The translations under genes were made by a program, and so were the position numbers. A DNA stretch of 64,000 nt from an uncultured Actinomycetes bacterium. Its GTDB lineage: Bacteria; Actinomycetota; Acidimicrobiia; Acidimicrobiales; Ilumatobacteraceae. The stretch covers positions 62,001 to 126,000 of the forward strand of contig CAIQJP010000087.1 of assembly GCA_903872155.1 (NCBI GenBank), in the 5' to 3' direction. The notes beneath the pieces were generated by a model. That model had not been told where the DNA came from. It made no database searches and saw only the letters and a program-made list of their open reading frames with translations. This document shows, piece by piece, positions 1-64,000 of the stretch (position 1 is its first letter; each line of letters starts with the position of its first letter).

Positions 1-1554
1 GCCAATAGTTATTGCAGTATCGAGACCCGTCGTATTTGCCAACCATTGTGAAGTTGAAGCGGTGCAGGAGATGTTGGTACAGCGGTCAACGTAGTTGAAG
101 TGGTTGGTGCTATCGACATAAGCAATGAGCGGTAATCCGTCAAGCCCGATAGTGATTGATGCCGAATCTCCGACATCATCTGAGTTTCGCAAGTTCGTTG
201 CTGACGTTGACGATGTACAGGCTGTGTTTGCACAATGAATCGTCCACAAATCGCCGGCACGAATGTCGTAGAAGGCGATGATTGGGAGTCCATCAACACC
301 AATTGCGATTGAAGTGGCGTCAATATCAACGCCAGTTGGTCCGAGTCTTGTTAACGCGGCCGAAGAACATTCGGCATTATTGCAATGAGCAACTTTGAGT
401 GTTTCATTTGTTTGGTCAAAGTAACTGACGACGGGCAGTCCATCGGTGCCGATGGTTAGTGAGGTTGCTTTGCCGACAAAACCACTTGAGTCAACGGTAT
501 AAGTAGTGCGGTTTTGACAGTTGGACTTTGTACATCGAGTAAATTTGAGATCTCCATTAGTGACGTCGTAATAACTGATGTCTGCGTAATCAGTTGATGA
601 AATATTGAGGGAAGGATATTGGCCGACATCATCAAGGTTGCCGTCAATTCGAGCAAAGTCCGAAATGCTGCAGGCTGAGTTAAAACACTGGACCCAATAG
701 AGATCTCCTGACATCGCCTCGTACATTGCTACTACTGGGTAGCCAGTCGCTCCAAGTGTCGCTGACAGCATGCTTCCTCGATCACCACCAGATCCAATAG
801 TTTGATTCGACGAGGACGAACATAAAACATCGGAACATTTTGTATAGATCAAATCGTGGGTGTCTACTTTGTAATGGAAACTAAATGGCATCCCATCGAC
901 TCCGATGGATACTGAATTTGCGTAACCAGAAGTGGATGTTGAGGCAATGTCAGATCTCGACCAGATTTGGCGACCGAAAGTTGGGGCGGCCATCGCTGTA
1001 TCAACAAGGAGATTTGTCTGTGCTTGTGTGTAGTAGCGATCGTCGTGATTGTGGTCGGTGTAATAACCAGCAACGTCGACAATCAGATGAGCACTGCCAT
1101 ATACATAGAGACAAATTGATCCGTTGGACGACGTTGTTACATTGAGGGCATTGGCAATATCGACGCCAGTTTCAAAGTTCAGTGATGACGCATTCGGGAC
1201 GGCGTCGTCTTCAGATGTGCAAGGAAAAGCTGTTACAAATCCGTAGTCGCCATTTTTTTGATTGCCGGTAGCAGTGACATTGATGGCCACTGCAGACGCA
1301 TCAGTGGGCACCACTTGCTGCGTGGTGCCGCCAGCAGAAATTGTCCCTTCAACAACCAGGCGAAGAGTGTCGTTCACAACTTTGCTGCCACTACGTGTGT
1401 CAAGAACGCGCACCGGACTAATCGGGACGTAAATAGCTCGCTCACCAGACGAAACTGTCGCCCGAACAATGCCGAGTGTGCCGCCGCCGAGAGTGACAGC
1501 GCAGGCCGCCCCGATCGCTGCCCAACGTGTCCGAAGAGAATGTAAACCCGCCAC
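1..1554 (-). CDS. Secreted surface protein with RVLDTR domain and 50-residue repeats (partial, C-terminus off the window)
   Basis: The reading frame is open for 518 codons and leaves the window without a stop, so the C-terminus is missing. It starts at a GTG preceded by AAGGAG five bases upstream. A hydrophobic segment (residues 11-30) acts as signal peptide or anchor. Residues 47-165 hold a domain starting P-V-R-V-L-D-T-R and ending L-I-V-D-V-A-G-Y-Y, which is common in actinobacterial surface proteins. A short stalk-like D-H-N-H-D-D-R-Y-Y-T-Q stretch follows. From residue 214 there are six full repeats of about 50 residues plus the start of a seventh, each with [SA]-x-x-I-G-x-D-G-[LM]-P and a C-x(4-5)-C pair. 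The repeats look like beta-propeller blades, and disulfides are likely. Export and surface location are inferred; the ligand is unknown. Confidence 0.85.
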   Translation of the reverse strand, partial: MAGLHSLRTRWAAIGAACAVTLGGGTLGIVRATVSSGERAIYVPISPVRVLDTRSGSKVVNDTLRLVVEGTISAGGTTQQVVPTDASAVAINVTATGNQKNGDYGFVTAFPCTSEDDAVPNASSLNFETGVDIANALNVTTSSNGSICLYVYGSAHLIVDVAGYYTDHNHDDRYYTQAQTNLLVDTAMAAPTFGRQIWSRSDIASTSTSGYANSVSIGVDGMPFSFHYKVDTHDLIYTKCSDVLCSSSSNQTIGSGGDRGSMLSATLGATGYPVVAMYEAMSGDLYWVQCFNSACSISDFARIDGNLDDVGQYPSLNISSTDYADISYYDVTNGDLKFTRCTKSNCQNRTTYTVDSSGFVGKATSLTIGTDGLPVVSYFDQTNETLKVAHCNNAECSSAALTRLGPTGVDIDATSIAIGVDGLPIIAFYDIRAGDLWTIHCANTACTSSTSATNLRNSDDVGDSASITIGLDGLPLIAYVDSTNHFNYVDRCTNISCTASTSQWLANTTGLDTAITIG

Positions 1555-1641
1555 AGGAACTCCTTAGAAAAATGAATTGCCATCACAATATGGAATTAGC
1601 CAGAAATCGTGGGGGATAGTTCTCAGTTGTCTGTCAAGAAT

Positions 1642-1938
1642 TCAGCCGGTTGTGCTGGGGGTCTGACTGGCTCTGAAGTATTCCCACTCTTCGATGCGTG
1701 TTCCGTCGGGGAGGTTGCAATAACCAACTTGACCCGCAGTTTCGTCAACCATTTCTAAAGTGCCGCCCTGATCGATGCAATATTGCGAGGCCGGATTTCC
1801 GATTTGAGCACCGCCGGGCGCTGCTGGCGCATCGGTAGTTAGCGGCGCATCGGTCGTAGTGGGGGCATCGTCGCCACCACAGGCGGCGAGTGATGCCACC
1901 GCCATCATGAATCCCAGAATCAAAGTTCTCTTACGCAT
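1642..1938 (-). CDS. Small DUF333 lipoprotein
   Basis: A 98-residue protein with a lipoprotein signal: positively charged n-region M-R-K-R, hydrophobic core and lipobox L-A-A-C at residues 17-20. A Thr/Asp/Pro/Ala-rich linker then leads to a C-terminal DUF333 domain (about residues 49-90) with G-N-P-A-S-Q-Y-C and G-Y-C-x-L-P-D-G, whose two cysteines are typical of the family. DUF333 proteins are small periplasmic or surface proteins of unknown function. A GAGG motif seven bases before the ATG supports the start. It lies 87 bases upstream of the repeat-rich surface protein on the same strand and may be co-transcribed with it. Confidence 0.85.
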   Translation of the reverse strand: MRKRTLILGFMMAVASLAACGGDDAPTTTDAPLTTDAPAAPGGAQIGNPASQYCIDQGGTLEMVDETAGQVGYCNLPDGTRIEEWEYFRASQTPSTTG

Positions 1939-2009
1939 GTCGTTACCTCAATGTCATCTCGATGGCGTACCGTGATGAGGGTAATTCATTCCTTGCTCTG
2001 GAGTTATTC

Positions 2010-2546
2010 ATGCACACCTTTGCCACTACCCAAGAACTTGTTGACCACTTGGTGGTTCTGAAGACCACGGTGTCGGCCGAAAGTGACAAATTCTTTGAAC
2101 TCGATCATGGTTTGCAATGCGCAGCGTTACTTGAGAAATCTGATCCGTCAGATATTGAGTTACAAGTTGCTGGTTTGATCCACGACTTGGCGCATCCGTG
2201 GGACGGCCCTGGTCAGCCTCGCCACGCCACGATGGGCGCCGATGCTGTGCGAACGATTTTGGGCGAACGTATTTCGGCGTTGATTGAAGGTCATGTGCCA
2301 GCCAAACGATTCTTAGTGACAACACGTCCCGAATATCGAGCACTGTTATCGCAAGACAGCATCATGACTTTGGCGGCACAAGGTGGCGATTTCACCCAAG
2401 CCGAGGTCAGCGAATTCACTGCTCAGCCTTGGTGGGAAGCCATGGTTGCTTTGCGTATCGCCGACGATGGAGCGAAAGACCCACACGCGATCGTGCCCGC
2501 ACTCGAACATTGGATTGATGCCATTCACTCGTTGAGCAAGGTGTGA
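2010..2546 (+). CDS. HD-domain mixed-valent diiron oxygenase, PhnZ/TmpB-like
   Basis: An HD-superfamily protein of about 178 residues. Metal ligands are visible in order: H in D-H-G-L-Q-C-A, the HD pair in L-I-H-D-L-A-H, H in P-R-H-A, H in E-G-H-V-P-A-K-R, and D in R-I-A-D-D-G. The H-V-x-A-K-R segment with its lysine marks the PhnZ-type diiron oxygenases that oxidatively split the C-P bond of alpha-hydroxylated phosphonates to release phosphate. I chose the ATG at 2010 because a GGAG lies seven bases upstream; an ATG 48 bases earlier lacks a ribosome site. The next gene, a PhnY-type dioxygenase, overlaps it by a GTGA. The exact substrate (2-aminoethylphosphonate or a methylated form) cannot be read from sequence. 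Confidence 0.85.
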   Translation: MHTFATTQELVDHLVVLKTTVSAESDKFFELDHGLQCAALLEKSDPSDIELQVAGLIHDLAHPWDGPGQPRHATMGADAVRTILGERISALIEGHVPAKRFLVTTRPEYRALLSQDSIMTLAAQGGDFTQAEVSEFTAQPWWEAMVALRIADDGAKDPHAIVPALEHWIDAIHSLSKV

Positions 2547-3319
2547 TCGTGCAATCTTTCGTGCCAGGTGACCTTGGAGCAAAGCCATTCTTTGACGAGC
2601 ACGGTTGGGTATTGATTGAGACACTTGATGAACAAGGTGTTGAACAACTGCGCCAATGGATTGACGAAATTTCTGCATGGCGCGACGAAGACGGACATTG
2701 GTTGCACTATCGCGAAATGACCGACTTCGGTCCTAAGTTGTGTCGCACCGAAAACTTCACGCCGTTTCATGAACCGATTCGAGACCTTTTAACAATGGGA
2801 GTCATGCTTGATTCGGCATCGATGTTGATGGGCGAACAAGCAGTGCTCTACAAAGAGAAGATCAACTACAAGTTGGTTGGTGGCGCGGGTTATGCACCTC
2901 ATCAAGACGCGCCGGCTTATCCATTTATTGATAGTCATATTTCGTGCATGGTTGCTATTGACGATGCCGACGAAGTGAATGGATGCCTTGAAGTCGTCAG
3001 TGGTTGCTTTGGTGAAGTGTTACCGATGAACGATGTTGGTTGCATCAGCGAAATTGTGGTGTCACGACTGAAGTGGGAACTTGCACCAATTCGTGCTGGC
3101 CAAACGTTGTGGTTTCATTCGCGTACTCCGCATCGCAGCGGCTCTAATAATTCAGATCGTGATCGTCGTGCGATCTATCCCACGTACAACGCGTTATCTG
3201 AAGGCGATTTACGCGATGCGTATTACGAAGCCAAACTTGAACAAATGGCCAAGTACACCGTTGGTGAGAATGTGCAAGTGTCGTTGATCGGTGACTTTCA
3301 AGGTCGACCAGTTAAGTAA
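2543..3319 (+). CDS. Phytanoyl-CoA dioxygenase family Fe(II)/2-oxoglutarate hydroxylase, PhnY/TmpA-like
   Basis: A 258-residue PhyH-family enzyme. The iron triad is visible as H-Q-D near residues 130-132 and H in T-P-H-R-S-G near 197, with a 2-oxoglutarate-binding arginine in D-R-R-A-I-Y. The family hydroxylates a carbon next to the functional group. Next to a PhnZ-like oxygenase, the expected role is alpha-hydroxylation of an organophosphonate, the first of two steps that release phosphate. It starts at a GTG overlapping the upstream stop, so the pair is probably translationally coupled. Its stop codon abuts the end of the convergent molybdopterin gene with no gap. Confidence 0.82.
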   Translation: MIVQSFVPGDLGAKPFFDEHGWVLIETLDEQGVEQLRQWIDEISAWRDEDGHWLHYREMTDFGPKLCRTENFTPFHEPIRDLLTMGVMLDSASMLMGEQAVLYKEKINYKLVGGAGYAPHQDAPAYPFIDSHISCMVAIDDADEVNGCLEVVSGCFGEVLPMNDVGCISEIVVSRLKWELAPIRAGQTLWFHSRTPHRSGSNNSDRDRRAIYPTYNALSEGDLRDAYYEAKLEQMAKYTVGENVQVSLIGDFQGRPVK

Positions 3320-5470
3320 TCAGGCTTTAAAAACAGCAACGGGTATGGCACTCTGAATAGCCATGCCATTGATGTGGTCGTAACCACTGTCAATCGTGCA
3401 CAGACGATTCGTTGGAGTTCCTTGATTGCGAACATCTTCGTCGGTGGTTGCGCCACCCCACGAATGTGACATGGAAATCACGCCGCGCTTAATGGTGTCG
3501 CTACCTTCGGCCACGCCCACCACTCGACCTGATGGCGAAGTGATTTGAACAAGGTCACCATCGGCAATGTCGAGATCTTTCATGTCATCAAGATTCATGT
3601 AGGCGGCATTGGTGGTGCCAACGCGCGCGAGTCCAGGAATCTCGCGGCCAAGTGAATTGAGAACATGCTTCAAGCGGCGGCTGATGAGACGGAAGGGAAA
3701 CTTGCCCGCATCAAAACCAGCAATAACTTCAGCACCTGTTTGTTCGGTCAGCACAACAGCGAGTTCATCAACAACATCTGCTGGTGCGACAGCAAATCTG
3801 CCTGATGCATCAGGGTCGGCGGCAACAACCTTGACGGCCAACTCCTCATGAATCGTGCTGCGCTTCTCGCGAATTTCACTCATGGGCATACGGCCCTTAG
3901 CAAATGAATAGTCGAGCACCATGTCGTCGTTCGCCGAGCCATCAACAGGCAGATCGCCGCCAGGTAATGGCAGGCGAGTGCCGAGTCGTTGAGCGATTCC
4001 AGCAAAGACTTCCCATTCAGACAACATGTCGCCATCGGGTTGCAGAACTGCCGGTGTATAACTGATGTACGGAGCAGCAAAGCGACGATCCATCACTGTG
4101 GGCACGTCGGCACGTTCGAGTTCGAGGCGTGGGGGAATGACGTAGTGCGCAAGTTCGGCAGTTGGTGTCATGCGGTGATCAATGACCACTAACAACTCGA
4201 GGTCTTTCAACGCTTCAATGGTCTTGAGTTGATCGGGGAAAGCAACGACAGGGTTACCACCACACACGAACAAACAACGCACTTGGCCAACGCCCGGTTC
4301 AAGAATCTCTTCGGCCAACAACGGCGTCAACATTTCACCAGGCATACCGCGCAGTCCCTTGATGCGATGCGGTGTGCCAGGCGCCGGATCACTTGGTGCA
4401 ATGACTTGAGCGCGACGGGTGTTGCCTGGAAATAAGAAGTTTCCACTTTCCAAAACATCACCCTCACGGTTCACTCGACCGCATATTGCATTCAAGGTGA
4501 GCGTGAGGTGCTCCATCAATGTGCTGTGTGCCGCCATGTTGGGTCCGGTGCCAGTGCCGGCAGTTCCCTTAGGACCAGCAGCAAACATGCGCGCTGCCGC
4601 AACGACATCATCGGCATTGACTTCACAACGAATAGCGACCATCTCTGGTGTGTATGGTGCGACTGCTGCGCGTAAGTCGTCAAGTTGATTGACCCAACGA
4701 GCACAGAATTCTTGATCGTGCAGATTTTCTTGCAAGATCACATTGACGAGACCAGCCAACAGTGTGGGATCTTCGCCTGGCTTGACGGGCAACCACAGAT
4801 CGGCGAAAGAAGCGAGTTCACTCTTGCGTGGATCGATCACGATCAATTTCATGCCACGTTCTTTGGCGCGACGAAGTCGCACGAATGGGTTGGTTCCTTG
4901 TAATCCACCCGATGGGCCATAGGACGACACCAATGGGTTGTAGCCAATTGCTAGCAATACATCGGCATCACGAAAGTTCTGCCAACCTGCTTCCCATGCT
5001 CCAAGTCGCAAACGTGAAGTGAGGTGAGCCGGTTGATCAATGGTGATACTCGTATAGAACGATGGTGAATTGATACCCGCGTGAAACGCCTGTGTAACCG
5101 GCATTGAAATTGAGTTTTGAAATGCGCCAGTGCCTGTGTACGAGGCAACGGCGCGTGGACCATATTTAGCAATGATTGATTGCACGCGAGACGCGATGTC
5201 GTCGAGAGCTGCCACAGAAGTTGTTTCACTGAATGTCCCATCGGCATTGCGTTGCAAAGGTGCACGCAAACGATCGGGGGCATTGTGCTGATCGGCAAGT
5301 TGCCGACCCTTGATGCACGTGTAGCCCTCAAACATGGGGTCATTCATAATGCCACGAACGGCCACAACTTTTTCTTTGGGTTGTGCACCACTCGTGTTGA
5401 TTTCAATATCAACTTCGAGCGGGCACGCCGCATGGCAGAAACGACAAAACGTCTCGCGTGATTCAATCAT
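3320..5470 (-). CDS. Molybdopterin-dependent oxidoreductase (DMSO-reductase family)
   Basis: A 716-residue single-subunit enzyme of the bis-molybdopterin family. The N-terminus has a [4Fe-4S] motif C-R-F-C-H-A-A-C followed by C-I-K-G-R near residue 52. Downstream are the molybdopterin-binding segments V-I-D-P-R-K-S-E, W-L-P-V-K-P-G-E-D and a C-terminal molydopterin dinucleotide-binding domain containing N-D and G-V-x-S-M-S-H-S-W-G. By loose alignment with formate dehydrogenases the metal-ligand position falls on the Asp of T-I-D-Q-P-A rather than Cys or Sec. There is no Tat signal, so it is cytoplasmic. It overlaps the SDR gene by ATGA and is the last gene of a three-gene operon. The substrate is unknown. 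Confidence 0.88.
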   Translation of the reverse strand: MIESRETFCRFCHAACPLEVDIEINTSGAQPKEKVVAVRGIMNDPMFEGYTCIKGRQLADQHNAPDRLRAPLQRNADGTFSETTSVAALDDIASRVQSIIAKYGPRAVASYTGTGAFQNSISMPVTQAFHAGINSPSFYTSITIDQPAHLTSRLRLGAWEAGWQNFRDADVLLAIGYNPLVSSYGPSGGLQGTNPFVRLRRAKERGMKLIVIDPRKSELASFADLWLPVKPGEDPTLLAGLVNVILQENLHDQEFCARWVNQLDDLRAAVAPYTPEMVAIRCEVNADDVVAAARMFAAGPKGTAGTGTGPNMAAHSTLMEHLTLTLNAICGRVNREGDVLESGNFLFPGNTRRAQVIAPSDPAPGTPHRIKGLRGMPGEMLTPLLAEEILEPGVGQVRCLFVCGGNPVVAFPDQLKTIEALKDLELLVVIDHRMTPTAELAHYVIPPRLELERADVPTVMDRRFAAPYISYTPAVLQPDGDMLSEWEVFAGIAQRLGTRLPLPGGDLPVDGSANDDMVLDYSFAKGRMPMSEIREKRSTIHEELAVKVVAADPDASGRFAVAPADVVDELAVVLTEQTGAEVIAGFDAGKFPFRLISRRLKHVLNSLGREIPGLARVGTTNAAYMNLDDMKDLDIADGDLVQITSPSGRVVGVAEGSDTIKRGVISMSHSWGGATTDEDVRNQGTPTNRLCTIDSGYDHINGMAIQSAIPVAVFKA

Positions 5471-6252
5471 CGGGGCTTGGCGCCTCCGGATACGCGGATC
5501 ATTTCACCGCTAATCCAACTGGCTGCTGGTGAGCACAAGAACAACACAGCAGAACCCATGTCCTGCAAGGTACCAAAGCGTTGCATCGGGATATTCCACT
5601 GCGATTCAACTTCGGCGAGATCTTCATCATTCTTCACACCAAGTGCAATCTTGAAGATTTCGGTGGGCACTGCACCTGGTGCAATTCCGTTGACGCGAAT
5701 GCGCGGTGCAAGTTCGGCACAAGCAGTAAGGGTCAATGAGTTAACAGCTGCTTTGGCGGCACCATAGTGAGCACTGCCCGGAACCGGTCCGAAGCCAGCA
5801 CCCGATGAGATGTTGATGATCGATCCAGTTTCCATGTACTTGGCTGCGGTACGAATACCGACCCAGACAGCCGTGAGGTTGAGCGCAATACAGGCGTCCC
5901 AGTCTTCGCGCTTGAGGTCGGTCATGGGCAAACGTGCGGGTGAACCACCAGCATTGTTAATCCAGATCGACAACTTGCCAAATTCTTTGATGGCGGCCTT
6001 AGCCAAGTTCTCCATGGCTTCATCGCTTGTCACATCGGTTTCGACAGCGATCGCTTGACCACCATCGGCACGAATTGCTGCAGCAACTGCTTCGATCTCG
6101 TGTACACGACGTGCGGCGACGACAACTTTTGCGCCAGCGCTCGCGAGTGTGCGGGCGATGCCTTCGCCAATTCCGCGTCCGCCGCCGGTGACGACGGCAA
6201 CGTCGCCTTCGAGGCTGAAGAGTTCACCTGGTGTGGGGTATTCCTTGCTCAT
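5467..6252 (-). CDS. Short-chain dehydrogenase/reductase
   Basis: A 261-residue classical SDR. It has the nucleotide-binding T-G-G-G-R-G-I-G near residue 21, N-N-A-G near 99, the catalytic S-S-G-A-G-F plus Y-G-A-A-K (Tyr-x-x-x-Lys) near 151-165, and P-G-A-V-P-T after the active site. The basic A-A-R-R after the second beta strand suggests NADP preference. It is cytoplasmic. It lies between the RPH-like gene (30 bases upstream) and the molybdopterin oxidoreductase (four-base overlap), so all three probably act in one pathway; the substrate cannot be deduced. Confidence 0.9.
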   Translation of the reverse strand: MSKEYPTPGELFSLEGDVAVVTGGGRGIGEGIARTLASAGAKVVVAARRVHEIEAVAAAIRADGGQAIAVETDVTSDEAMENLAKAAIKEFGKLSIWINNAGGSPARLPMTDLKREDWDACIALNLTAVWVGIRTAAKYMETGSIINISSGAGFGPVPGSAHYGAAKAAVNSLTLTACAELAPRIRVNGIAPGAVPTEIFKIALGVKNDEDLAEVESQWNIPMQRFGTLQDMGSAVLFLCSPAASWISGEMIRVSGGAKPR

Positions 6253-6282
6253 TTTGATTCCATTCTTTAGGGGGTTAATTAG

Positions 6283-7971
6283 TTAGAGAACTGTGACGAC
6301 ACCAGTGGTGCCATTGACTTCAATCATTGCGCCATTAGGGATCCGTTGCGTGCCATCGGTGATGGAAACGACACACGGCACACCAAGTTCGCGACTGACG
6401 ATGACCGCGTGACTGATTTGTCCACCAACGTTCACGACGACTGCCGCGCTTGTCATAAACAACGGAGTCCAACTGGGGTCGGTGCAAGGTGCAACCAAAA
6501 TATCGCCAGGCTCGAGTTCGCCCGGATCGCCCGGATCAAGGACAACACGCGCAATTCCGCGAGCGACACCAGGTGAACCAGCAACACCAACAAGTGCATC
6601 ACCCGACTGTGCGAGCTTGACGACATGAGCATCTTTGCGTGCCCACTGGTTGAGCGGCGCAACAGTTGCATTGGCGATGATGAATGGCGGTTCAAGATCA
6701 AAAAGTTCGCGCCATTCGTTGTAGCGCTGCGTCAATGTGTTGGTGAACAAACTCGGGTTGGCGATGTAGTCATCGAGTTCACTATCAAGCACTTGGAAAA
6801 TGAGTTCGTCATGGCCGTGGCGACGACCAAGTTCGCGAAATGCCACGCGGGCTTCGTGCAATACGCGCACGATTGAAGTTTTGGTGCGTTCGCGGTGGGC
6901 CATCATTTTTCCGGCACCGAGTCCGAGGTCGAGCAGTGGCGCCACCTCGGGCTTGTCGGCCAATGTAATGCGCGCCTTGGCAATGAGTGCATCGCGCTGT
7001 GCAGCCTTCTCGCGATGACGTTCGTGTGGCGATTCGGCATCAGACTGCAAACGCACGCGATCGAGAGCAGCGAGCAAAAGTTGTGGGTGGGTTTCCCATG
7101 TTGGCGAACGCAAGTCCCATTCATCGGGTCCGCGACTACCAAATTCAACAATGAATTCATTCCACGCTGCGTTAAACGCCGAATTGATTCGCAACAGGCC
7201 GTCGTTGAGACCTGCGTTAAACGCAACAGTGAGTTGTGCATCGTTGTGCACCATGCGTGACAAATTCCAAAGTGCATAGTTGGCATCGGCCGAATCAACA
7301 TCGCCGATACTTGACAACAACGCCATCGGCAAACTCGGTTCGCCAATTGCTTCAGCCACAACTCCAAGTAGTCCGGGAGCAACGGCTGCGCTACTACCCG
7401 ACACAACATGTTGAGCAAACAAGTGCGGCAATTGTGACTGCACCAGACGCGCCCGTGCAACTAATTGGGCATCGGTGTAAGACGACAGGTCACCTCGCGA
7501 GGCTCGCAGTTCTGCGGCCTTGGCTTTGTCGGCATCGAGTTCGGGCCAGGCAACTCCGCTCATGATCCATGCGGTGTGAGCATCGATGCCCGCGGTGAGG
7601 TGTGGCTTTTCGTCGTCCGGATGTGCGACGTAAGCGGGCACATCGGGATGGTCGCCGAAGAAGGCTTGGTCGAGCGCGGCAACAGTGGCAGCGGGGTTGC
7701 GGACACCCTGCATACGAATCGCCGAAAGGTTGATATAGAAGTAGCCACCAAAGCAGGCGACCGATTCGGGATGTTGCGGGTTGAAGTCGGAGTCTTCGTA
7801 GGCGCCGATGCGAATGAGGCCAGCTTTGTAACCAGCAACAATTCCACCGTCCCAGCCAAACGACCAGCCAAGAGGGCTCACGGGGTCGGCAAGAACTTCA
7901 CCAGCGTTGGCCCGTGTGTAATGCGGAAATCTCTGGCTTGTTGGCCAGTCGGTAATCCATCGATCTTGCAT
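6283..7971 (-). CDS. PEP-utilizing-enzyme mobile-domain protein resembling rifampin phosphotransferase without its ATP-grasp domain
   Basis: A 562-residue protein. The last 90 residues are a PEP-utilizing-enzyme mobile (swivelling phosphohistidine) domain with G-S-P-G-V-A-R-G and the catalytic His in G-G-Q-I-S-H-A. The middle carries F-G-S-R-G-P-D-E-W-D-L-R-S-P-T-W, which resembles the substrate-binding region of rifampin-phosphotransferase-like enzymes. The N-terminal ATP-grasp domain of those enzymes is absent, so either a partner encoded elsewhere supplies it or the substrate chemistry differs. It is the first gene of an operon with an SDR and a molybdopterin oxidoreductase. A catabolic phosphorylation step is possible but is inference only. 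Confidence 0.75.
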   Translation of the reverse strand: MQDRWITDWPTSQRFPHYTRANAGEVLADPVSPLGWSFGWDGGIVAGYKAGLIRIGAYEDSDFNPQHPESVACFGGYFYINLSAIRMQGVRNPAATVAALDQAFFGDHPDVPAYVAHPDDEKPHLTAGIDAHTAWIMSGVAWPELDADKAKAAELRASRGDLSSYTDAQLVARARLVQSQLPHLFAQHVVSGSSAAVAPGLLGVVAEAIGEPSLPMALLSSIGDVDSADANYALWNLSRMVHNDAQLTVAFNAGLNDGLLRINSAFNAAWNEFIVEFGSRGPDEWDLRSPTWETHPQLLLAALDRVRLQSDAESPHERHREKAAQRDALIAKARITLADKPEVAPLLDLGLGAGKMMAHRERTKTSIVRVLHEARVAFRELGRRHGHDELIFQVLDSELDDYIANPSLFTNTLTQRYNEWRELFDLEPPFIIANATVAPLNQWARKDAHVVKLAQSGDALVGVAGSPGVARGIARVVLDPGDPGELEPGDILVAPCTDPSWTPLFMTSAAVVVNVGGQISHAVIVSRELGVPCVVSITDGTQRIPNGAMIEVNGTTGVVTVL

Positions 7972-8041
7972 ATCCGCCCCCTTACCCGTAGTAAGTATTC
8001 AGACTAGAGGCAAGGCAAGACCGATGATTGACGGAGATTGC

Positions 8042-8713
8042 TCAGAGCCACTTGGCTCGGAAGTATTCGCGGTCTTCAGCGACAAGGCGGCCGAAGTTTT
8101 CCGGTGGATTGGTTCGGATAGTGACACTGTCGGCATGATGACAGCGAGCTTGATGGGCAATGACTGCCCTTAATCCCGTTGTTTTTGTGACCCACAGCAA
8201 GACATCGTCGTCGCCGTACCACCACGTGAGGTTCTCGTCGAAGTTCCAGAATTTGACCAAGTCGCTACGCAGCATCATGGCAAAACCGGCCAATCCGCCC
8301 GTGCCGTCGTATCGCGAGCCACACGTGTTGAAAACCTGGCGGTCTTCTGTCATTTCAACAGTGGAGTAATTGGGACAAATGATGCCAATGGATGGATCGG
8401 TGCTTAGAGAACTCGCCAACGATGACAAACATTTGGGGCCCAGTCGCACGTCATCGTTGAGGAATGCGATGTGCGCATCGCGACCAACGGCCTCGATGCC
8501 ACGGTTCCACATGTATTGAATGCCGACACCTTCGGGGACAAGGATCTTGATGATGTGATCAGGAAGATCGGGGAGTGCGTCAAAGGCTGCCTGTCCGTCG
8601 GCGACGATGCAGATGGTGCCGACGGCTGGTTCGAGGCTGAGATCACTAAGAAGTTCGGCCAAACCCGTGAAATTCGATTTCGTCGGAATCACGACGTTCA
8701 CTGGGTTCGGCAT
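8042..8713 (-). CDS. Glycosyltransferase family 2 protein
   Basis: A 223-residue GT-A fold protein. It begins with a V-N-V-V-I-P-T-K strand, has the Asp-rich metal/nucleotide-sugar motif F-L-N-D-D-V near residue 92, and a second acidic patch W-W-Y-G-D-D-D near 167. Family 2 enzymes transfer sugars from nucleotide donors to acceptors such as surface glycans. It stands alone: no other glycan genes are adjacent, and it lies just downstream of a tRNA gene on the same strand. There is no membrane segment. The acceptor is unknown. Confidence 0.8.
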   Translation of the reverse strand: MPNPVNVVIPTKSNFTGLAELLSDLSLEPAVGTICIVADGQAAFDALPDLPDHIIKILVPEGVGIQYMWNRGIEAVGRDAHIAFLNDDVRLGPKCLSSLASSLSTDPSIGIICPNYSTVEMTEDRQVFNTCGSRYDGTGGLAGFAMMLRSDLVKFWNFDENLTWWYGDDDVLLWVTKTTGLRAVIAHQARCHHADSVTIRTNPPENFGRLVAEDREYFRAKWL

Positions 8714-8755
8714 ACATATCTATATGAACACATGAATCGGACTTGGCGAGCACTC

Positions 8756-8831
8756 TGGAGCCCGAGAGGAGAATCGAACTCCTGACCTACGCATTACGAG
8801 TGCGTTGCTCTACCGACTGAGCTACCCGGGC
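8756..8831 (-). tRNA. tRNA-Thr (anticodon CGT)
   Basis: The minus strand folds as a normal cloverleaf: acceptor GCCCGGG pairs with CTCGGGC (one G-T wobble), the D arm starts TAGCTCAG, the anticodon stem ACGCA/TGCGT encloses loop CTCGTAA with anticodon CGT, and the T loop is TTCGATT. Discriminator T is followed by an encoded CCA, which is included in the span; without CCA the gene ends at 8759. Confidence 0.95.
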
Positions 8832-8855
8832 AATGGGTGGAAATCCTATCGGCAA

Positions 8856-9368
8856 CTAGCGGTCTGACCATTTGGTGCCCGGCAAGAAATAGCGCTTGGC
8901 CCACACTCCACGGGGGTCTTCGCCGGCTACGGGCATACGCCAGGTCACGATTTTGGTCGTGGGGGCGCTGAGCGACACCGCGCATAAAGCGCGCGGCTGG
9001 TCGTCGGTTCCGTCGACGTAACCATCAGCCGCTATATCGGGCACATAGCGCTTGGCGATGTCGCGATAGATCTCGCGCCACGCATCGTCGTTACCGGGTT
9101 GATACTTCACAACCACATGCCCTTGAATCGAAATCTTGCGCCACGGGTCGGCCTCTTCGTCAATCGAAATTCCAACGCGGGGATCGCGCTCAATATTCTT
9201 CCAAATGATCGCTGGCGATCGAGGAGTAAACAAAAGTTCGTCATCACGAATGATGAACCACAACGGTAGAACTCGTGGCATGCCATCGGCATCAACTGTT
9301 CCAATGCGCGCAAGGTGACCTCGTTCACTCAGGAATTTCTGTACTTCATCGTTCGTCAACTTGGGCAT
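8856..9368 (-). CDS. Pyridoxamine 5'-phosphate oxidase-fold (FMN/F420-binding) protein
   Basis: A 170-residue split-barrel protein. The N-terminal part matches the PNPOx-like pattern: an L-A-R-I-G-T-V-D-A-D-G-M-P segment, P-L-W-F then F-T-P-R-S, and D-P-R-V-G-I-S-I-D. Actinobacterial relatives bind flavin or the deazaflavin F420 and reduce diverse substrates. AGAGAAG upstream of the ATG supports the start. It is divergent from the purine operon across a 102-base spacer. Cofactor and substrate cannot be assigned from sequence alone. Confidence 0.8.
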   Translation of the reverse strand: MPKLTNDEVQKFLSERGHLARIGTVDADGMPRVLPLWFIIRDDELLFTPRSPAIIWKNIERDPRVGISIDEEADPWRKISIQGHVVVKYQPGNDDAWREIYRDIAKRYVPDIAADGYVDGTDDQPRALCAVSLSAPTTKIVTWRMPVAGEDPRGVWAKRYFLPGTKWSDR

Positions 9369-9420
9369 GATGCTTCTCTCTTTATATTCCGTAAAAGGTT
9401 GTCAATTTTGCTTGTAGCAG

Positions 9421-9450
9421 TTGAGCGATTCATCACCCAAAAACTAATTT
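9421..9450 (+). promoter_or_regulatory. Candidate promoter of the purine operon
   Basis: TTGAGC and TAATTT are separated by 18 bases in the divergent spacer, and the -10-like box lies about 20 bases before the purL start. The match to a sigma-70 type promoter is only moderate and nothing else supports it. Confidence 0.3.
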
Positions 9451-9470
9451 GAATTTATGAATTGTGAGGT

Positions 9471-12287
9471 GTGGTGATTCCCCAGTCATCGTTGCACTTT
9501 TTAACGTTACGCGCACGAGCGGAAGATCCTCGCCAAAAATCACTTGTACAAAATGTTCACGCACTCGGCATCTCGAGCGTGCGTTCAATCAAGGTTGCCG
9601 ACCTACTTTTCTTGCGAGATGTAAGCACCGATGAATTCTCCGCGATCGAGTCAATAGTTGCTGAGCCACTGTTGCAGATGGTGGGTTGGAACGAAGAGCC
9701 CCATGCCGGGGTCGTCATTGAGACATCGCTGATTGCGGGTGTGACCGATCCAGTCGCTAATGAATTCCTACGGATTGCTCGCAAAATGGGTGTTGGCGTG
9801 ACCGATGCGTTGTCGGGTTGCCGTTACGAGATTGAAGGTAACCCCACTCCGGCCGAGATTGATTTGATTGTGCGCAAATTGTTGGCCAACCCAGTCATCG
9901 AGCATTGGGCGATCAATGAACCCGTTCAGCCCTCGTTTGCGAGCGACTCAGCCGCATCGGTTTCAACGGTGGGCGAGTACTTGCTTACTCACAACACCAC
10001 CGATGCCGAGCTGCAGGCACTCGGAAAAGAGCGGGCACTTGCCTTAGATATTGAAGAGTTACGAGTTGTTCGCGATCACTACGCCAATGAGGGTCGGCCA
10101 GCTCGCGATGTTGAACTCGAGATGATCGCCCAAACATGGAGCGAACATTGCTCGCACAAAACCTTTCGTGCTCGCATAACAACCGATGATGGTTCGGTTG
10201 TCGAGCCGCTCATCGCACAGTTGCGCCGAACAACTGACGAGATTGATGCACCATTCGTAGTGAGTTCGTTTGTGGGCAACGCTGGCATTGTTTCGTACGA
10301 AGACAACATCACGTTTGCCGTAAAAGCCGAAACGCACAATCACCCAAGTGCCATCGAACCATTTGGTGGCGCGAATACCGGGGTGGGTGGAGTAATTCGC
10401 GATGTCATTGGTGCATCACATCAACCCATTGCCTGCACGAACATTTTGTGTTTTGGTCCTAGCGATTTTCCAGTGAGCGAATTACCAGACGGTGTTTTTC
10501 ATCCGCAGCAGATTCGTGCTGGTGTCGTTGCTGGTATCGCCGACTACGGCAACAAGATTGGTTTGCCAACCATTGCTGGAGCAGTGCTGTACGACAACGG
10601 TTACATCGCCAACCCACTCGTATACGCCGGATGTATTGGTATTGCTCACGAGCCATATGTCGTTGAGCAACCTCAGCCAGGTGATCGGGTCGTGGTGTTG
10701 GGTGGTCGCACTGGCCGTGACGGTTTACGTGGAGCCACATTTTCATCCATGACGATGGATGCAACGACTGGTGATGTTGCTGGAGCAAGTGTGCAAATTG
10801 GCGACCCCATCGTTGAAAAGTTGTTGATTGATGTATTGGGTCGTTCACGACACCTCTATCGATCAATCACCGACTGTGGTGCTGGTGGATTGTCGTCGGC
10901 TATCGGCGAAATGGCCGAAGGTGTCGGTGCGCGAGTCGAGTTATCGGGTTTACCACTGAAGTATCCAGGCTTAGCTCCGTGGGAAATTTGGTTGTCAGAA
11001 GCCCAAGAAAGAATGGTCGTTGCTGTCGCTGATACCGCGCCGTTGTTTGCTGCGTGTGAACGATATGGCGTTGAGTGCATTGATATTGGTGAATTCACTG
11101 GCGATGAACGACTCGTTGTGACCTACGAAGGAACGACCGTTGTCGACATTGATACCAACTTCTTGCATGATGGTCGTCCGCAACGTCGCTTAAACGCGGT
11201 GATGCCGAAGCCCGATCGCTCGCCGATGTCTGATGAAGCCTTCAGTTCGGTTTTTGGATCGCTTGATATTGCAGCAACAACCCTGCGCTTGCTGGCTCAT
11301 CCGAATATTGCATCAAAAGAATCAATCATTCGACGTTACGACCACGAAATTGGTGGAGCGACTTTGGTGCGACCCATCATTGGCGCAAACAATGATGGAC
11401 ACGCCGATGGGGTAGTACTGGCCGAACCTCTTAGTAGTAGTGGTATCGCAGTCGGAATCGGCGTGAACCCATGGATGGGAATTATTGATGCCGGGCGAAT
11501 GGCCTTGGCAGTTGTTGACGAAGCAATGCGCAATGTGGTTGCAGTCGGTGCAGATCCGCGAACAGTTGCACTGCTTGACAACTTCTCGTGGGGCGATCCG
11601 CAACGACCCACAACTCTTGGCGAACTTGTCGCCGCAGTTGATGGTTGCTGCCAAGCAGCGCGAGCATTTGGTGCTCCATTTGTGTCAGGCAAAGATTCGC
11701 TGAACAACGAATACTTCGGTTCAGATAATCAGCGTCATGCGGTGCCACCAACTTTGGTGATCACGGCTATGGCGCATGTTCCGGTTGCTGATGCAGTTGT
11801 GACACCCGATCTCAAGCAGTCGGGCAATGTCTTGATATTGCTTGGTCGAACACTGTGCGAATTTGGTGGAAGTCATCTTGCGATGTTGAACAATGTCGCC
11901 GGTGGTGTTGTACCAAGTTTTGACGCCAAAGCACCTCAGCGCTATCAAAAACTTCATGAAGCGATTTTGAATGGCGATGTTGAATCGTGTCACGATGTAT
12001 CCGAAGGTGGGATTGCAGTGGCCATCGCTGAAATGGCGATGGCTGGCCGCCTCGGGGTCGAGATCAGCGTTGCTTCGTCGCTCATTAACGATTGGTGGTA
12101 CTTCAGCGAATCATGTGGCCGATTCATTCTTGAGGTCAAGCCTGAGTCAGTGGCGTCTATTCGTGATCAATTTGGCGACGATGCACAAATCATTGGCCAT
12201 GTTGTTAATGAACAAACCGTCTCGTTAGTCAATGGGCAATCACTCACAATTGAAGAGATGCTGACCAGTTGGCAGGGGACATCATGA
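9471..12287 (+). CDS. purL: Phosphoribosylformylglycinamidine synthase, synthetase subunit with two fused PurS-like domains
   Basis: Converts FGAR to FGAM with ATP and ammonia from PurQ (fourth step of purine synthesis). At 938 residues it is about 180 longer than the usual small PurL. The extra N-terminus holds two PurS-like repeats, the second recognisable by T-D-P-V-A-N-E and L-L-A-N-P-V-I-E-H-W. The PurL core follows with W-S-E-H-C-S-H-K, A-E-T-H-N-H-P-S, G-A-N-T-G-V-G-G and D-C-G-A-G-G-L-S-S-A. No separate purS is present, consistent with the fusion. It is the first gene of the operon; the start is one of two tandem GTG codons just after a GAGG. Confidence 0.95.
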   Translation: MVIPQSSLHFLTLRARAEDPRQKSLVQNVHALGISSVRSIKVADLLFLRDVSTDEFSAIESIVAEPLLQMVGWNEEPHAGVVIETSLIAGVTDPVANEFLRIARKMGVGVTDALSGCRYEIEGNPTPAEIDLIVRKLLANPVIEHWAINEPVQPSFASDSAASVSTVGEYLLTHNTTDAELQALGKERALALDIEELRVVRDHYANEGRPARDVELEMIAQTWSEHCSHKTFRARITTDDGSVVEPLIAQLRRTTDEIDAPFVVSSFVGNAGIVSYEDNITFAVKAETHNHPSAIEPFGGANTGVGGVIRDVIGASHQPIACTNILCFGPSDFPVSELPDGVFHPQQIRAGVVAGIADYGNKIGLPTIAGAVLYDNGYIANPLVYAGCIGIAHEPYVVEQPQPGDRVVVLGGRTGRDGLRGATFSSMTMDATTGDVAGASVQIGDPIVEKLLIDVLGRSRHLYRSITDCGAGGLSSAIGEMAEGVGARVELSGLPLKYPGLAPWEIWLSEAQERMVVAVADTAPLFAACERYGVECIDIGEFTGDERLVVTYEGTTVVDIDTNFLHDGRPQRRLNAVMPKPDRSPMSDEAFSSVFGSLDIAATTLRLLAHPNIASKESIIRRYDHEIGGATLVRPIIGANNDGHADGVVLAEPLSSSGIAVGIGVNPWMGIIDAGRMALAVVDEAMRNVVAVGADPRTVALLDNFSWGDPQRPTTLGELVAAVDGCCQAARAFGAPFVSGKDSLNNEYFGSDNQRHAVPPTLVITAMAHVPVADAVVTPDLKQSGNVLILLGRTLCEFGGSHLAMLNNVAGGVVPSFDAKAPQRYQKLHEAILNGDVESCHDVSEGGIAVAIAEMAMAGRLGVEISVASSLINDWWYFSESCGRFILEVKPESVASIRDQFGDDAQIIGHVVNEQTVSLVNGQSLTIEEMLTSWQGTS

Positions 12288-13018
12288 GTGTGCGACCTAC
12301 TGCTGCAATATTGGTGGCTCCGGGCACGAATCGTGATCGTGATGTTGCGCTCGCCCTCGACTTGGCAGGTGCCGATTCGGTCGTTGTCTCAATTTCCGAT
12401 CTTGAACGTGATGCAAATGTCATCGACGCAGCGCAGATGATCGTCATCGCCGGTGGGTTTTCGTTTGCTGACGCTTTGGGGTCTGGACATGTATTCGCTC
12501 TTGAACTTGAGATGTTGTTGGGCGATCGATTGCAACAAGCTGTGAGCAAAGGTCGACCCATCATCGGGATTTGTAATGGTTTCCAAACACTGGTGCGAAT
12601 GGGCTTGCTGTCGAATGGTGCTGGGCCGATGGCTTTAGATCACAACGAGAGCGGACTTTTTGATTGCCGCTGGGTCACTTTGCAACCGTCCTCAGAGACG
12701 TGCGTATGGACAAAAGGTATTCACGAAAATCTTGAATGCCCAATCGCTCATGGCGAAGGTCGTTTTACCGCAGATGCTGCAGTTGTCTCACGGCTTCAAT
12801 CAAGCGACCGAGTGGCTTTGCGTTATGTCAATGGCAATCCCAACGGGTCAGTTGATGACATCGCCGGCATTTGTGATGAATCGGGATTGGTGTTGGGCCT
12901 TATGCCTCATCCTGAAAATCATGTCGTGCCACGTCAACACCCAAAATTCTTACGCCAGTCCCACCAAGGCTTGTCCTTAGACCTATTCAGAAATGGAGTT
13001 ACTCATGCCTCAGCTTGA
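12284..13018 (+). CDS. purQ: Phosphoribosylformylglycinamidine synthase, glutaminase subunit
   Basis: Class I glutamine amidotransferase that supplies ammonia to PurL. The nucleophile Cys lies in G-I-C-N-G-F-Q near residue 100 and the His/Glu pair in M-P-H-P-E-N-H near the end; G-G-F-S-F-A-D-A-L-G-S-G-H is the usual PurQ oxyanion region. I chose the ATG overlapping the purL stop (ATGA); an in-frame ATG five codons earlier is less likely. About 244 residues, normal for the family. Its 3' end overlaps purC. Confidence 0.95.
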   Translation: MSVRPTAAILVAPGTNRDRDVALALDLAGADSVVVSISDLERDANVIDAAQMIVIAGGFSFADALGSGHVFALELEMLLGDRLQQAVSKGRPIIGICNGFQTLVRMGLLSNGAGPMALDHNESGLFDCRWVTLQPSSETCVWTKGIHENLECPIAHGEGRFTADAAVVSRLQSSDRVALRYVNGNPNGSVDDIAGICDESGLVLGLMPHPENHVVPRQHPKFLRQSHQGLSLDLFRNGVTHASA

Positions 13019-13952
13019 AGGTTGTTCACATATTGAATTGCCGTTATCCGACGAACGGGTGGGCAAGGTACGCGTGTCATACGAATTACCGAATGACCGC
13101 CGACTTTTTATCACGACTGATCGATTGTCGGCCTTCGACCGCATCGTTGCGTCGGTGCCGTACAAAGGTCAAGTGTTGAATCAACTTGCTGCTTGGTGGT
13201 TTGAATCAACACGCGACATTGTGAATAACCATTTTGTTTCATGCCCCGACCCCAATGTGACGATTGGTCGCACGGCGAATCCATTACCGGTTGAAGTGAT
13301 TGTGCGTGGTGTGATGACTGGTTCAACTTCGACATCGATCTGGCGTCAATACAGCGAGGGTGCCCGAACGATCTACGGCTATTCATTTCCTGATGGCATC
13401 GCCAAGAACACCTTGTTGACCGAACCCATCGTGACGCCGACAACCAAGGCCGAAGCAGGCGAACACGATGAACCCTTGTCGTGTGCCGAAGTAGTGAGTC
13501 GTGGTTTTGTTGAAGCAAAGTTGTGGGCGCAAGTTCAAGAAGCGGCATTGAATTTGTTCATTCGTGGTCAACAAATTGCTGCAAAGGCTGGACTGTTGTT
13601 AGCTGACACGAAATACGAGTTTGGTTTAGATACCGACGGTCAATTGATGTTGATTGACGAAATGCATACTCCCGACTCATCACGCTTTTGGGAAATGAGT
13701 AATTACGAAGCGCGACTTGCCGCGGGGCAAGAACCAGAGAGTCTTGATAAAGAGCCGATTCGTCTGGCGTTAGACGCGATGGGATATCGCGGAGACGGGA
13801 CGCCTCCGGTGCTTGGTGCTGAAGTCATTGCGGCCACGACCGAGCGCTACATCAAGGCATACACGCGGTTGACATCAAAAGAATTTGTTGCCGGAACCTA
13901 CCCAATTCAAGAGCGTCTGAACGCCCTCTTACAGAACGGAGCATTGTCATGA
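13005..13952 (+). CDS. purC: Phosphoribosylaminoimidazole-succinocarboxamide synthase
   Basis: SAICAR synthase joins aspartate to CAIR using ATP. Recognisable features are the ATP-binding D-R-L-S-A-F-D-R-I-V-A-S-V-P-Y-K-G-Q start, the E-V-I-V-R-G-V-M-T-G-S segment, and D-T-K-Y-E-F-G with D-E-M-H-T-P-D-S-S-R-F-W. The start at 13005 is set by a GGAG six bases upstream; an ATG four codons earlier lies within that site. It is about 315 residues, the longer type resembling the yeast enzyme. It overlaps purQ by 14 bases and purE by ATGA. Confidence 0.95.
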   Translation: MPQLEGCSHIELPLSDERVGKVRVSYELPNDRRLFITTDRLSAFDRIVASVPYKGQVLNQLAAWWFESTRDIVNNHFVSCPDPNVTIGRTANPLPVEVIVRGVMTGSTSTSIWRQYSEGARTIYGYSFPDGIAKNTLLTEPIVTPTTKAEAGEHDEPLSCAEVVSRGFVEAKLWAQVQEAALNLFIRGQQIAAKAGLLLADTKYEFGLDTDGQLMLIDEMHTPDSSRFWEMSNYEARLAAGQEPESLDKEPIRLALDAMGYRGDGTPPVLGAEVIAATTERYIKAYTRLTSKEFVAGTYPIQERLNALLQNGALS

Positions 13953-14419
13953 AGCCACTCGTTGTTCTCTTAATGGGCTCACCAGCCGATGCTGAACACG
14001 CCAACAAGATTGTTGACGCCCTAAAGCAGTTCACGGTTGATGTTGCGATGCATGTTGGTTCGGCACACCGCACTCCGTTGCATGCGCTCGAAATTTTGCA
14101 GCGGTACGACACTCAAGATCGAGCCAAGGTCTTCATCACTATTGCTGGTCGCTCAAATGCGTTGTCGGGTTTTGCCGACCCGCAAGTTTCGGCCCCAGTG
14201 ATTGCGTGTCCACCACCTGGACCAGATGTTGATCTGTGGAGCAGTTTGCGTATGCCACCAGGAGTTGCGCCCGCAGTTGTGCTTGAGCCAGTTAATGCGG
14301 CCCTGTACGCCGCCAAGATTCTCGGTCTCAGCGAATCTGTCGTGGCCGAACAAGTTCGCAAGTTTCAAGCAACGCAACGTGATCGTGTGATGCAAGCCGA
14401 CCAAGAAATGCAAAAATAA
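13949..14419 (+). CDS. purE: Phosphoribosylaminoimidazole carboxylase, class II (AIR carboxylase type) PurE
   Basis: Makes CAIR. The 156-residue protein has the PurE signatures M-G-S-P-A-D and S-A-H-R-T-P. The segment after these reads T-I-A-G-R-S-N-A-L-S-G and D-L-W-S-S-L-R-M-P-P-G, matching the animal PAICS carboxylase domain (A-G-R-S-N, V-W-S-S-L-R-L-P-S-G). It does not match the G-G-A-A-H-L-P-G of class I bacterial mutases. Class II enzymes use CO2 directly and need no PurK, and no purK lies in the operon. It is coupled to purC by ATGA, an order equivalent to the two halves of PAICS. Class assignment is from remembered motifs. Confidence 0.88.
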   Translation: MKPLVVLLMGSPADAEHANKIVDALKQFTVDVAMHVGSAHRTPLHALEILQRYDTQDRAKVFITIAGRSNALSGFADPQVSAPVIACPPPGPDVDLWSSLRMPPGVAPAVVLEPVNAALYAAKILGLSESVVAEQVRKFQATQRDRVMQADQEMQK

Positions 14420-14423
14420 CCTG

Positions 14424-15857
14424 ATGGCTGAGCATCTGCAATGGACTGATGATTTTGACTCGCCGCATGAAGAGTGCGGTGTAATTGGTGTGTCATCACC
14501 AATTGAAGAAGTAGCGCAACTAGTTTTCTTTGGGTTGTTCTCACTGCAGCATCGTGGCCAAGAGGCTGCTGGCATTGCGGTGTCCGATGGCAAGCAAGCT
14601 CGTCTTCATAAAGACGACGGACTTGTGAATAATGTTTTTGATGCTGCGGCACTTGCGCCATTGAAGGGTAAGAACGGAATCGGCCACACGCGTTACTCAA
14701 CAACCGGTGGATCGGGAACACGTAATGCGCAACCATTTATGGTTGAGACGATTCACGGACCATTGGCCGTCGCGCATAATGGCAACTTGGTGAATGCTCA
14801 AGAATTGCGAGCAGAGTTGTTAGGTCGAGGTTTTGGATTAACGGCATCATCAGACACTGAAGTGATGACGTTGATGCTGGCTTCGGCTGGGGGACCAACA
14901 TGGGAAGATCGTTTGGCTCGCACCTTGCCTGCTTGGAGCGGCGCATACTCGTTGGTCTTACTTGTTGAAAATCGCGTCATCGCGGTTCGTGATCCGTGGG
15001 GTTTCCGACCACTGTCGGTCGGACAGTTGGCAGATGGCGGATGGGTTGTTGCGTCTGAGACCTGTGCGCTCGAAACTTTGGGCTGCCGTGACATCTCTGA
15101 AGTCGCCGCCGGAGAAATCGTGACAATCGAAGGTGAAAAGATCACTCGCCGACAAGCAATGGTGCCATCGGTGCAATCGGCACGATGCACTTTTGAATTC
15201 GTGTACTTCTCTCGTCCCGATTCGCAATGGGACGGACGAAGTGTGCACAGCGTTCGGCAACGATTTGGCGAACAACTTGCTCGTGAACATTCAGTAGAAG
15301 CCGATGTTGTCGTGCCTGTACCTGACTCATCCATTCCGGCGGCTGTTGGTTACTCACGTGAGAGTGGTATTCCGTATAACGACGGACTCATCAAGAACCG
15401 TTACATCGGTAGAACATTCATTGAACCCACGTCAATTATGCGTGAGCGTGGAGTGGCCATGAAGTTCAATGCCTTGGGTGAAAACCTGCGAGGTCAAAGA
15501 GTTGTGCTGATTGACGATTCTTTGGTGCGTGGAACGACAGCTGGACCACTCGTGCAACTATTGCGTGATGCTGGCGCAACTGAAGTTCACTTGCGAATCA
15601 CCTGCCCACCTATCAAGCATGCGTGTCACTTTGGTGTCGATATGGGTCACGACAATGACCTCATCGCTGCACGAATGGATATCGAAGAACTGTGTCAGGT
15701 TGTGGGAGCAGATTCATTGGCGTTTCTATCGTTAGACGGAATGATGAGTGCTGTTGGCCGTGAAGATGGATATTGCAATGCTTGTTTCACTGGGGCTTAT
15801 CCAGTGTCGGTTGGTGCACCAAAACGTAAAGATGCATTCGAAGGTGTGTTGGCATGA
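14424..15857 (+). CDS. purF: Amidophosphoribosyltransferase
   Basis: Catalyses the first committed step of purine synthesis (PRPP + Gln to phosphoribosylamine). The glutaminase nucleophile is Cys18 in E-E-C-G-V-I-G-V, behind a 17-residue propeptide that must be removed. The PRPP loop V-V-L-I-D-D-S-L-V-R-G-T-T-A-G is near residue 360. Four cysteines in the Bacillus-type [4Fe-4S] pattern are present (R-C-T-F-E-F, H-A-C-H-F-G, C-N-A-C-F-T-G), so an oxygen-sensitive cluster is likely. It lies four bases after purE and overlaps the purD/purM gene by ATGA. Confidence 0.95.
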   Translation: MAEHLQWTDDFDSPHEECGVIGVSSPIEEVAQLVFFGLFSLQHRGQEAAGIAVSDGKQARLHKDDGLVNNVFDAAALAPLKGKNGIGHTRYSTTGGSGTRNAQPFMVETIHGPLAVAHNGNLVNAQELRAELLGRGFGLTASSDTEVMTLMLASAGGPTWEDRLARTLPAWSGAYSLVLLVENRVIAVRDPWGFRPLSVGQLADGGWVVASETCALETLGCRDISEVAAGEIVTIEGEKITRRQAMVPSVQSARCTFEFVYFSRPDSQWDGRSVHSVRQRFGEQLAREHSVEADVVVPVPDSSIPAAVGYSRESGIPYNDGLIKNRYIGRTFIEPTSIMRERGVAMKFNALGENLRGQRVVLIDDSLVRGTTAGPLVQLLRDAGATEVHLRITCPPIKHACHFGVDMGHDNDLIAARMDIEELCQVVGADSLAFLSLDGMMSAVGREDGYCNACFTGAYPVSVGAPKRKDAFEGVLA

Positions 15858-18127
15858 GCGACGCGTTGTGTGTCTTGATCGTTGGGTCAGGTGGCCGTGA
15901 ACATGCAATGGCTGATTCGGCATTGCGTTCAGCTCAATGCGGGCGTTTGTTGGTGACACCGGGCAATGCCGGAACACCGGGTGAGAGGTTCAACGTCGCA
16001 GCCGATGATGTAGAGGGCATTGTTGCGCTATGTCAGGCCGAAAAGGTTGATTTGGTTTTAGTCGGACCCGAAGCACCGCTTGCGGCCGGTGTAGTTGACC
16101 AACTCATATCTGTCGGCATTGCGGCCTTTGGCCCCTCGCAGTATCTGGCGCAACTTGAATCATCAAAATCCTTTGCCCGCGAAGTGACGCAGCAGATTGG
16201 GATTGACGGACCCCGCTTTGCTTCGTTTAGCCAAGGCAACGTCGATGCAGCCCTGGCATGGTGGAAAGAACTTGCCGCACCGGTTGTTGTGAAGCAATCA
16301 GGACTTGCAGGTGGCAAGGGCGTCGTTGTCCCCGAAACCGACGCTGCGACAGTGATCGCAATTCAAGAAGCTTGTGTTCTTGGCGAAGTTGTACTTGAAG
16401 AAAGAATCTTCGGTTATGAATGCTCGTTGATTGCAGTGTGCGACGGAACAACCGCGGTACCCCTTCCGATTGCGCAAGATCACAAACGAATCGGTGAAGG
16501 TGATCGTGGACTCAATACAGGTGGCATGGGTGCGTACGCTCCGGTCAATGTAGGTGTCTCGCCTAGCGACCTGTGTGCTCAGTTCATCCAGCCGACCCTT
16601 GACCACTTTGCCGCTCTTGGGCATCCATATGTTGGCGTCTTGTATGCCGGAATCATGATGACGGCGAGTGGTCCCAAACTTCTTGAATACAACTGTCGTT
16701 TCGGTGATCCCGAAGCACAAGTTTTGTTGACACTTCTCGAGACAAGCATTGTGGACGTTGCACTGGCATGTCTTGCGGGGCAGTTGAAACAACTACGACT
16801 CACAGTGTCGCAGCAAAGTGCGATGGCTGTTGTGCTTGCATCGGCGGGATATCCCGAGAGTTCAAGTAAAGGTGATGTGATTCAAGGACTTGATGTTCGA
16901 GTTGACGGGGCAATGGTTTTCCATGGAGCAACGACACCATCAAACGCGAACATAGTGACCGATGGTGGGCGAGTACTCACGGTTGTTGGTCGTGGTAAAG
17001 ATTTGGCTCAAGCTCGAACCCATGCCTATGAGCGAGTTGAAAAGATTTCGTTCACTGGCGCTCAATATCGACGCGATATTGGCTGGCGCTCATTGGCATT
17101 GTCGGTGAAGTCGTACTCGTCAACTGGCGTTGACATTGATGAAGGTAATCGTGCCGTTTCGTTGCTGAAGGGCAGTGTCGCGTCAACAGCCAATTCAAAT
17201 GTTCTTGCCGGAGTTGGATCATTCGGTGGTGCACTTGATGTATCTCATCTCAAGAAGTACGACCACCCAGTTTTAGTTGGCTCAACCGATGGTGTTGGCA
17301 CCAAAGTTGAACTCGCGGCACGTTCGGGCCGATTCCGCGGTGTGGGAATGGACATCGTGAATCATTGCGTCAACGATGTATTGGTTCAGGGTGCACGTCC
17401 GCTGTTCTTCTTGGACTACTTAGCGTCGTCAGAAATTCAGGCCGAAATGGTTGCCGCTGTCGTTGATGGCATGTCGCAGGCCTGTCGTGACAACGAGTGT
17501 GTGTTACTCGGTGGAGAGACCGCCGAAATGCCCGGTGTCTATTCGCCAGGTGCATTTGATATCGCGGGAACTTTGGTCGGCGTTGTTGAAAAAGAACAGT
17601 TACTTCCGCGAAGCAACGTCGCAGTGGGCGATGTGTTGATTGGACTCGCATCTAACGGGCCACACACCAATGGCTATTCGTTATTGCGCAAGATATTTGC
17701 TTGGCTCCCCGATGACGCCATGCCCGAACCTTTGCAGGTTCCTATCTTGGAAGCGCTGTTGGTTCCTCATCGCAGTTATCTGCATGAGATGAGTCCTCTT
17801 CTTCATGATCCGCGTTTGAAGGGACTGATTCACATCACCGGTGGTGGTCTTCCCGAGAATGTACCGCGAGTCTTGCCCGAAGGTGTTGGAGCAGATATTC
17901 AACTCGATAGTTGGACCATGCCGCCGCTCTTTCAACTCGTTCGCGAAATCAGTCAGCTTGATACTCACGAGCTGTATCGCACACTCAATATGGGTATCGG
18001 AATGATTGTGATTGTTGCACCCACTGATGTGCAGGCAATTCAAGCCATGTTTGATGAAGAGACCTGGGTCATCGGTGAACTTGTTCCACGTTTGGCCGAT
18101 GAACCACAAGTGAGGTTGTTGCCATGA
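15854..18127 (+). CDS. purD: Bifunctional GAR synthetase-AIR synthetase (PurD-PurM fusion)
   Basis: A 757-residue fusion of two purine enzymes. Residues 1 to about 417 are PurD: G-G-R-E-H-A, P-G-N-A-G-T, G-L-A-G-G-K-G-V-V-V, and E-Y-N-C-R-F-G-D-P-E in the ATP-grasp fold. From about 425 the PurM part starts with Y-S-S-T-G-V-D-I and has G-S-T-D-G-V-G-T-K, C-V-N-D-V-L-V-Q-G-A and G-G-E-T-A-E-M-P-G. The domain order matches the first two parts of animal GART; the third, purN, follows at once by an ATGA overlap. No stop or frameshift is seen between domains. The purD symbol covers the first domain; the second is purM. Confidence 0.94.
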   Translation: MSDALCVLIVGSGGREHAMADSALRSAQCGRLLVTPGNAGTPGERFNVAADDVEGIVALCQAEKVDLVLVGPEAPLAAGVVDQLISVGIAAFGPSQYLAQLESSKSFAREVTQQIGIDGPRFASFSQGNVDAALAWWKELAAPVVVKQSGLAGGKGVVVPETDAATVIAIQEACVLGEVVLEERIFGYECSLIAVCDGTTAVPLPIAQDHKRIGEGDRGLNTGGMGAYAPVNVGVSPSDLCAQFIQPTLDHFAALGHPYVGVLYAGIMMTASGPKLLEYNCRFGDPEAQVLLTLLETSIVDVALACLAGQLKQLRLTVSQQSAMAVVLASAGYPESSSKGDVIQGLDVRVDGAMVFHGATTPSNANIVTDGGRVLTVVGRGKDLAQARTHAYERVEKISFTGAQYRRDIGWRSLALSVKSYSSTGVDIDEGNRAVSLLKGSVASTANSNVLAGVGSFGGALDVSHLKKYDHPVLVGSTDGVGTKVELAARSGRFRGVGMDIVNHCVNDVLVQGARPLFFLDYLASSEIQAEMVAAVVDGMSQACRDNECVLLGGETAEMPGVYSPGAFDIAGTLVGVVEKEQLLPRSNVAVGDVLIGLASNGPHTNGYSLLRKIFAWLPDDAMPEPLQVPILEALLVPHRSYLHEMSPLLHDPRLKGLIHITGGGLPENVPRVLPEGVGADIQLDSWTMPPLFQLVREISQLDTHELYRTLNMGIGMIVIVAPTDVQAIQAMFDEETWVIGELVPRLADEPQVRLLP

Positions 18128-18738
18128 GTGCTCCGATGAGGTTGGTGGTATTGGTTTCAGGAAATGGTTCGAACCTGCAAGCAATCCTTGACGCTTGCGA
18201 ATCACAATCACTAGCCGCTGAAGTTGTGGCCGTTGTGAGCAACAAACACAGCGTGAAGGCTCTCGCGCGTGCCGAAAGCGCTGGTGTACCGGCCGTTGTG
18301 GTGAGCGCAGTAACAGGTGAAAGCAGGGCCGAATACGACACTCGCTTAACCTCGATCGTTTCAAGCTTCATGCCCGACTTTGTTGTTCTTGCGGGATACA
18401 TGCGCATTCTCAGCATGGAATTCTTGTCATGGTTTCCTGGTCAGGTGGTCAATCTGCATCCCTCTCTCCCAGGCGACATTGTCGGGGTGGGAGCTATCGA
18501 AAAAGCTTTTGCAGAATTTCAAAATGGAACCCGGAACCACAGTGGTGTGATGGTCCACTTTGTTCCCGATGAAGGTGTTGACAACGGGCCAGTTTTGGCA
18601 ACCGCACGAGTTGAGATTGCTCGCGATGACACCCTTGTGACATTTGAAGAAAAGATGCATCGCCAAGAACACAAACTGCTTGTTGAAGTCCTGCGAGAAT
18701 TATCAGTGAAGTACACGAAAGTTGGAGAGCCCTCATGA
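18124..18738 (+). CDS. purN: Phosphoribosylglycinamide formyltransferase
   Basis: Transfers a formyl group from 10-formyltetrahydrofolate to GAR. The 204-residue protein has S-G-N-G-S-N-L-Q-A-I near the start, V-V-L-A-G-Y-M-R-I-L, the catalytic Asn/His region N-L-H-P-S-L-P-G, and H-F-V-P-D-E-G-V-D-N-G-P-V with the catalytic Asp. The loop after H-P-S-L is slightly altered from the common L-L-P-x-F form. It is coupled to purD/purM upstream and guaB downstream by ATGA overlaps. Confidence 0.93.
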   Translation: MSAPMRLVVLVSGNGSNLQAILDACESQSLAAEVVAVVSNKHSVKALARAESAGVPAVVVSAVTGESRAEYDTRLTSIVSSFMPDFVVLAGYMRILSMEFLSWFPGQVVNLHPSLPGDIVGVGAIEKAFAEFQNGTRNHSGVMVHFVPDEGVDNGPVLATARVEIARDDTLVTFEEKMHRQEHKLLVEVLRELSVKYTKVGEPS

Positions 18739-20219
18739 ACCCGATTAACAACACTGTGTTTAACCCACACGAAGGCCTCACCTTTGACGACGTTGTTTTA
18801 GTTCCAGGATTCAGCGATGTTCTACCCGATCAGGTTGATGTGCGTACTCAACTCACGAGCGAAATCACTTTGGCCGTGCCGTTGTTGTCGGCAGCCATGG
18901 ACAAAGTCACCGAAGCACCTATGGCGATAGCCATGGCCCGTTTGGGTGGCATCGGAATTTTGCATCGCAACATGACTATTGAAGACCAGGCCGCCGAAGC
19001 TCGTCGAGTGAAGCGGTCGCAATCAGGCATGATCTCCGACCCAGTGACACTGGGACCCGACGCATCGTTGCAAGAGGCCGAAGACTTGATGCGTCGATTC
19101 AAGTTCTCGGGTGTACCGATTATTGATAAAGCCGGAGTGCTCGTCGGCATTTTGACGAATCGCGATATTCGTTTTTGTGAACCAGCAGATTTCCTCCGCC
19201 CCGTAAGCGACTTCATGACGAAGGCTCCACTGGTGACCGGCAACGAAGACACAACGTTGGCCGAGGCTCAGACGATTATTCAAAAGCATCGCATTGAGAA
19301 ATTGCCGCTTGTTGACAAAGACGGACATCTTGTTGGCATCATCACAGTCAAAGACATCATGAAGAAGCGCGACTATCCAGACGCAACCCATGACGATCTC
19401 GGCCGTTTACGAGTTGGTGCGGCCGTTGGTGTTGGTCCTGATCTTGAGGACCGGGTCGAGGCATTAATGAAGTCATCTGTCGATGTTGTCGTCATTGACA
19501 CGGCACACGGACATACACAAGGTGTGTTAACCGCAGTACGCCGAATTAAGTCGGCGTGGCCGAACTTGGCAGTCATTGCCGGCAACGTAGTGACTGAAGA
19601 AGGCGTTGATGCGTTAGCCGAAGTTGGGTGCGATGCAATCAAAGTTGGTGTCGGCGCAGGATCAATTTGCACGACGCGTGTGATCTCGGGTGCCGGTATG
19701 CCGCAGTTATCGGCGATTTGGTATGCCGCAAGCCGAGCACGTCAACTTGGTATTCCGATCATCGCCGATGGTGGTGTCACGTACTCAGGTGACATCGTGA
19801 AGGCCTTGGCATCAGGCGGAAGTTCAGTGATGCTCGGAAGTTTGTTGGCCGGAACCGATGAAGCGCCAGGCGAGATGGAATTGTTCGAAGGTCGCCGTTA
19901 TAAGAGCTATCGCGGCATGGGATCACTTGGTGCCATGCAAGGACTCGGTGCCGATCGCTATGGAAGTGGCCAAGGTACAGCGCGAAATAAATTGGTGCCA
20001 GAAGGTATCGAAGGGCGCGTGGCGTATTCTGGATCACTTCACGATGTGGTGTACCAACTCATCGGTGGATTGCGATCAGGAATGGGTTATGTCGGAGCTG
20101 CCAACCTTGATCAGTTGCGCACGAAGGCTCGCTTCATGCGAGTGACTACGGCTGGTCGCGAAGAGAGTCATCCTCACGACGTACTTGTCACCAACGAAGC
20201 CCCCAACTATCACCAATAA
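18735..20219 (+). CDS. guaB: IMP dehydrogenase
   Basis: Oxidises IMP to XMP with NAD, the committed step to GMP. The 494-residue protein has the TIM-barrel start G-L-T-F-D-D-V, a CBS-domain pair (about residues 95-215) inserted in the barrel, and the catalytic Cys loop [11 protein letters not shown] near 305. Further along are the A-D-G-G-V and M-L-G-S-L-L-A-G-T phosphate sites and the flap Y-R-G-M-G-S. It is the last gene of the purine operon, overlapping purN by ATGA and ending just before a strong hairpin. Confidence 0.96.
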
Positions 20220-20227
20220 CTCTGTGC

Positions 20228-20274
20228 TTCTGGTGAGGATTATTCCTCATAATGAGTAAAAATCCTCACCAGAA
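20228..20274. terminator. Bidirectional hairpin terminator between guaB and holB
   Basis: A perfect 13-bp inverted repeat (TTCTGGTGAGGAT and its complement ATCCTCACCAGAA) flanks a 21-base A/T-rich loop in the 55-base gap between the converging purine and topA-tmk-holB operons. It starts nine bases after the guaB stop and touches the holB stop. There is no long T run, but place and symmetry fit a two-way terminator. Confidence 0.75.
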
Positions 20275-21342
20275 TCACGAGGTGATGGAGGGGAGTGACA
20301 TCAAGAGGTTTTCGAAGAGCAACTTCTCATTGACGTTACGGCTGAGTGCCACACTGGCATCGCGAATCTTTTTGACTGCCCGCACATACGAATCGGTTTG
20401 GTGATGAGCTGTCGCTTCGGTTGACTTCTTGAGCGCTTCGCTATACACCAAGGTGAGCATGCGGAGTCCTGAACGAAGTTCATCAGTTTTATAACGTCGT
20501 AATTCACGCTTGTGTTTGTCGGTCAGAATTTTGCGACCACTTCCACGCTCACCTAAAAACTTGACGCGCTCTTCGAGTTCGGCAAGTTCGGCCTCTTGCT
20601 TTGATTCGTAACTCGCTAACGATGACTCAACTGCACTCAGCAATTCGGCGGCAATTTCAATAGCCCGCGAAGTAGTTCCATTCAGACGGGTCGGCACATT
20701 GGCAAAGAGGTCAGTTCGTGAAGCAAGCGATGGATCATTGATTAAAACGCGAGCCCGCTCTAAGTCTCCGGCAGCCACCCGAGCAACAGAAGCCGCTTTC
20801 TTTGGGTCAACTCCATCTTCAACGAGTTGTTTGACAATCAACTCATCAGTGATGGGTTGAAAATCAATTCGGACACAACGTGAAGCGATCGTGATCATGC
20901 TGTCGGGGACATCGTCACTGAGCATGATCATGACTGTCTGACCGTCTGGCTCTTCAATTGTCTTAAGCAACGAGGCGCGAGCACCATCAGCCAGCAACTG
21001 AAAGTCGTGCACGATGATGACTCGCGTTGAACCTTCAACTGCCGAGCGCTCAGCCAACTTGATGATTTCATCACGAGCTTGTTCGATGCTGATGCCAGCA
21101 CCTTCACGTTCGACTTCGTGTACATCAACGTGAATGCCCCGCATCGCTAGGTCGGCAGTGCGTTGAGTGCTGTCTTCGGATCCCTGCAACTTCACTGCGG
21201 CAAAGGCACGAGCGGCGATATCTTTTCCGCATCCAGACGGACCAACAAACAGGTAAGCGTGGGCAGCAGAGTCGGCCAAAGCCCGCAACTTCAACAAAGT
21301 ATGTTCTTGGCCAATGACCTTGTCGTAGACCGAGTTTGACAT
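20275..21342 (-). CDS. holB: DNA polymerase III subunit delta' (clamp loader)
   Basis: A 355-residue AAA+ clamp-loader-type protein with Walker A G-P-S-G-C-G-K-D near residue 33, the sensor segment T-I-E-E-P near 129, and S-R-C near 153 where the arginine finger of related subunits lies. The usual four-Cys zinc module of DnaX/HolB between the Walker motifs is not obvious. A long charged coiled segment (about residues 240-290) is unusual. It follows tmk by one base, the standard actinobacterial topA-tmk-holB order. Confidence 0.85.
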   Translation of the reverse strand: MSNSVYDKVIGQEHTLLKLRALADSAAHAYLFVGPSGCGKDIAARAFAAVKLQGSEDSTQRTADLAMRGIHVDVHEVEREGAGISIEQARDEIIKLAERSAVEGSTRVIIVHDFQLLADGARASLLKTIEEPDGQTVMIMLSDDVPDSMITIASRCVRIDFQPITDELIVKQLVEDGVDPKKAASVARVAAGDLERARVLINDPSLASRTDLFANVPTRLNGTTSRAIEIAAELLSAVESSLASYESKQEAELAELEERVKFLGERGSGRKILTDKHKRELRRYKTDELRSGLRMLTLVYSEALKKSTEATAHHQTDSYVRAVKKIRDASVALSRNVNEKLLFENLLMSLPSITS

Positions 21343-21343
21343 G

Positions 21344-21967
21344 TTAGATGCCGAGTCTTTCGGTCACTGCTGCACGCACTGCTTGTTCAATCGCATCAGG
21401 GTCACCAACAGCCTCAATGATCACCCAGTGTTGCGGATCATTCGCTGCCATGGCGTGGAACCCATCGCGGACTCGTTGAAAGAACTCGCCATTCTCTTGT
21501 TCAAAGCGATCAAGATCGCGATGCGCAAGGCGACTCATGGCGTGTTCGTGTGAAACATCAAGCAAGACCACTAGGTCTGGCCAGCGAGACTGCAGAGCCC
21601 AGTCATTCACAGCGCGAACGGTGTCAAGCGGTAACTGTCGACCGTAACCCTGATAGGCAATCGTTGAATACACGCTGCGATCACTCACCACATGATGACC
21701 AGCAGCAAGTGCCGGAGCCAAAACTTCAGCACGATGTTGCGCACGGTCACCAGCGATTAGGAGTGCTTCAGCAATGGCATCAAGATGGGTGTTGGCGGTG
21801 TCGTGCAACACCTCGCGAATTCGTGCACCAATATCGGTGCCACCGGTTTCGCGAGTGAGAACTGATTTGGCATCAAGCAAACGTAACGATGCAACTAAAC
21901 GTGAAGCCTGTGTGGTTTTGCCACAACCTTCGATTCCCTCGAATGCGATGTAGACCGGAGTCTTCAT
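21344..21967 (-). CDS. tmk: Thymidylate kinase
   Basis: Phosphorylates dTMP to dTDP for DNA synthesis. The 207-residue protein has the P-loop F-E-G-I-E-G-C-G-K-T-T near residue 9, the D-R-S-V-Y-S-T motif near 97 (the DRY/S region) and a basic LID-like R-L-A-H-R-D-L-D-R-F-E. It overlaps topA by ATGA and lies one base from holB. Confidence 0.93.
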   Translation of the reverse strand: MKTPVYIAFEGIEGCGKTTQASRLVASLRLLDAKSVLTRETGGTDIGARIREVLHDTANTHLDAIAEALLIAGDRAQHRAEVLAPALAAGHHVVSDRSVYSTIAYQGYGRQLPLDTVRAVNDWALQSRWPDLVVLLDVSHEHAMSRLAHRDLDRFEQENGEFFQRVRDGFHAMAANDPQHWVIIEAVGDPDAIEQAVRAAVTERLGI

Positions 21968-24750
21968 TCTTCGGGCTTCTGGGCTTTCTTTTTCGCAGGA
22001 GCTTTCGCGACGGCTTTCTTGGGAGCAGCAGCTTTCTTCTTCGCTGGCTTCTTAGCAGCAGCCTTTTTGGGAGCAGCAGCTTTCTTGGCTGCTGGCTTTT
22101 TAGCGGCGGCCTTCCTTGGTGCACCACGTTTCGACGGGCTCTTCTGTCCGGGCACGAGACCCTTTTCAATCATCACTTCGCGACGAACTGCCAACAATTC
22201 GTAAGCACGTTCGGGCAACATGTCTTCAAGGCGGTCGCCCTTACCTAGCGATGCATTCACTTCACCGTCGGTGACATACACGCCAAACTTGCCGTCCTTG
22301 GCAACAACCGGACGACCACTTGCGGGATCGGTGCCGAACTCGCGCATGGGTCCGCTGTTAGGCGACGCGGCGCGACCTCGGCGAAACACTTTTGGGAGTG
22401 CGTAAATCGAAAGTGCTTCATCAAGAGTGATGGTGAGTAACTTCTCTTCATTCTCAATGGTGCGGTAATCCTTGACCTTTTGCAGGTACGGACCGAACTT
22501 TCCATTTTGTGCAGTAATCGGTTCGCCGTCGGTTGGATCAACGCCAAGTGTGCGGGGAAGTGTGAGTAGTTGTTCGGCATCGACCATGGTGATGCGATCA
22601 AGAACCATGGTCTTGAACAAACTGACCATCTTTGGTTTTTCAAATCCGGGCGGTGGTACATCTTGCGTACCCCACTGCACATATGGCCCAAACCGACCAT
22701 TTTTGGCAAATACTGGCAGACCATTCAATTCACCAATGGGTTCGTCACTCTTCGGCATTGCCAACAAACGCAACGCCATTTCAAGAGTGAGTTCATCGGG
22801 TGTGAGTGAATCGGGAACCGATGCGTTCTCGTCACCACGCTTCACGTACGGGCCAAACTTGCCAGGCTTCACAACAATGACTTCACCCGTGGTGGGGTCG
22901 GCACCAATCGAGAACGAGTTGATCACAGCGGCGTCAATACCCGCAATGTTGTTTTCAATGAGTCGCTTGAGACCAAGTTCTTTGGCATCACCTTCACGAC
23001 CTTCGGCAATGAGACCGAAATAGAAATCATGCAACCACTTGTCTTTGGCCAATTTCTTTTGCGCGATCTCGTCGAGGTCTTCTTCGACTCCTGCAGTGAA
23101 TTGATAATCAACCAAACCGGTGAAGTGTTGTTCGAGCAAACCAACAACTGCGAATGCGGTCCAGGTTGGCACGAGTGCTTGCGCCTTCTTCCACACGTAA
23201 CCACGGTCTTGCACAGTCTGAATAATTGATGCCCACGTTGACGGACGGCCAATGCCAAGTTCTTCGAGCTTCTTGACGATTGAAGCTTCGGTGTAGCGCG
23301 CTGGTGGTGTGGTTTCGTGTCCGTTCGGATCGAGCGAAAGAACCGGAACAGCATCGCCAACTTTAAGTACGGGCAATAATGCTTCGGTCTCAGTATCGGC
23401 TGCATCGTCGTCGCGTGACTCTTCATAGGCACGACGGTGACCCGGGAACGTAATGGTTGTTCCACTCGCCGAGAATTCACAATCGTTGGCAGTTGTTGCG
23501 CCAGCAGCTGCAGCGACGCCACCTAAACGAATTGACACGGTGACACCTTGTGCGTCAGGCATTTGCGATGCGAGTGTGCGCTGCCAGATGAGGCGATACA
23601 ACGCCAGGTCGGGTCCGCTGAGTTGACTCATCACACTGTCGGGTGAACGCATCGGCAAGGTTGGACGAATCGCTTCGTGGGCCTCTTGTGCGTTCTTGAC
23701 CTTGTTGGCATAACGACGTGGAGAATCAAGAAGGTATTCGCTGCCATAATCCTTGCGAATCTGCGCACGAACTTCGGTGAGGGCTTCTTCAGCAAGCGTG
23801 ACCGAGTCGGTACGCATATATGTAATGAATCCTCGTTCGTACAAACCTTGGGCCGTACGCATGACCTGCTGTGCCGACAAGCGCAACTTGCGACCAGCTT
23901 CTTGCTGCAAGGTGCTCGTCATGAATGGCGGCTTGGGTGACGAGCGATAAGGCTTGTCTTCAACCGAGCGCACGGTGATGGTTGCACTCTTCAGTCGATC
24001 AACCAATGACGTGGCAACAGATTCGCTGAGGACGACAACGCCTTCTTTGGCCTTACCGAAACTGTCGAAGTCTTTTCCTGTTGCGACTCGCTTGCCGTCC
24101 ACTTCAAGCAACGCTGCTTTGAAAGAAGGGCTGGTGGCCGACACGAGATCGAGGCCCCAATATCCGGCCGTCACGAAAGCGATGCGCTCACGTTCACGCT
24201 CAACAATCAAACGTACGGTCGGGCTCTGCACACGACCAGCGGACAATCCACGATTCACTTTGCGCCACAACACGGGGGACACCTCATAACCGAACAAGCG
24301 GTCGAGGATGCGACGGGTCTCGGCGGCGTCGACCAAGCCGTAATCGAGATCTCGGGGTTCTGCGAAAGCATGGTCAATGGCGGTCTTGGTGATTTCGTGA
24401 AAGACCACCCGGTGTACGGGTACACCGGGTTTGATCGCCGACTTGAGGTTTTCGATGAGGTGCCAGCTGATGGCCTCTCCCTCGCGGTCTTCGTCGGTTG
24501 CGAGATAAATCGCACTGGCCTTCTTGGCGAGAACGCGTAACTCCTTGATGACCTTGGCGCCACGCTCGGTCAATTCGTAGGTGGGCTTGAAGTGGTTATC
24601 CACATCGACGGCCATGCCCTTAGAGGGAAGGTCTGCGACGTGGCCCACCGAAGCCAGGACGTCATAGTTGGCACCAAGCAAAGAACCAATTGTTTTGGCC
24701 TTGGCTGGTGATTCAACGATCACGAGGGGTTTGGAGGTCGGGGTTGTCAT
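21964..24750 (-). CDS. topA: DNA topoisomerase I
   Basis: Type IA topoisomerase that relaxes negative supercoils. The 928-residue protein has a TOPRIM start V-E-S-P-A-K-A-K-T-I, the acidic D-E-D-R-E-G-E-A, and the catalytic tyrosine in T-Y-M-R-T-D-S near residue 310. Four C-terminal repeats of the type D-P-[TA]-[TD]-G-[EDR]-x(3-6)-G-[KR]-F-G follow. The last 45 residues are a Lys/Ala/Pro-rich tail with repeated A-A-K-K-P-A and A-P-K-K-A units, typical of actinobacterial TopA and needed for processive DNA binding in relatives. It is first in the topA-tmk-holB block. Confidence 0.96.
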   Translation of the reverse strand: MTTPTSKPLVIVESPAKAKTIGSLLGANYDVLASVGHVADLPSKGMAVDVDNHFKPTYELTERGAKVIKELRVLAKKASAIYLATDEDREGEAISWHLIENLKSAIKPGVPVHRVVFHEITKTAIDHAFAEPRDLDYGLVDAAETRRILDRLFGYEVSPVLWRKVNRGLSAGRVQSPTVRLIVERERERIAFVTAGYWGLDLVSATSPSFKAALLEVDGKRVATGKDFDSFGKAKEGVVVLSESVATSLVDRLKSATITVRSVEDKPYRSSPKPPFMTSTLQQEAGRKLRLSAQQVMRTAQGLYERGFITYMRTDSVTLAEEALTEVRAQIRKDYGSEYLLDSPRRYANKVKNAQEAHEAIRPTLPMRSPDSVMSQLSGPDLALYRLIWQRTLASQMPDAQGVTVSIRLGGVAAAAGATTANDCEFSASGTTITFPGHRRAYEESRDDDAADTETEALLPVLKVGDAVPVLSLDPNGHETTPPARYTEASIVKKLEELGIGRPSTWASIIQTVQDRGYVWKKAQALVPTWTAFAVVGLLEQHFTGLVDYQFTAGVEEDLDEIAQKKLAKDKWLHDFYFGLIAEGREGDAKELGLKRLIENNIAGIDAAVINSFSIGADPTTGEVIVVKPGKFGPYVKRGDENASVPDSLTPDELTLEMALRLLAMPKSDEPIGELNGLPVFAKNGRFGPYVQWGTQDVPPPGFEKPKMVSLFKTMVLDRITMVDAEQLLTLPRTLGVDPTDGEPITAQNGKFGPYLQKVKDYRTIENEEKLLTITLDEALSIYALPKVFRRGRAASPNSGPMREFGTDPASGRPVVAKDGKFGVYVTDGEVNASLGKGDRLEDMLPERAYELLAVRREVMIEKGLVPGQKSPSKRGAPRKAAAKKPAAKKAAAPKKAAAKKPAKKKAAAPKKAVAKAPAKKKAQKPEE

Positions 24751-24785
24751 ATATATAAAGCGCTACGGCATCGAGCCTAGGTTTG

Positions 24786-27116
24786 TCAAGCCACTTCTTT
24801 TTCGGGGAGGTGCGATTGCCCCTCGACGTTGATGCGAGGCAGGACCTTATCTAGCCATTTGGGGATCCACCAGTTGCGGGCTCCCAAAAGTTCCATCGTC
24901 GCTGGTACAAGCACCATTCGCACAAGTGTGGCGTCCAGCAGGACAGCCACGGCGAGGCCCATTCCGAACAGCTTGATCGTGCGGTCATCGCCCGCCACAA
25001 AACTTCCGAAAACGGCGACCATGATGAGGGCCGCAGCGGTGATGACGCGGGCTGTGGCGGCCAAACCGTCGGCCACCGCGGTCGCGTTATCGCCCGTTCG
25101 ATCGAACTCTTCTTTCATACGTGAGAGCAAGAAAACCTCGTAGTCCATCGAGAGTCCAAACACGATCGCGAAGAGCATCATTGGGATGAAAGGTTCGATG
25201 GGTCCGGCACTTCCGACACCAATCAAACTGCCGCCGTAACCCCACTGGAAAATGGCGACGATGATGCCGTACGAAGCACCGATCGAAAGCAAGTTCATGA
25301 TCACGGCTTTGAGCGGAACGAGCAAACTTCTGAATACGGCCATGAGCAATAAGAACGACATCAACAGAACTGCGCCAATGAACAAAAAGATGCGCTTGGC
25401 GAAGTAGTCACTGAGGTCGACACCAATTGCGGTGAAGCCACCCACGTTGATGTGAATGTCGGTTCCGGCTACTGCAGGTGGCAAGACATCATCACGCAAA
25501 CGATGAACCAAATTTGCGGTGTTTTCAGATTGCGGTGATTCGCGAGGAACAACTTTCCAGACAACAAGCGTGTCAGTCAACGGTGTTGCAGGCGAAACGA
25601 ATGCAACGTCTTTGTCGGCGCCGATCGCGGCCGAAATCTCAGCCAACTTTGCTGAGTCTGCAGCTTCAGCGGGAGTTACTTCAGCAACTAATTGCAAAGG
25701 TCCGTTGAAGCCAGGTCCGAATCCTTGCGCAAGCATGTCGTACGCACGACGAGCAGTTTGCCACTCAGCGCGATTGCCATTATCGCTCAACGCGATGCGC
25801 ATTCCGAAGAGTGGCAATGTCATGACTAATAGAACAGTGAGACCACCGATGAGCGATACCCACGGACGATGCTGGATGAAGCGACTCCAGCGATACCAGA
25901 ACTGTTCTTTGATGGGTTTTGGTTCACGATGTTTGATGGGGGTACGCCACGATTTCACCAAGAAACTCGTGGCCATGATGATGACAGCCAGCAAACCGCC
26001 CACGGCGATAAGTGACAAAGAGCCAATGAAAACAACACCAAATAGCGAAACTGTCGAGAAGGTGATGAGGGCAATGAGAGCGGCGCGCGTGGTCACATCA
26101 ATGCGATGACCCACCCAGGACAACAGCGCGGGCAAAAGTGTGAGAGCAGCGAGAACCATCACGCCAACAGTTGTTGATGCGGCGATTGCAAGTCCGTAAA
26201 TGAACTTCATACCCATCATGTACATGCCAAGCAACGACACCATGACAGTGATTCCGGCGAACAAAACTGCGCGACCAGCGGTGTCAATTGATGCGGCTGT
26301 CGCTTCTTCGGGCGACAAGCCCGCGCGCAAGCCTTCGCGGAAACGCGTGACGATAAAGAGTGCGTAGTCAATACCGACGCCGATACCAATCATGCCGCCG
26401 ATCTGCACGACAAAGTCGGGCATCTCCATGACGTGGCTCAATATTGTGACGATCGAAATTCCGGTGCCGAGTCCGATGAGGGCAGTGCCAATAGGTAGCC
26501 CCATCGCGAGCACTGATCCGAAGGCGAGGACCAAAATGATGATCGCAGCTAGAAGACCAACGACTTCGCTTTCGGGCAAGTTAAACGACACGAAAGGGTC
26601 GCCGCCGTATTCGACAGTGACAAGTGAGCGCGAGTTGTTTTGATCAAGGATTGGTTCGGCGATATCTCGAATATCAGTCCCGATCAATCGCATGTCGGCT
26701 TGCGAGTTCCCCTTTGGTAAGTGGAGAACCGCGTACGCAATGGGCTGTGTGGTACTCATTAACTGTGGAGCGTCATATGGCGAGGTAATCGTGAGGCCTT
26801 CGATGCCGGCTTGCAATTGAGTGAAGACATCGGTCATGACCGCTTTGACTTCAGGATTGTTGACGCCATCGGCAGTGTCGGACCCGACCTCGAAAACGAT
26901 TTGCGCATCGGTAATCGTGTCGGCATCAGGGAAGGCATTTTTGAGCAGATTGAGAGCTCGCAAACTTTCGGTATTAGGAATCGAAAAGCGGGTCTGGAAT
27001 GCTCCGCCACCCATGGCACCGTTGGCGATGAGGCTTCCGCCGAAAAGAGCAACGAGCCAAATGATGATGGTGAGCCAGTGGCGACGGAAGCACCAGTGGG
27101 CGAGGCGAGACAACAT
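24786..27116 (-). CDS. MMPL/RND-family membrane transporter
   Basis: A 776-residue membrane protein with about 12 transmembrane segments in two halves, each led by a large external loop (about residues 40-180 and 430-560). The helix motif G-I-G-V-G-I-D-Y-A-L-F after the first half is repeated as G-L-S-M-D-Y-E-V-F-L-L-S-R in the second, the proton-relay region of MMPL proteins. Mycobacterial relatives export lipids or antimicrobials. No lipid-biosynthesis genes are adjacent, so the cargo is unknown. It is divergent from rsgA. Confidence 0.9.
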   Translation of the reverse strand: MLSRLAHWCFRRHWLTIIIWLVALFGGSLIANGAMGGGAFQTRFSIPNTESLRALNLLKNAFPDADTITDAQIVFEVGSDTADGVNNPEVKAVMTDVFTQLQAGIEGLTITSPYDAPQLMSTTQPIAYAVLHLPKGNSQADMRLIGTDIRDIAEPILDQNNSRSLVTVEYGGDPFVSFNLPESEVVGLLAAIIILVLAFGSVLAMGLPIGTALIGLGTGISIVTILSHVMEMPDFVVQIGGMIGIGVGIDYALFIVTRFREGLRAGLSPEEATAASIDTAGRAVLFAGITVMVSLLGMYMMGMKFIYGLAIAASTTVGVMVLAALTLLPALLSWVGHRIDVTTRAALIALITFSTVSLFGVVFIGSLSLIAVGGLLAVIIMATSFLVKSWRTPIKHREPKPIKEQFWYRWSRFIQHRPWVSLIGGLTVLLVMTLPLFGMRIALSDNGNRAEWQTARRAYDMLAQGFGPGFNGPLQLVAEVTPAEAADSAKLAEISAAIGADKDVAFVSPATPLTDTLVVWKVVPRESPQSENTANLVHRLRDDVLPPAVAGTDIHINVGGFTAIGVDLSDYFAKRIFLFIGAVLLMSFLLLMAVFRSLLVPLKAVIMNLLSIGASYGIIVAIFQWGYGGSLIGVGSAGPIEPFIPMMLFAIVFGLSMDYEVFLLSRMKEEFDRTGDNATAVADGLAATARVITAAALIMVAVFGSFVAGDDRTIKLFGMGLAVAVLLDATLVRMVLVPATMELLGARNWWIPKWLDKVLPRINVEGQSHLPEKEVA

Positions 27117-27179
27117 GTTGGGGGTTCCTTTGGCACTGGTTCAGGGGAAGAGTGCCTTTGTGAGGCTACGGTCACCTAT

Positions 27180-28259
27180 GTGAACGACCCACGGATGGCG
27201 CTTGGTTGGAATGTCACATGGGATGTGACGTGGGATTTAACGCGCACCGAAGTTGCCCGAAATCACCCACATGTGCTCGATGGGACCAATTTGCCGGGCC
27301 GGGTATCGCGACTTGACCGAGGTTGGAGCACTGTTTGGTACGGCCCGCCATCTATGGGCATCGAACCGGTCCGGGTCCGCAATATTGGAGCCGAAGTTGC
27401 CGTCGGTGACTGGGTTGTGGTTTCGGCCGATGGTGAAAAGGTCGAGCTGGTCTTGCCTCGCCATAGCGCTTTTATGCGGCGAGCCAGTTTTGAGGGGCAA
27501 CGGGCTGAGGCCCACACGATTGCCGCCAATATTGATGTCGTCTTCTTGTTGCATGCTTTGGTGTCGCCACCCAATCAACGCCGCCTTGAACGCGAATTGG
27601 TTCTTGCTTTCGACAGTGGTGCAACTCCTGTCTTGATTTTGACCAAACTCGATCTCATGGAGAGCGCGGCTGAAGTGAAGCATTGCCTCGACACTCTTGA
27701 AGCAGTTGCGCCTGGTGTCGACATTCATGTGGTGAGTGGTATTCGTGGCGATGGCCTCGAAGCTTTGTTGCAATATGCCAAGGGGTATCGCACGGTAGCT
27801 CTGCTGGGTGCGAGTGGTGTGGGCAAGAGCACGATCGTCAACACCTTGGTTGGTGGACAAGTTCAAAGTACGGCGGCAGTGCGTGAGGGTGATCAACGCG
27901 GGCGCCACACGACAACTGCAGTTCAACTTGTCGCTTTGCCATCTGATCCTGTTGGCGAAGCAGGTTGGCTCATTGACACACCCGGAGTCCGCGCTGTCAG
28001 CTTGTGGTCAAGCGGTACCGGAATTGAACGAGCCTTCGCTGATGTTTTTGCGTTGTCTGAAAAATGTCGCTTTCGTGATTGCAAACATCGAGAAGAACCC
28101 GGCTGCGCAGTCAGTGCTGCAGTGATTGCCGGCAAGTTAGATCCGCGTCGACTTGACAGTATGAAGCGGCTTGTGGCCGAAGAAGCAGCACTTGAAGAAG
28201 AGCAAAAGGCGCGTCTCAAGGTTGAAGATCGTCGCGGTTTTCGTAAACGTAAACCCTGA
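27180..28259 (+). CDS. rsgA: Ribosome small-subunit-dependent GTPase A
   Basis: A late 30S assembly GTPase. The GTPase motifs appear in circularly permuted order: L-T-K-L-D-L (G4), then V-S-G (G5), G-A-S-G-V-G-K-S-T (G1), G-R-H-T-T-T (G2) and D-T-P-G (G3). An OB-fold precedes them, and a C-terminal zinc motif C-x(4)-C-x-H-x(4)-G-C follows. The frame is open far upstream and runs antisense into the MMPL gene. I placed the start at the GTG at 27180, which leaves a 63-base divergent spacer; the ATG at 27195 is also possible. Confidence 0.9.
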   Translation: MNDPRMALGWNVTWDVTWDLTRTEVARNHPHVLDGTNLPGRVSRLDRGWSTVWYGPPSMGIEPVRVRNIGAEVAVGDWVVVSADGEKVELVLPRHSAFMRRASFEGQRAEAHTIAANIDVVFLLHALVSPPNQRRLERELVLAFDSGATPVLILTKLDLMESAAEVKHCLDTLEAVAPGVDIHVVSGIRGDGLEALLQYAKGYRTVALLGASGVGKSTIVNTLVGGQVQSTAAVREGDQRGRHTTTAVQLVALPSDPVGEAGWLIDTPGVRAVSLWSSGTGIERAFADVFALSEKCRFRDCKHREEPGCAVSAAVIAGKLDPRRLDSMKRLVAEEAALEEEQKARLKVEDRRGFRKRKP

Positions 28260-28359
28260 TCAATCTCGTTAGCGACTATGCCTGTTAGTGACTATGGTCC
28301 CCATCAGCGCAGGCTTTAGGGCGGAGGACAAACTGCGGTATTGAACCTACGGTTTGTTC

Positions 28360-29619
28360 ATGGAATTCACGTATTCAGAACGTTGCCATGAATATCGCAC
28401 ACGATTGCTCGCATTTATGGATGAGTGGATCTACCCGAATGAAGCGGTGTACGACCAACAGATTCATGATTCGGGTAATCCGCACTTTTATCCGCCAATC
28501 ATGGACACGTTGAAAGCTGAAGCGAAAAAACGTGGGTTGTGGAATTTGTTCCAACCTCATTCGGGTTGGTGGGGCGATGGGTTCAGCAATCTTGATTACG
28601 CGCCACTTGCTGAAATCATGGGTCGATCACGTATTGCATCTGAGGCATGTAACTGTGCGGCGCCAGACACCGGAAATATGGAAGTGCTCACCATGTTTGG
28701 TTCGACCGAACAACAGCAACAGTGGTTGCGCCCATTATTAGATGGTGAAATTCGCAGTGCCTTCGGAATGACTGAACCTTCAGTGGCCTCAAGTGATGCA
28801 ACCAATATCTCATTGAGTATTCAACGCGAAGGTGATCATTATGTGTTGAACGGAACGAAGTGGTGGACATCAAACATTTATCACAAGAACTGCGAAATCA
28901 TGATTGTGATGGGTAAGACCGATACTTCGGCGCCGATACATAAACAACAAAGTCAGGTGCTCGTGCCAGTGAGTACGCCGGGTGTCACGATCAAGCGTGA
29001 CCTGACAGTTTTCGGTTACAACGACGTTGAAGGCCACGGCGAAGTTGAATTCAAAAATGCTCGCGTGCCAGTTCAAAACCTCATTGCGAATGAAGGTGAT
29101 GGGTTCATGATCAGTCAGGCCCGTTTAGGACCCGGGCGAATTCATCACTGCATGCGCACGATTGGTGCAGCCGAACGAGCACTCGACTTGATGTGCCAGC
29201 GAGCGTTGACTCGCACAACCTTTGGTAAGCGTTTGGCCGACCGCGCAAATATTCAAGATTGGATTGCTGAAGCGCGGATTGAACTCGAGATGATCAGATT
29301 GTTAACTCTCAAGGCCGCCTGGTTGATGGATACCGCGGGCAACAAAGGTGCTCGGATGGAAATCGCAGCGATCAAAGTTGCGGCACCAAATGTGGCTCTC
29401 AAAATTATTGATCGAGCAATTCAGGTGCACGGAGGTGGAGGAGTTTCGCAAGACTTCCCGTTGGCCGAGATGTATAGCGCAATACGAACTTTGCGCTTAG
29501 CTGACGGACCAGATGAAGTTCACAAGATGACGATTGCTCGGGCCGAACTGCGTAAGCATGATCCGAGCTTTAGAACCGATGGCGTGAACAACATGGCGCC
29601 GGGTGGTGGCAAGGGCTAG
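28360..29619 (+). CDS. Acyl-CoA dehydrogenase family protein
   Basis: A FAD-dependent acyl-CoA dehydrogenase of about 419 residues. It has F-G-M-T-E-P-x-V-A-S-S-D near residue 135, W-W-T-S-N near 167, G-P-G-R-I-H-H-C-M-R, and a C-terminal Q-V-H-G-G-G-G-V-S-Q-D-F-P-L-A with the R-x-L-R-L-A-D-G-P-D-E-V-H end. These features fit the ACAD10/11-like branch that acts on longer or hydroxylated acyl-CoA. The ATG at 28360 is preferred to a TTG two codons earlier. It ends four bases before the convergent photolyase gene. Confidence 0.92.
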   Translation: MEFTYSERCHEYRTRLLAFMDEWIYPNEAVYDQQIHDSGNPHFYPPIMDTLKAEAKKRGLWNLFQPHSGWWGDGFSNLDYAPLAEIMGRSRIASEACNCAAPDTGNMEVLTMFGSTEQQQQWLRPLLDGEIRSAFGMTEPSVASSDATNISLSIQREGDHYVLNGTKWWTSNIYHKNCEIMIVMGKTDTSAPIHKQQSQVLVPVSTPGVTIKRDLTVFGYNDVEGHGEVEFKNARVPVQNLIANEGDGFMISQARLGPGRIHHCMRTIGAAERALDLMCQRALTRTTFGKRLADRANIQDWIAEARIELEMIRLLTLKAAWLMDTAGNKGARMEIAAIKVAAPNVALKIIDRAIQVHGGGGVSQDFPLAEMYSAIRTLRLADGPDEVHKMTIARAELRKHDPSFRTDGVNNMAPGGGKG

Positions 29620-29623
29620 TTGG

Positions 29624-31144
29624 CTATAACTCGCCGGCCGATAGTTGTTCAAGAACAACCTTGGCTCGTTCTTGAACAGCTGGTAGATCGCTCAACTTGA
29701 AAGCAGCACGGACTTGTTGAGCGACTCGAGGGTTCTTTCCTAAGACAACTTCATGTCGTGCCATGAAGTCCCAATACAAAGTGGTGAATGGACAAGCGTT
29801 ATCACCCACGCGCTTGGTGCGGTCGAAATGACAGCCCTTGCAGTAGTTGCTCATCTTGTCGATGTAGGCGCCGCCCGATGCATAGGGCTTGGTTGCCATT
29901 TGGCCACCATCAGCGAACTGCGACATACCGACAACATTGGGGACCATGACCCATTCGGCACCATCAACGAAATTCGCCCACATCCAATCGGTGAGTTGTT
30001 GCGGATTGATACCTGCGATCAGACACAAGTTGCCAATCACCATGAGTCGCTGAATGTGATGCGCGTAGGCATGTGAGTCGACTTCGGTTAACACTTGAGA
30101 GACACAATTCATTTTCGTTGATGCATCACAGGTGAAGAGCGGGGGAAGATTACGCGTCGCGCCAAGTTTGTTGAGGTCGGCGTAGTCGGGCATCCATAAC
30201 CAATACAAGCCCCACACGTATTCGCGCCAACCAATGACTTGGCGAATGAAACCTTCGGCCGAGGCGATATCGACTTGGCCTTGGCGATATGCATTCTGAA
30301 CTGCGTCACATACTTCGGCTGGTCGCAGTAACCCGATGTTGAGATACGGAGAAAGTAAAGAGTGAGCTACATGCCAGCTGCTTGACAGCATCGCATCTTC
30401 GTGAGGACCAAAGTTCGGCAACAGATTGTCAATGAAATGGTTCAGTCGTTTGAGAGCATCTTGGCGACTCGTTGCCCAAATTCCTGTTGGTGTCTGCCCA
30501 ACGCAATGCGGTCGCAGTTCATCAATGACCTGGCGGTCAATGTCGTCAAGTTCACTCGTCAATGGGGCGGGCCATTGGTTCTTGCCATCTTTTGGTGGTG
30601 GCAATCGATTTTCAGAATCGTAATTCCATGTCCCGGTCTCTGGCTCTCCATCAATGGTCATGAGGTAGTTCAAACGACTGCGTTGCCAACGGTAGAAATC
30701 TTCCATCTTGAACGTCTTGCGTCGCTCAAGAAGTTGTTCTTTCCAGTGTGCGAAATCTTCGTAGTGACATAAGAACTGATTACTGCGGACAATCTCGCAG
30801 TCGTTGCGTCGCAGCATTGCGAGAGCCGTATGACTCGCCGGCTCCATCACTGAAACATGTGTCGGCGAAAACTCTGAGCGGTGTTCACGAAGTCCCTGGG
30901 CCAAAGTGGTGGCCTTGCGGTAGTCAACTTCAAATCCAGAATCACGAAGTTCGTTTGCGAAGCGACGCATTGAAGCGATCACAAAATGCGCGCGTTGAAT
31001 ATGCCATTTTTTCGATTGAACTTTTTCGGCACTTTCAACCATCAAAATGCGATGAGTCTGCGGGGTGGCCTGAGCAACCGCTGCAAATTCACGATTGAGT
31101 TGATCGCCAAGAACCCAAATCGTTTTCTTGGATTCGTGAATCAA
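29624..31144 (-). CDS. FeS-type photolyase/cryptochrome-like protein (PhrB family)
   Basis: A light-driven DNA-repair-type flavoprotein. The N-terminal half opens with I-W-V-L-G-D-Q-L, the start of the photolyase-related family (COG3046). The C-terminal catalytic half has Y-C-K-G-C-x(13)-C-P-F-T-T-L-Y-W-D-F, giving three of the four [4Fe-4S] cysteines of bacterial (6-4) photolyases; the fourth is probably in K-M-N-C. A TTG start at 31144 has AGAGAAG eight bases upstream; a GTG at 31153 and a TTG at 31171 are alternatives. About 506 residues, normal for the family. It lies just after the STAS gene at the end of the Tad gene run. Confidence 0.9.
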   Translation of the reverse strand: MIHESKKTIWVLGDQLNREFAAVAQATPQTHRILMVESAEKVQSKKWHIQRAHFVIASMRRFANELRDSGFEVDYRKATTLAQGLREHRSEFSPTHVSVMEPASHTALAMLRRNDCEIVRSNQFLCHYEDFAHWKEQLLERRKTFKMEDFYRWQRSRLNYLMTIDGEPETGTWNYDSENRLPPPKDGKNQWPAPLTSELDDIDRQVIDELRPHCVGQTPTGIWATSRQDALKRLNHFIDNLLPNFGPHEDAMLSSSWHVAHSLLSPYLNIGLLRPAEVCDAVQNAYRQGQVDIASAEGFIRQVIGWREYVWGLYWLWMPDYADLNKLGATRNLPPLFTCDASTKMNCVSQVLTEVDSHAYAHHIQRLMVIGNLCLIAGINPQQLTDWMWANFVDGAEWVMVPNVVGMSQFADGGQMATKPYASGGAYIDKMSNYCKGCHFDRTKRVGDNACPFTTLYWDFMARHEVVLGKNPRVAQQVRAAFKLSDLPAVQERAKVVLEQLSAGEL

Positions 31145-31174
31145 AATGGGCACTTCTCTAGTGTGCCTCAATTG

Positions 31175-31510
31175 TCAAATTCGGGGAATATCGTGCACCG
31201 AATTTGCCAGCGGAATAATGCGATCAAGCTGGGTGCGCCTCAAGTAGTCAACAATTTTGGGATTCGAACAAACCACGTACATCTGACCGCCATTGGTGCG
31301 AATGCGCGAAGCGGTTCCGAGTAACACCCCGAGAGCGGCATCATCCAACACCGTGATTCCGTCTAAATCAAGCGCAAGATGCATATGGGCTTGATTGATG
31401 GCCTTTGTCAGCAAGTCGCTCAACTTCGGCAATGTCGACAAATCAAGGTCACCAGTAAAACCAATGACATACACATCATCGATCAAGGTGGCATGGCTTG
31501 AGAGGTTCAC
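31175..31510 (-). CDS. STAS-domain protein (anti-sigma-factor-antagonist-like)
   Basis: A 111-residue single STAS domain: V-Y-V-I-G-F-T-G-D-L-D-L-S at the start, then L-A-L-D-L-D-G-I-T-V-L-D-D-A-A-L-G-V-L-L-G. In SpoIIAA-type antagonists the loop before L-G-V-L-L is D-S-S-G, with a Ser phosphorylated by the partner kinase; here it reads D-D-A-A, so the usual phosphorylation site is absent. It begins with GTG four bases after tadE on the same strand. No anti-sigma kinase is nearby. Confidence 0.82.
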   Translation of the reverse strand: MNLSSHATLIDDVYVIGFTGDLDLSTLPKLSDLLTKAINQAHMHLALDLDGITVLDDAALGVLLGTASRIRTNGGQMYVVCSNPKIVDYLRRTQLDRIIPLANSVHDIPRI

Positions 31511-31514
31511 GCCA

Positions 31515-31913
31515 TCAACCTATCGGAGGTTCAAGGAGCATCGAAAAATGTGATGAGAGTGTTAGGTCGGGTACGAGTCGACCGACCAAAGGAAGGTCGG
31601 TGTTTAGCTCGTACGTTGCTGTGACAGTGACCCAACGTTGAGCGACATTGATATCAACGTTGAGTTCGCGGCCAAAAGAAAATAAAGCGGCGCTCTTGGC
31701 AGCAGTCGCGGGGTCCTGAGCAACGGCGGATGCTCGAACCGCATTGCGTGTGGCGTTAACAACCTGGACTTGGGTTACAACGATCACCATGAACTGGGCG
31801 ATGAACAGTACGCCGAGCATGATCAGGGGCAGAGTGAGGACAAACTCAACTGTTGACTGCCCCCGATCACGTTGATGGCGAAAGTGAGACCTACGGAAGT
31901 TTTGAAGTGACAC
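31515..31913 (-). CDS. tadE: TadE-like pilus assembly protein
   Basis: A pseudopilin-like protein of about 132 residues. The processing motif D-R-G-Q-S-T-V-E-F puts Glu at +5 and Phe at +6 after the cleaved Gly, followed by the hydrophobic helix V-L-T-L-P-L-I-M-L-G-V-L-F-I-A-Q-F and a N-A-T-R-N-A-V-R-A segment typical of TadE. Actinobacterial TadE proteins are minor components of Flp-type pili. The start is uncertain: GTG at 31913 inside the end of the pilin gene is the best candidate and implies translational coupling. Confidence 0.82.
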   Translation of the reverse strand: MSLQNFRRSHFRHQRDRGQSTVEFVLTLPLIMLGVLFIAQFMVIVVTQVQVVNATRNAVRASAVAQDPATAAKSAALFSFGRELNVDINVAQRWVTVTATYELNTDLPLVGRLVPDLTLSSHFSMLLEPPIG

Positions 31914-32118
31914 TGTCAATGACGCGATCAAATAATTGCCCGATCTTGCCGGCCCCACCACCGCCCGTCGCCCAAGCAATCACTAGTAGCGCAATAAGCG
32001 CGGCTGCGAGCATCACAAGAGCGTACTCAGATGTGGCTTGTCCTGAATCTCGCTCAACATTGTTGGGCAAAGTGAAATTGAGAAAATAGATGTACATACG
32101 TTGACATATGTGTGTCAT
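31891..32118 (-). CDS. flp: Flp-family type IVb pilin
   Basis: A 75-residue prepilin. The leader ends in D-S-G, and the mature protein begins Q-A-T-S-E-Y-A-L-V-M-L, with Glu at +5 and Tyr at +6 as in Flp pilins. A single hydrophobic helix and a Gly-rich G-G-G-G-A-G turn come before a short tail. A GAAGGA upstream of the ATG at 32118 supports this start, although the frame is open further upstream. It lies between the pilus membrane genes and tadE. The prepilin peptidase is not in the window. Confidence 0.88.
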   Translation of the reverse strand: MTHICQRMYIYFLNFTLPNNVERDSGQATSEYALVMLAAALIALLVIAWATGGGGAGKIGQLFDRVIDSVTSKLP

Positions 32119-32150
32119 GAAAAATCCTTCAAGTGAAGTTGGCGAGGCAC

Positions 32151-32681
32151 TTACACATTGATGTGGAGTTGCGACAGAGTGCCAGCGATTGTTGGCACGA
32201 TGATCAAGATGACGAACGACGGCAGAATGCACATGACAAGAGGAAGTGAAAGTCGAATGGGAAGTTGTCGTGCTTCAGTTTCGGCCCGTCGACGTCGATT
32301 CACTCGAGCTTCGTGACCGAGTTGAAAAAGCAAATTCTCAACAGGAATTCCGAGTCGGTCGCCAGCGATAAGAACTTCGCACATTGCTTGGCTTGCAGTT
32401 CCAATGTCGTTTTGCAATAAACGGATCGCATCAACAAATCGTTCGCCTTCGTTGATACTTCGCGAAGCGGCGATGAATTTTGGACGTAGAACTCCTGGGG
32501 CATGCTGGCCTAAGAAGTTGATTCCTTGGGCGGGTGAATAGCCGGCACGTAGTGCAGCGATAAAGAGGTCAATGCACTCGGGGAATGCTTCAACAATTTC
32601 GCGATCTTGTCTTGTTGCAATGCGCTGTTTAGCCCGTTTCCATAAGAAGAAGAGGCCAACAAGTCCAAAAGTGATGATCAT
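32151..32681 (-). CDS. tadC: Type II secretion F-family membrane protein (TadC-like)
   Basis: A protein of about 176 residues with an N-terminal membrane helix, a cytoplasmic T2SSF domain (F-P-E-C-I-D-L-F-I-A-A-L-R-A-G near residue 38, then G-I-P-V-E-N-L-L), and a C-terminal hydrophobic L-P-L-V-M-C-I-L-P-S-F-V-I-L-I-I-V-P-T-I end characteristic of TadC. With TadB it forms the inner-membrane platform for Flp pilus assembly. The ATG at 32681 overlaps the tadB stop as ATGA; an upstream extension of the frame is not needed. Confidence 0.85.
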   Translation of the reverse strand: MIITFGLVGLFFLWKRAKQRIATRQDREIVEAFPECIDLFIAALRAGYSPAQGINFLGQHAPGVLRPKFIAASRSINEGERFVDAIRLLQNDIGTASQAMCEVLIAGDRLGIPVENLLFQLGHEARVNRRRRAETEARQLPIRLSLPLVMCILPSFVILIIVPTIAGTLSQLHINV

Positions 32682-33283
32682 GAACGAACCATTCGGTGGG
32701 TCCAGGTACGACCTACAAAGTTCAGGCCAATACCTAACGTCAGGCATGTCCAGCCGAGCGGAGTGGCTAGTAAAACGTGCCGCACTGCTGGACTGTCGCT
32801 CAGAATCCACGCTCCACAAACAACTGGCAACCAAGTAATCAGGCGCATTGATGCAGTCGCTGTTGCGGCTTGTGTTTGTCGCTCAGTTTTTGCTTGCGAG
32901 CGATCGAGAAGAGTGTCAATCAAGTAGTCAAGTTGTTGTGCAATATCACCACCAACTTCGCTCGCGAGAGCAATCACATGCAAAGCCATGATGCAATCGG
33001 CATTTTCTGCAGATTCGGACTTGTTGTCAAGAATCTTCTGGCACGCGGTATTGATAGAGACTCCTCGAGCGACCAATTTGTGGAGTTGAGCCAAGACGTC
33101 GCACGGATGGTGAGACACCGACATTTGTAGAGCGGTGGCAAGTGCTAAACCCGATCGAACATTGCGACTCATCGACGACAACGCATCAACGAGATTGCTA
33201 TTTCCGTAGATGTCATCGTTGCTGAGACGGCGCCGAGTCTGCCGTCGAGCAACAATCTTTGCAAGAAGGTCGTTACGCATCAT
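32678..33283 (-). CDS. tadB: Type II secretion F-family membrane protein (TadB-like)
   Basis: A protein of about 201 residues resembling the T2SSF half of TadB: L-V-D-A-L-S-S-M-S-R-N-V-R-S-G-L-A-L-A-T-A-L near residue 30 and A-L-A-S-E-V-G-G-D-I-A-Q-Q-L-D near 108, then two C-terminal hydrophobic helices. It is shorter than proteobacterial TadB, as usual in actinobacteria. The two tandem ATG codons at 33283 and 33280 overlap the tadA stop, indicating coupling. Confidence 0.83.
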   Translation of the reverse strand: MMRNDLLAKIVARRQTRRRLSNDDIYGNSNLVDALSSMSRNVRSGLALATALQMSVSHHPCDVLAQLHKLVARGVSINTACQKILDNKSESAENADCIMALHVIALASEVGGDIAQQLDYLIDTLLDRSQAKTERQTQAATATASMRLITWLPVVCGAWILSDSPAVRHVLLATPLGWTCLTLGIGLNFVGRTWTHRMVRS

Positions 33284-34235
33284 GATGGCGGTACAGATAT
33301 TCAAGACGTGGTGGCTGTAGAACCTCGTTGGTGTCTGGTACAACTTTGGCGATTTGTATGACGCATCGTTTTCCGTAAGGTCGACGACTCATATGAATGA
33401 CGATGTCTACTGCTGAATTCACCATGTGGCGGGCATCTTGAAGCGTCCAACCCGGGGCGGCTTGCATTGTGAGTAGATCAAGTCGATGCAAGCCGTCTAA
33501 TGCCGAATTGGCATGCATGGTTGCCAAGCATCGCGAATGTCCGGTGTTCATCGCCTGGACCAATGTGAGTGCTTCTATTCCGCGGACTTCACCAACGATT
33601 AATCGATCGGGACGCAGCCGAAGAGCAGATCGTAAGAGATCGTCGAGTGAGACTTGGCCTCGCCCTTCGGCAGTCGCCACTCGAGATTCAAGGCGTACGG
33701 CATGCGGGTGTGAAATAACCAGTTCGTGAGTGTCTTCAATAACAATGATGCGTTCGCTCAATTGTTCTTGATCTTCATCGCGTGAAACGAGAGACGAGAC
33801 TAAACACGACTTACCCGATCCGGTTGCGCCAGTGATCAAAATATTGTGCTGTGATTGAGAGAGTTCGTCTAATGCATCGTGAAGTGATTGCAGAGAGTCA
33901 TCGCAGAAGTCAATGAGCGGAAAAGTTTGCTGACGAAATAGTCGAAAGGCAGCAGTCGTTCCATGAACCGCGATCGGGTGAATGACCGCACACACTCTGG
34001 TTCCATCAGGAAGTCGTGCGTCAACAATGGGCGAGAGACGGTCGAGGCGTCGACCAAGTGGTGTGAGAATTCGTTCGAGGGCGATCTCAATTTGTCCAGG
34101 TTCAAGATCGTCAACTCTGACTAATGCTCCAGATCGTTCAACCCATACCTCAGTCGAATTGTTGACCAAAATATCGGTCACGTTTGTGTCTGAGAAATGT
34201 TCACTGAGCTGTGGTGGTAAAAGTTGCGATCTCAT
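33273..34235 (-). CDS. tadA: Flp pilus assembly ATPase (TadA/CpaF family)
   Basis: A 320-residue secretion ATPase. It has an N-terminal F-S-D-T-N-V-T-D-I-L-V-N segment, Walker A T-G-A-T-G-S-G-K-S near residue 138, the Asp box I-V-I-E-D-T-H-E-L, Walker B R-P-D-R-L-I-V-G-E-V-R-G and the His box C-L-A-T-M-H-A-N-S. These mark the CpaF/TadA branch that powers Flp pilus assembly. It is coupled by ATGA to the upstream MinD-like gene and followed by tadB. Confidence 0.93.
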   Translation of the reverse strand: MRSQLLPPQLSEHFSDTNVTDILVNNSTEVWVERSGALVRVDDLEPGQIEIALERILTPLGRRLDRLSPIVDARLPDGTRVCAVIHPIAVHGTTAAFRLFRQQTFPLIDFCDDSLQSLHDALDELSQSQHNILITGATGSGKSCLVSSLVSRDEDQEQLSERIIVIEDTHELVISHPHAVRLESRVATAEGRGQVSLDDLLRSALRLRPDRLIVGEVRGIEALTLVQAMNTGHSRCLATMHANSALDGLHRLDLLTMQAAPGWTLQDARHMVNSAVDIVIHMSRRPYGKRCVIQIAKVVPDTNEVLQPPRLEYLYRHHDA

Positions 34236-34891
34236 GTGCTGATTCCGAGCGAGACCAGAGGTGCGAGCGCAGACTGAAGGGGTGACGGCAATCGAGACTT
34301 GAGAAGACCCGAGTCAACCCGTCGAGATATATCGCTGGAGTTTGGAATTTCAGCCACACATTTCAACTTCATCACTGACTCAACATCACTTGTTGTCAAA
34401 ACTCTGCCATGTTCTTGAACAACAATGACACCGGAAAACTTTTGCTCAGTATTAACTGCTCGCCGTAGAGATAAATAGCAAGGTCGTGTCACCATGTAAT
34501 GCGTGCAGGCAAGCTTCTGAAAGGCGAGAGGTAGTTCAACTCGGCCAAAATCAATGATGATGTTGAAACCGTTTGATTCTCTCTGCATGAGTTCTCGGGC
34601 GAGATTGGCCCAAGCGCTTGTTGAGAAAATTTCAACGGCAGAACTTCCAGAAGGCGCGAGCTGAAGATTGTCTTTGCAGGTGATCAGAATCTCATCAAAC
34701 TCACGGTGCGTCATGCCGTTGGCCCAGTCGTTGAGTCCGACCGGCGGCTCAGGTAATCCCATAATGGCGGCTTGGTCTCCAGCGAGGTCAACGAGAAGTG
34801 TGGGGTATGACGACGAACTCACAATGGCCAAGCTGGCGGCGACGACGGAAGTGCCACTTCCACCTTTAGGCGACGACAGAATTGTGATCAT
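34232..34891 (-). CDS. cpaE: CpaE/TadZ-like MinD-family localisation ATPase
   Basis: A P-loop ATPase of about 219 residues that begins M-I-T-I-L-S-S-P-K-G-G-S-G-T-S, the deviant Walker A of MinD/ParA proteins. L-L-V-D-L-A-G-D-Q follows, and F-N-I-I-I-D-F-G-R-V-E is the Walker B region. In Tad systems such proteins place the pilus machine at a cell site. No receiver domain precedes it. The ATG at 34891 has a GAGG five bases upstream; the longer open frame would run toward the tRNA-Sec gene. First gene of the Tad operon. Confidence 0.85.
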   Translation of the reverse strand: MITILSSPKGGSGTSVVAASLAIVSSSSYPTLLVDLAGDQAAIMGLPEPPVGLNDWANGMTHREFDEILITCKDNLQLAPSGSSAVEIFSTSAWANLARELMQRESNGFNIIIDFGRVELPLAFQKLACTHYMVTRPCYLSLRRAVNTEQKFSGVIVVQEHGRVLTTSDVESVMKLKCVAEIPNSSDISRRVDSGLLKSRLPSPLQSALAPLVSLGIST

Positions 34892-34966
34892 AAAACCTCG
34901 CTGAAACTGTGTTGATGGCGAAGTGTGAGCGTGCGCCGAGAGATTGCGGTGGCTACCCTGAAGAGC

Positions 34967-35062
34967 GGAGGTGTCCGGGTACCTGGTGGGCTCCGCCGCC
35001 TTCAAAGCGGTTGGGACGAGCGAACCTCGTCCGGCGGGTTCGATTCCCGTCCACCTCCGCCA
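34967..35062 (+). tRNA. selC: tRNA-Sec (anticodon TCA)
   Basis: The 96-base gene has the bacterial selenocysteine tRNA form. Acceptor GGAGGTG pairs with CACCTCC; the expected eighth pair is a T-C mismatch. The D arm contains the characteristic GGGTACCTGGTGGG run, and the anticodon stem GCCGC/GCGGT encloses CTTCAAA with anticodon TCA. A long variable arm GGACGAG/CTCGTCC follows, then a T arm with TTCGATT and discriminator G with encoded CCA. It sits between the Tad operon and a DUF1185 gene. No sel genes or recognisable selenoprotein are in the window. Confidence 0.93.
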
Positions 35063-35085
35063 TATCCATTTTCTAGGGAGAGAAC

Positions 35086-35685
35086 ATGTTGTTCGAAGTG
35101 CGCAAGATCGTCACGATTGTTGAAGAGATTTTTCATGATCATTCATCAGGGGTCAACGGGCCTATTCCTGCAACGCCCGCGATGAAGGGTGCAGTGGCTG
35201 CAGTTGTGACTAACCCTTATGTGGGCAAGTACATCGACGATCTGAGTCCGGCGGTTGATGAACTGCGCGCACTCGGTGAGCGTCTCGGAAATATTTTGAT
35301 CGGTCACCTCGGTGGAGACGCGTCGAAGATTGATGGATACGGCAAAGGAATCATCGTTGGCTCGGCTGGCGAAATTGAGCATGGCGCTATGTGGCATATC
35401 CCTGGTGGTGGTGGCATGCGTGCTGCACTCGGTAAGGGAACATCGATTGTGCCGTCCACCAAAAAAGTTGCGGGAATTGGAGCACGTCTTGATGTGCCGA
35501 TCACGCATATGGATTGGAGTTATGTGGGCAGTCATTATGACGCGATTGAAGTTGGTGTTCCCGATGGACCCAAACCCGATGAGATGGTGGTGATCTTGGC
35601 CATGGGTGTAGGTGGACGAGTACACGCACGCCTCGCTGGTGGATTTACATTGGCCGATCGCGGCAAGCCAGGAGTTCCAGCATGA
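35086..35685 (+). CDS. Amino acid synthesis family protein (DUF1185)
   Basis: A 199-residue protein of the DUF1185/PF06684 amino-acid-synthesis family. Typical segments are V-R-K-I-V-T-I-V-E-E-I-F-H-D-H near the start, P-A-T-P-A-M-K-G-A-V-A-A-V-V-x-N-P-Y, H-G-G-M-W-H-I-P-like G-A-M-W-H-I-P-G-G-G-G-M-R, and D-E-M-V-V-I-L-A-M-G-V-G-G-R-V-H-A-R. Despite the family name, the biochemical function is poorly known. It overlaps the next dehydrogenase gene by ATGA, so both may serve one catabolic route. A clear AGGGAGAG site precedes the ATG. Confidence 0.85.
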   Translation: MLFEVRKIVTIVEEIFHDHSSGVNGPIPATPAMKGAVAAVVTNPYVGKYIDDLSPAVDELRALGERLGNILIGHLGGDASKIDGYGKGIIVGSAGEIEHGAMWHIPGGGGMRAALGKGTSIVPSTKKVAGIGARLDVPITHMDWSYVGSHYDAIEVGVPDGPKPDEMVVILAMGVGGRVHARLAGGFTLADRGKPGVPA

Positions 35686-36548
35686 GCAAGATCGCTTTCA
35701 TTGGTATTGGTCGCATGGGTTGGCATATGGCGGCACACTTGGCCAAAGCTGGTCACGATGTTGTGGTGTGTGATGTTGTGCCGGGTATGGCCGACAAATG
35801 GGTGGCTGAAAATGGTGGAGCCGCGGTTGCGAGCCCCGCTGATGCTGTTCGTGGTCGCGAGTATGTGATTACGTCGTTACCCGCCGATCGTGAATTGTTC
35901 GCCGTTGCTGATGGCATCATTGCCGAACTTGCCAAGGGCACGGTGTGGATTGATCACTCAACAACATCTGCCGAGGGCTCGCGAGTTGTCGCGGCCCGAG
36001 TTGCCGAAGTTGGATCAGCATTTTTGGATGCGCCAGTTTCTGGTGGTGTTGATGGTGCGCGTAACGGCACGCTCACGGTGATGGCCGGTGGCGACGAGAA
36101 AGCATTTGCGTCAGTTGAAACGGTGATGTCGGCTTATGCTGCGCGCATCACGTTGATGGGCGAATCGGGTGCAGGCCAAATCACCAAGATGACGAATCAG
36201 ATTTGTGTTGTTGGAGTGTGCCAGGCATTGGCCGAAGGGCTCGACTTTGCCGAGACTGCCGGGCTCGATGTGCAAAAAGTGATTCACGTGATGTTGCAGG
36301 GTTCATCGGCGTCGTGGCAGATGGCTAATCGCGCCGAGAAAATGTTGGCCGGCGAATACAACTACGGATTCTCAACCACGTTGATGCGTAAAGACATTGG
36401 GCTGGTGCTTGATGAAGCCGCGTCCATGAATGTGCCGTTGCCGGTGACATCAATGGTTGGACAGATGCTCGCTGAAGTCACCGCAATGGGTGGCGCACAG
36501 TGGGACTGGTGCAGTTTGATGGAGCGTCAACGACGCCGCAAGAAGTAG
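35682..36548 (+). CDS. NAD(P)-dependent beta-hydroxyacid dehydrogenase (3-hydroxyisobutyrate dehydrogenase family)
   Basis: A 288-residue protein with N-terminal Rossmann motif F-I-G-I-G-R-M-G-W-H-M-A near residue 5. The substrate-binding signature D-A-P-V-S-G-G-V-D-G-A is near 118 and the catalytic lysine in G-A-G-Q-I-T-K-M-T-N-Q near 167. The family oxidises 3-hydroxyisobutyrate, tartronate semialdehyde and related acids. The C-terminus is all-helical as expected. It is coupled to DUF1185 upstream. Its stop codon abuts a 55-bp hairpin repeat. Confidence 0.92.
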   Translation: MSKIAFIGIGRMGWHMAAHLAKAGHDVVVCDVVPGMADKWVAENGGAAVASPADAVRGREYVITSLPADRELFAVADGIIAELAKGTVWIDHSTTSAEGSRVVAARVAEVGSAFLDAPVSGGVDGARNGTLTVMAGGDEKAFASVETVMSAYAARITLMGESGAGQITKMTNQICVVGVCQALAEGLDFAETAGLDVQKVIHVMLQGSSASWQMANRAEKMLAGEYNYGFSTTLMRKDIGLVLDEAASMNVPLPVTSMVGQMLAEVTAMGGAQWDWCSLMERQRRRKK

Positions 36549-36602
36549 GCGATCTGGTCGGAATTAGCTGAGGTTTTCTGCCAATTCGCCAGACCAGATC
36601 GC
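36548..36602 (-). repeat. 55-bp hairpin repeat, copy 1 (inverted relative to copy 2)
   Basis: The arms GCGATCTGGTC and GACCAGATCGC pair perfectly around a 32-base loop. Read on the minus strand, the whole 55 bases match a second copy at 37594-37648 at about 45 of 55 positions, including the shared core CGATCTGGTCTGGCGAA. It starts on the last base of the upstream stop codon and may also serve as terminator for that gene. Confidence 0.85.
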
Positions 36603-36615
36603 TGTTATTCCGCAA

Positions 36616-37563
36616 ATGATGGACGTATTCCCACAGTTCCGCATGGCTCGTTTAACTCCAGACATTTTGCGGTCACTTGCAATCGGTCGACATCAGTTAA
36701 TTCACCGTGATGTCGTTCTTGCTCATGGACACTCAGCTCACTCATGGCGCACGGCGCGGGCGAATGGGTTCTTTGATGAAGTAATGCCCGGCATCGGGAT
36801 AGAGACTGGTCGGTCGCTAGATCCAAAAGGTTTGATTGCAGCGGCGGTAACAGCAGCTGGTGACGGGGCGATGGCGAGTCATCGGTCGGCAGCGTTTCTT
36901 TATGGTGCCGACGTTGTCGGGCACGAACCTATTGACGTTTTGCGTGCTGATCGCCAAACAACTTTGACATTACCGAATACCAAATTTCATCGACCGCGCG
37001 ACATGATGGATCTTCGTCCCAGAGAGATCGATGGAATTGCGGTCACAAATCCGTTGCGGACATTGCTTGATTTAGGAGTCGTTTCTCGCTGGGATGTAGA
37101 TCGAACATTGCAGATCTTTGTGATTAAAGGTCTTGTTACTTTTGAATCGGTTGACAAAGCGTTGATGCGGCACAGTCAACATGGACGCCACGGGATTGTT
37201 GCATTGCGAAGTGCGCTCCATCAACTGGCACTTCACGAGAAGGCCCCAGATTCAGTGCTTGAAGAAGAAATGGCCCGTTTGGCTCGGCGATTTAGATTGC
37301 CTTCAATGGAGTTTCATGCTCGCATTGCTGGATATGAAGTTGACTTCTTATTGACTGGAACAAATATCTACCTCGAATGCGAGGGATGGCGATATCACGG
37401 TCTTGATAAAGATCAATTTGAGTTTGATCGCGAACGAACCGCCAAATTACTTACGGCGGGATATATCGGTGTGCGATTTACGTGGGCACAAATCGTTCGT
37501 CGACCGAGCACTGTTGCTCAACAAGTCAAAGATATTTATGCACAATGGAAATCACCGCGTTGA
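36616..37563 (+). CDS. AbiEi-like winged-helix / DUF559 endonuclease-fold protein
   Basis: A 315-residue protein. The N-terminal two thirds (about residues 10-200) resemble the AbiEi-type antitoxin/transcription-factor module common in actinobacteria: G-R-H-Q-L-I-H-R-D-V-V, A-S-H-R-S-A-A-F-L-Y-G, and T-N-P-L-R-T-L-L-D-L-G. The C-terminal part, E-V-D-F-L-L-T-G-T-N-I-Y-L-E-C-E-G-W-R-Y-H with a later R-F-T-W, is the DUF559/Vsr-type nuclease core. Such standalone proteins have no proven role, and no AbiEii toxin is adjacent. It is bracketed by two inverted copies of a hairpin element and may be an inserted cassette. Confidence 0.78.
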   Translation: MMDVFPQFRMARLTPDILRSLAIGRHQLIHRDVVLAHGHSAHSWRTARANGFFDEVMPGIGIETGRSLDPKGLIAAAVTAAGDGAMASHRSAAFLYGADVVGHEPIDVLRADRQTTLTLPNTKFHRPRDMMDLRPREIDGIAVTNPLRTLLDLGVVSRWDVDRTLQIFVIKGLVTFESVDKALMRHSQHGRHGIVALRSALHQLALHEKAPDSVLEEEMARLARRFRLPSMEFHARIAGYEVDFLLTGTNIYLECEGWRYHGLDKDQFEFDRERTAKLLTAGYIGVRFTWAQIVRRPSTVAQQVKDIYAQWKSPR

Positions 37564-37593
37564 TAGCAAAACGAGGCTGAGGCGAAAAACCGA

Positions 37594-37648
37594 ACGATCT
37601 GGTCTGGCGAAGTTATAGAAAACCTAAGTTATTTACGACCAGATCGCT
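37594..37648 (+). repeat. 55-bp hairpin repeat, copy 2
   Basis: CGATCTGGTC and GACCAGATCG form 10-bp arms around a 32-base loop. The copy is the same length as copy 1 and in the opposite orientation, sharing the internal GAAAACCT block as well as both arms. It ends two bases before the stop codon of the convergent sigma-factor gene, so it may act as its terminator. Confidence 0.85.
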
Positions 37649-37650
37649 TG

Positions 37651-38592
37651 TTAGACAGCGAGGAGGTCGCGGGCGCCAGTGTCGCTCGACGGGTGACGCA
37701 ACTTGCTCATCGCACGAGCCTCAATCTGACGGATGCGCTCACGAGTGAGGTTGAAGTGTTCGCCAACTTCTTCAAGGGTGCGAGGTTCGCCCCGATCAAG
37801 ACCAAAGCGCAACTTCAAAATCTCGCGTTCGCGCTCGTCGAGCGGAGCCAAGAGTCGCTGAATCTCTTCGGGGAGCAACGCAGTGGCTGCAACTTCGAAG
37901 GGGCTTTCAGCTGAACGGTCTTCAACCACGTCACCAAGTTCGGCATCGCCGTCTTCACGAAGCGGTTCGCTCAGTGACAAAGGCTCGGCAGCGAAGCGCA
38001 ATGCTTCAGTGACTTTGTCTTCGGGCATTTCAACTTCGGCTGCGAGTTCACGCAACGTTGGCTGGCGGCCAAACTTCAATTCCAGGCGTGAGCGAGCCTT
38101 CTGGAGACGAGCAAGTGTGTCTCCGGCGTGGACTGGGAGGCGAATGGTGCGACCGGTGTTAGCGATACCACGAGTAATGGCCTGACGAATCCACCACGTT
38201 GCATACGTTGAGAATTTGAATCCCTTACGCCAGTCGAATTTTTCAACAGCGTGCATGAGACCGAGGTTGCCCTCTTGGATGAGGTCGAGCAAGGGGAGAC
38301 CAGAAGCCTGGTACTTCTTGGCGATCGAGACCACCAAACGAAGGTTGGACTGCACGAACGAACGCTCGGCATTTTCACCATCTTTGATGAGGTTGCGCAG
38401 CTCGCGCTTCTTGGCAGGAGTTAATGCCTTGCCATCAACAACTTCAGATTCTTCCTTAGCGGCCTTACCAGCTTCGATCTGCTTGGCAAGACGAACTTCG
38501 TCATCTTTTGTGAGCAATGTGTATTGCCCGATGTCTGACAAGTAAAGACGGACGAGGTCCTCTTCATCACGATCAACGCGATCCTTGGCCAC
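37651..38592 (-). CDS. RpoD-family RNA polymerase sigma factor
   Basis: A 313-residue sigma-70 protein with region 1.2 (D-L-V-R-L-Y-L-S-D-I-G), region 2 (N-L-R-L-V-V-S-I-A-K-K-Y and the -10-reading Y-A-T-W-W-I-R-Q-A-I-T-R), region 3 (L-A-R-L-Q-K-A-R), and region 4 (L-E-E-V-G-E-H-F-N-L-T-R-E-R-I-R-Q-I-E). The long acidic region 1.1 of RpoD is absent; actinobacterial principal sigma factors often have a different N-terminus, and group 2 factors lack one. It may be SigA or a SigB-like group 2 factor. The start is GTG with a GGGG seven bases upstream. Confidence 0.92.
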   Translation of the reverse strand: MAKDRVDRDEEDLVRLYLSDIGQYTLLTKDDEVRLAKQIEAGKAAKEESEVVDGKALTPAKKRELRNLIKDGENAERSFVQSNLRLVVSIAKKYQASGLPLLDLIQEGNLGLMHAVEKFDWRKGFKFSTYATWWIRQAITRGIANTGRTIRLPVHAGDTLARLQKARSRLELKFGRQPTLRELAAEVEMPEDKVTEALRFAAEPLSLSEPLREDGDAELGDVVEDRSAESPFEVAATALLPEEIQRLLAPLDEREREILKLRFGLDRGEPRTLEEVGEHFNLTRERIRQIEARAMSKLRHPSSDTGARDLLAV

Positions 38593-38798
38593 TTAAGAAC
38601 CCCACTTCTCCCGAAATTGCAGTAGTGGCGGGAACGATACCGACCACAATCGCTGACACAACCACCAGCGCAAAGATTCCAAAAAAGTGTTGAGATATTG
38701 GTTGCCGAGACACCGAGATTTATCTTCGGTAATCTAAGGAAATAACGATTTTGCGAGGTTTTGCTCGTTCGATCGTGTACGCAAAAAGGAGAAATGCT
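38593..38798. other. Divergent intergenic region between the sigma factor and the Bax-inhibitor operon
   Basis: These 206 bases are the largest non-coding stretch in the window and should hold two back-to-back promoters. On the plus strand TTGGTT and TATCTT are 16 bases apart (38699-38726). On the minus strand a TTGTGT/TATCGT pair with 16-base spacing lies ahead of the sigma gene. Both are weak matches. No strong hairpin, ORF or RNA gene is seen. Confidence 0.35.
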
Positions 38799-39623
38799 AT
38801 GGCGAATCCATTACTGAATGAGAAGCGACTCAAACAAGCAGCCGCGGCAAACGATGCCGGTTGGGCAGCGCCCGATCAAGCAACTCGTCGAGAAAATTCT
38901 GAAGCGGTTAATGATGGACCGACAACACCTTGGGTGCCCACTGGTCGAACAATGACTGTTGCTGGTACTGCAAGTGCGACTGCAGTTCTGTTTGTTCTCT
39001 TACTCGCTGCCGCAGTTGTTGGCTGGCTTGGTGTCGATACGCCGCAAGGTGAGGTGTACAAGTTCCCGGCCTACGCCATTGGCGGATTGCTAGTCGGATT
39101 TGCCTTGGCAATCTTTTTGGCATTCAAACCACACCTCGCCAAGTTCTTGGCTCCGGTGTATGCAATCGCTGAAGGTTTATTTGTTGGCGCAATTAGTAAG
39201 GCGTATGAAACGTATTACGACGGCATCGTGGTGCAGGCTGCTGGTGCAACGATCGCAGTTTTTGCTGTCATGTTGGCCATGTACAGCTTGCGCATTATCA
39301 AAGTGACCGATCGCTTCCGTCGCATTGTGATTGGTGCAACGATGGGAGTTGCCTTGTTCTACGGCGTCTCATTGTTGATGAGCCTGTTTGGTGCGACCCC
39401 GCCGTTCATTCATTCAACAAGTCTTTTCGGCATTGGCTTTAGTTTCTTAGTTGCAGGGCTCGCAGCATTTAACTTGGCGCTTGACTTCGATTTCATCGAG
39501 CGTGGGTCAAAGCAAGGAATGCCCGAGTCAACAGAGTGGTATGCAGCATTCGGAGTCATGGTCACCGTTGTGTGGCTGTACCTCGAAATCTTGCGTCTGC
39601 TATCTAAATTGCGCGAACGGTGA
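38799..39623 (+). CDS. Bax inhibitor-1/YccA-family membrane protein
   Basis: A membrane protein of about 274 residues with a soluble N-terminus of about 60 residues, then seven hydrophobic helices. The P-V-Y-A-I-A-E-G-L-F-V-G-A-I-S segment and the later F-D-F-I-E-R-G-S-K-Q-G-M-P-E-S-T-E-W-Y-A-A-F-G carry the acidic residues conserved in the actinobacterial YccA-like branch. Family members include proton-sensitive calcium leak channels; bacterial roles are little known. A strong AAAGGAG seven bases before the ATG at 38799 fixes the start. It overlaps the CPBP gene by GTGA. Confidence 0.88.
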   Translation: MANPLLNEKRLKQAAAANDAGWAAPDQATRRENSEAVNDGPTTPWVPTGRTMTVAGTASATAVLFVLLLAAAVVGWLGVDTPQGEVYKFPAYAIGGLLVGFALAIFLAFKPHLAKFLAPVYAIAEGLFVGAISKAYETYYDGIVVQAAGATIAVFAVMLAMYSLRIIKVTDRFRRIVIGATMGVALFYGVSLLMSLFGATPPFIHSTSLFGIGFSFLVAGLAAFNLALDFDFIERGSKQGMPESTEWYAAFGVMVTVVWLYLEILRLLSKLRER

Positions 39624-40306
39624 CCGAAACGAAATTGAGCGACGATCTTGATCGTCGCAGCATTGTTATCTTCGTTGCCGCTCTACTGAGTTTGTGGTTC
39701 GCCCATTTCGGTATTCGCTATGTGCCTGGTGACACCAGTCGTTTGACCGAATTGTGTTGGTGGTCGGGCACGCAGATCGTGAGCTACCTAGTAGTTCCAC
39801 TGCTTGTCATTCGGTTTATTGGTTTGAAGCCAATTGACATCGGCTGGAAGTTTCGCGGCACATCGAGCCATTGGAAGTATTACGCAGCGTTATTTGCCAT
39901 TGCTGTTCCGTTTGTTGCGATAGCCAGTACAACTGCCGAATTTCAAGAGCGTTATCCGCTGCTCGAGATTGTTCGGGGTCAACTTGGTGTATGGCATGAC
40001 TTGCGCATTTGGTGGGTCTTTTACATCTTGCAATTTGTTGCTGTCGAAACCTTCTTTCGCGGTTTTCTCGTTTTGGGATTAGCAAAACGATTTGGTCACG
40101 CTTCAATTTTCATCGCCACAGTTCCGTACTTAATGATTCATTTCGTGAAACCACCTGCCGAGGCATTGGCGGCAATAATCGGTGGCTTGGTGATGGGAAC
40201 ACTCGCGTATCGCACGAAAAGTGTGTGGTGGGGTATTGCTCTGCATGTTTCGGTCGCGGCTTTGATGGATTTTCTCTCGTTAGGGCATAAGGGATTTATC
40301 TGGTGA
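39620..40306 (+). CDS. CPBP-family intramembrane metalloprotease
   Basis: A 228-residue membrane protein with about seven hydrophobic helices. The CPBP/Abi motifs appear as V-E-T-F-F-R-G-F (Glu and Arg of motif 1, here E-T rather than the usual E-E), a His in Y-L-M-I-H-F and a final His in A-L-H-V-S-V. The family includes CAAX-type and bacteriocin-immunity proteases. The replaced second Glu may lower activity. Both ends overlap neighbours as GTGA, indicating one operon with the Bax-inhibitor and HExxH genes. Confidence 0.82.
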   Translation: MTETKLSDDLDRRSIVIFVAALLSLWFAHFGIRYVPGDTSRLTELCWWSGTQIVSYLVVPLLVIRFIGLKPIDIGWKFRGTSSHWKYYAALFAIAVPFVAIASTTAEFQERYPLLEIVRGQLGVWHDLRIWWVFYILQFVAVETFFRGFLVLGLAKRFGHASIFIATVPYLMIHFVKPPAEALAAIIGGLVMGTLAYRTKSVWWGIALHVSVAALMDFLSLGHKGFIW

Positions 40307-41007
40307 GCGAGGTTTCACAAGAAGCGCTTGCCGTGAGCGCTGCTGGCGCATTGCTCGGCGGAATCACTGGTCGAATTGTGGGCTTCCCGGTTATAGGGAC
40401 ATTCATTGGTGCAGTGAGTGGATCAGTTGCTGGTGCTCGTCGCATGTACGACTGGAAATCACCTCGTGGCATCGGCGCTTTTGTTCTCGATCACACTTGG
40501 GCCTTGGCGACGACAACCGCTTCTGTTGTTGCAACTGGTGTGAACGCAGCAACTGGTGCTCACATTGATGAATCTTTGACGACTCGACAGAATCGAATGA
40601 CCTTTGATAAGGGTTTGGTTTTGCGCAGTGGTTTTGCGGTGACATTTGGATATGTGGTCAATGGCGCGGCCGATCGTGACGGAACATTGAGCGAACGTCG
40701 TCGCAAGTTAGTCACTCATCATGAAGATCAGCATGTGTGGCAAGCACGAATGTTCGGACCGATTTATCCGGTGGTCTATGCCGGCTGGTTTGCGGTTGGC
40801 TCAATCGTTGCGACAGCGAAGTGGTTTGCGACTGGACGCAAAACGAAGTTGATTGATGAGATTGATGCAACGGCGTACTATCGCAATCCATTTGAATGGC
40901 ACGCATATACGTGTGATGACAATTGGCCGCCACACGGAGTTGATGCGACCAAAGTGTGGGCGAAACCTTTTAGAGGGTCTTTAAAAAGTCCAACATTGCC
41001 GCGTTGA
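40303..41007 (+). CDS. Membrane-associated protein with HExxH zinc-protease-like motif
   Basis: A 234-residue protein I do not recognise as a named family. The N-terminal 45 residues are Gly/Ala-rich and hydrophobic with G-x-x-x-G spacing. Near residue 143 is T-H-H-E-D-Q-H-V-W-Q, an HExxH followed by Trp-Gln; about 50 residues on comes E-I-D-A-T-A-Y-Y-R-N-P-F-E-W-H-A-Y, with acidic residues placed to complete a metal site. This layout recurs in small bacterial metallopeptidase-like domains near DUF4157. Proteolysis is inference. It is third in an operon with two other membrane proteins. Its 3' end overlaps the convergent hydrolase gene by 38 bases. Confidence 0.7.
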   Translation: MSEVSQEALAVSAAGALLGGITGRIVGFPVIGTFIGAVSGSVAGARRMYDWKSPRGIGAFVLDHTWALATTTASVVATGVNAATGAHIDESLTTRQNRMTFDKGLVLRSGFAVTFGYVVNGAADRDGTLSERRRKLVTHHEDQHVWQARMFGPIYPVVYAGWFAVGSIVATAKWFATGRKTKLIDEIDATAYYRNPFEWHAYTCDDNWPPHGVDATKVWAKPFRGSLKSPTLPR

Positions 41008-41947
41008 ATTCGTCTGGAAACTCTTGTTGAGTCCAGTGGCCAGCACCCGGGATGATGACGCTCCCCTTGTAATTGGGAGTCAGCGCGTTCACGGCATCGA
41101 TTGTGTCAAGGCGGGCGGCGATCACTGCATCTTTGTCGCCGCCAATAAAGAACGTCGGCATGGAGATGCGATCAATTGGAATGTCTTTGAGTAGTTCGTA
41201 GTTGGCATCAAGGTTGCGATACCAACTGACGGGACCAAAGAAACCACTGTTGGTGAATTGCTTGACGTAGTAGTCGAGATCTTCTTGCGTCAACCATGAC
41301 GGCAAGTGAGTGGGAACATCTTTGAACATGTCTAAGAAACCGGTGCCAGCCATTGGAGGAAGTTCTGCAGGGTCGGTAGGACCTGGTTTATACATCGCGC
41401 CAGACGCTGCCCACATGAACTGGTGCATGGTGTGTCGAATATCGGCACCAAGTTCTTTTTCGGCTGGACCAACTTCTTGGAAGTACAACATGTAGAAGAA
41501 GCGATCGGTGAACATCATTTTGAAAAGTTCAGTGGGTTTTGCGGGCCACGGAGTGAACGGAACACTGACCGCGCAAATGGCATTCACTCGGTCGGGATGT
41601 AAACGTCCGGCTTCCCATACGACGAGAGCGCCCCAGTCGTGACCAATAAAAGTTGCATTGGCGTGGCCAGTGGCATCAAGCAAACCAACTAAGTCATCAG
41701 TGAGATTTTGTAGGCCGTAGTCGGTGACATTTTTGGGCGATGAGGAAAAACCATAACCACGTTGATCGGGAGCAAGCACGTGATAGCCAGCATCGGCGAG
41801 TGGCTGCATCTGGTGACGCCATGAATGTGCCGACTCGGGGAAACCGTGGCTCAATATGACGCACGGACCACTGGGGTCGCCGGCCTCGGTGACAACAAGA
41901 TCGACGCCGTTGGTGCGAATGGTGCGCTGCTGAATGCTGTGGCTCAT
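40970..41947 (-). CDS. Epoxide hydrolase-like alpha/beta hydrolase
   Basis: An alpha/beta hydrolase of about 325 residues. The oxyanion motif H-G-F-P-E-S is near residue 31, the nucleophile Asp in G-H-D-W-G-A near 98, the charge-relay Asp in G-G-D-K-D-A, and the catalytic His in P-G-A-G-H-W near 305. An Asp nucleophile with H-G-x-P and D-Q-R-G-Y-G is typical of epoxide hydrolases. I prefer the ATG at 41947 (M-S-H-S-I-Q); an in-frame ATG at 41974 lies in the other arm of a hairpin covering this region. The stop region overlaps the convergent HExxH gene. Confidence 0.9.
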   Translation of the reverse strand: MSHSIQQRTIRTNGVDLVVTEAGDPSGPCVILSHGFPESAHSWRHQMQPLADAGYHVLAPDQRGYGFSSSPKNVTDYGLQNLTDDLVGLLDATGHANATFIGHDWGALVVWEAGRLHPDRVNAICAVSVPFTPWPAKPTELFKMMFTDRFFYMLYFQEVGPAEKELGADIRHTMHQFMWAASGAMYKPGPTDPAELPPMAGTGFLDMFKDVPTHLPSWLTQEDLDYYVKQFTNSGFFGPVSWYRNLDANYELLKDIPIDRISMPTFFIGGDKDAVIAARLDTIDAVNALTPNYKGSVIIPGAGHWTQQEFPDEFNAAMLDFLKTL

Positions 41948-41974
41948 GTCCTCAGTCTTGCCGACTGAGGACAT
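41946..41974 (-). promoter_or_regulatory. Hairpin over the start of the epoxide hydrolase gene
   Basis: ATGTCCTCAGTC and GACTGAGGACAT form a perfect 12-bp stem with a five-base loop. On the minus strand both possible ATG starts of the hydrolase and the only SD-like GAGG lie inside the arms, so folding would hide them. It also sits 20 bases after the end of the upstream Tat-protein gene, where a terminator would be expected, but no T run follows. Confidence 0.55.
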
Positions 41975-41993
41975 GAGGCGTGAACTGTGCGAC

Positions 41994-42680
41994 TTAGGGA
42001 AGTGGGCTCAAGACGTATGACTGAGTCTGGTAAAAACCAGTGATATCGATAATGAAATGACATGCTCCAAGATCGTTTCCACAGAAGACTTTTAATTCGC
42101 GATCTGCGCTCATTGAAATGATTCCGCCATTTGAGACATCTGTTCCAACGACAAAGTTGATGGATGATGTTGCAGGAGGGGTAGATGCATCGCCGGGTGC
42201 AAGTGACAAATAGTTGGCTCCACCGACCGCGTTGGTGACGGTCAGGTTGTAAGCAATCGACATGACTGGCGTAGAAATACCGCCAGGACCTGTTGTGAAG
42301 GGCAACAGATCTGAAGTTGTTACTCGACCAGAAGAATCGCGACCATCTTTCAGTGAGATGACGCGCGATTCATTTTTTGAAATGCGTCCGAGTTTCGCTG
42401 CTGGAATTCCTGACGATGCGTTGGTCCAACGCGAGTCGTACACACGTTGCGGTGTCATCGAAAAGAAGTATCCGTCGCTTGGGTAGCCCGTACCTGCACT
42501 TGCGGGCAGACTGCCTAATGCGAGACCCCCAGCAACGGCACCGACGGCTGCACCGGCCGCGAGTTTCAACATGCCGCGACGTGATGCACGTTCGGGTTCA
42601 CCGACTACCTCTAGTTGGTCGAGGCGTAGCTGCAACAAGGCCAATTGATTTTTGAGATCCTGAATTTCATTGTTTTCCAT
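41994..42680 (-). CDS. Tat-exported surface protein with RVxDSR domain
   Basis: A 228-residue protein. The first 25 residues form a leucine-heptad coiled coil (I-Q-D-L-K-N-Q-L-A-L-L-Q-L-R-L). A twin-arginine signal S-R-R-G-M-L-K-L then leads into a hydrophobic core ending P-A-S-A near residue 62. The mature part is one domain from P-Q-R-V-Y-D-S-R to F-I-I-D-I-T-G-F-Y-Q, with Y-N-L-T-V-T and S-S-I-N-F-V in between. The same pattern occurs in the protein at the left edge of the window. The C-D-like C-G-N-D-L-G-A-C pair may form a disulfide. Function unknown. Confidence 0.82.
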   Translation of the reverse strand: MENNEIQDLKNQLALLQLRLDQLEVVGEPERASRRGMLKLAAGAAVGAVAGGLALGSLPASAGTGYPSDGYFFSMTPQRVYDSRWTNASSGIPAAKLGRISKNESRVISLKDGRDSSGRVTTSDLLPFTTGPGGISTPVMSIAYNLTVTNAVGGANYLSLAPGDASTPPATSSINFVVGTDVSNGGIISMSADRELKVFCGNDLGACHFIIDITGFYQTQSYVLSPLP

Positions 42681-42805
42681 GTTGGTTTCCCCCGCTCAAA
42701 ATTGGCATGTAGCCGTGTCAAAGCAAAGGGTACCAAATACTGATAGTGAGAAATTCACAAATTGTCAGCCCTTAGGCAAGATTTGGAAGACTGAAACAGG
42801 ACCAA

Positions 42806-43000
42806 TCAGGCAGAGTTACGGCGAGCCAAAGGATTGGCTTCAAGTACCGCATCGGGCAATGGTTGGCCCGTGATTTCATCGACCCAATAGGTACCCGCAT
42901 CAAGACGGCTCAACGCCATTTCAACATCGGCCAGGTCACGCTCGATGGCATCTAGGTCAATCGTTGCCGATTCTTCGTGGGTGGGTTCCGTCGAGTACAT
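42806..43000 (-). CDS. DksA/TraR-type small protein lacking the zinc-finger cysteines
   Basis: A small protein of 64 residues (80 if started upstream at 43048). The segment L-A-D-V-E-M-A-L-S-R-L-D-A-G-T-Y-W-V-D-E-I-T-G-Q-P-L-P-D follows the C-terminal half of DksA/TraR proteins, where G-T-Y-G-x-C-x-x-C-G-x-x-I occurs, but every cysteine is replaced. Such zinc-less forms exist and may still bind RNA polymerase. The ATG at 43000 leaves 35 bases to the divergent cyclophilin start, so the two promoters would be very compact. Confidence 0.65.
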   Translation of the reverse strand: MYSTEPTHEESATIDLDAIERDLADVEMALSRLDAGTYWVDEITGQPLPDAVLEANPLARRNSA

Positions 43001-43035
43001 GGGCTCAGAGTAGTCGGCAGATAGTGTTTCAATCC

Positions 43036-43593
43036 ATGTCCACAACATTCCCCCCTTTTGACGGATCCGCCCCCAAGTGCCAGAAGTTCTCTTCTGAGCC
43101 CGAAATGGGGATTGATGTCACCAAGCGTTATACGGCGACCATGGAAACCTCGATGGGCACTCTGGTGATCGCTCTCGATGCCATCAAGGCCCCTCGCACC
43201 GTGAACTGCTTCATTTTCTTGGCGCTCAATCACTATTACGACGGCATCATCTTCCACCGCATCATTCAGGGCTTCGTCTGCCAAGGTGGCGACCCGACCG
43301 GCACCGGTATGGGTGGACCTGGTTACAAGTTCGCTGACGAATTGCCCAAGCCCGGTCAATACCAAATCGGTTCATTGGCAATGGCGAATGCCGGACCCAA
43401 CACCAACGGCTCGCAGTTCTTCTTGATCAGTGGTCCGAGTGGCGTCAGCTTGCCTCCGGCCTACGCATTGTTCGGTCAAGTTGTGAAAGGTCTCGAAGTT
43501 GTTGAGGCCATGCAAAATGTTCCGACGGCACGTGGCGATCGCCCCGTGACCGACGTGGTGATCAAGTCGGTCACCATCACTGTTGCTGACTGA
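43036..43593 (+). CDS. Cyclophilin-type peptidyl-prolyl cis-trans isomerase
   Basis: A 185-residue cytoplasmic prolyl isomerase. Cyclophilin signatures are plain: F-H-R-I-I-Q-G-F-V-C-Q-G-G-D-P-T-G-T-G near residue 73, G-S-L-A-M-A-N-A-G-P-N-T-N-G-S-Q-F-F near 113, and A-L-F-G-Q-V-V-K-G near 146. No signal peptide is present. The frame is open upstream, but the ATG at 43036 matches a short N-terminus and avoids overlap with the divergent gene. Confidence 0.92.
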   Translation: MSTTFPPFDGSAPKCQKFSSEPEMGIDVTKRYTATMETSMGTLVIALDAIKAPRTVNCFIFLALNHYYDGIIFHRIIQGFVCQGGDPTGTGMGGPGYKFADELPKPGQYQIGSLAMANAGPNTNGSQFFLISGPSGVSLPPAYALFGQVVKGLEVVEAMQNVPTARGDRPVTDVVIKSVTITVAD

Positions 43594-43618
43594 TTTACTT
43601 CACTGCGTTTTGCAATAG

Positions 43619-44833
43619 ATGAACTCTCGAGTTGTCCAACTCAGTGCGTCGCAAGCGCGACGTATTGCGTTGGGAGCTCAAGGATTCGCTCAGCCCCGTC
43701 CAACTGGACGAACTGATCGCCGTCATTTACGCAAAGTTCTCGACCACATCGGACTGATTCAGATTGATTCGGTCAATGTGTTGGTGCGTAGTCAAGAGTT
43801 GCCATTGTTTTCGCGACTTGGTGCTCATCCACGCGATTTCATTTCTGCTGCAACGAGAGACGGCGAGCTTTTTGAGTATTGGGGACATGAAGCCGCTCAT
43901 ATGCGCACCGAACATCACCGACTGTGGCGCTGGAAAATGGAACAGTCGCTAGAAGGACCCTGGCGTAGTGCCGAACAACTCTTGAAGCAGCATCCGAAAT
44001 ACGTTGAAGAAATCTTTCAACGAGTTGTGGCCGATGGGCCGTTGGCCGCAGGTGAATTATCTGAACGCACTGAGAAGAAAGGCCAATGGTGGGACTGGGA
44101 TCGAGCGAAATTGGCTCTGGAGTACTTGTTTATGTGTGGACGAGTCACCGCAACGCGTCGCCCAAATGACTTTGCGCGTTTGTATGACTTGCCCGAACGA
44201 GTGATTCCTCAGCTACACCTTCGAGCGCGCACGCCGAGCGTTCACGATGCGCAACGCGAACTGCTTGATATTGGGGCGCGTTCATTAGGCGTTGCGACTG
44301 CTAAAGATATTGCCGATTACTTCCGCATCAAGCCGGCATTAGCACGACCACGCATTGATGAACTCATTGAATCTGGTTTGTTGTTACCAACCACAATCGA
44401 GAACTCAAAAGAGAAGTGGCTCATTCATCGTGATGCTCGCACGCCGCGATCAGTGAATGCTCAGGCGTTGTTGTCGATGTTTGATCCAGTGGTTTGGAAT
44501 CGTCCACGCGCCGAGAATCTGTTTGATTTCCATTACCGCATTGAGATTTATACGCCGGCTGCGAAACGTAAATATGGCTATTACGTTTTGCCGTTTTTAT
44601 ATGGTGATCGTTTGGTGGCCAGGGTTGACCTGAAAGCCGATCGTCACAACAACACTTTGTTGGTGCCCGGAATCTTTTCCGAAGCTCACGCCGACAAGAA
44701 CGAAGTTGCAGTCGGCCTTGCTAACGAGTTGCAGTTAATGGCGCAATGGTTGGGTCTGGCAACGATCAAGGTTGGCAATAAAGGCGATTTATCAGGTGCT
44801 GTTCGCAAGTCGCTGAGTGCAACGGTTCGTTAG
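43619..44833 (+). CDS. YcaQ/AlkX-type winged-helix DNA glycosylase
   Basis: A 404-residue protein of the HTH_42 (DUF1006) family. The signature L-I-Q-I-D-S-V-N-V-L-V-R-S-Q near residue 47 contains the Q-x-D active-site motif of YcaQ/AlkX glycosylases, which unhook DNA interstrand crosslinks and excise alkylated bases. Further conserved points are Y-W-G-H-E-A-A-H-M near 87 and the C-terminal A-R-V-D-L-K-A-D-R. About 25 bases separate it from the cyclophilin gene, and a GATase gene follows closely, but function links are not evident. Confidence 0.88.
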   Translation: MNSRVVQLSASQARRIALGAQGFAQPRPTGRTDRRHLRKVLDHIGLIQIDSVNVLVRSQELPLFSRLGAHPRDFISAATRDGELFEYWGHEAAHMRTEHHRLWRWKMEQSLEGPWRSAEQLLKQHPKYVEEIFQRVVADGPLAAGELSERTEKKGQWWDWDRAKLALEYLFMCGRVTATRRPNDFARLYDLPERVIPQLHLRARTPSVHDAQRELLDIGARSLGVATAKDIADYFRIKPALARPRIDELIESGLLLPTTIENSKEKWLIHRDARTPRSVNAQALLSMFDPVVWNRPRAENLFDFHYRIEIYTPAAKRKYGYYVLPFLYGDRLVARVDLKADRHNNTLLVPGIFSEAHADKNEVAVGLANELQLMAQWLGLATIKVGNKGDLSGAVRKSLSATVR

Positions 44834-44842
44834 TCTGAATCT

Positions 44843-45589
44843 ATGAGTCGCCCCCTGATTGCTGTTGCTGGTCGCATTGCGGCGGCTGGTCGGGTGTCGC
44901 GAAGTGAAATTTCGTTTGCCGGCCGTGTCTATCTAGACGCGGTGCTACGTGCAGGCGGCGAACCGCTCACATTGACTCCACGTGAGTTAACCCACGAACA
45001 AGCAGTTGAGTTGTTGTCGGGCTTTGGTGCTTTGGTGTTGATGGGCGGCGCCGACGTTGATCCGCATTTGTATGGTCAACAACGTCAACATCATGTCTAT
45101 GGTGTGAACCACGAACAAGATCATTTTGAAATTGCTTTAGTTCATGCGGCCATCGAACTGAAGTTGCCAACGTTGGCGGTGTGTCGCGGAATTCAACTGG
45201 TCAATGTTGCGCTTGGCGGAACATTGATTCAACACATCGGTGATGTTGATCTCGGCGACATGACAGGTCTCGTTGAACATGCGCCAGGGAAATTTCCGGC
45301 TGGCCAAGAATTTGCCTTGCACGATGTTGAAGTCACGTCACGTACCAAGTTGTCAAAAGCGTTAGGTGCAACCAAAGTTCGAGTCGCTTCGTTTCATCAC
45401 CAAGGTATTGACGACATTGGTAAGGGTCTGAAAGTTGTGGCTCGTTCACCCGATGGATTAGTTGAAGCTCTTGAGCACAGCGGCTCGGGGCAGTGGTTGA
45501 TCGGAGTGCAATGGCATCCCGAAGACACCGCAGCAACTGATGTGCATCAACAAGCGCTGTATAACGCCCTTATTGCTCAGACGCAGTAA
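44843..45589 (+). CDS. Class I glutamine amidotransferase-like hydrolase (gamma-glutamyl-GABA hydrolase/PuuD family)
   Basis: A 248-residue standalone GATase domain. The nucleophile Cys is in L-A-V-C-R-G-I-Q-L near residue 114, the catalytic His/Glu in G-V-Q-W-H-P-E-D near 222, with G-G-A-D-V-D-P-x-L-Y and S-F-H-H-Q as PuuD-type markers. Such enzymes cleave gamma-glutamyl amides, for example in polyamine catabolism, but no puu genes are adjacent. Its 3' end overlaps the convergent MpaB-like gene by 20 bases. Confidence 0.88.
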   Translation: MSRPLIAVAGRIAAAGRVSRSEISFAGRVYLDAVLRAGGEPLTLTPRELTHEQAVELLSGFGALVLMGGADVDPHLYGQQRQHHVYGVNHEQDHFEIALVHAAIELKLPTLAVCRGIQLVNVALGGTLIQHIGDVDLGDMTGLVEHAPGKFPAGQEFALHDVEVTSRTKLSKALGATKVRVASFHHQGIDDIGKGLKVVARSPDGLVEALEHSGSGQWLIGVQWHPEDTAATDVHQQALYNALIAQTQ

Positions 45590-46442
45590 CAGGAATTGGC
45601 TGCAAAGCCCATCGAAGCGTTTTGGTGAGAGTGAGAGCAGCAGGTCGCACCACTGTGCGTTCACTGACGGGCAACCACGGAAGTCGTAGCGGGAATCGTG
45701 TCCACAGCGGCATCAGCGAAACAGCTGCAGCGCCAAGTAGCCCATAAACAGGTCGTGCATAAATCGGTAATGGTGGAGTGAGAAGTAAATAGCGCGCTGC
45801 GTCACGTGCGGGTGCCGAAGTTCGCAGCTCTGGTCGATACGACGCGATCTGGTCGGTGAGTTCGGCAACTGTCGTCGGAGGATCAATCACGCCGAGCGCC
45901 GATGCAATTCGCGACATGTCGAGTACATAACCATCACGTTGTTCGGGGGACAATTCAATTTCACCGAACTTGGCATGAGCGGCCAGAAAAGAATCAACTT
46001 CTGCGATGTGGACCCACTTCAACAAATGAGGATCGTTGGCGCTGTATGGGCGACCGTCATCGGCAGTGCCCACAACGCGGGTGTGAACTCGCTTGACCAT
46101 GTCAACGGCCCGCTGCGATTCGGTAGCTGGCCCAAATGTAGTTGCCGCCAAAAAGTCGGCAGTGCGTTGTAATCGTCCCCATGGGTCGGCTTTGTAATCG
46201 CTGTGTGAGGCAACGCCGGCCATGGCTAGTGGTTGAAGAGACTGGAATAACAAGGCACGTAGACCGCCGATGAACATGCATGAGTCGGCATGAATAATGC
46301 GGATCGGACGGTCTTCGGCAAACCATCTCTCGCCAGGGGCCTCGAACAACTCTTGCGCACGGTTATCGGCATTGGGACCGACCACTCGTGAGCGAACCGC
46401 GTCAGCGACGATGCGTCGAACTGGTTCAAAGATTTCGGACAT
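45570..46442 (-). CDS. MpaB-type oxygenase-fold protein (DUF2236)
   Basis: A protein of about 290 residues of the DUF2236 family, which includes the heme-dependent latex-clearing protein Lcp and the fungal MpaB oxygenase. The recognisable segment is H-L-L-K-W-V-H-I-A-E-V-D-S-F-L-A-A-H near residue 135; an early H-A-D-S-C-M-F-I-G-G-L-R-A-L-L-F-Q and late hydrophobic helices also fit. The ATG at 46442 is preferred; a longer frame would overlap the divergent exporter. Substrate unknown. Confidence 0.85.
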   Translation of the reverse strand: MSEIFEPVRRIVADAVRSRVVGPNADNRAQELFEAPGERWFAEDRPIRIIHADSCMFIGGLRALLFQSLQPLAMAGVASHSDYKADPWGRLQRTADFLAATTFGPATESQRAVDMVKRVHTRVVGTADDGRPYSANDPHLLKWVHIAEVDSFLAAHAKFGEIELSPEQRDGYVLDMSRIASALGVIDPPTTVAELTDQIASYRPELRTSAPARDAARYLLLTPPLPIYARPVYGLLGAAAVSLMPLWTRFPLRLPWLPVSERTVVRPAALTLTKTLRWALQPIPVTASEQ

Positions 46443-46501
46443 ATATAGATCGTGCCACGGTTTGCTCTCCGATGCCCACACAGGCTGAGTACGCTCGTCA
46501 C

Positions 46502-47650
46502 ATGTCTGACGAATTGCCGATCACACCTTCGCTTGATCCCGATTCCAACAAACTTCCGCGATGGGTTTGGAAAGCGATCATCGTTTTCTGGCTGGGGTTC
46601 CTCGGCACGATTCTGATTCGGTATGCCTATGATCGTCTTTTCTCATTTTTGGTCCTTCTTTTAGTGTCGCTCTTTTTGTCGCTCGCAATTGAACCCGGCA
46701 CGACACGATTGGCGAAGCGGGGTTGGCGGCGGGGTCACGCAACGATTGTGATCCTGTTAGGACTATTGGTCGGTGTCATCATTTTCGTGGCCGCGATTGG
46801 GACATTGGTCGGAACCCAGGTTGCTGATCTCGCACAGAACTCGGAGCGGTATGTCAGCCGCACAGTGAATTTTTTGAATGACACCTTGTCGACCAATATC
46901 AATCCCCAAAAAGTGAACGACAGTATTCAAGATCCGAATGGGCCGGTACAAAAATTCATTAAGGGCCAACAAGATGAAGCACTGCAACTGTCGGTGACAG
47001 CACTAGGACTTCTTCTACAAGCCTTCTCCGTCATGCTTTTCACTTTCTATTTAGTTGCTGATGGCCCACGGCTGAGACGTTCAATATGCAGTCGCCTCGC
47101 ACCAGCGCGACAAAAGAGAGTTCTTGATACGTGGGACTTAGCAATCGAAAAGACTGGTGGCTATCTCTATAGCCGCGCAATTTTGGCTGTCGCTTCAGCC
47201 TTTGTGCATTGGATTGCTTTTCAATCACTTGGCACTGCGGCACCGATCGCGCTCGCGCTTTGGGTCGGTTTAATTTCGCAGTTCATTCCAGTGGTGGGTA
47301 CATACATTGCTGGCATTCTTCCGGTGCTCATCACTTTCATTGACTCACCGCTGAAAGCACTCGCAGTCATCATTGTGGTGATTTTGTATCAGCAAGTAGA
47401 AAACTTCTTGATTTCTCCTCGCATTACTGCACGCACAATGGAAATTCATCCAGCAATTTCGTTTGGTGCGGCCATTGCTGGTGGCGCATTACTCGGACCA
47501 GTTGGCGCAATTCTTGGTTTACCGGTGGCGGCAATGGCTGTGGCTTTAGCAAGTTCTTCTGGGCAGCGACACGATCTCATTGAAAACGAACTTGTTCAGG
47601 TACAAGAAAAGGCCAAGCCACGGATGAGAAAAAGAGGTCGTCGACGGTGA
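46502..47650 (+). CDS. AI-2E family transporter
   Basis: A membrane protein of about 382 residues with the PerM/AI-2E layout: two or three N-terminal helices (I-I-V-F-W-L-G-F-L-G-T, F-L-V-L-L-L-V-S-L-F-L-S), a basic loop, a central amphipathic region, and C-terminal helices with F-I-P-V-V-G-T-Y-I-A-G-I-L-P and Q-Q-V-E-N-F-L-I-S-P-R-I. Family members export small molecules or exchange ions; substrate here unknown. The C-terminus is rich in Lys/Arg. It overlaps the asparaginase gene by GTGA. Confidence 0.9.
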   Translation: MSDELPITPSLDPDSNKLPRWVWKAIIVFWLGFLGTILIRYAYDRLFSFLVLLLVSLFLSLAIEPGTTRLAKRGWRRGHATIVILLGLLVGVIIFVAAIGTLVGTQVADLAQNSERYVSRTVNFLNDTLSTNINPQKVNDSIQDPNGPVQKFIKGQQDEALQLSVTALGLLLQAFSVMLFTFYLVADGPRLRRSICSRLAPARQKRVLDTWDLAIEKTGGYLYSRAILAVASAFVHWIAFQSLGTAAPIALALWVGLISQFIPVVGTYIAGILPVLITFIDSPLKALAVIIVVILYQQVENFLISPRITARTMEIHPAISFGAAIAGGALLGPVGAILGLPVAAMAVALASSSGQRHDLIENELVQVQEKAKPRMRKRGRRR

Positions 47651-48636
47651 GTGATTCAGTTTTGACTTCGTATGTTCCACTTGCGGTGACTTATCGCAAT
47701 GATGTTTTGGAATCGGTGCATCATGCTGCTGTTGTTGCCTTAAATCAAGATGGCACGGTTGCCTTTTCAATGGGTGACGCGAACATTGGTATTTTCCCGC
47801 GATCAAGCACTAAGCCATTGCAAGCCCATGCCATGGTTCAATCAGGGCTTGATCTTCCCGATGAACTATTGGCACTGGTGTGTGCAAGTCACGATGGCCG
47901 CCCAATGCATCTTGATGGAGCACGGCGAATTTTGCAATCGGTTGGCCTTGATGAAAAGGCGTTGGCGAATACTCCCGACTTACCTCTTGACGAAAATGAA
48001 GCCGAACAAGCGATGCGCAATGGTGTGCAGCGATCGTCAATTCTTCAGAATTGTTCGGGCAAGCATTCAGGCATGATTGCCACATGTGTGGCCGCCGGTT
48101 GGTCGACCGATGGCTACCTGCACGTTGAACATCCGTTGCAACGGGCTATCACGGACGGAATTCCTGCTCTTGCTCAAGATCCAGTTTTAGGTATTGGTGT
48201 TGACGGTTGTGGTGCGCCAGCCCATGTGGTGTCGCTCATCGGTTTGGCCCGTTCATTCCGCAACATGGCTATTGGCGAAGCAGGCGAAGCTGGTTTACGT
48301 ATTCATCGAGCGATGTCATCATTCCCTGACATGGTGGGTGGTCCAAATCGCGATGTCAGTTTGCTGATGAAAGGCATTCCGGGGTTGATGGCCAAGGATG
48401 GAGCTGAGGGCGTTTTTGTCGCGGCTTTACCCGATGGTCGGGCGGTGGCCTTGAAAGTTGCCGACGGCGCTAATCGACCACGACCGCCGTTAATGCGAGC
48501 CGCGCTGCGCGCCTTGGGCGTCGATATTTCGCTGGTTCGCCCCGATGCATTTGAATCAACGATCCTTGGACACGGCAATCGGGTCGGCGAAGTGCGTATT
48601 GTCGGAGAACTAGCGCGAATCGGTGGCGCAATTTAA
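47647..48636 (+). CDS. Asparaginase II-type (thermolabile, ReAV-like) L-asparaginase
   Basis: A 329-residue protein of the PF06089 family. It shows the S-x-x-K motif in P-R-S-S-T-K-P-L-Q near residue 54, C-S-G-K-H-S-G near 138, and D-G-C-G-A-P near 187; in the Rhizobium etli enzyme these supply the catalytic Ser/Lys pairs and the Cys/Lys metal site. It should hydrolyse asparagine to aspartate and ammonia in the cytoplasm. It starts with GTG overlapping the exporter stop, so the two may be co-expressed. Confidence 0.9.
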   Translation: MSDSVLTSYVPLAVTYRNDVLESVHHAAVVALNQDGTVAFSMGDANIGIFPRSSTKPLQAHAMVQSGLDLPDELLALVCASHDGRPMHLDGARRILQSVGLDEKALANTPDLPLDENEAEQAMRNGVQRSSILQNCSGKHSGMIATCVAAGWSTDGYLHVEHPLQRAITDGIPALAQDPVLGIGVDGCGAPAHVVSLIGLARSFRNMAIGEAGEAGLRIHRAMSSFPDMVGGPNRDVSLLMKGIPGLMAKDGAEGVFVAALPDGRAVALKVADGANRPRPPLMRAALRALGVDISLVRPDAFESTILGHGNRVGEVRIVGELARIGGAI

Positions 48637-48656
48637 CGACGAATGGGGGCGACAAC

Positions 48657-49679
48657 ATGGCTGGTATTCCTTTCACAGGGATGATTGATCCTCTGCGTTA
48701 TGCCGAGGCCGAAGTTGTCAGTCCGCTCGTGCGCCGAGTCATTGCGCGCAACCCATCGAAGTTCACGTTTACCGGAACTGGAACGTACATTGTGGGGAAC
48801 GAATCTGAAGTTGCTGTTATTGATCCGGGTCCAGATTTGCCTGAGCATCGAGCGGCATTGTTGCGCGCCATCGAAGGCCAAAAAGTTCGCGCCATTGTCA
48901 TTACGCATTGTCACAGTGATCACGTGGGCCTGGCTGCCTGGTTGCGTGAAGAGACCGGTGCTCCGACGGTCGCATGGAAACCACATGGTGATGTCGGACT
49001 TCTCGACAACGAAGATGACATCAAGGTGATGGAATCGTTGGCTCCACCGCCGAAGACTGAAGAAGAAAAAGAGAAAGAGCGCGAAATTGCTCGCGCTGCG
49101 GGGCTCGACCCAGACGATATGGAAATGCGTGAATCAGTTGATCTTGAATTCGATCCTGATGTGCGTGTGGGCGATGGCGAAGTTGCCGCCCATGGTGATG
49201 GCTGGACGTTGACCGCAGTGCACACGCCAGGTCACACGTCGAACCATATGTGCGTTGCGCTGACCGAAGAGAAAGCTCTCTTCACGGGCGATCACATCAT
49301 GGGCTGGAGTACGACAGTGGTGTCGCCGCCCGATGGTGACATGCGTGATTACTTGTCATCGGTGAAAAAACTTCAACAGCGCGATGACAAAATTCTGTGG
49401 CCAACCCACGGTTCACCAGTCACTGATCCGCAACCGTTCTTACATGCGTATTACGAACATCGTTTAAGTCGCGAAGCGCAAGTGATTGCGTCGATCGCGG
49501 CAGGTGTCAACACGGTTGCGCCAATGGTGCGTCAGATGTATGCGGCCGTGGCGCCCGAGTTGTATATCCCGGCGGCACGAAGTGTCTTGTCACATCTCAC
49601 TCAATTGGTTCAAGACGGACGCTTGCTCGTGCGTGGCGGGGGACCAGCTCGCCTGTCGAGCACTTATGACATCCCGTAA
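48657..49679 (+). CDS. Metallo-beta-lactamase-fold hydrolase
   Basis: A 340-residue protein with the metal motif T-H-C-H-S-D-H-V-G near residue 82, H-T-P-G-H-T-S-N-H-M near 184 and G-D-H-I-M-G-W near 204. A highly charged insert (E-E-E-K-E-K-E-R-E) lies between the first two, and a winged-helix-like C-terminus follows, as in LACTB2-type proteins. LACTB2 relatives act as RNases or small-ester hydrolases. A GGGGGCG site precedes the ATG. Confidence 0.9.
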   Translation: MAGIPFTGMIDPLRYAEAEVVSPLVRRVIARNPSKFTFTGTGTYIVGNESEVAVIDPGPDLPEHRAALLRAIEGQKVRAIVITHCHSDHVGLAAWLREETGAPTVAWKPHGDVGLLDNEDDIKVMESLAPPPKTEEEKEKEREIARAAGLDPDDMEMRESVDLEFDPDVRVGDGEVAAHGDGWTLTAVHTPGHTSNHMCVALTEEKALFTGDHIMGWSTTVVSPPDGDMRDYLSSVKKLQQRDDKILWPTHGSPVTDPQPFLHAYYEHRLSREAQVIASIAAGVNTVAPMVRQMYAAVAPELYIPAARSVLSHLTQLVQDGRLLVRGGGPARLSSTYDIP

Positions 49680-49702
49680 TCTGTCATATAGAGTGTCACT
49701 TT

Positions 49703-50608
49703 ATGGAACTGCTTCGCACCCCCGATTCTGCATTCGCCAATGTCCCTGATTGGTCTTTTGAGCCCACTTACACCAACATCACGGCCGATGACGGAACAGT
49801 GATCCGTGTTGCTCATGTTGACATCGGACCCAAGGACGCTGCTGAAACTTTCTTGTGCATGCACGGCGAGCCTTCGTGGAGTTTCTTGTATCGCAAGGTC
49901 GCTCGTGTCTTAAATGGCGCGGGACATCGAGTGATTGCTCCCGACCTTGTTGGATTCGGTCGCAGCGATAAGCCAACCCTCACATCCGATTTCACGTACG
50001 AGCGTCATGTTGAATGGATGAGTCAGTGGCTCGTTGCGAATGATCTCAAGAACCTCACCTTGGTCTGTCAAGACTGGGGGAGTTTGATCGGCTTACGTTT
50101 GGCAACTGCTTTCCCCGATCGCTTTGCGCGCATCGTGTTAGCCAATGGCGGATTACCAACTGGTGACCCCGCACCGAACGAAGCATTCATGGCGTGGCGT
50201 AAGTTCAGTCAAGAGACACCAACGTTCCCCACGTCACAAATTATTCAAGGTGGTTGTGCAAAAAAGCCGCTAGCTCCTGAAGTTCTCGCTGCTTATGACG
50301 CGCCGTATCCCGACGAGTCATACAAGTCTGCGGCACGAATCTTTCCGACATTGGTTCCGGCTTCGCTTGACAACCCGTCATCGAAAGCCAACATCAAAGC
50401 ATGGGACGTCTTGAAGACGTGGACCAAGCCATTCATTTGTGCATTCAGCGATAGTGATCCAGTGTCGAAGAATGGCGAGTGGGCTTTTAGAAAAGTTGTA
50501 CCTGGTGCCGAAACTTCAATGCACACAACAATCGTCGGTGGCGGACATTTCTTGCAAGAAGATTGTGGCGAAGAACTCGCCAACTTCATTTTGCAAGCGA
50601 TTGCTTAA
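49703..50608 (+). CDS. Haloalkane dehalogenase-like alpha/beta hydrolase
   Basis: A 301-residue hydrolase of the HLD-I type. The oxyanion motif H-G-E-P-S-W-S-F-L-Y is near residue 54, the nucleophile Asp in C-Q-D-W-G-S near 122, the relay Asp in F-S-D-S-D-P near 250, and the catalytic His in G-G-H-F-L-Q-E-D near 280. H-G-E-P and a Trp directly after the nucleophile are halide-stabilising features of DhlA/DhmA-type dehalogenases. No regulator is adjacent. Natural substrate unknown. Confidence 0.88.
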   Translation: MELLRTPDSAFANVPDWSFEPTYTNITADDGTVIRVAHVDIGPKDAAETFLCMHGEPSWSFLYRKVARVLNGAGHRVIAPDLVGFGRSDKPTLTSDFTYERHVEWMSQWLVANDLKNLTLVCQDWGSLIGLRLATAFPDRFARIVLANGGLPTGDPAPNEAFMAWRKFSQETPTFPTSQIIQGGCAKKPLAPEVLAAYDAPYPDESYKSAARIFPTLVPASLDNPSSKANIKAWDVLKTWTKPFICAFSDSDPVSKNGEWAFRKVVPGAETSMHTTIVGGGHFLQEDCGEELANFILQAIA

Positions 50609-50612
50609 CGAA

Positions 50613-51488
50613 TCAGCAACTCGCTAATTTACGGGCCAAGTAATCGTGCTCGGCTTGATCAACCGACAAGTCCCAAGCCCGTTTGATTTCAATCCAGATT
50701 CGCACGTATTCACAGTGGTATGCGGAGTTCGGTGGCATCCATTCGGCTGGATCGCGGTCGCTCTTTGAACGGTTACTTGAAGCAGTAACCGCAATCAAGA
50801 AAAATGGTTGATCAAGATCATTGGCGTAGTGCTTACGTTGATCGGCGTTCCAATTCCATGCACCAGAATCCCAGGCTTCACTGAGCGGCACCATGTGGTC
50901 AATATCAAATGATGAAGAATCAGTTGTTTCAACGTTGTCATAAATTGAAAACCAACGACCACCTGTGATTGAACAACTAGAGCCAATCTGTACGGGGTCG
51001 AGCGATTCAGCAATCAGTACTTCTTTACGCGTATTGCATCCGTTGCGATCGGCGTCATACCAATCGGCAAACAAATCTCGGTTATACCCGCCGACATGTT
51101 CGGACTCAATACGTAGACCAACTGGATCAGAAGGTGCGGGAGGTTGAGTAATTGGGGCCAATGTTGCGGGTGGCTGAGTGGCAGGTGCTTCGGTAAGTGG
51201 AGAAATTGTGATGGGCGCTTGAGTGATTGTTGGCTGAGTTTCAACAGGAATGGCGATCGATGTTGGTGTCGTGACTGCAGTAGTCAGCGCGGCGACGGTC
51301 GTTTTAGATGTAGTCGTCGTCGTGCTGGTGGTAGTTGGTGACATGGTGCTCTTTGACGGGGAAACCGAGATCGAGTTGTCAACCTCAATGGCTACAACTT
51401 CGGCAGGAGAAGAACCACACGACACACATATCAACAAAGAAAATGCGACGGTCGGGCCAAACAAGTGCCTCAGTCGCGTGGTCATCAC
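50613..51488 (-). CDS. Secreted HNH (DUF1524/GmrSD C-terminal type) nuclease, lipoprotein
   Basis: A 291-residue lipoprotein. The signal ends in L-I-C-V-S-C-G-S, so lipidation of the cysteine near residue 24 is likely. A Thr/Pro/Ser-rich spacer of about 100 residues leads to a nuclease domain. That domain has D-R-N-G-C-N-T-R, the metal motif F-D-I-D-H-M-V-P-L-S-E-A-W near residue 200, and N-R-S-K-S-D-R-D-P-A-E-W-M-P-P. Secreted relatives in actinobacteria digest external DNA. The spacer suggests display beyond the cell wall. It converges on the dehalogenase gene with a four-base gap. Confidence 0.85.
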   Translation of the reverse strand: MMTTRLRHLFGPTVAFSLLICVSCGSSPAEVVAIEVDNSISVSPSKSTMSPTTTSTTTTTSKTTVAALTTAVTTPTSIAIPVETQPTITQAPITISPLTEAPATQPPATLAPITQPPAPSDPVGLRIESEHVGGYNRDLFADWYDADRNGCNTRKEVLIAESLDPVQIGSSCSITGGRWFSIYDNVETTDSSSFDIDHMVPLSEAWDSGAWNWNADQRKHYANDLDQPFFLIAVTASSNRSKSDRDPAEWMPPNSAYHCEYVRIWIEIKRAWDLSVDQAEHDYLARKLASC

Positions 51489-51537
51489 TAGAGACTAGGC
51501 AAATTGAAAGAATATTGATGACCGCATCGGGAAGAAT

Positions 51538-52467
51538 GTGAACGTGATCGGTCGTTTTGCTCCATCTCCAACTGGGCCGTTGCATATTGGAAACTTGCGC
51601 ACCGCGCTGATTGCTTGGCTGTGTGCGCATCAGCAGGATGGTGAACTCCTTCTTCGCATAGAGGATCTCGACCGTTCTAATAGCAAGCCCGCACATGAAG
51701 CACGACAAATCGATGAGCTTGAACAATTAGGAATCACTTTTGGATCAAAGGCCATTCGACAGAGTGAGCGCTTTGATCTCTATCGCGACATCGTCAACGG
51801 CTTACGCCAACAAGATCTGGTGTACCCGTGTTATTGCACCCGTCGTGAAATTCTTGAGTCAACTCAGGCGCCGCAAGGACCAACGATTGAAGGGGCATAT
51901 GCGGGCACCTGCCGCAACTTGTCGGTTGGCGATCGCTCAGAGCGTGAACAAAGTGGCCGTCCACCGGCATGGAGGCTTCGAACGAATAGCGAGACGTACG
52001 TCGTGGATGACTTGGTGGTTGGACCGACCACAACCGTGATTGACGACATGGTGCTTTTACGTAATGACGGTGTGCCGGCTTACAACCTTGCCGTGGTGGT
52101 CGATGATGCCGCACAAGGAGTCACTCAAATCGTGCGCGGCGACGATTTACTCCATGGGACGGGTCGACACATCCATCTGCAAAAGTTGCTCGGTTACCCA
52201 ACCCCGCAATATGTCCATGTGCCACTGGTCGTAGGACTCGATCAAGAGCGACTCGCGAAGCGGCATGGGGCGGTCACTCTTGAAGAATTAAGTCAACGTG
52301 GAATTGGTACTCAGGAAGTTTTAGGTGAACTTGCTCGATCTATCGGAAGCCAAGTTGTTCAGCCTGAGAGCGTGAACGATCTGCTGGATGATTTCAACCT
52401 TGACCGATTACCAAGGTCACCGTGGACGATCCCGAGCGACTGGCAGACTGTTCACCATGACAACTGA
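51538..52467 (+). CDS. gluQ: Glutamyl-Q tRNA(Asp) synthetase
   Basis: Attaches glutamate to queuosine in tRNA-Asp. The 309-residue protein is the catalytic half of a glutamyl-tRNA synthetase: class I motif P-S-P-T-G-P-L-H-I-G-N near residue 10, R-I-E-D-L-D-R-S, a zinc-type C-Y-C-T-R-R-E with Y-A-G-T-C-R, and a KMSKS equivalent E-R-L-A-K-R near 241. No anticodon-binding domain is present. It starts with GTG. The last codons overlap the next oxygenase gene. Presence implies queuosine in tRNA. Confidence 0.92.
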   Translation: MNVIGRFAPSPTGPLHIGNLRTALIAWLCAHQQDGELLLRIEDLDRSNSKPAHEARQIDELEQLGITFGSKAIRQSERFDLYRDIVNGLRQQDLVYPCYCTRREILESTQAPQGPTIEGAYAGTCRNLSVGDRSEREQSGRPPAWRLRTNSETYVVDDLVVGPTTTVIDDMVLLRNDGVPAYNLAVVVDDAAQGVTQIVRGDDLLHGTGRHIHLQKLLGYPTPQYVHVPLVVGLDQERLAKRHGAVTLEELSQRGIGTQEVLGELARSIGSQVVQPESVNDLLDDFNLDRLPRSPWTIPSDWQTVHHDN

Positions 52468-53041
52468 TCTCGAACGAGTCTTGGGTTATCAAGAAGCACA
52501 AAATGATGATGGCGACATGGTTGAAGTCGGTGAGAACCTTCTGATGATGCCCTTTTGGACTCCCGAGATGTGTCAGGCCGTCATTAATGCGGCTGAAGCG
52601 GTCGGTGGCTTTGAGCCAAACCCCGATGACCCGGTGCCGGGTCACGAAATCAGCCTTGCGGTTATAAGTCCGCGACTGTACGAGAACCTCATGATCGATT
52701 TAGGTGAGCGCATCTGGCCTCAGTTGCAGCAGAAGTGGCCGCTCATTGACTATTGCGGACTTCGCGATGCTTTCATCATCAAGTACAGCCTCGATGGTCA
52801 AACCGATTTGCGGATTCATCACGATGTCGCGCAGGTATCGGCTTCGGTCAAGCTCAATGATTCATATGAAGGTGCCGAACTTGAATTTCCGCAACAGTCA
52901 TTTACGAATCGCAACGTTCCGGTGGGCTCACTTTTGGCGTGGCCATCATTGGTGACGCATCCGCATCAGACCTTGCCGTTGACTGGCGGCATCAAATATG
53001 GACTCACAATTTGGTTTGAGTTGCCCGAGCAATACAACTGA
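52457..53041 (+). CDS. 2-Oxoglutarate/Fe(II)-dependent dioxygenase-like protein
   Basis: A 194-residue protein with a prolyl-4-hydroxylase-type jellyroll. The iron ligands appear as H-H-D-V (His-x-Asp) near residue 119 and a His in T-H-P-H-Q-T near 171, with a likely 2-oxoglutarate-binding Lys in G-I-K-Y-G-L-T. The residues I-K-Y-S-L-D-G-Q-T-D-L-R-I-H-H-D are typical of procollagen-lysine-type or P4H-like bacterial enzymes. The ATG at 52457 lies within the end of gluQ; a longer frame is open upstream. Substrate unknown. Confidence 0.85.
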   Translation: MTTDLERVLGYQEAQNDDGDMVEVGENLLMMPFWTPEMCQAVINAAEAVGGFEPNPDDPVPGHEISLAVISPRLYENLMIDLGERIWPQLQQKWPLIDYCGLRDAFIIKYSLDGQTDLRIHHDVAQVSASVKLNDSYEGAELEFPQQSFTNRNVPVGSLLAWPSLVTHPHQTLPLTGGIKYGLTIWFELPEQYN

Positions 53042-53107
53042 CTTAGGTCCCGTATGCAGGGACTATCCACCATTTAAGAAAAAATAGAAACTACCGTCAC
53101 ACTTACT

Positions 53108-54010
53108 GTGACTCGAGATTCCAACCACACACAAAATGCACGTGCATTGGTGGTTGTATCAATTGGCTTGATTTCATTGATGATTTCTGGCTGTTCGGGA
53201 GTTGTTTCATCAAGCGCTGAAGCCGCTGTGCAGTCACCAGCTCTCGTTGAACTTGCACCGCCACTTACTCCGGCCCCAACAACATTGCCGCCTGTAACGA
53301 CGCTGACACCGACAACAACGCTGGCACCATTACAACCAGTCGTCATTGCGGTGGCCCCAATGGACATTCCCCTCGTTGCTGTAGGACATGCTGATGGTCC
53401 CGAAACAGCGCGAGTTCAACAACGTTTGCTTGATCTTGGATTTTGGTTGCAATCGACCAATGGCGATTACGGAGTCACAACCTCTCAAGCGGTGATGGCC
53501 TTCCAGAAATATGCCGGGCTAGATCCGACCTCCGATGTTGACGAAGTAACTGCCGCTGCTTTGACCAGCGCGACGACTCGGGCTTATGGAACCGCCAATC
53601 AAGGCACCTTGATCGAAGTCGACAAAGATCGTCAATTACTTTTCATTATTCAAGAAGCCAACACGATCTGGACCATCAATATCTCAACCGGTTCGGGTAT
53701 TCCATTCAAAGAACGCGACAAAAATGAGTGGGGCAAGTGGGTTCAAGGTGACGCCATCACTCCTGACGGCATTTTTGTGATCAATCGCCAAGTCGAAGAG
53801 GGCTGGAGAACAGGAGATCTTGGCGATATCTATCGCCCCAAGTACTTCAACAAGGGCATCGGTCTCCATGGGGCCTACAAGATCCCCAACTATCCGGCTT
53901 CACATGGGTGTGTCCGGATGTCGACGCCAGCTATGGATTTTGTTTGGTCTGCCGACCTGGCTCCGATGGGTATGAAGATCTGGGTGCACTCCACACCGCC
54001 TGCGGCGTGA
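53108..54010 (+). CDS. L,D-transpeptidase with peptidoglycan-binding domain (lipoprotein)
   Basis: A 300-residue cell-wall enzyme. The N-terminal signal ends in L-M-I-S-G-C-S-G, a lipobox. A Pro/Thr-rich spacer is followed by a peptidoglycan-binding repeat (V-Q-Q-R-L-L-D-L-G-F-W near residue 98, A-V-M-A-F-Q-K near 120). The YkuD domain comes last, with I-G-L-H-G-A-Y near 257 and the catalytic Cys in S-H-G-C-V-R-M near 272. It makes 3-3 crosslinks or anchors proteins to peptidoglycan outside the membrane. The start is GTG. Confidence 0.92.
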   Translation: MTRDSNHTQNARALVVVSIGLISLMISGCSGVVSSSAEAAVQSPALVELAPPLTPAPTTLPPVTTLTPTTTLAPLQPVVIAVAPMDIPLVAVGHADGPETARVQQRLLDLGFWLQSTNGDYGVTTSQAVMAFQKYAGLDPTSDVDEVTAAALTSATTRAYGTANQGTLIEVDKDRQLLFIIQEANTIWTINISTGSGIPFKERDKNEWGKWVQGDAITPDGIFVINRQVEEGWRTGDLGDIYRPKYFNKGIGLHGAYKIPNYPASHGCVRMSTPAMDFVWSADLAPMGMKIWVHSTPPAA

Positions 54011-58519
<4,509 letters not shown>

Positions 58520-58541
58520 AGAACCAAACTATCCAAAAGTG

Positions 58542-58565
58542 ACGAGACCAATTTGTGAGTCTCGT
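58542..58565 (-). terminator. Hairpin terminator downstream of the DUF2510 gene
   Basis: ACGAGAC and GTCTCGT form a 7-bp stem with a ten-base loop in the 56-base gap after the DUF2510 gene. On the minus strand a CACTTTTGG follows, a short T run. It would separate that gene from the MBL-Rieske gene on the same strand. Confidence 0.5.
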
Positions 58566-58575
58566 AGTCCGTTAG

Positions 58576-59001
58576 TCACTTAGTGGGAGGATCTTTATAC
58601 ATCACGCCGGCGCGTGACACATTTTCGGTCCACTTCGAGCCGTCCCAATAGCGATACTCGTAACGGCCAGCAGGATCTTTGTACCAATCGGCTGGAACAT
58701 TAGGTACCGCGGATTGTGTGGCAACTGGAGTCGAGGTCGGTGCTGATGCAGGTGTTGGTGAGATAAATGTGGTGGGGCTTGCCGGTGTATTTGTCGCGGC
58801 CCAACCAGCTGAGTCATTGACTGGAGTCGGCTGAACTGGAGTAGTCGCGGTGACGCTAACTGGACGTGACAAGTACGCGACGATTTCGCCCGTCGCGACA
58901 ATACTGACAACTTGCCAACCTTGTGCTGACATCGACGTAAGTTGGGTCGCAAGATCGGCGGAGTTGTTTGCGGTTACTTTGAGTGATGTGAACTCGAGCA
59001 T
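58576..59001 (-). CDS. DUF2510-containing protein
   Basis: A 141-residue protein. The N-terminal 50 residues (L-A-T-Q-L-T-S-M-S-A-Q-G-W-Q-V-V-S-I) resemble the small DUF4177-type domain. A Pro/Thr/Ser-rich linker then leads to a DUF2510 motif, A-D-W-Y-K-D-P-A-G-R-x-E-Y-R-Y-W-D-G-S-K-W-T, widespread in actinobacteria and usually found on membrane-linked proteins. No transmembrane helix is visible here. It lies 24 bases after the ABC ATPase gene and may belong to that operon. Function unknown. Confidence 0.8.
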   Translation of the reverse strand: MLEFTSLKVTANNSADLATQLTSMSAQGWQVVSIVATGEIVAYLSRPVSVTATTPVQPTPVNDSAGWAATNTPASPTTFISPTPASAPTSTPVATQSAVPNVPADWYKDPAGRYEYRYWDGSKWTENVSRAGVMYKDPPTK

Positions 59002-59025
59002 GTCGCAAAGTGTAGTGCTGGTTTT

Positions 59026-59799
59026 TCAGTCTTGGGTAGCGGTGCCTTCAACAGCAACGAGCCCACGGGCTTCGGCTTGTGACGACTCACCATCGAACAC
59101 CAAAGAACCATCTCGTAAAGCAATCGTGCGGGCTGTACGTGAGACAAAGCTGAGTTCGTGGGTCGCAACGACAAGAGCGGCACCATCGGCTGAGGCTTGA
59201 TCGAAGAGATCGAGTAGCGCTTCTTTGCCGTCAGCATCAAGCCCAACGAAGGGTTCGTCGACAAGCATCAATTCAAACGGTCGAATGAACGCAATCGCGA
59301 TGGCCGCTTTTTGCTTGAGTCCACGACTAAATCGTGTTGGTAAATCATCGGCTCGTTCGTAGATGCCAAGTTGTCCCAAAAGATCTGCAGCCTTTTGTTC
59401 CCATGTGCCCATGTTGTGAAGGCGGGCGGTGTATTCAAGGTGTTCCCACACTGAAAGGTCGTCGTAGAAAGTTGGAGTATCGGCAAGATAACTCAGTTTG
59501 CTACGAGCATCCATTGAACCTGGCTCTTGTCCAAAGACGGTGATCGAACCCGATGCCGGCTCGAGTAATCCGGTCGCCATACGTAAGAAAGTTGTTTTGC
59601 CTGATCCGTTGTGGCCGATAAGTGCAACCTTTTCATGCTCTTCGATACGCAATGACAATGGATACAAAGCGGGACCGTCGCCGTAGTCCTTGGCGACATT
59701 GTTGGCAATGAGCGCTGCAGGTAAGACTGGTTCAGCTTTGCGACTTGTTGACGAAGCTTCACCCTTTTGTGCACTCGGTGGTTTGGGGTGGCGGCTCAT
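59026..59799 (-). CDS. ABC transporter ATP-binding protein
   Basis: A 257-residue ATPase with Walker A G-H-N-G-S-G-K-T-T near residue 58, Q-loop region Y-L-A-D-T, the signature F-S-R-G-L-K-Q-K near 154, Walker B L-M-L-V-D-E-P near 176 and H-loop A-T-H-E near 210. The first 25 residues are a charged extension before the domain. It overlaps the rhodanese-permease gene by ATGA and is surely its energy-coupling partner. The form is of the CcmA/ABC-2 type; direction is probably export. Confidence 0.92.
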   Translation of the reverse strand: MSRHPKPPSAQKGEASSTSRKAEPVLPAALIANNVAKDYGDGPALYPLSLRIEEHEKVALIGHNGSGKTTFLRMATGLLEPASGSITVFGQEPGSMDARSKLSYLADTPTFYDDLSVWEHLEYTARLHNMGTWEQKAADLLGQLGIYERADDLPTRFSRGLKQKAAIAIAFIRPFELMLVDEPFVGLDADGKEALLDLFDQASADGAALVVATHELSFVSRTARTIALRDGSLVFDGESSQAEARGLVAVEGTATQD

Positions 59800-62363
59800 G
59801 AGTTTCCTCCGGTACGAGTTTTCTGTCCGCGACTTTCGGTGGCGGCATTGTTTAAAGACTTCTTTATGTCATCGCGGAATCGCACCCATCCGCCAACAAT
59901 CATGGCCATTAGGGCGATGGCGATTGCAATACGAAGAGCTGGTGCTTCTGGCCCATTGCCTTTGGTGAGTGCCATACGCGCACCAACCATGGGCAAACTT
60001 CCGAGTACCGCAAGTACAACTGGCCAAATTGCTTTGATGAGACTCACAGTGCCAGCTACTTCGGGCGGCATCATGTTGGCTTGTGCGGTTGATGAAACTT
60101 GATCAGGTGCACCCGAAACAATGTTGATGGCAGCACCAGCGAGACCACCGATCAAAGAAGGAATGGCGCAGATTGCCGCGACTGACCACATATGTGGTTC
60201 AACGATTCCCATCGTGGCAACCATGATGCCTGCAATCGGAATCGCAATGGCCGCTGTTGGACTTAAGAGAGCCATATACATTGCACCGCGCAATTTTGGA
60301 TACGCATCAGTTCGTTCACCTTGATCAATCTCTTGAGCGAACGGTTCGCAAATTTCGAGTCCCAAAATGAACAATGCAAGTCCACTACCTAATGCCGCTG
60401 GCGTCGTTCCGTTATAAACCGCAACTTGGCATAATCCTGCAACGATGGTCAGTGTGACAATTCGTGTGATTCGGCTCAGTGGGAAACGCAATAAACCTTG
60501 CCAGCCGCGATTCCATTCAGCAGAGAAACGATTCTTTGTCTTCTTCCGCTTCATCTTGATCCACGGGCGATTGCGACTGCGCTCTTGACTGAGTTGGCGA
60601 CGTAACAAAGTAACGGTGCGAAGGTCTTGCAATGTCACCGCAAAACGCAATTGAGTGACGAGTGCTGAACGACGCGATAAAGCCTCAAGTGATTGACGAG
60701 CCAATAGAGCGAGGCCAATCACAACTAACAGGGCTGCGACAATAGATGGAATGAGTTCACTGACCCGCGTGCGTTCGCCCCACAACGCAAGTCCACCTTG
60801 CAAGTCGCCAGGTCCGGTGAGTTTTGAACTCGGAAGTGCAGTGGCGATTTGCCAAGCGATTAAAGCACCACCAATGACACTGGCCATCCAGCCCCGAAGT
60901 TTGAGTGAATGGGCACACAGTGCTGATCCAACAAAAAGCGCGCCAGCAGTGACGCCCCACAATGCACCCGACATTGCCCACGACATTCCAGAACCAGGTA
61001 AGCGACGGCCGGCTAATTGACCGGCAACAGCTCCTGCTCCGCCAGCAGCAAACATCGCTGAACGAAGTCGCTGAACGGCCGGACGAAGAAGTACTCGTTG
61101 GCGACTGACGGGGGCTAATAGAACGTGGCGTACATCGGCTTCTTCAATGGCCAGCGGTCCGCCGCGACTGCCCGAGCGAAGACCCATGGCGACCGCCAAG
61201 ATTCCAGCAAGACCAAGCCATGCGGGACCAAACTTGACGACATCAGCCGCCATTGAATCGGCGACTGGCTTGTCGGGGACAAGACCCGAGATAAACAGAA
61301 TTCCGCCACCGAAAATAAACGCCGCCAAGTACACGCGATAGAGCGCCTCAAACCATTCAACTTCTGCGAGTCGATTCTTTTGACGAGCACGACGCAGGGC
61401 ACGTACTGCATTTGAACCGATAGCAGACACTTGCGTGGCAAACGAATCTCGATCGGGTTGGTGAATCCCTAGTTCAACTGGTGTTTGGGGATCAGATGAC
61501 CAACCCGACCATGAGGCAACGAAAAGTCGTGGCGTCGCAAAGCCAGCATGTTCAATGGCCACGATGTTGGCGCACGCTGACACTCCGCTGCCGCAATATG
61601 CAATTACTTCATCGGCCAGATCAACACAGAGTGATTCGTAATGGCTGCGTAATTCGTCCGTTGTTTTAAATGTTGTTGTCTCTGAATTGATGACAGCATT
61701 CCACGGAGCGCTGAATGCACCTGGAATGTGGCCGGGTCGTGGATCTAGTTTTGCCGAGGCTTCAGTAACAACGCCTTGAAAACGATCGGCTGAACGCGCA
61801 TCAAGAATAATCCGTTGTGAAGTGATTGCGCCTTCGGCGACGATTGCTTCAAGATCGTGTTTGGTAACGAGTTGATCGGTGGGCCATTCAACAGTTGCGA
61901 ACGATGCCGCTTTGCCAGTTGTGGGTTTACCGGTTGCAAGCGGTGTTTCGTTGGCGCGTTGCCACGCACCAATGCCGCCATCGAGCACCGATGCTTTGCA
62001 ACCAAGCATGCGCAACATGACAACGAGTCGCGATGCTGTCATGCCACCGGTGTCGTCATAGGCGACAACGTATGAGTTGCTACCGATACCAAGACGGGAC
62101 ATTGCTCCGGCGAATGCCGATGGAGTAGGAAAAGGATGGCGACCATTTGTGGCGTCTGTTCGATCGGACGAAGCCAGGTCGCGATCGAGGTCAACAAAAA
62201 TCGCACCTGGAATGTGGCCCTCGGTGTAGGCCTTGCGACCATCACGTCCGTCGAGGTACCAACGTACGTCAGCTATGACAATGTCGGTACGGTCAAGAGC
62301 CTGCAGATCTTGGACTGAGATAACGATTGGGACTTTGGGCTCTAAATCGTTCAAGGCTTCCAT
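59796..62363 (-). CDS. Tandem rhodanese (sulfurtransferase) fused to an ABC transporter permease
   Basis: A fusion of about 855 residues. Residues 1 to about 300 hold two rhodanese domains: D-V-R-W-Y-L-D-G-R near the start, G-H-I-P-G-A in both, and the active-site loop Y-C-G-S-G-V-S-A-C near 265 with catalytic Cys, as in mercaptopyruvate/thiosulfate sulfurtransferases. From about residue 340 come roughly twelve hydrophobic helices with a basic cytoplasmic loop (K-M-K-R-K-K-T-K) in the middle, an ABC permease without recognised subfamily. The frame is unbroken between the parts. The ATPase gene overlaps its end. I prefer the ATG at 62363 (AGG five bases upstream); 62384 is possible. Confidence 0.85.
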   Translation of the reverse strand: MEALNDLEPKVPIVISVQDLQALDRTDIVIADVRWYLDGRDGRKAYTEGHIPGAIFVDLDRDLASSDRTDATNGRHPFPTPSAFAGAMSRLGIGSNSYVVAYDDTGGMTASRLVVMLRMLGCKASVLDGGIGAWQRANETPLATGKPTTGKAASFATVEWPTDQLVTKHDLEAIVAEGAITSQRIILDARSADRFQGVVTEASAKLDPRPGHIPGAFSAPWNAVINSETTTFKTTDELRSHYESLCVDLADEVIAYCGSGVSACANIVAIEHAGFATPRLFVASWSGWSSDPQTPVELGIHQPDRDSFATQVSAIGSNAVRALRRARQKNRLAEVEWFEALYRVYLAAFIFGGGILFISGLVPDKPVADSMAADVVKFGPAWLGLAGILAVAMGLRSGSRGGPLAIEEADVRHVLLAPVSRQRVLLRPAVQRLRSAMFAAGGAGAVAGQLAGRRLPGSGMSWAMSGALWGVTAGALFVGSALCAHSLKLRGWMASVIGGALIAWQIATALPSSKLTGPGDLQGGLALWGERTRVSELIPSIVAALLVVIGLALLARQSLEALSRRSALVTQLRFAVTLQDLRTVTLLRRQLSQERSRNRPWIKMKRKKTKNRFSAEWNRGWQGLLRFPLSRITRIVTLTIVAGLCQVAVYNGTTPAALGSGLALFILGLEICEPFAQEIDQGERTDAYPKLRGAMYMALLSPTAAIAIPIAGIMVATMGIVEPHMWSVAAICAIPSLIGGLAGAAINIVSGAPDQVSSTAQANMMPPEVAGTVSLIKAIWPVVLAVLGSLPMVGARMALTKGNGPEAPALRIAIAIALMAMIVGGWVRFRDDIKKSLNNAATESRGQKTRTGGNS

Positions 62364-62391
62364 TCTTGCCTGTAGGGCGGGCATACTGACA

Positions 62392-62937
62392 ATGATGGAT
62401 GTAAGAACTGTTGAACTTTTTACGTCTTTATTGGCGCTGATCGCGCTTGTTGGGGGAGTGTCGTACGCCCTCTTAGGACTTTGGATTTCTCCCCAGGCTT
62501 CGGCCGTCTCCGAGATTCGTCGATTGTCGTTGTGGTTGGCTTGGCTTGTCGCGGCTTGTGCAACTGCTGGAAGTCTGTATTTCAGCGAAGTTGCGCATTA
62601 TGTCCCGTGCCGGTTGTGCTGGTTCCAACGTATCTGTATGTACCCGTTGGCCGGAATTCTGCTGGTGGCGGCGATTCGTAAAGATCGCAATGCGCGCTGG
62701 TATGCCTTGCCGATGTTGGTCGCCGGGGTGTGCTTGTCGGTCTATCACTATCTCATTGAATGGAAACCATCTTTGGGCGAAGGTGCTTGCGGAATCGGAC
62801 CGTCGTGCACCGACGTCTGGTTCCGACGTATGGGATTTGTCACGCTGGCCTTCATGGCCCTGAGCGGATTTATCGCGATTGCCGCACTACTTTTTGTTCA
62901 GCCGCATACACCACATGACCAGTTATCCGAGAAGTGA
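62392..62937 (+). CDS. DsbB-family disulfide bond formation membrane protein
   Basis: A 181-residue membrane protein with four or five helices. The quinone-side motif H-Y-V-P-C-R-L-C-W-F-Q-R gives the redox-active C-x-x-C near residue 70; a second pair, C-G-I-G-P-S-C, lies in the outer loop near 130, as in DsbB/BdbC. It should reoxidise an extracytoplasmic thiol oxidase. Two tandem ATG codons start it, only 28 bases from the divergent rhodanese-permease start. The thioredoxin gene follows after seven bases. Confidence 0.9.
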   Translation: MMDVRTVELFTSLLALIALVGGVSYALLGLWISPQASAVSEIRRLSLWLAWLVAACATAGSLYFSEVAHYVPCRLCWFQRICMYPLAGILLVAAIRKDRNARWYALPMLVAGVCLSVYHYLIEWKPSLGEGACGIGPSCTDVWFRRMGFVTLAFMALSGFIAIAALLFVQPHTPHDQLSEK

Positions 62938-62944
62938 GCAGAAA

Positions 62945-63604
62945 ATGGCCAAGCAACCCATCAAGAAGTCAAACAACAACAAGTTGGTTCTTGGCGGAGT
63001 CACGCTTGCGATAGTGATAGCTCTGGTGATCGCGATTGTCGCGGGTGGCTCAAAAGATCCGTCGAACACACCAATGAGTGATGGGCCGGTTTCTGCTGGT
63101 GAAAATCAACCAGTTGAAGTCGTTGGCGACGCGCTTGAAGCATTGCCTGAAACAGGAACTGATCCTTCTATTGGTCTCGTGGCTCCAACATTGAACGGAC
63201 ACACATTTGACGGTTCGAATCTGTCAGTCACACCGGGTGATGGCAAGCCGTACATGGTTGTCTTCCTTGCGCATTGGTGTCCTCATTGCAATCGTGAAGT
63301 TCCACGCCTCATTGAATGGCAAGCATCGGGTGCCATTCCGGCAGATTTGCAAATCATCGGTGTCAGCACTGCTGTTGCGAGTGACCGTCCGAACTACCCA
63401 CCATCACAGTGGGTCGTCGATAAAGCTTGGCCGTGGCCAGTTATTGCCGACTCCGAAGCAATGGATGCAGCAAACGCGTATGGAGTTTCGGGATTCCCAT
63501 TCTTCACAATCGTTGGTGCGGATGGAAAAGTGAAAGTACGTGCCTCAGGCGAAATTGAAATTGATCAGCTCTCGCAGATCGTGAACGCTGCACTCGCTAA
63601 CTAA
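62945..63604 (+). CDS. Membrane-anchored thioredoxin-fold protein (TlpA/DsbA-like)
   Basis: A 219-residue protein with a basic N-terminus, a single helix (L-A-I-V-I-A-L-V-I-A-I-V-A-G-G) and an external thioredoxin fold. The active site is A-H-W-C-P-H-C-N near residue 115 and the cis-Pro loop is G-F-P-F-F near 183. A C-P-H-C centre is the DsbA-type oxidising form, and the upstream DsbB-like gene fits as its oxidase. A GAG-rich site precedes the ATG at 62945; a longer frame would overlap dsbB. Confidence 0.88.
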   Translation: MAKQPIKKSNNNKLVLGGVTLAIVIALVIAIVAGGSKDPSNTPMSDGPVSAGENQPVEVVGDALEALPETGTDPSIGLVAPTLNGHTFDGSNLSVTPGDGKPYMVVFLAHWCPHCNREVPRLIEWQASGAIPADLQIIGVSTAVASDRPNYPPSQWVVDKAWPWPVIADSEAMDAANAYGVSGFPFFTIVGADGKVKVRASGEIEIDQLSQIVNAALAN

Positions 63605-63611
63605 GTATCTG

Positions 63612-64000
63612 CTAGTTCAGTTGTCGAGCGGCTTGTTCGGCCAGAACTAAAACTTCACGTAGCGGTATCCCTAAAGCGCGAGCAGCGCTCACAGCATCAT
63701 CGTTTTCAACTTTGATTCGGCCACTACCAATTTTGAGACGGATTTTGTGACCGTGAACGGTGACAGACTTTTCTTCGCGAGTTTGAGGCCAACGTTGAAT
63801 GACCGAACCGCGCAAACCGAGAGTGCCCGTTTCAGCAACGAGCACGGCGGAGATTTTTTCGGTGAGTGCAAGATCGCATAACGCGTGAACCGTAAATGCT
63901 GGTCGACCTTTCTTCATGACAATAGGTGTAGCCCATGCATCATGTGCCCCTGCATTCAGCAATTCAGCAATGGTGTGGGCGATGACTTCGCCGGACACAT
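63612..64000 (-). CDS. larC: Nickel-pincer cofactor biosynthesis protein LarC, C-terminal part (5' end off the window)
   Basis: The last 129 codons of LarC, which inserts nickel into the pincer cofactor of lactate racemase-type enzymes. The visible part starts V-S-G-E-V-I-A, consistent with D-D-x-S-G-E in the family. It continues with L-N-A-G-A-H-D-A-W, P-I-V-M-K-K-G-R-P-A, and V-A-E-T-G-T-L-G-L-R. The frame is open to the window edge, so the GTG near the end is not the true start. Other lar genes are not visible. Confidence 0.85.
   Translation of the reverse strand, partial: VSGEVIAHTIAELLNAGAHDAWATPIVMKKGRPAFTVHALCDLALTEKISAVLVAETGTLGLRGSVIQRWPQTREEKSVTVHGHKIRLKIGSGRIKVENDDAVSAARALGIPLREVLVLAEQAARQLN

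Follow-up and report, generated by a model that had tools for sequence, protein, structure and literature searches.

The window, a 64,000-nt stretch of DNA from a member of the Ilumatobacteraceae, carries an open reading frame of 862 codons in which a tandem rhodanese and an ABC permease are encoded as one polypeptide (Table 1). A preliminary description had claimed a two-domain sulfurtransferase with a CGSGV loop in one frame with a permease of about twelve helices, as well as an ATPase gene overlapping its end. Both claims have held up: the open frame, the Pfam matches and the structural models agree on the composite, and the ATPase start overlaps the permease stop by 4 nt. The span given at that time, 59796–62363, had the right frame and began at the second in-frame ATG (62363), which is residue 8 of the fusion; the open frame runs on to 62384. 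The true start may nevertheless lie further in, at residue 8 or later, since the approximately 10 nt between the fusion start and the ATG taken as the start of the divergent dsbB gene are tight for two promoters and alignments to several relatives begin only near residue 33.

Table 1. Features of the fusion locus in window coordinates
Feature	Position	Strand	Basis
MBL-like / SCP2 (Rv3818-like) / Rieske protein, conserved downstream neighbour	56963..58519	-	Pfam, locus comparison
DUF2510 protein, conserved downstream neighbour	58576..59001	-	Pfam, locus comparison
ABC ATPase, 257 aa	59026..59799	-	PF00005
Fusion gene, 862 aa: tandem rhodanese and ABC permease	59796..62384	-	Open frame, Pfam, genus comparison
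Permease half, residues 329-862, ~12 helices in two halves	59799..61400	-	Models, structure searches
Linker, residues about 307-328 (~22 aa)	61401..61466	-	Alignment
Tandem (two-domain) MST-type sulfurtransferase half, residues 1-306	61467..62384	-	Pfam, NCBIfam, PDB match, model
Catalytic Cys264 codon of CGSGVSAC	61593..61595	-	Sequence; Cys in 27/27 rows
DsbB-type disulfide oxidoreductase, divergent neighbour	62395..62937	+	Pfam; ATG start chosen inside longer frame
TlpA/ResA-like thioredoxin-fold protein, divergent neighbour	62945..63604	+	Pfam, NCBIfam; ATG start chosen

The N-terminal half was recognized by Pfam as two rhodanese stretches (7e-23 in the fusion protein), both of which passed the PF00581 cut-off of 22.2 bits in a search of the genome (48.3 and 41.9 bits). 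The tandem occupies residues about 28–306, and residues 1–15 were modelled with low confidence. The active-site loop lies in the second domain, where Cys264 is a cysteine in every row that covers it and Cys271 is a cysteine in 28 of 28. A CGSGV loop marks the 3-mercaptopyruvate sulfurtransferase (MST) type, and the top relatives in the PDB are 3-mercaptopyruvate sulfurtransferases (1urh, E 1.4e-32; 4jgt, 8e-32). Because the match to the SseA equivalog model (NCBIfam NF008557) reached 149.3 bits of the 250 set as its cut-off, the sequence points to an MST-type sulfurtransferase and not to a proven MST. Three other places in the same genome (97% complete) match PF00581; by eye, one reads as a rhodanese carrying a ThiF-like part, another as a single domain of 111 aa and the third as TrhO-like. 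Since all three read as single-rhodanese proteins, the fusion appears to carry the only tandem sulfurtransferase found in the genome. The half is probably an active enzyme, with Cys264 being loaded with sulfane sulfur that would then be passed to a soluble acceptor.

Sequence searches with the permease half returned an ABC_export (PF16962) match at residues 352–446 of 16.5–17 bits, under the cut-off of 29.7, with no row for DUF6297 (PF19814) in the Pfam search and only chance-level rows in the PDB (E 3.7 and worse). Among 40 relatives of the permease, Pfam assigned 14 to DUF6297, 13 to ABC_export and one to EcsB at E 0.1 or better. An AlphaFold2 model of the permease alone was fair (pLDDT 83.7, pTM 0.80), and the models show two groups of approximately six long helices, about 12 altogether. 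Foldseek gave no match to the permease model at E 0.001; its first rows were MATE proteins (E 0.014), with 8k1p at rank 6 (E 0.16). On structural realignment the first 30 rows were ABC transporters of the ABC-2/ABCG type, at Z values of 7.8–10.3 that are under the approximately 13 asked by the tool for helical bundles and so not decisive, while MATE proteins appeared from Z 6.5 down. The second permease half matched 7f02_B (Z 10.3), a CcmABCD entry that we take to be CcmB, and ABCG proteins matched either half. Most of the permease was spanned by 8k1p (Z 8.5, 353 residues, rmsd 7.3), one of the entries 8k1m–8k1p that presumably represent the mycobacterial efflux pump Rv1217c-1218c.

Despite the low Z values, an ABC exporter is the natural reading of these models because an ATPase adjoins the permease. 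The ATPase matches PF00005 (ABC_tran) at 89 bits, and an ATPase match adjoins the permease in 39 of the 40 loci fetched (L119–L158; L142 is cut). Together, the two would form an ABC-2/ABCG-like transporter for which export is the predicted direction, probably as one pseudo-dimeric permease with two ATPases. In the full-length model, the rhodanese domain precedes the N-terminal permease helices; its placement is uncertain (pTM 0.54), and residues 336–356 fall under pLDDT 50.

The joining of the two halves is real and is conserved through the genus. When the same architecture was sought in other genomes, the fusion was matched in 22 of the 24 genus genomes (own included), and in 20 of the 24 the junction is read through in one open frame, at 53–98% identity to the window. 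The other two matching genomes are cut by contig ends, at residue 303 in G216 and residue 282 in G206, and the two that gave no match are 68% and 87% complete. Aligned rows of the genus that extend over the junction show no stop there. In 11 genus pairs, dN/dS was 0.064–0.14 for the rhodanese and 0.033–0.18 for the permease; values for the linker (0.06 to 1.4, two undefined) rest on 24–26 codons and are not counted as evidence. Neither of the two outcomes that the preliminary description had named as fatal came true: the junction is no frameshift or misassembly, and close relatives do not all have the split form, being fused in this genus and split in others. Four of the metagenome records that carry the fusion (L075, L076, L079 and L102) are titled Bifidobacterium breve, a misfit with close relatives that are titled Actinomycetota, acIV or Acidimicrobiales.

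A search of 200 family genomes outside the genus gave matches in 139, and among the matches listed there was none with both halves in one open frame. The rhodanese lies beside the permease in at least 28 genomes of other family genera among those matches, of which 19 show two matches on one contig and nine (eight of g150, and G229) show one match with internal stops. In half of the 14 split loci fetched, the rhodanese stop and the permease start overlap by 4 nt. Two more of the 14, both g150, keep the halves in the same frame with a TAG followed 12 nt on by an ATG, and a single in-frame stop is also found in eight g150 loci (L062–L069). In the split genera, the region matching the linker of the fusion holds both the stop of the rhodanese and the start of the permease. 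Extending the search to 247 genomes of the class (127 with a match, at most three candidates scored per genome) found both halves in one frame in only two among the matches listed, and both of these belong to this genus.

The permease and ATPase also occur without an adjacent rhodanese. This was the arrangement in six of the first 20 family loci fetched (in g135, g136 and g153); in one of them, L132, just 236 nt of contig precede the permease match. A second batch, hand-picked like the other fetched loci from the listed permease matches, showed it in 20 of 20: two further family loci (g5; L139 and L140) and 18 other loci of the order, where the permease has no rhodanese match and the ATPase is in the stretch in 17 (L142 being a short contig). 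Within the phylum, PF19814 matched 20 of 296 genomes, 10 of them over the cut-off; this result concerns the permease family only and has no bearing on fusions.

Trees of 51 rows each were built for the permease and the rhodanese, with one g150 genome entered twice (as L062 and L137). All 16 fused permeases form one clade (100/99), as do the 16 fused rhodaneses (98/96). Rhodanese rows that are fused or permease-linked, 35 in all, likewise group together (95/90), to the exclusion of 16 stand-alone rows of the order. The composite gene was thus most likely made once, and the simplest account of the sequences would be one adjacency event and one fusion event, plus losses. The in-frame TAG state of g150 suggests itself as the direct ancestor of the fusion; this is unsupported, as g150 groups with the other split genera in both trees (weakly in the rhodanese tree, 84/72) and is not the sister of the fused genus.

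All 22 family loci L119–L140 have matches to both the DUF2510 protein and the MBL/SCP2/Rieske protein, the latter uniting MBL-like, Rv3818-like SCP2 and Rieske parts in one chain; in L126, a DUF2510 match at 7633–8139 lies between the ATPase and Rieske genes on the opposite strand. DsbB was matched in 12 of 20 family loci (L119–L138). Beyond DsbB and TlpA lie pheA and the nickel-pincer cofactor genes larC and larB (63612–63998 and L159:1613–3633); of these, larC2 was named by family match, and the names larB and pheA are a reading by eye. In several other genera, larC lies directly before the rhodanese gene, and in one g150 genome (L137:10876–11844) larC and larB match in short pieces only, as if decayed. 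A link of the rhodanese to the nickel-pincer cofactor is weak, because g135 and g136 have larBC with no rhodanese by the permease and because, among 20 fetched loci of rhodaneses unlinked to this permease, larBC occurs only in L168, about 3 kb off.

The best reading of the locus is a clade-specific operon fusion that grew from two neighbouring genes. In an ancestor of part of the family, an MST-type sulfurtransferase gene would have come to lie immediately ahead of a resident ABC transporter's permease gene, with overlapping stop and start in many genera. In one genus the boundary would have been lost to give a single polypeptide, whose sulfurtransferase domain is predicted to lie in the cytoplasm, N-terminal to the first permease helix. 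It is fairly probable that this fusion was made once and that each half keeps its own job, with the fusion providing fixed 1:1 expression and membrane tethering. Several observations count against that explanation, including the rate covariation seen in split loci (below), an adjacency that has lasted through many genera, the DsbB-type gene adjoining in 12 of the 20 family loci, and the keeping of the fusion through a genus in which identity drops to 53%.

An artefact is very improbable, whether from a frameshift, from misassembly, or from internal initiation that yields two proteins out of a single frame. The genomes are drafts, mostly metagenome-assembled, and GTG and TTG codons are scattered through the linker region of many of the 17 genus rows examined, one of which has an ATG there. 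Nevertheless, no in-frame start codon is common to all 17, and frameshift and misassembly are ruled out by the same open frame in 20 genomes and the stop-free junction. Quite a small chance can be given to a regulatory use, in which the rhodanese domain would sense sulfane sulfur or redox state through Cys264 and Cys271 and gate the pump. In favour of such gating, both cysteines are invariant and the domain is modelled ahead of the permease helices, but its placement in that model is uncertain and the fused loci show no covariation between the halves. Moreover, the second cysteine is nothing special to the fusion, since the 4jgt alignment shows that human MST has it too.

More weight attaches to a coupled system, which is unlikely but conceivable: the sulfurtransferase would make the exporter's cargo (thiocyanate, a persulfide or a sulfurated thiol) or hand sulfur on, with the product channelled to the pump. 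The preliminary description had likewise suggested sulfur transfer coupled to transport, and that idea went unsupported. Permease and ATPase persist with no rhodanese beside them in the fetched loci of the order and in some genera of the family, and no permease cysteine is invariant in either 29 or 40 rows, the best kept (position 652) being Cys in 20 of 29. Known ABC-2/ABCG-type pumps, moreover, mostly carry larger, lipophilic cargo. Rate covariation was mixed in a small test with 13 fused loci and 18 split ones (partial r, the Rieske gene serving as single control; 2000 permutations). The loci were hand-picked; each carried at least part of all four genes, and close relatives occur among the split ones. 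In the fused loci, the rhodanese did not covary with the permease (0.11, P 0.18) or the ATPase (0.04, P 0.37), whereas permease and ATPase gave 0.95. In the split loci, rhodanese–permease and rhodanese–ATPase values were 0.64 and 0.54, and in all 31 loci 0.34 and 0.43; none of the 2000 permutations reached any of these four values. The covariation in split loci could reflect a real functional linkage, though a single control gene corrects only in part for shared phylogeny. Coupling of the halves is therefore possible, and it also draws on the long-lived gene adjacency that ended in fusion, on the DsbB and TlpA neighbours, and on YgaP, a rhodanese with a membrane domain for which the available text proposes SCN- export (PMC4730233).

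It is more doubtful still that the protein is an ATP-driven pump with a built-in sulfurtransferase, its MST domain making or loading a sulfane-sulfur product and passing it to the exporter. If that is true, reactive sulfur or a cyanide product would be removed at the expense of energy. Such removal has so far been proposed for the small membrane rhodanese YgaP, in what is accessible of that report (PMC4730233), and the pump would be its ATP-driven analogue. Coupled halves would give a direct handle on cellular export of reactive sulfur; should they be uncoupled, the gene would cleanly illustrate how an operon fusion can tether a metabolic enzyme to the membrane. In either case, the likely evolutionary stages are visible in living relatives as separate, neighbouring, overlapping, same-frame with one stop, and fused genes.

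The sulfurtransferase–ABC permease combination appears to be a new domain architecture, in that the open-licence literature searched yielded no description of a rhodanese built into an ABC permease; to that extent, the preliminary remark that no described system of this kind was known is supported. The N-terminal half resembles E. coli SseA (1urh) and human MST (4jgt), which likewise have two rhodanese domains, a CGSGV loop and a DAR...RF motif, but these stand alone as enzymes and the fusion half is under the SseA equivalog cut-off. The permease fold in turn aligns in the structural comparison, at Z values that are not decisive for helical proteins, with the 8k1m–8k1p pump and other ABC-2/ABCG-like transporters (7f02_B, 7znq_y, which is presumably NosY, ABCG2 and ABCG5/G8), all of which lack a rhodanese and share 13% aligned identity or less. 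Relatives of the permease match the DUF6297 and ABC_export families, while the window permease itself is under the cut-off of the latter and without a row for the former. The accessible portion of a survey of archaeal fusions mentions a fusion of rhodanese and NirA along with numerous ABC-2 composites, with no mention there of a rhodanese–ABC permease (PMC11237513). The nearest precedent is E. coli YgaP, in which, according to the part of the source available, a cytosolic rhodanese is connected by a flexible linker to a membrane domain, much as in the fusion (PMC4730233). YgaP is described there as having one rhodanese domain and two helices, whereas the fusion joins two rhodanese domains to a 12-helix ABC permease with its ATPase.
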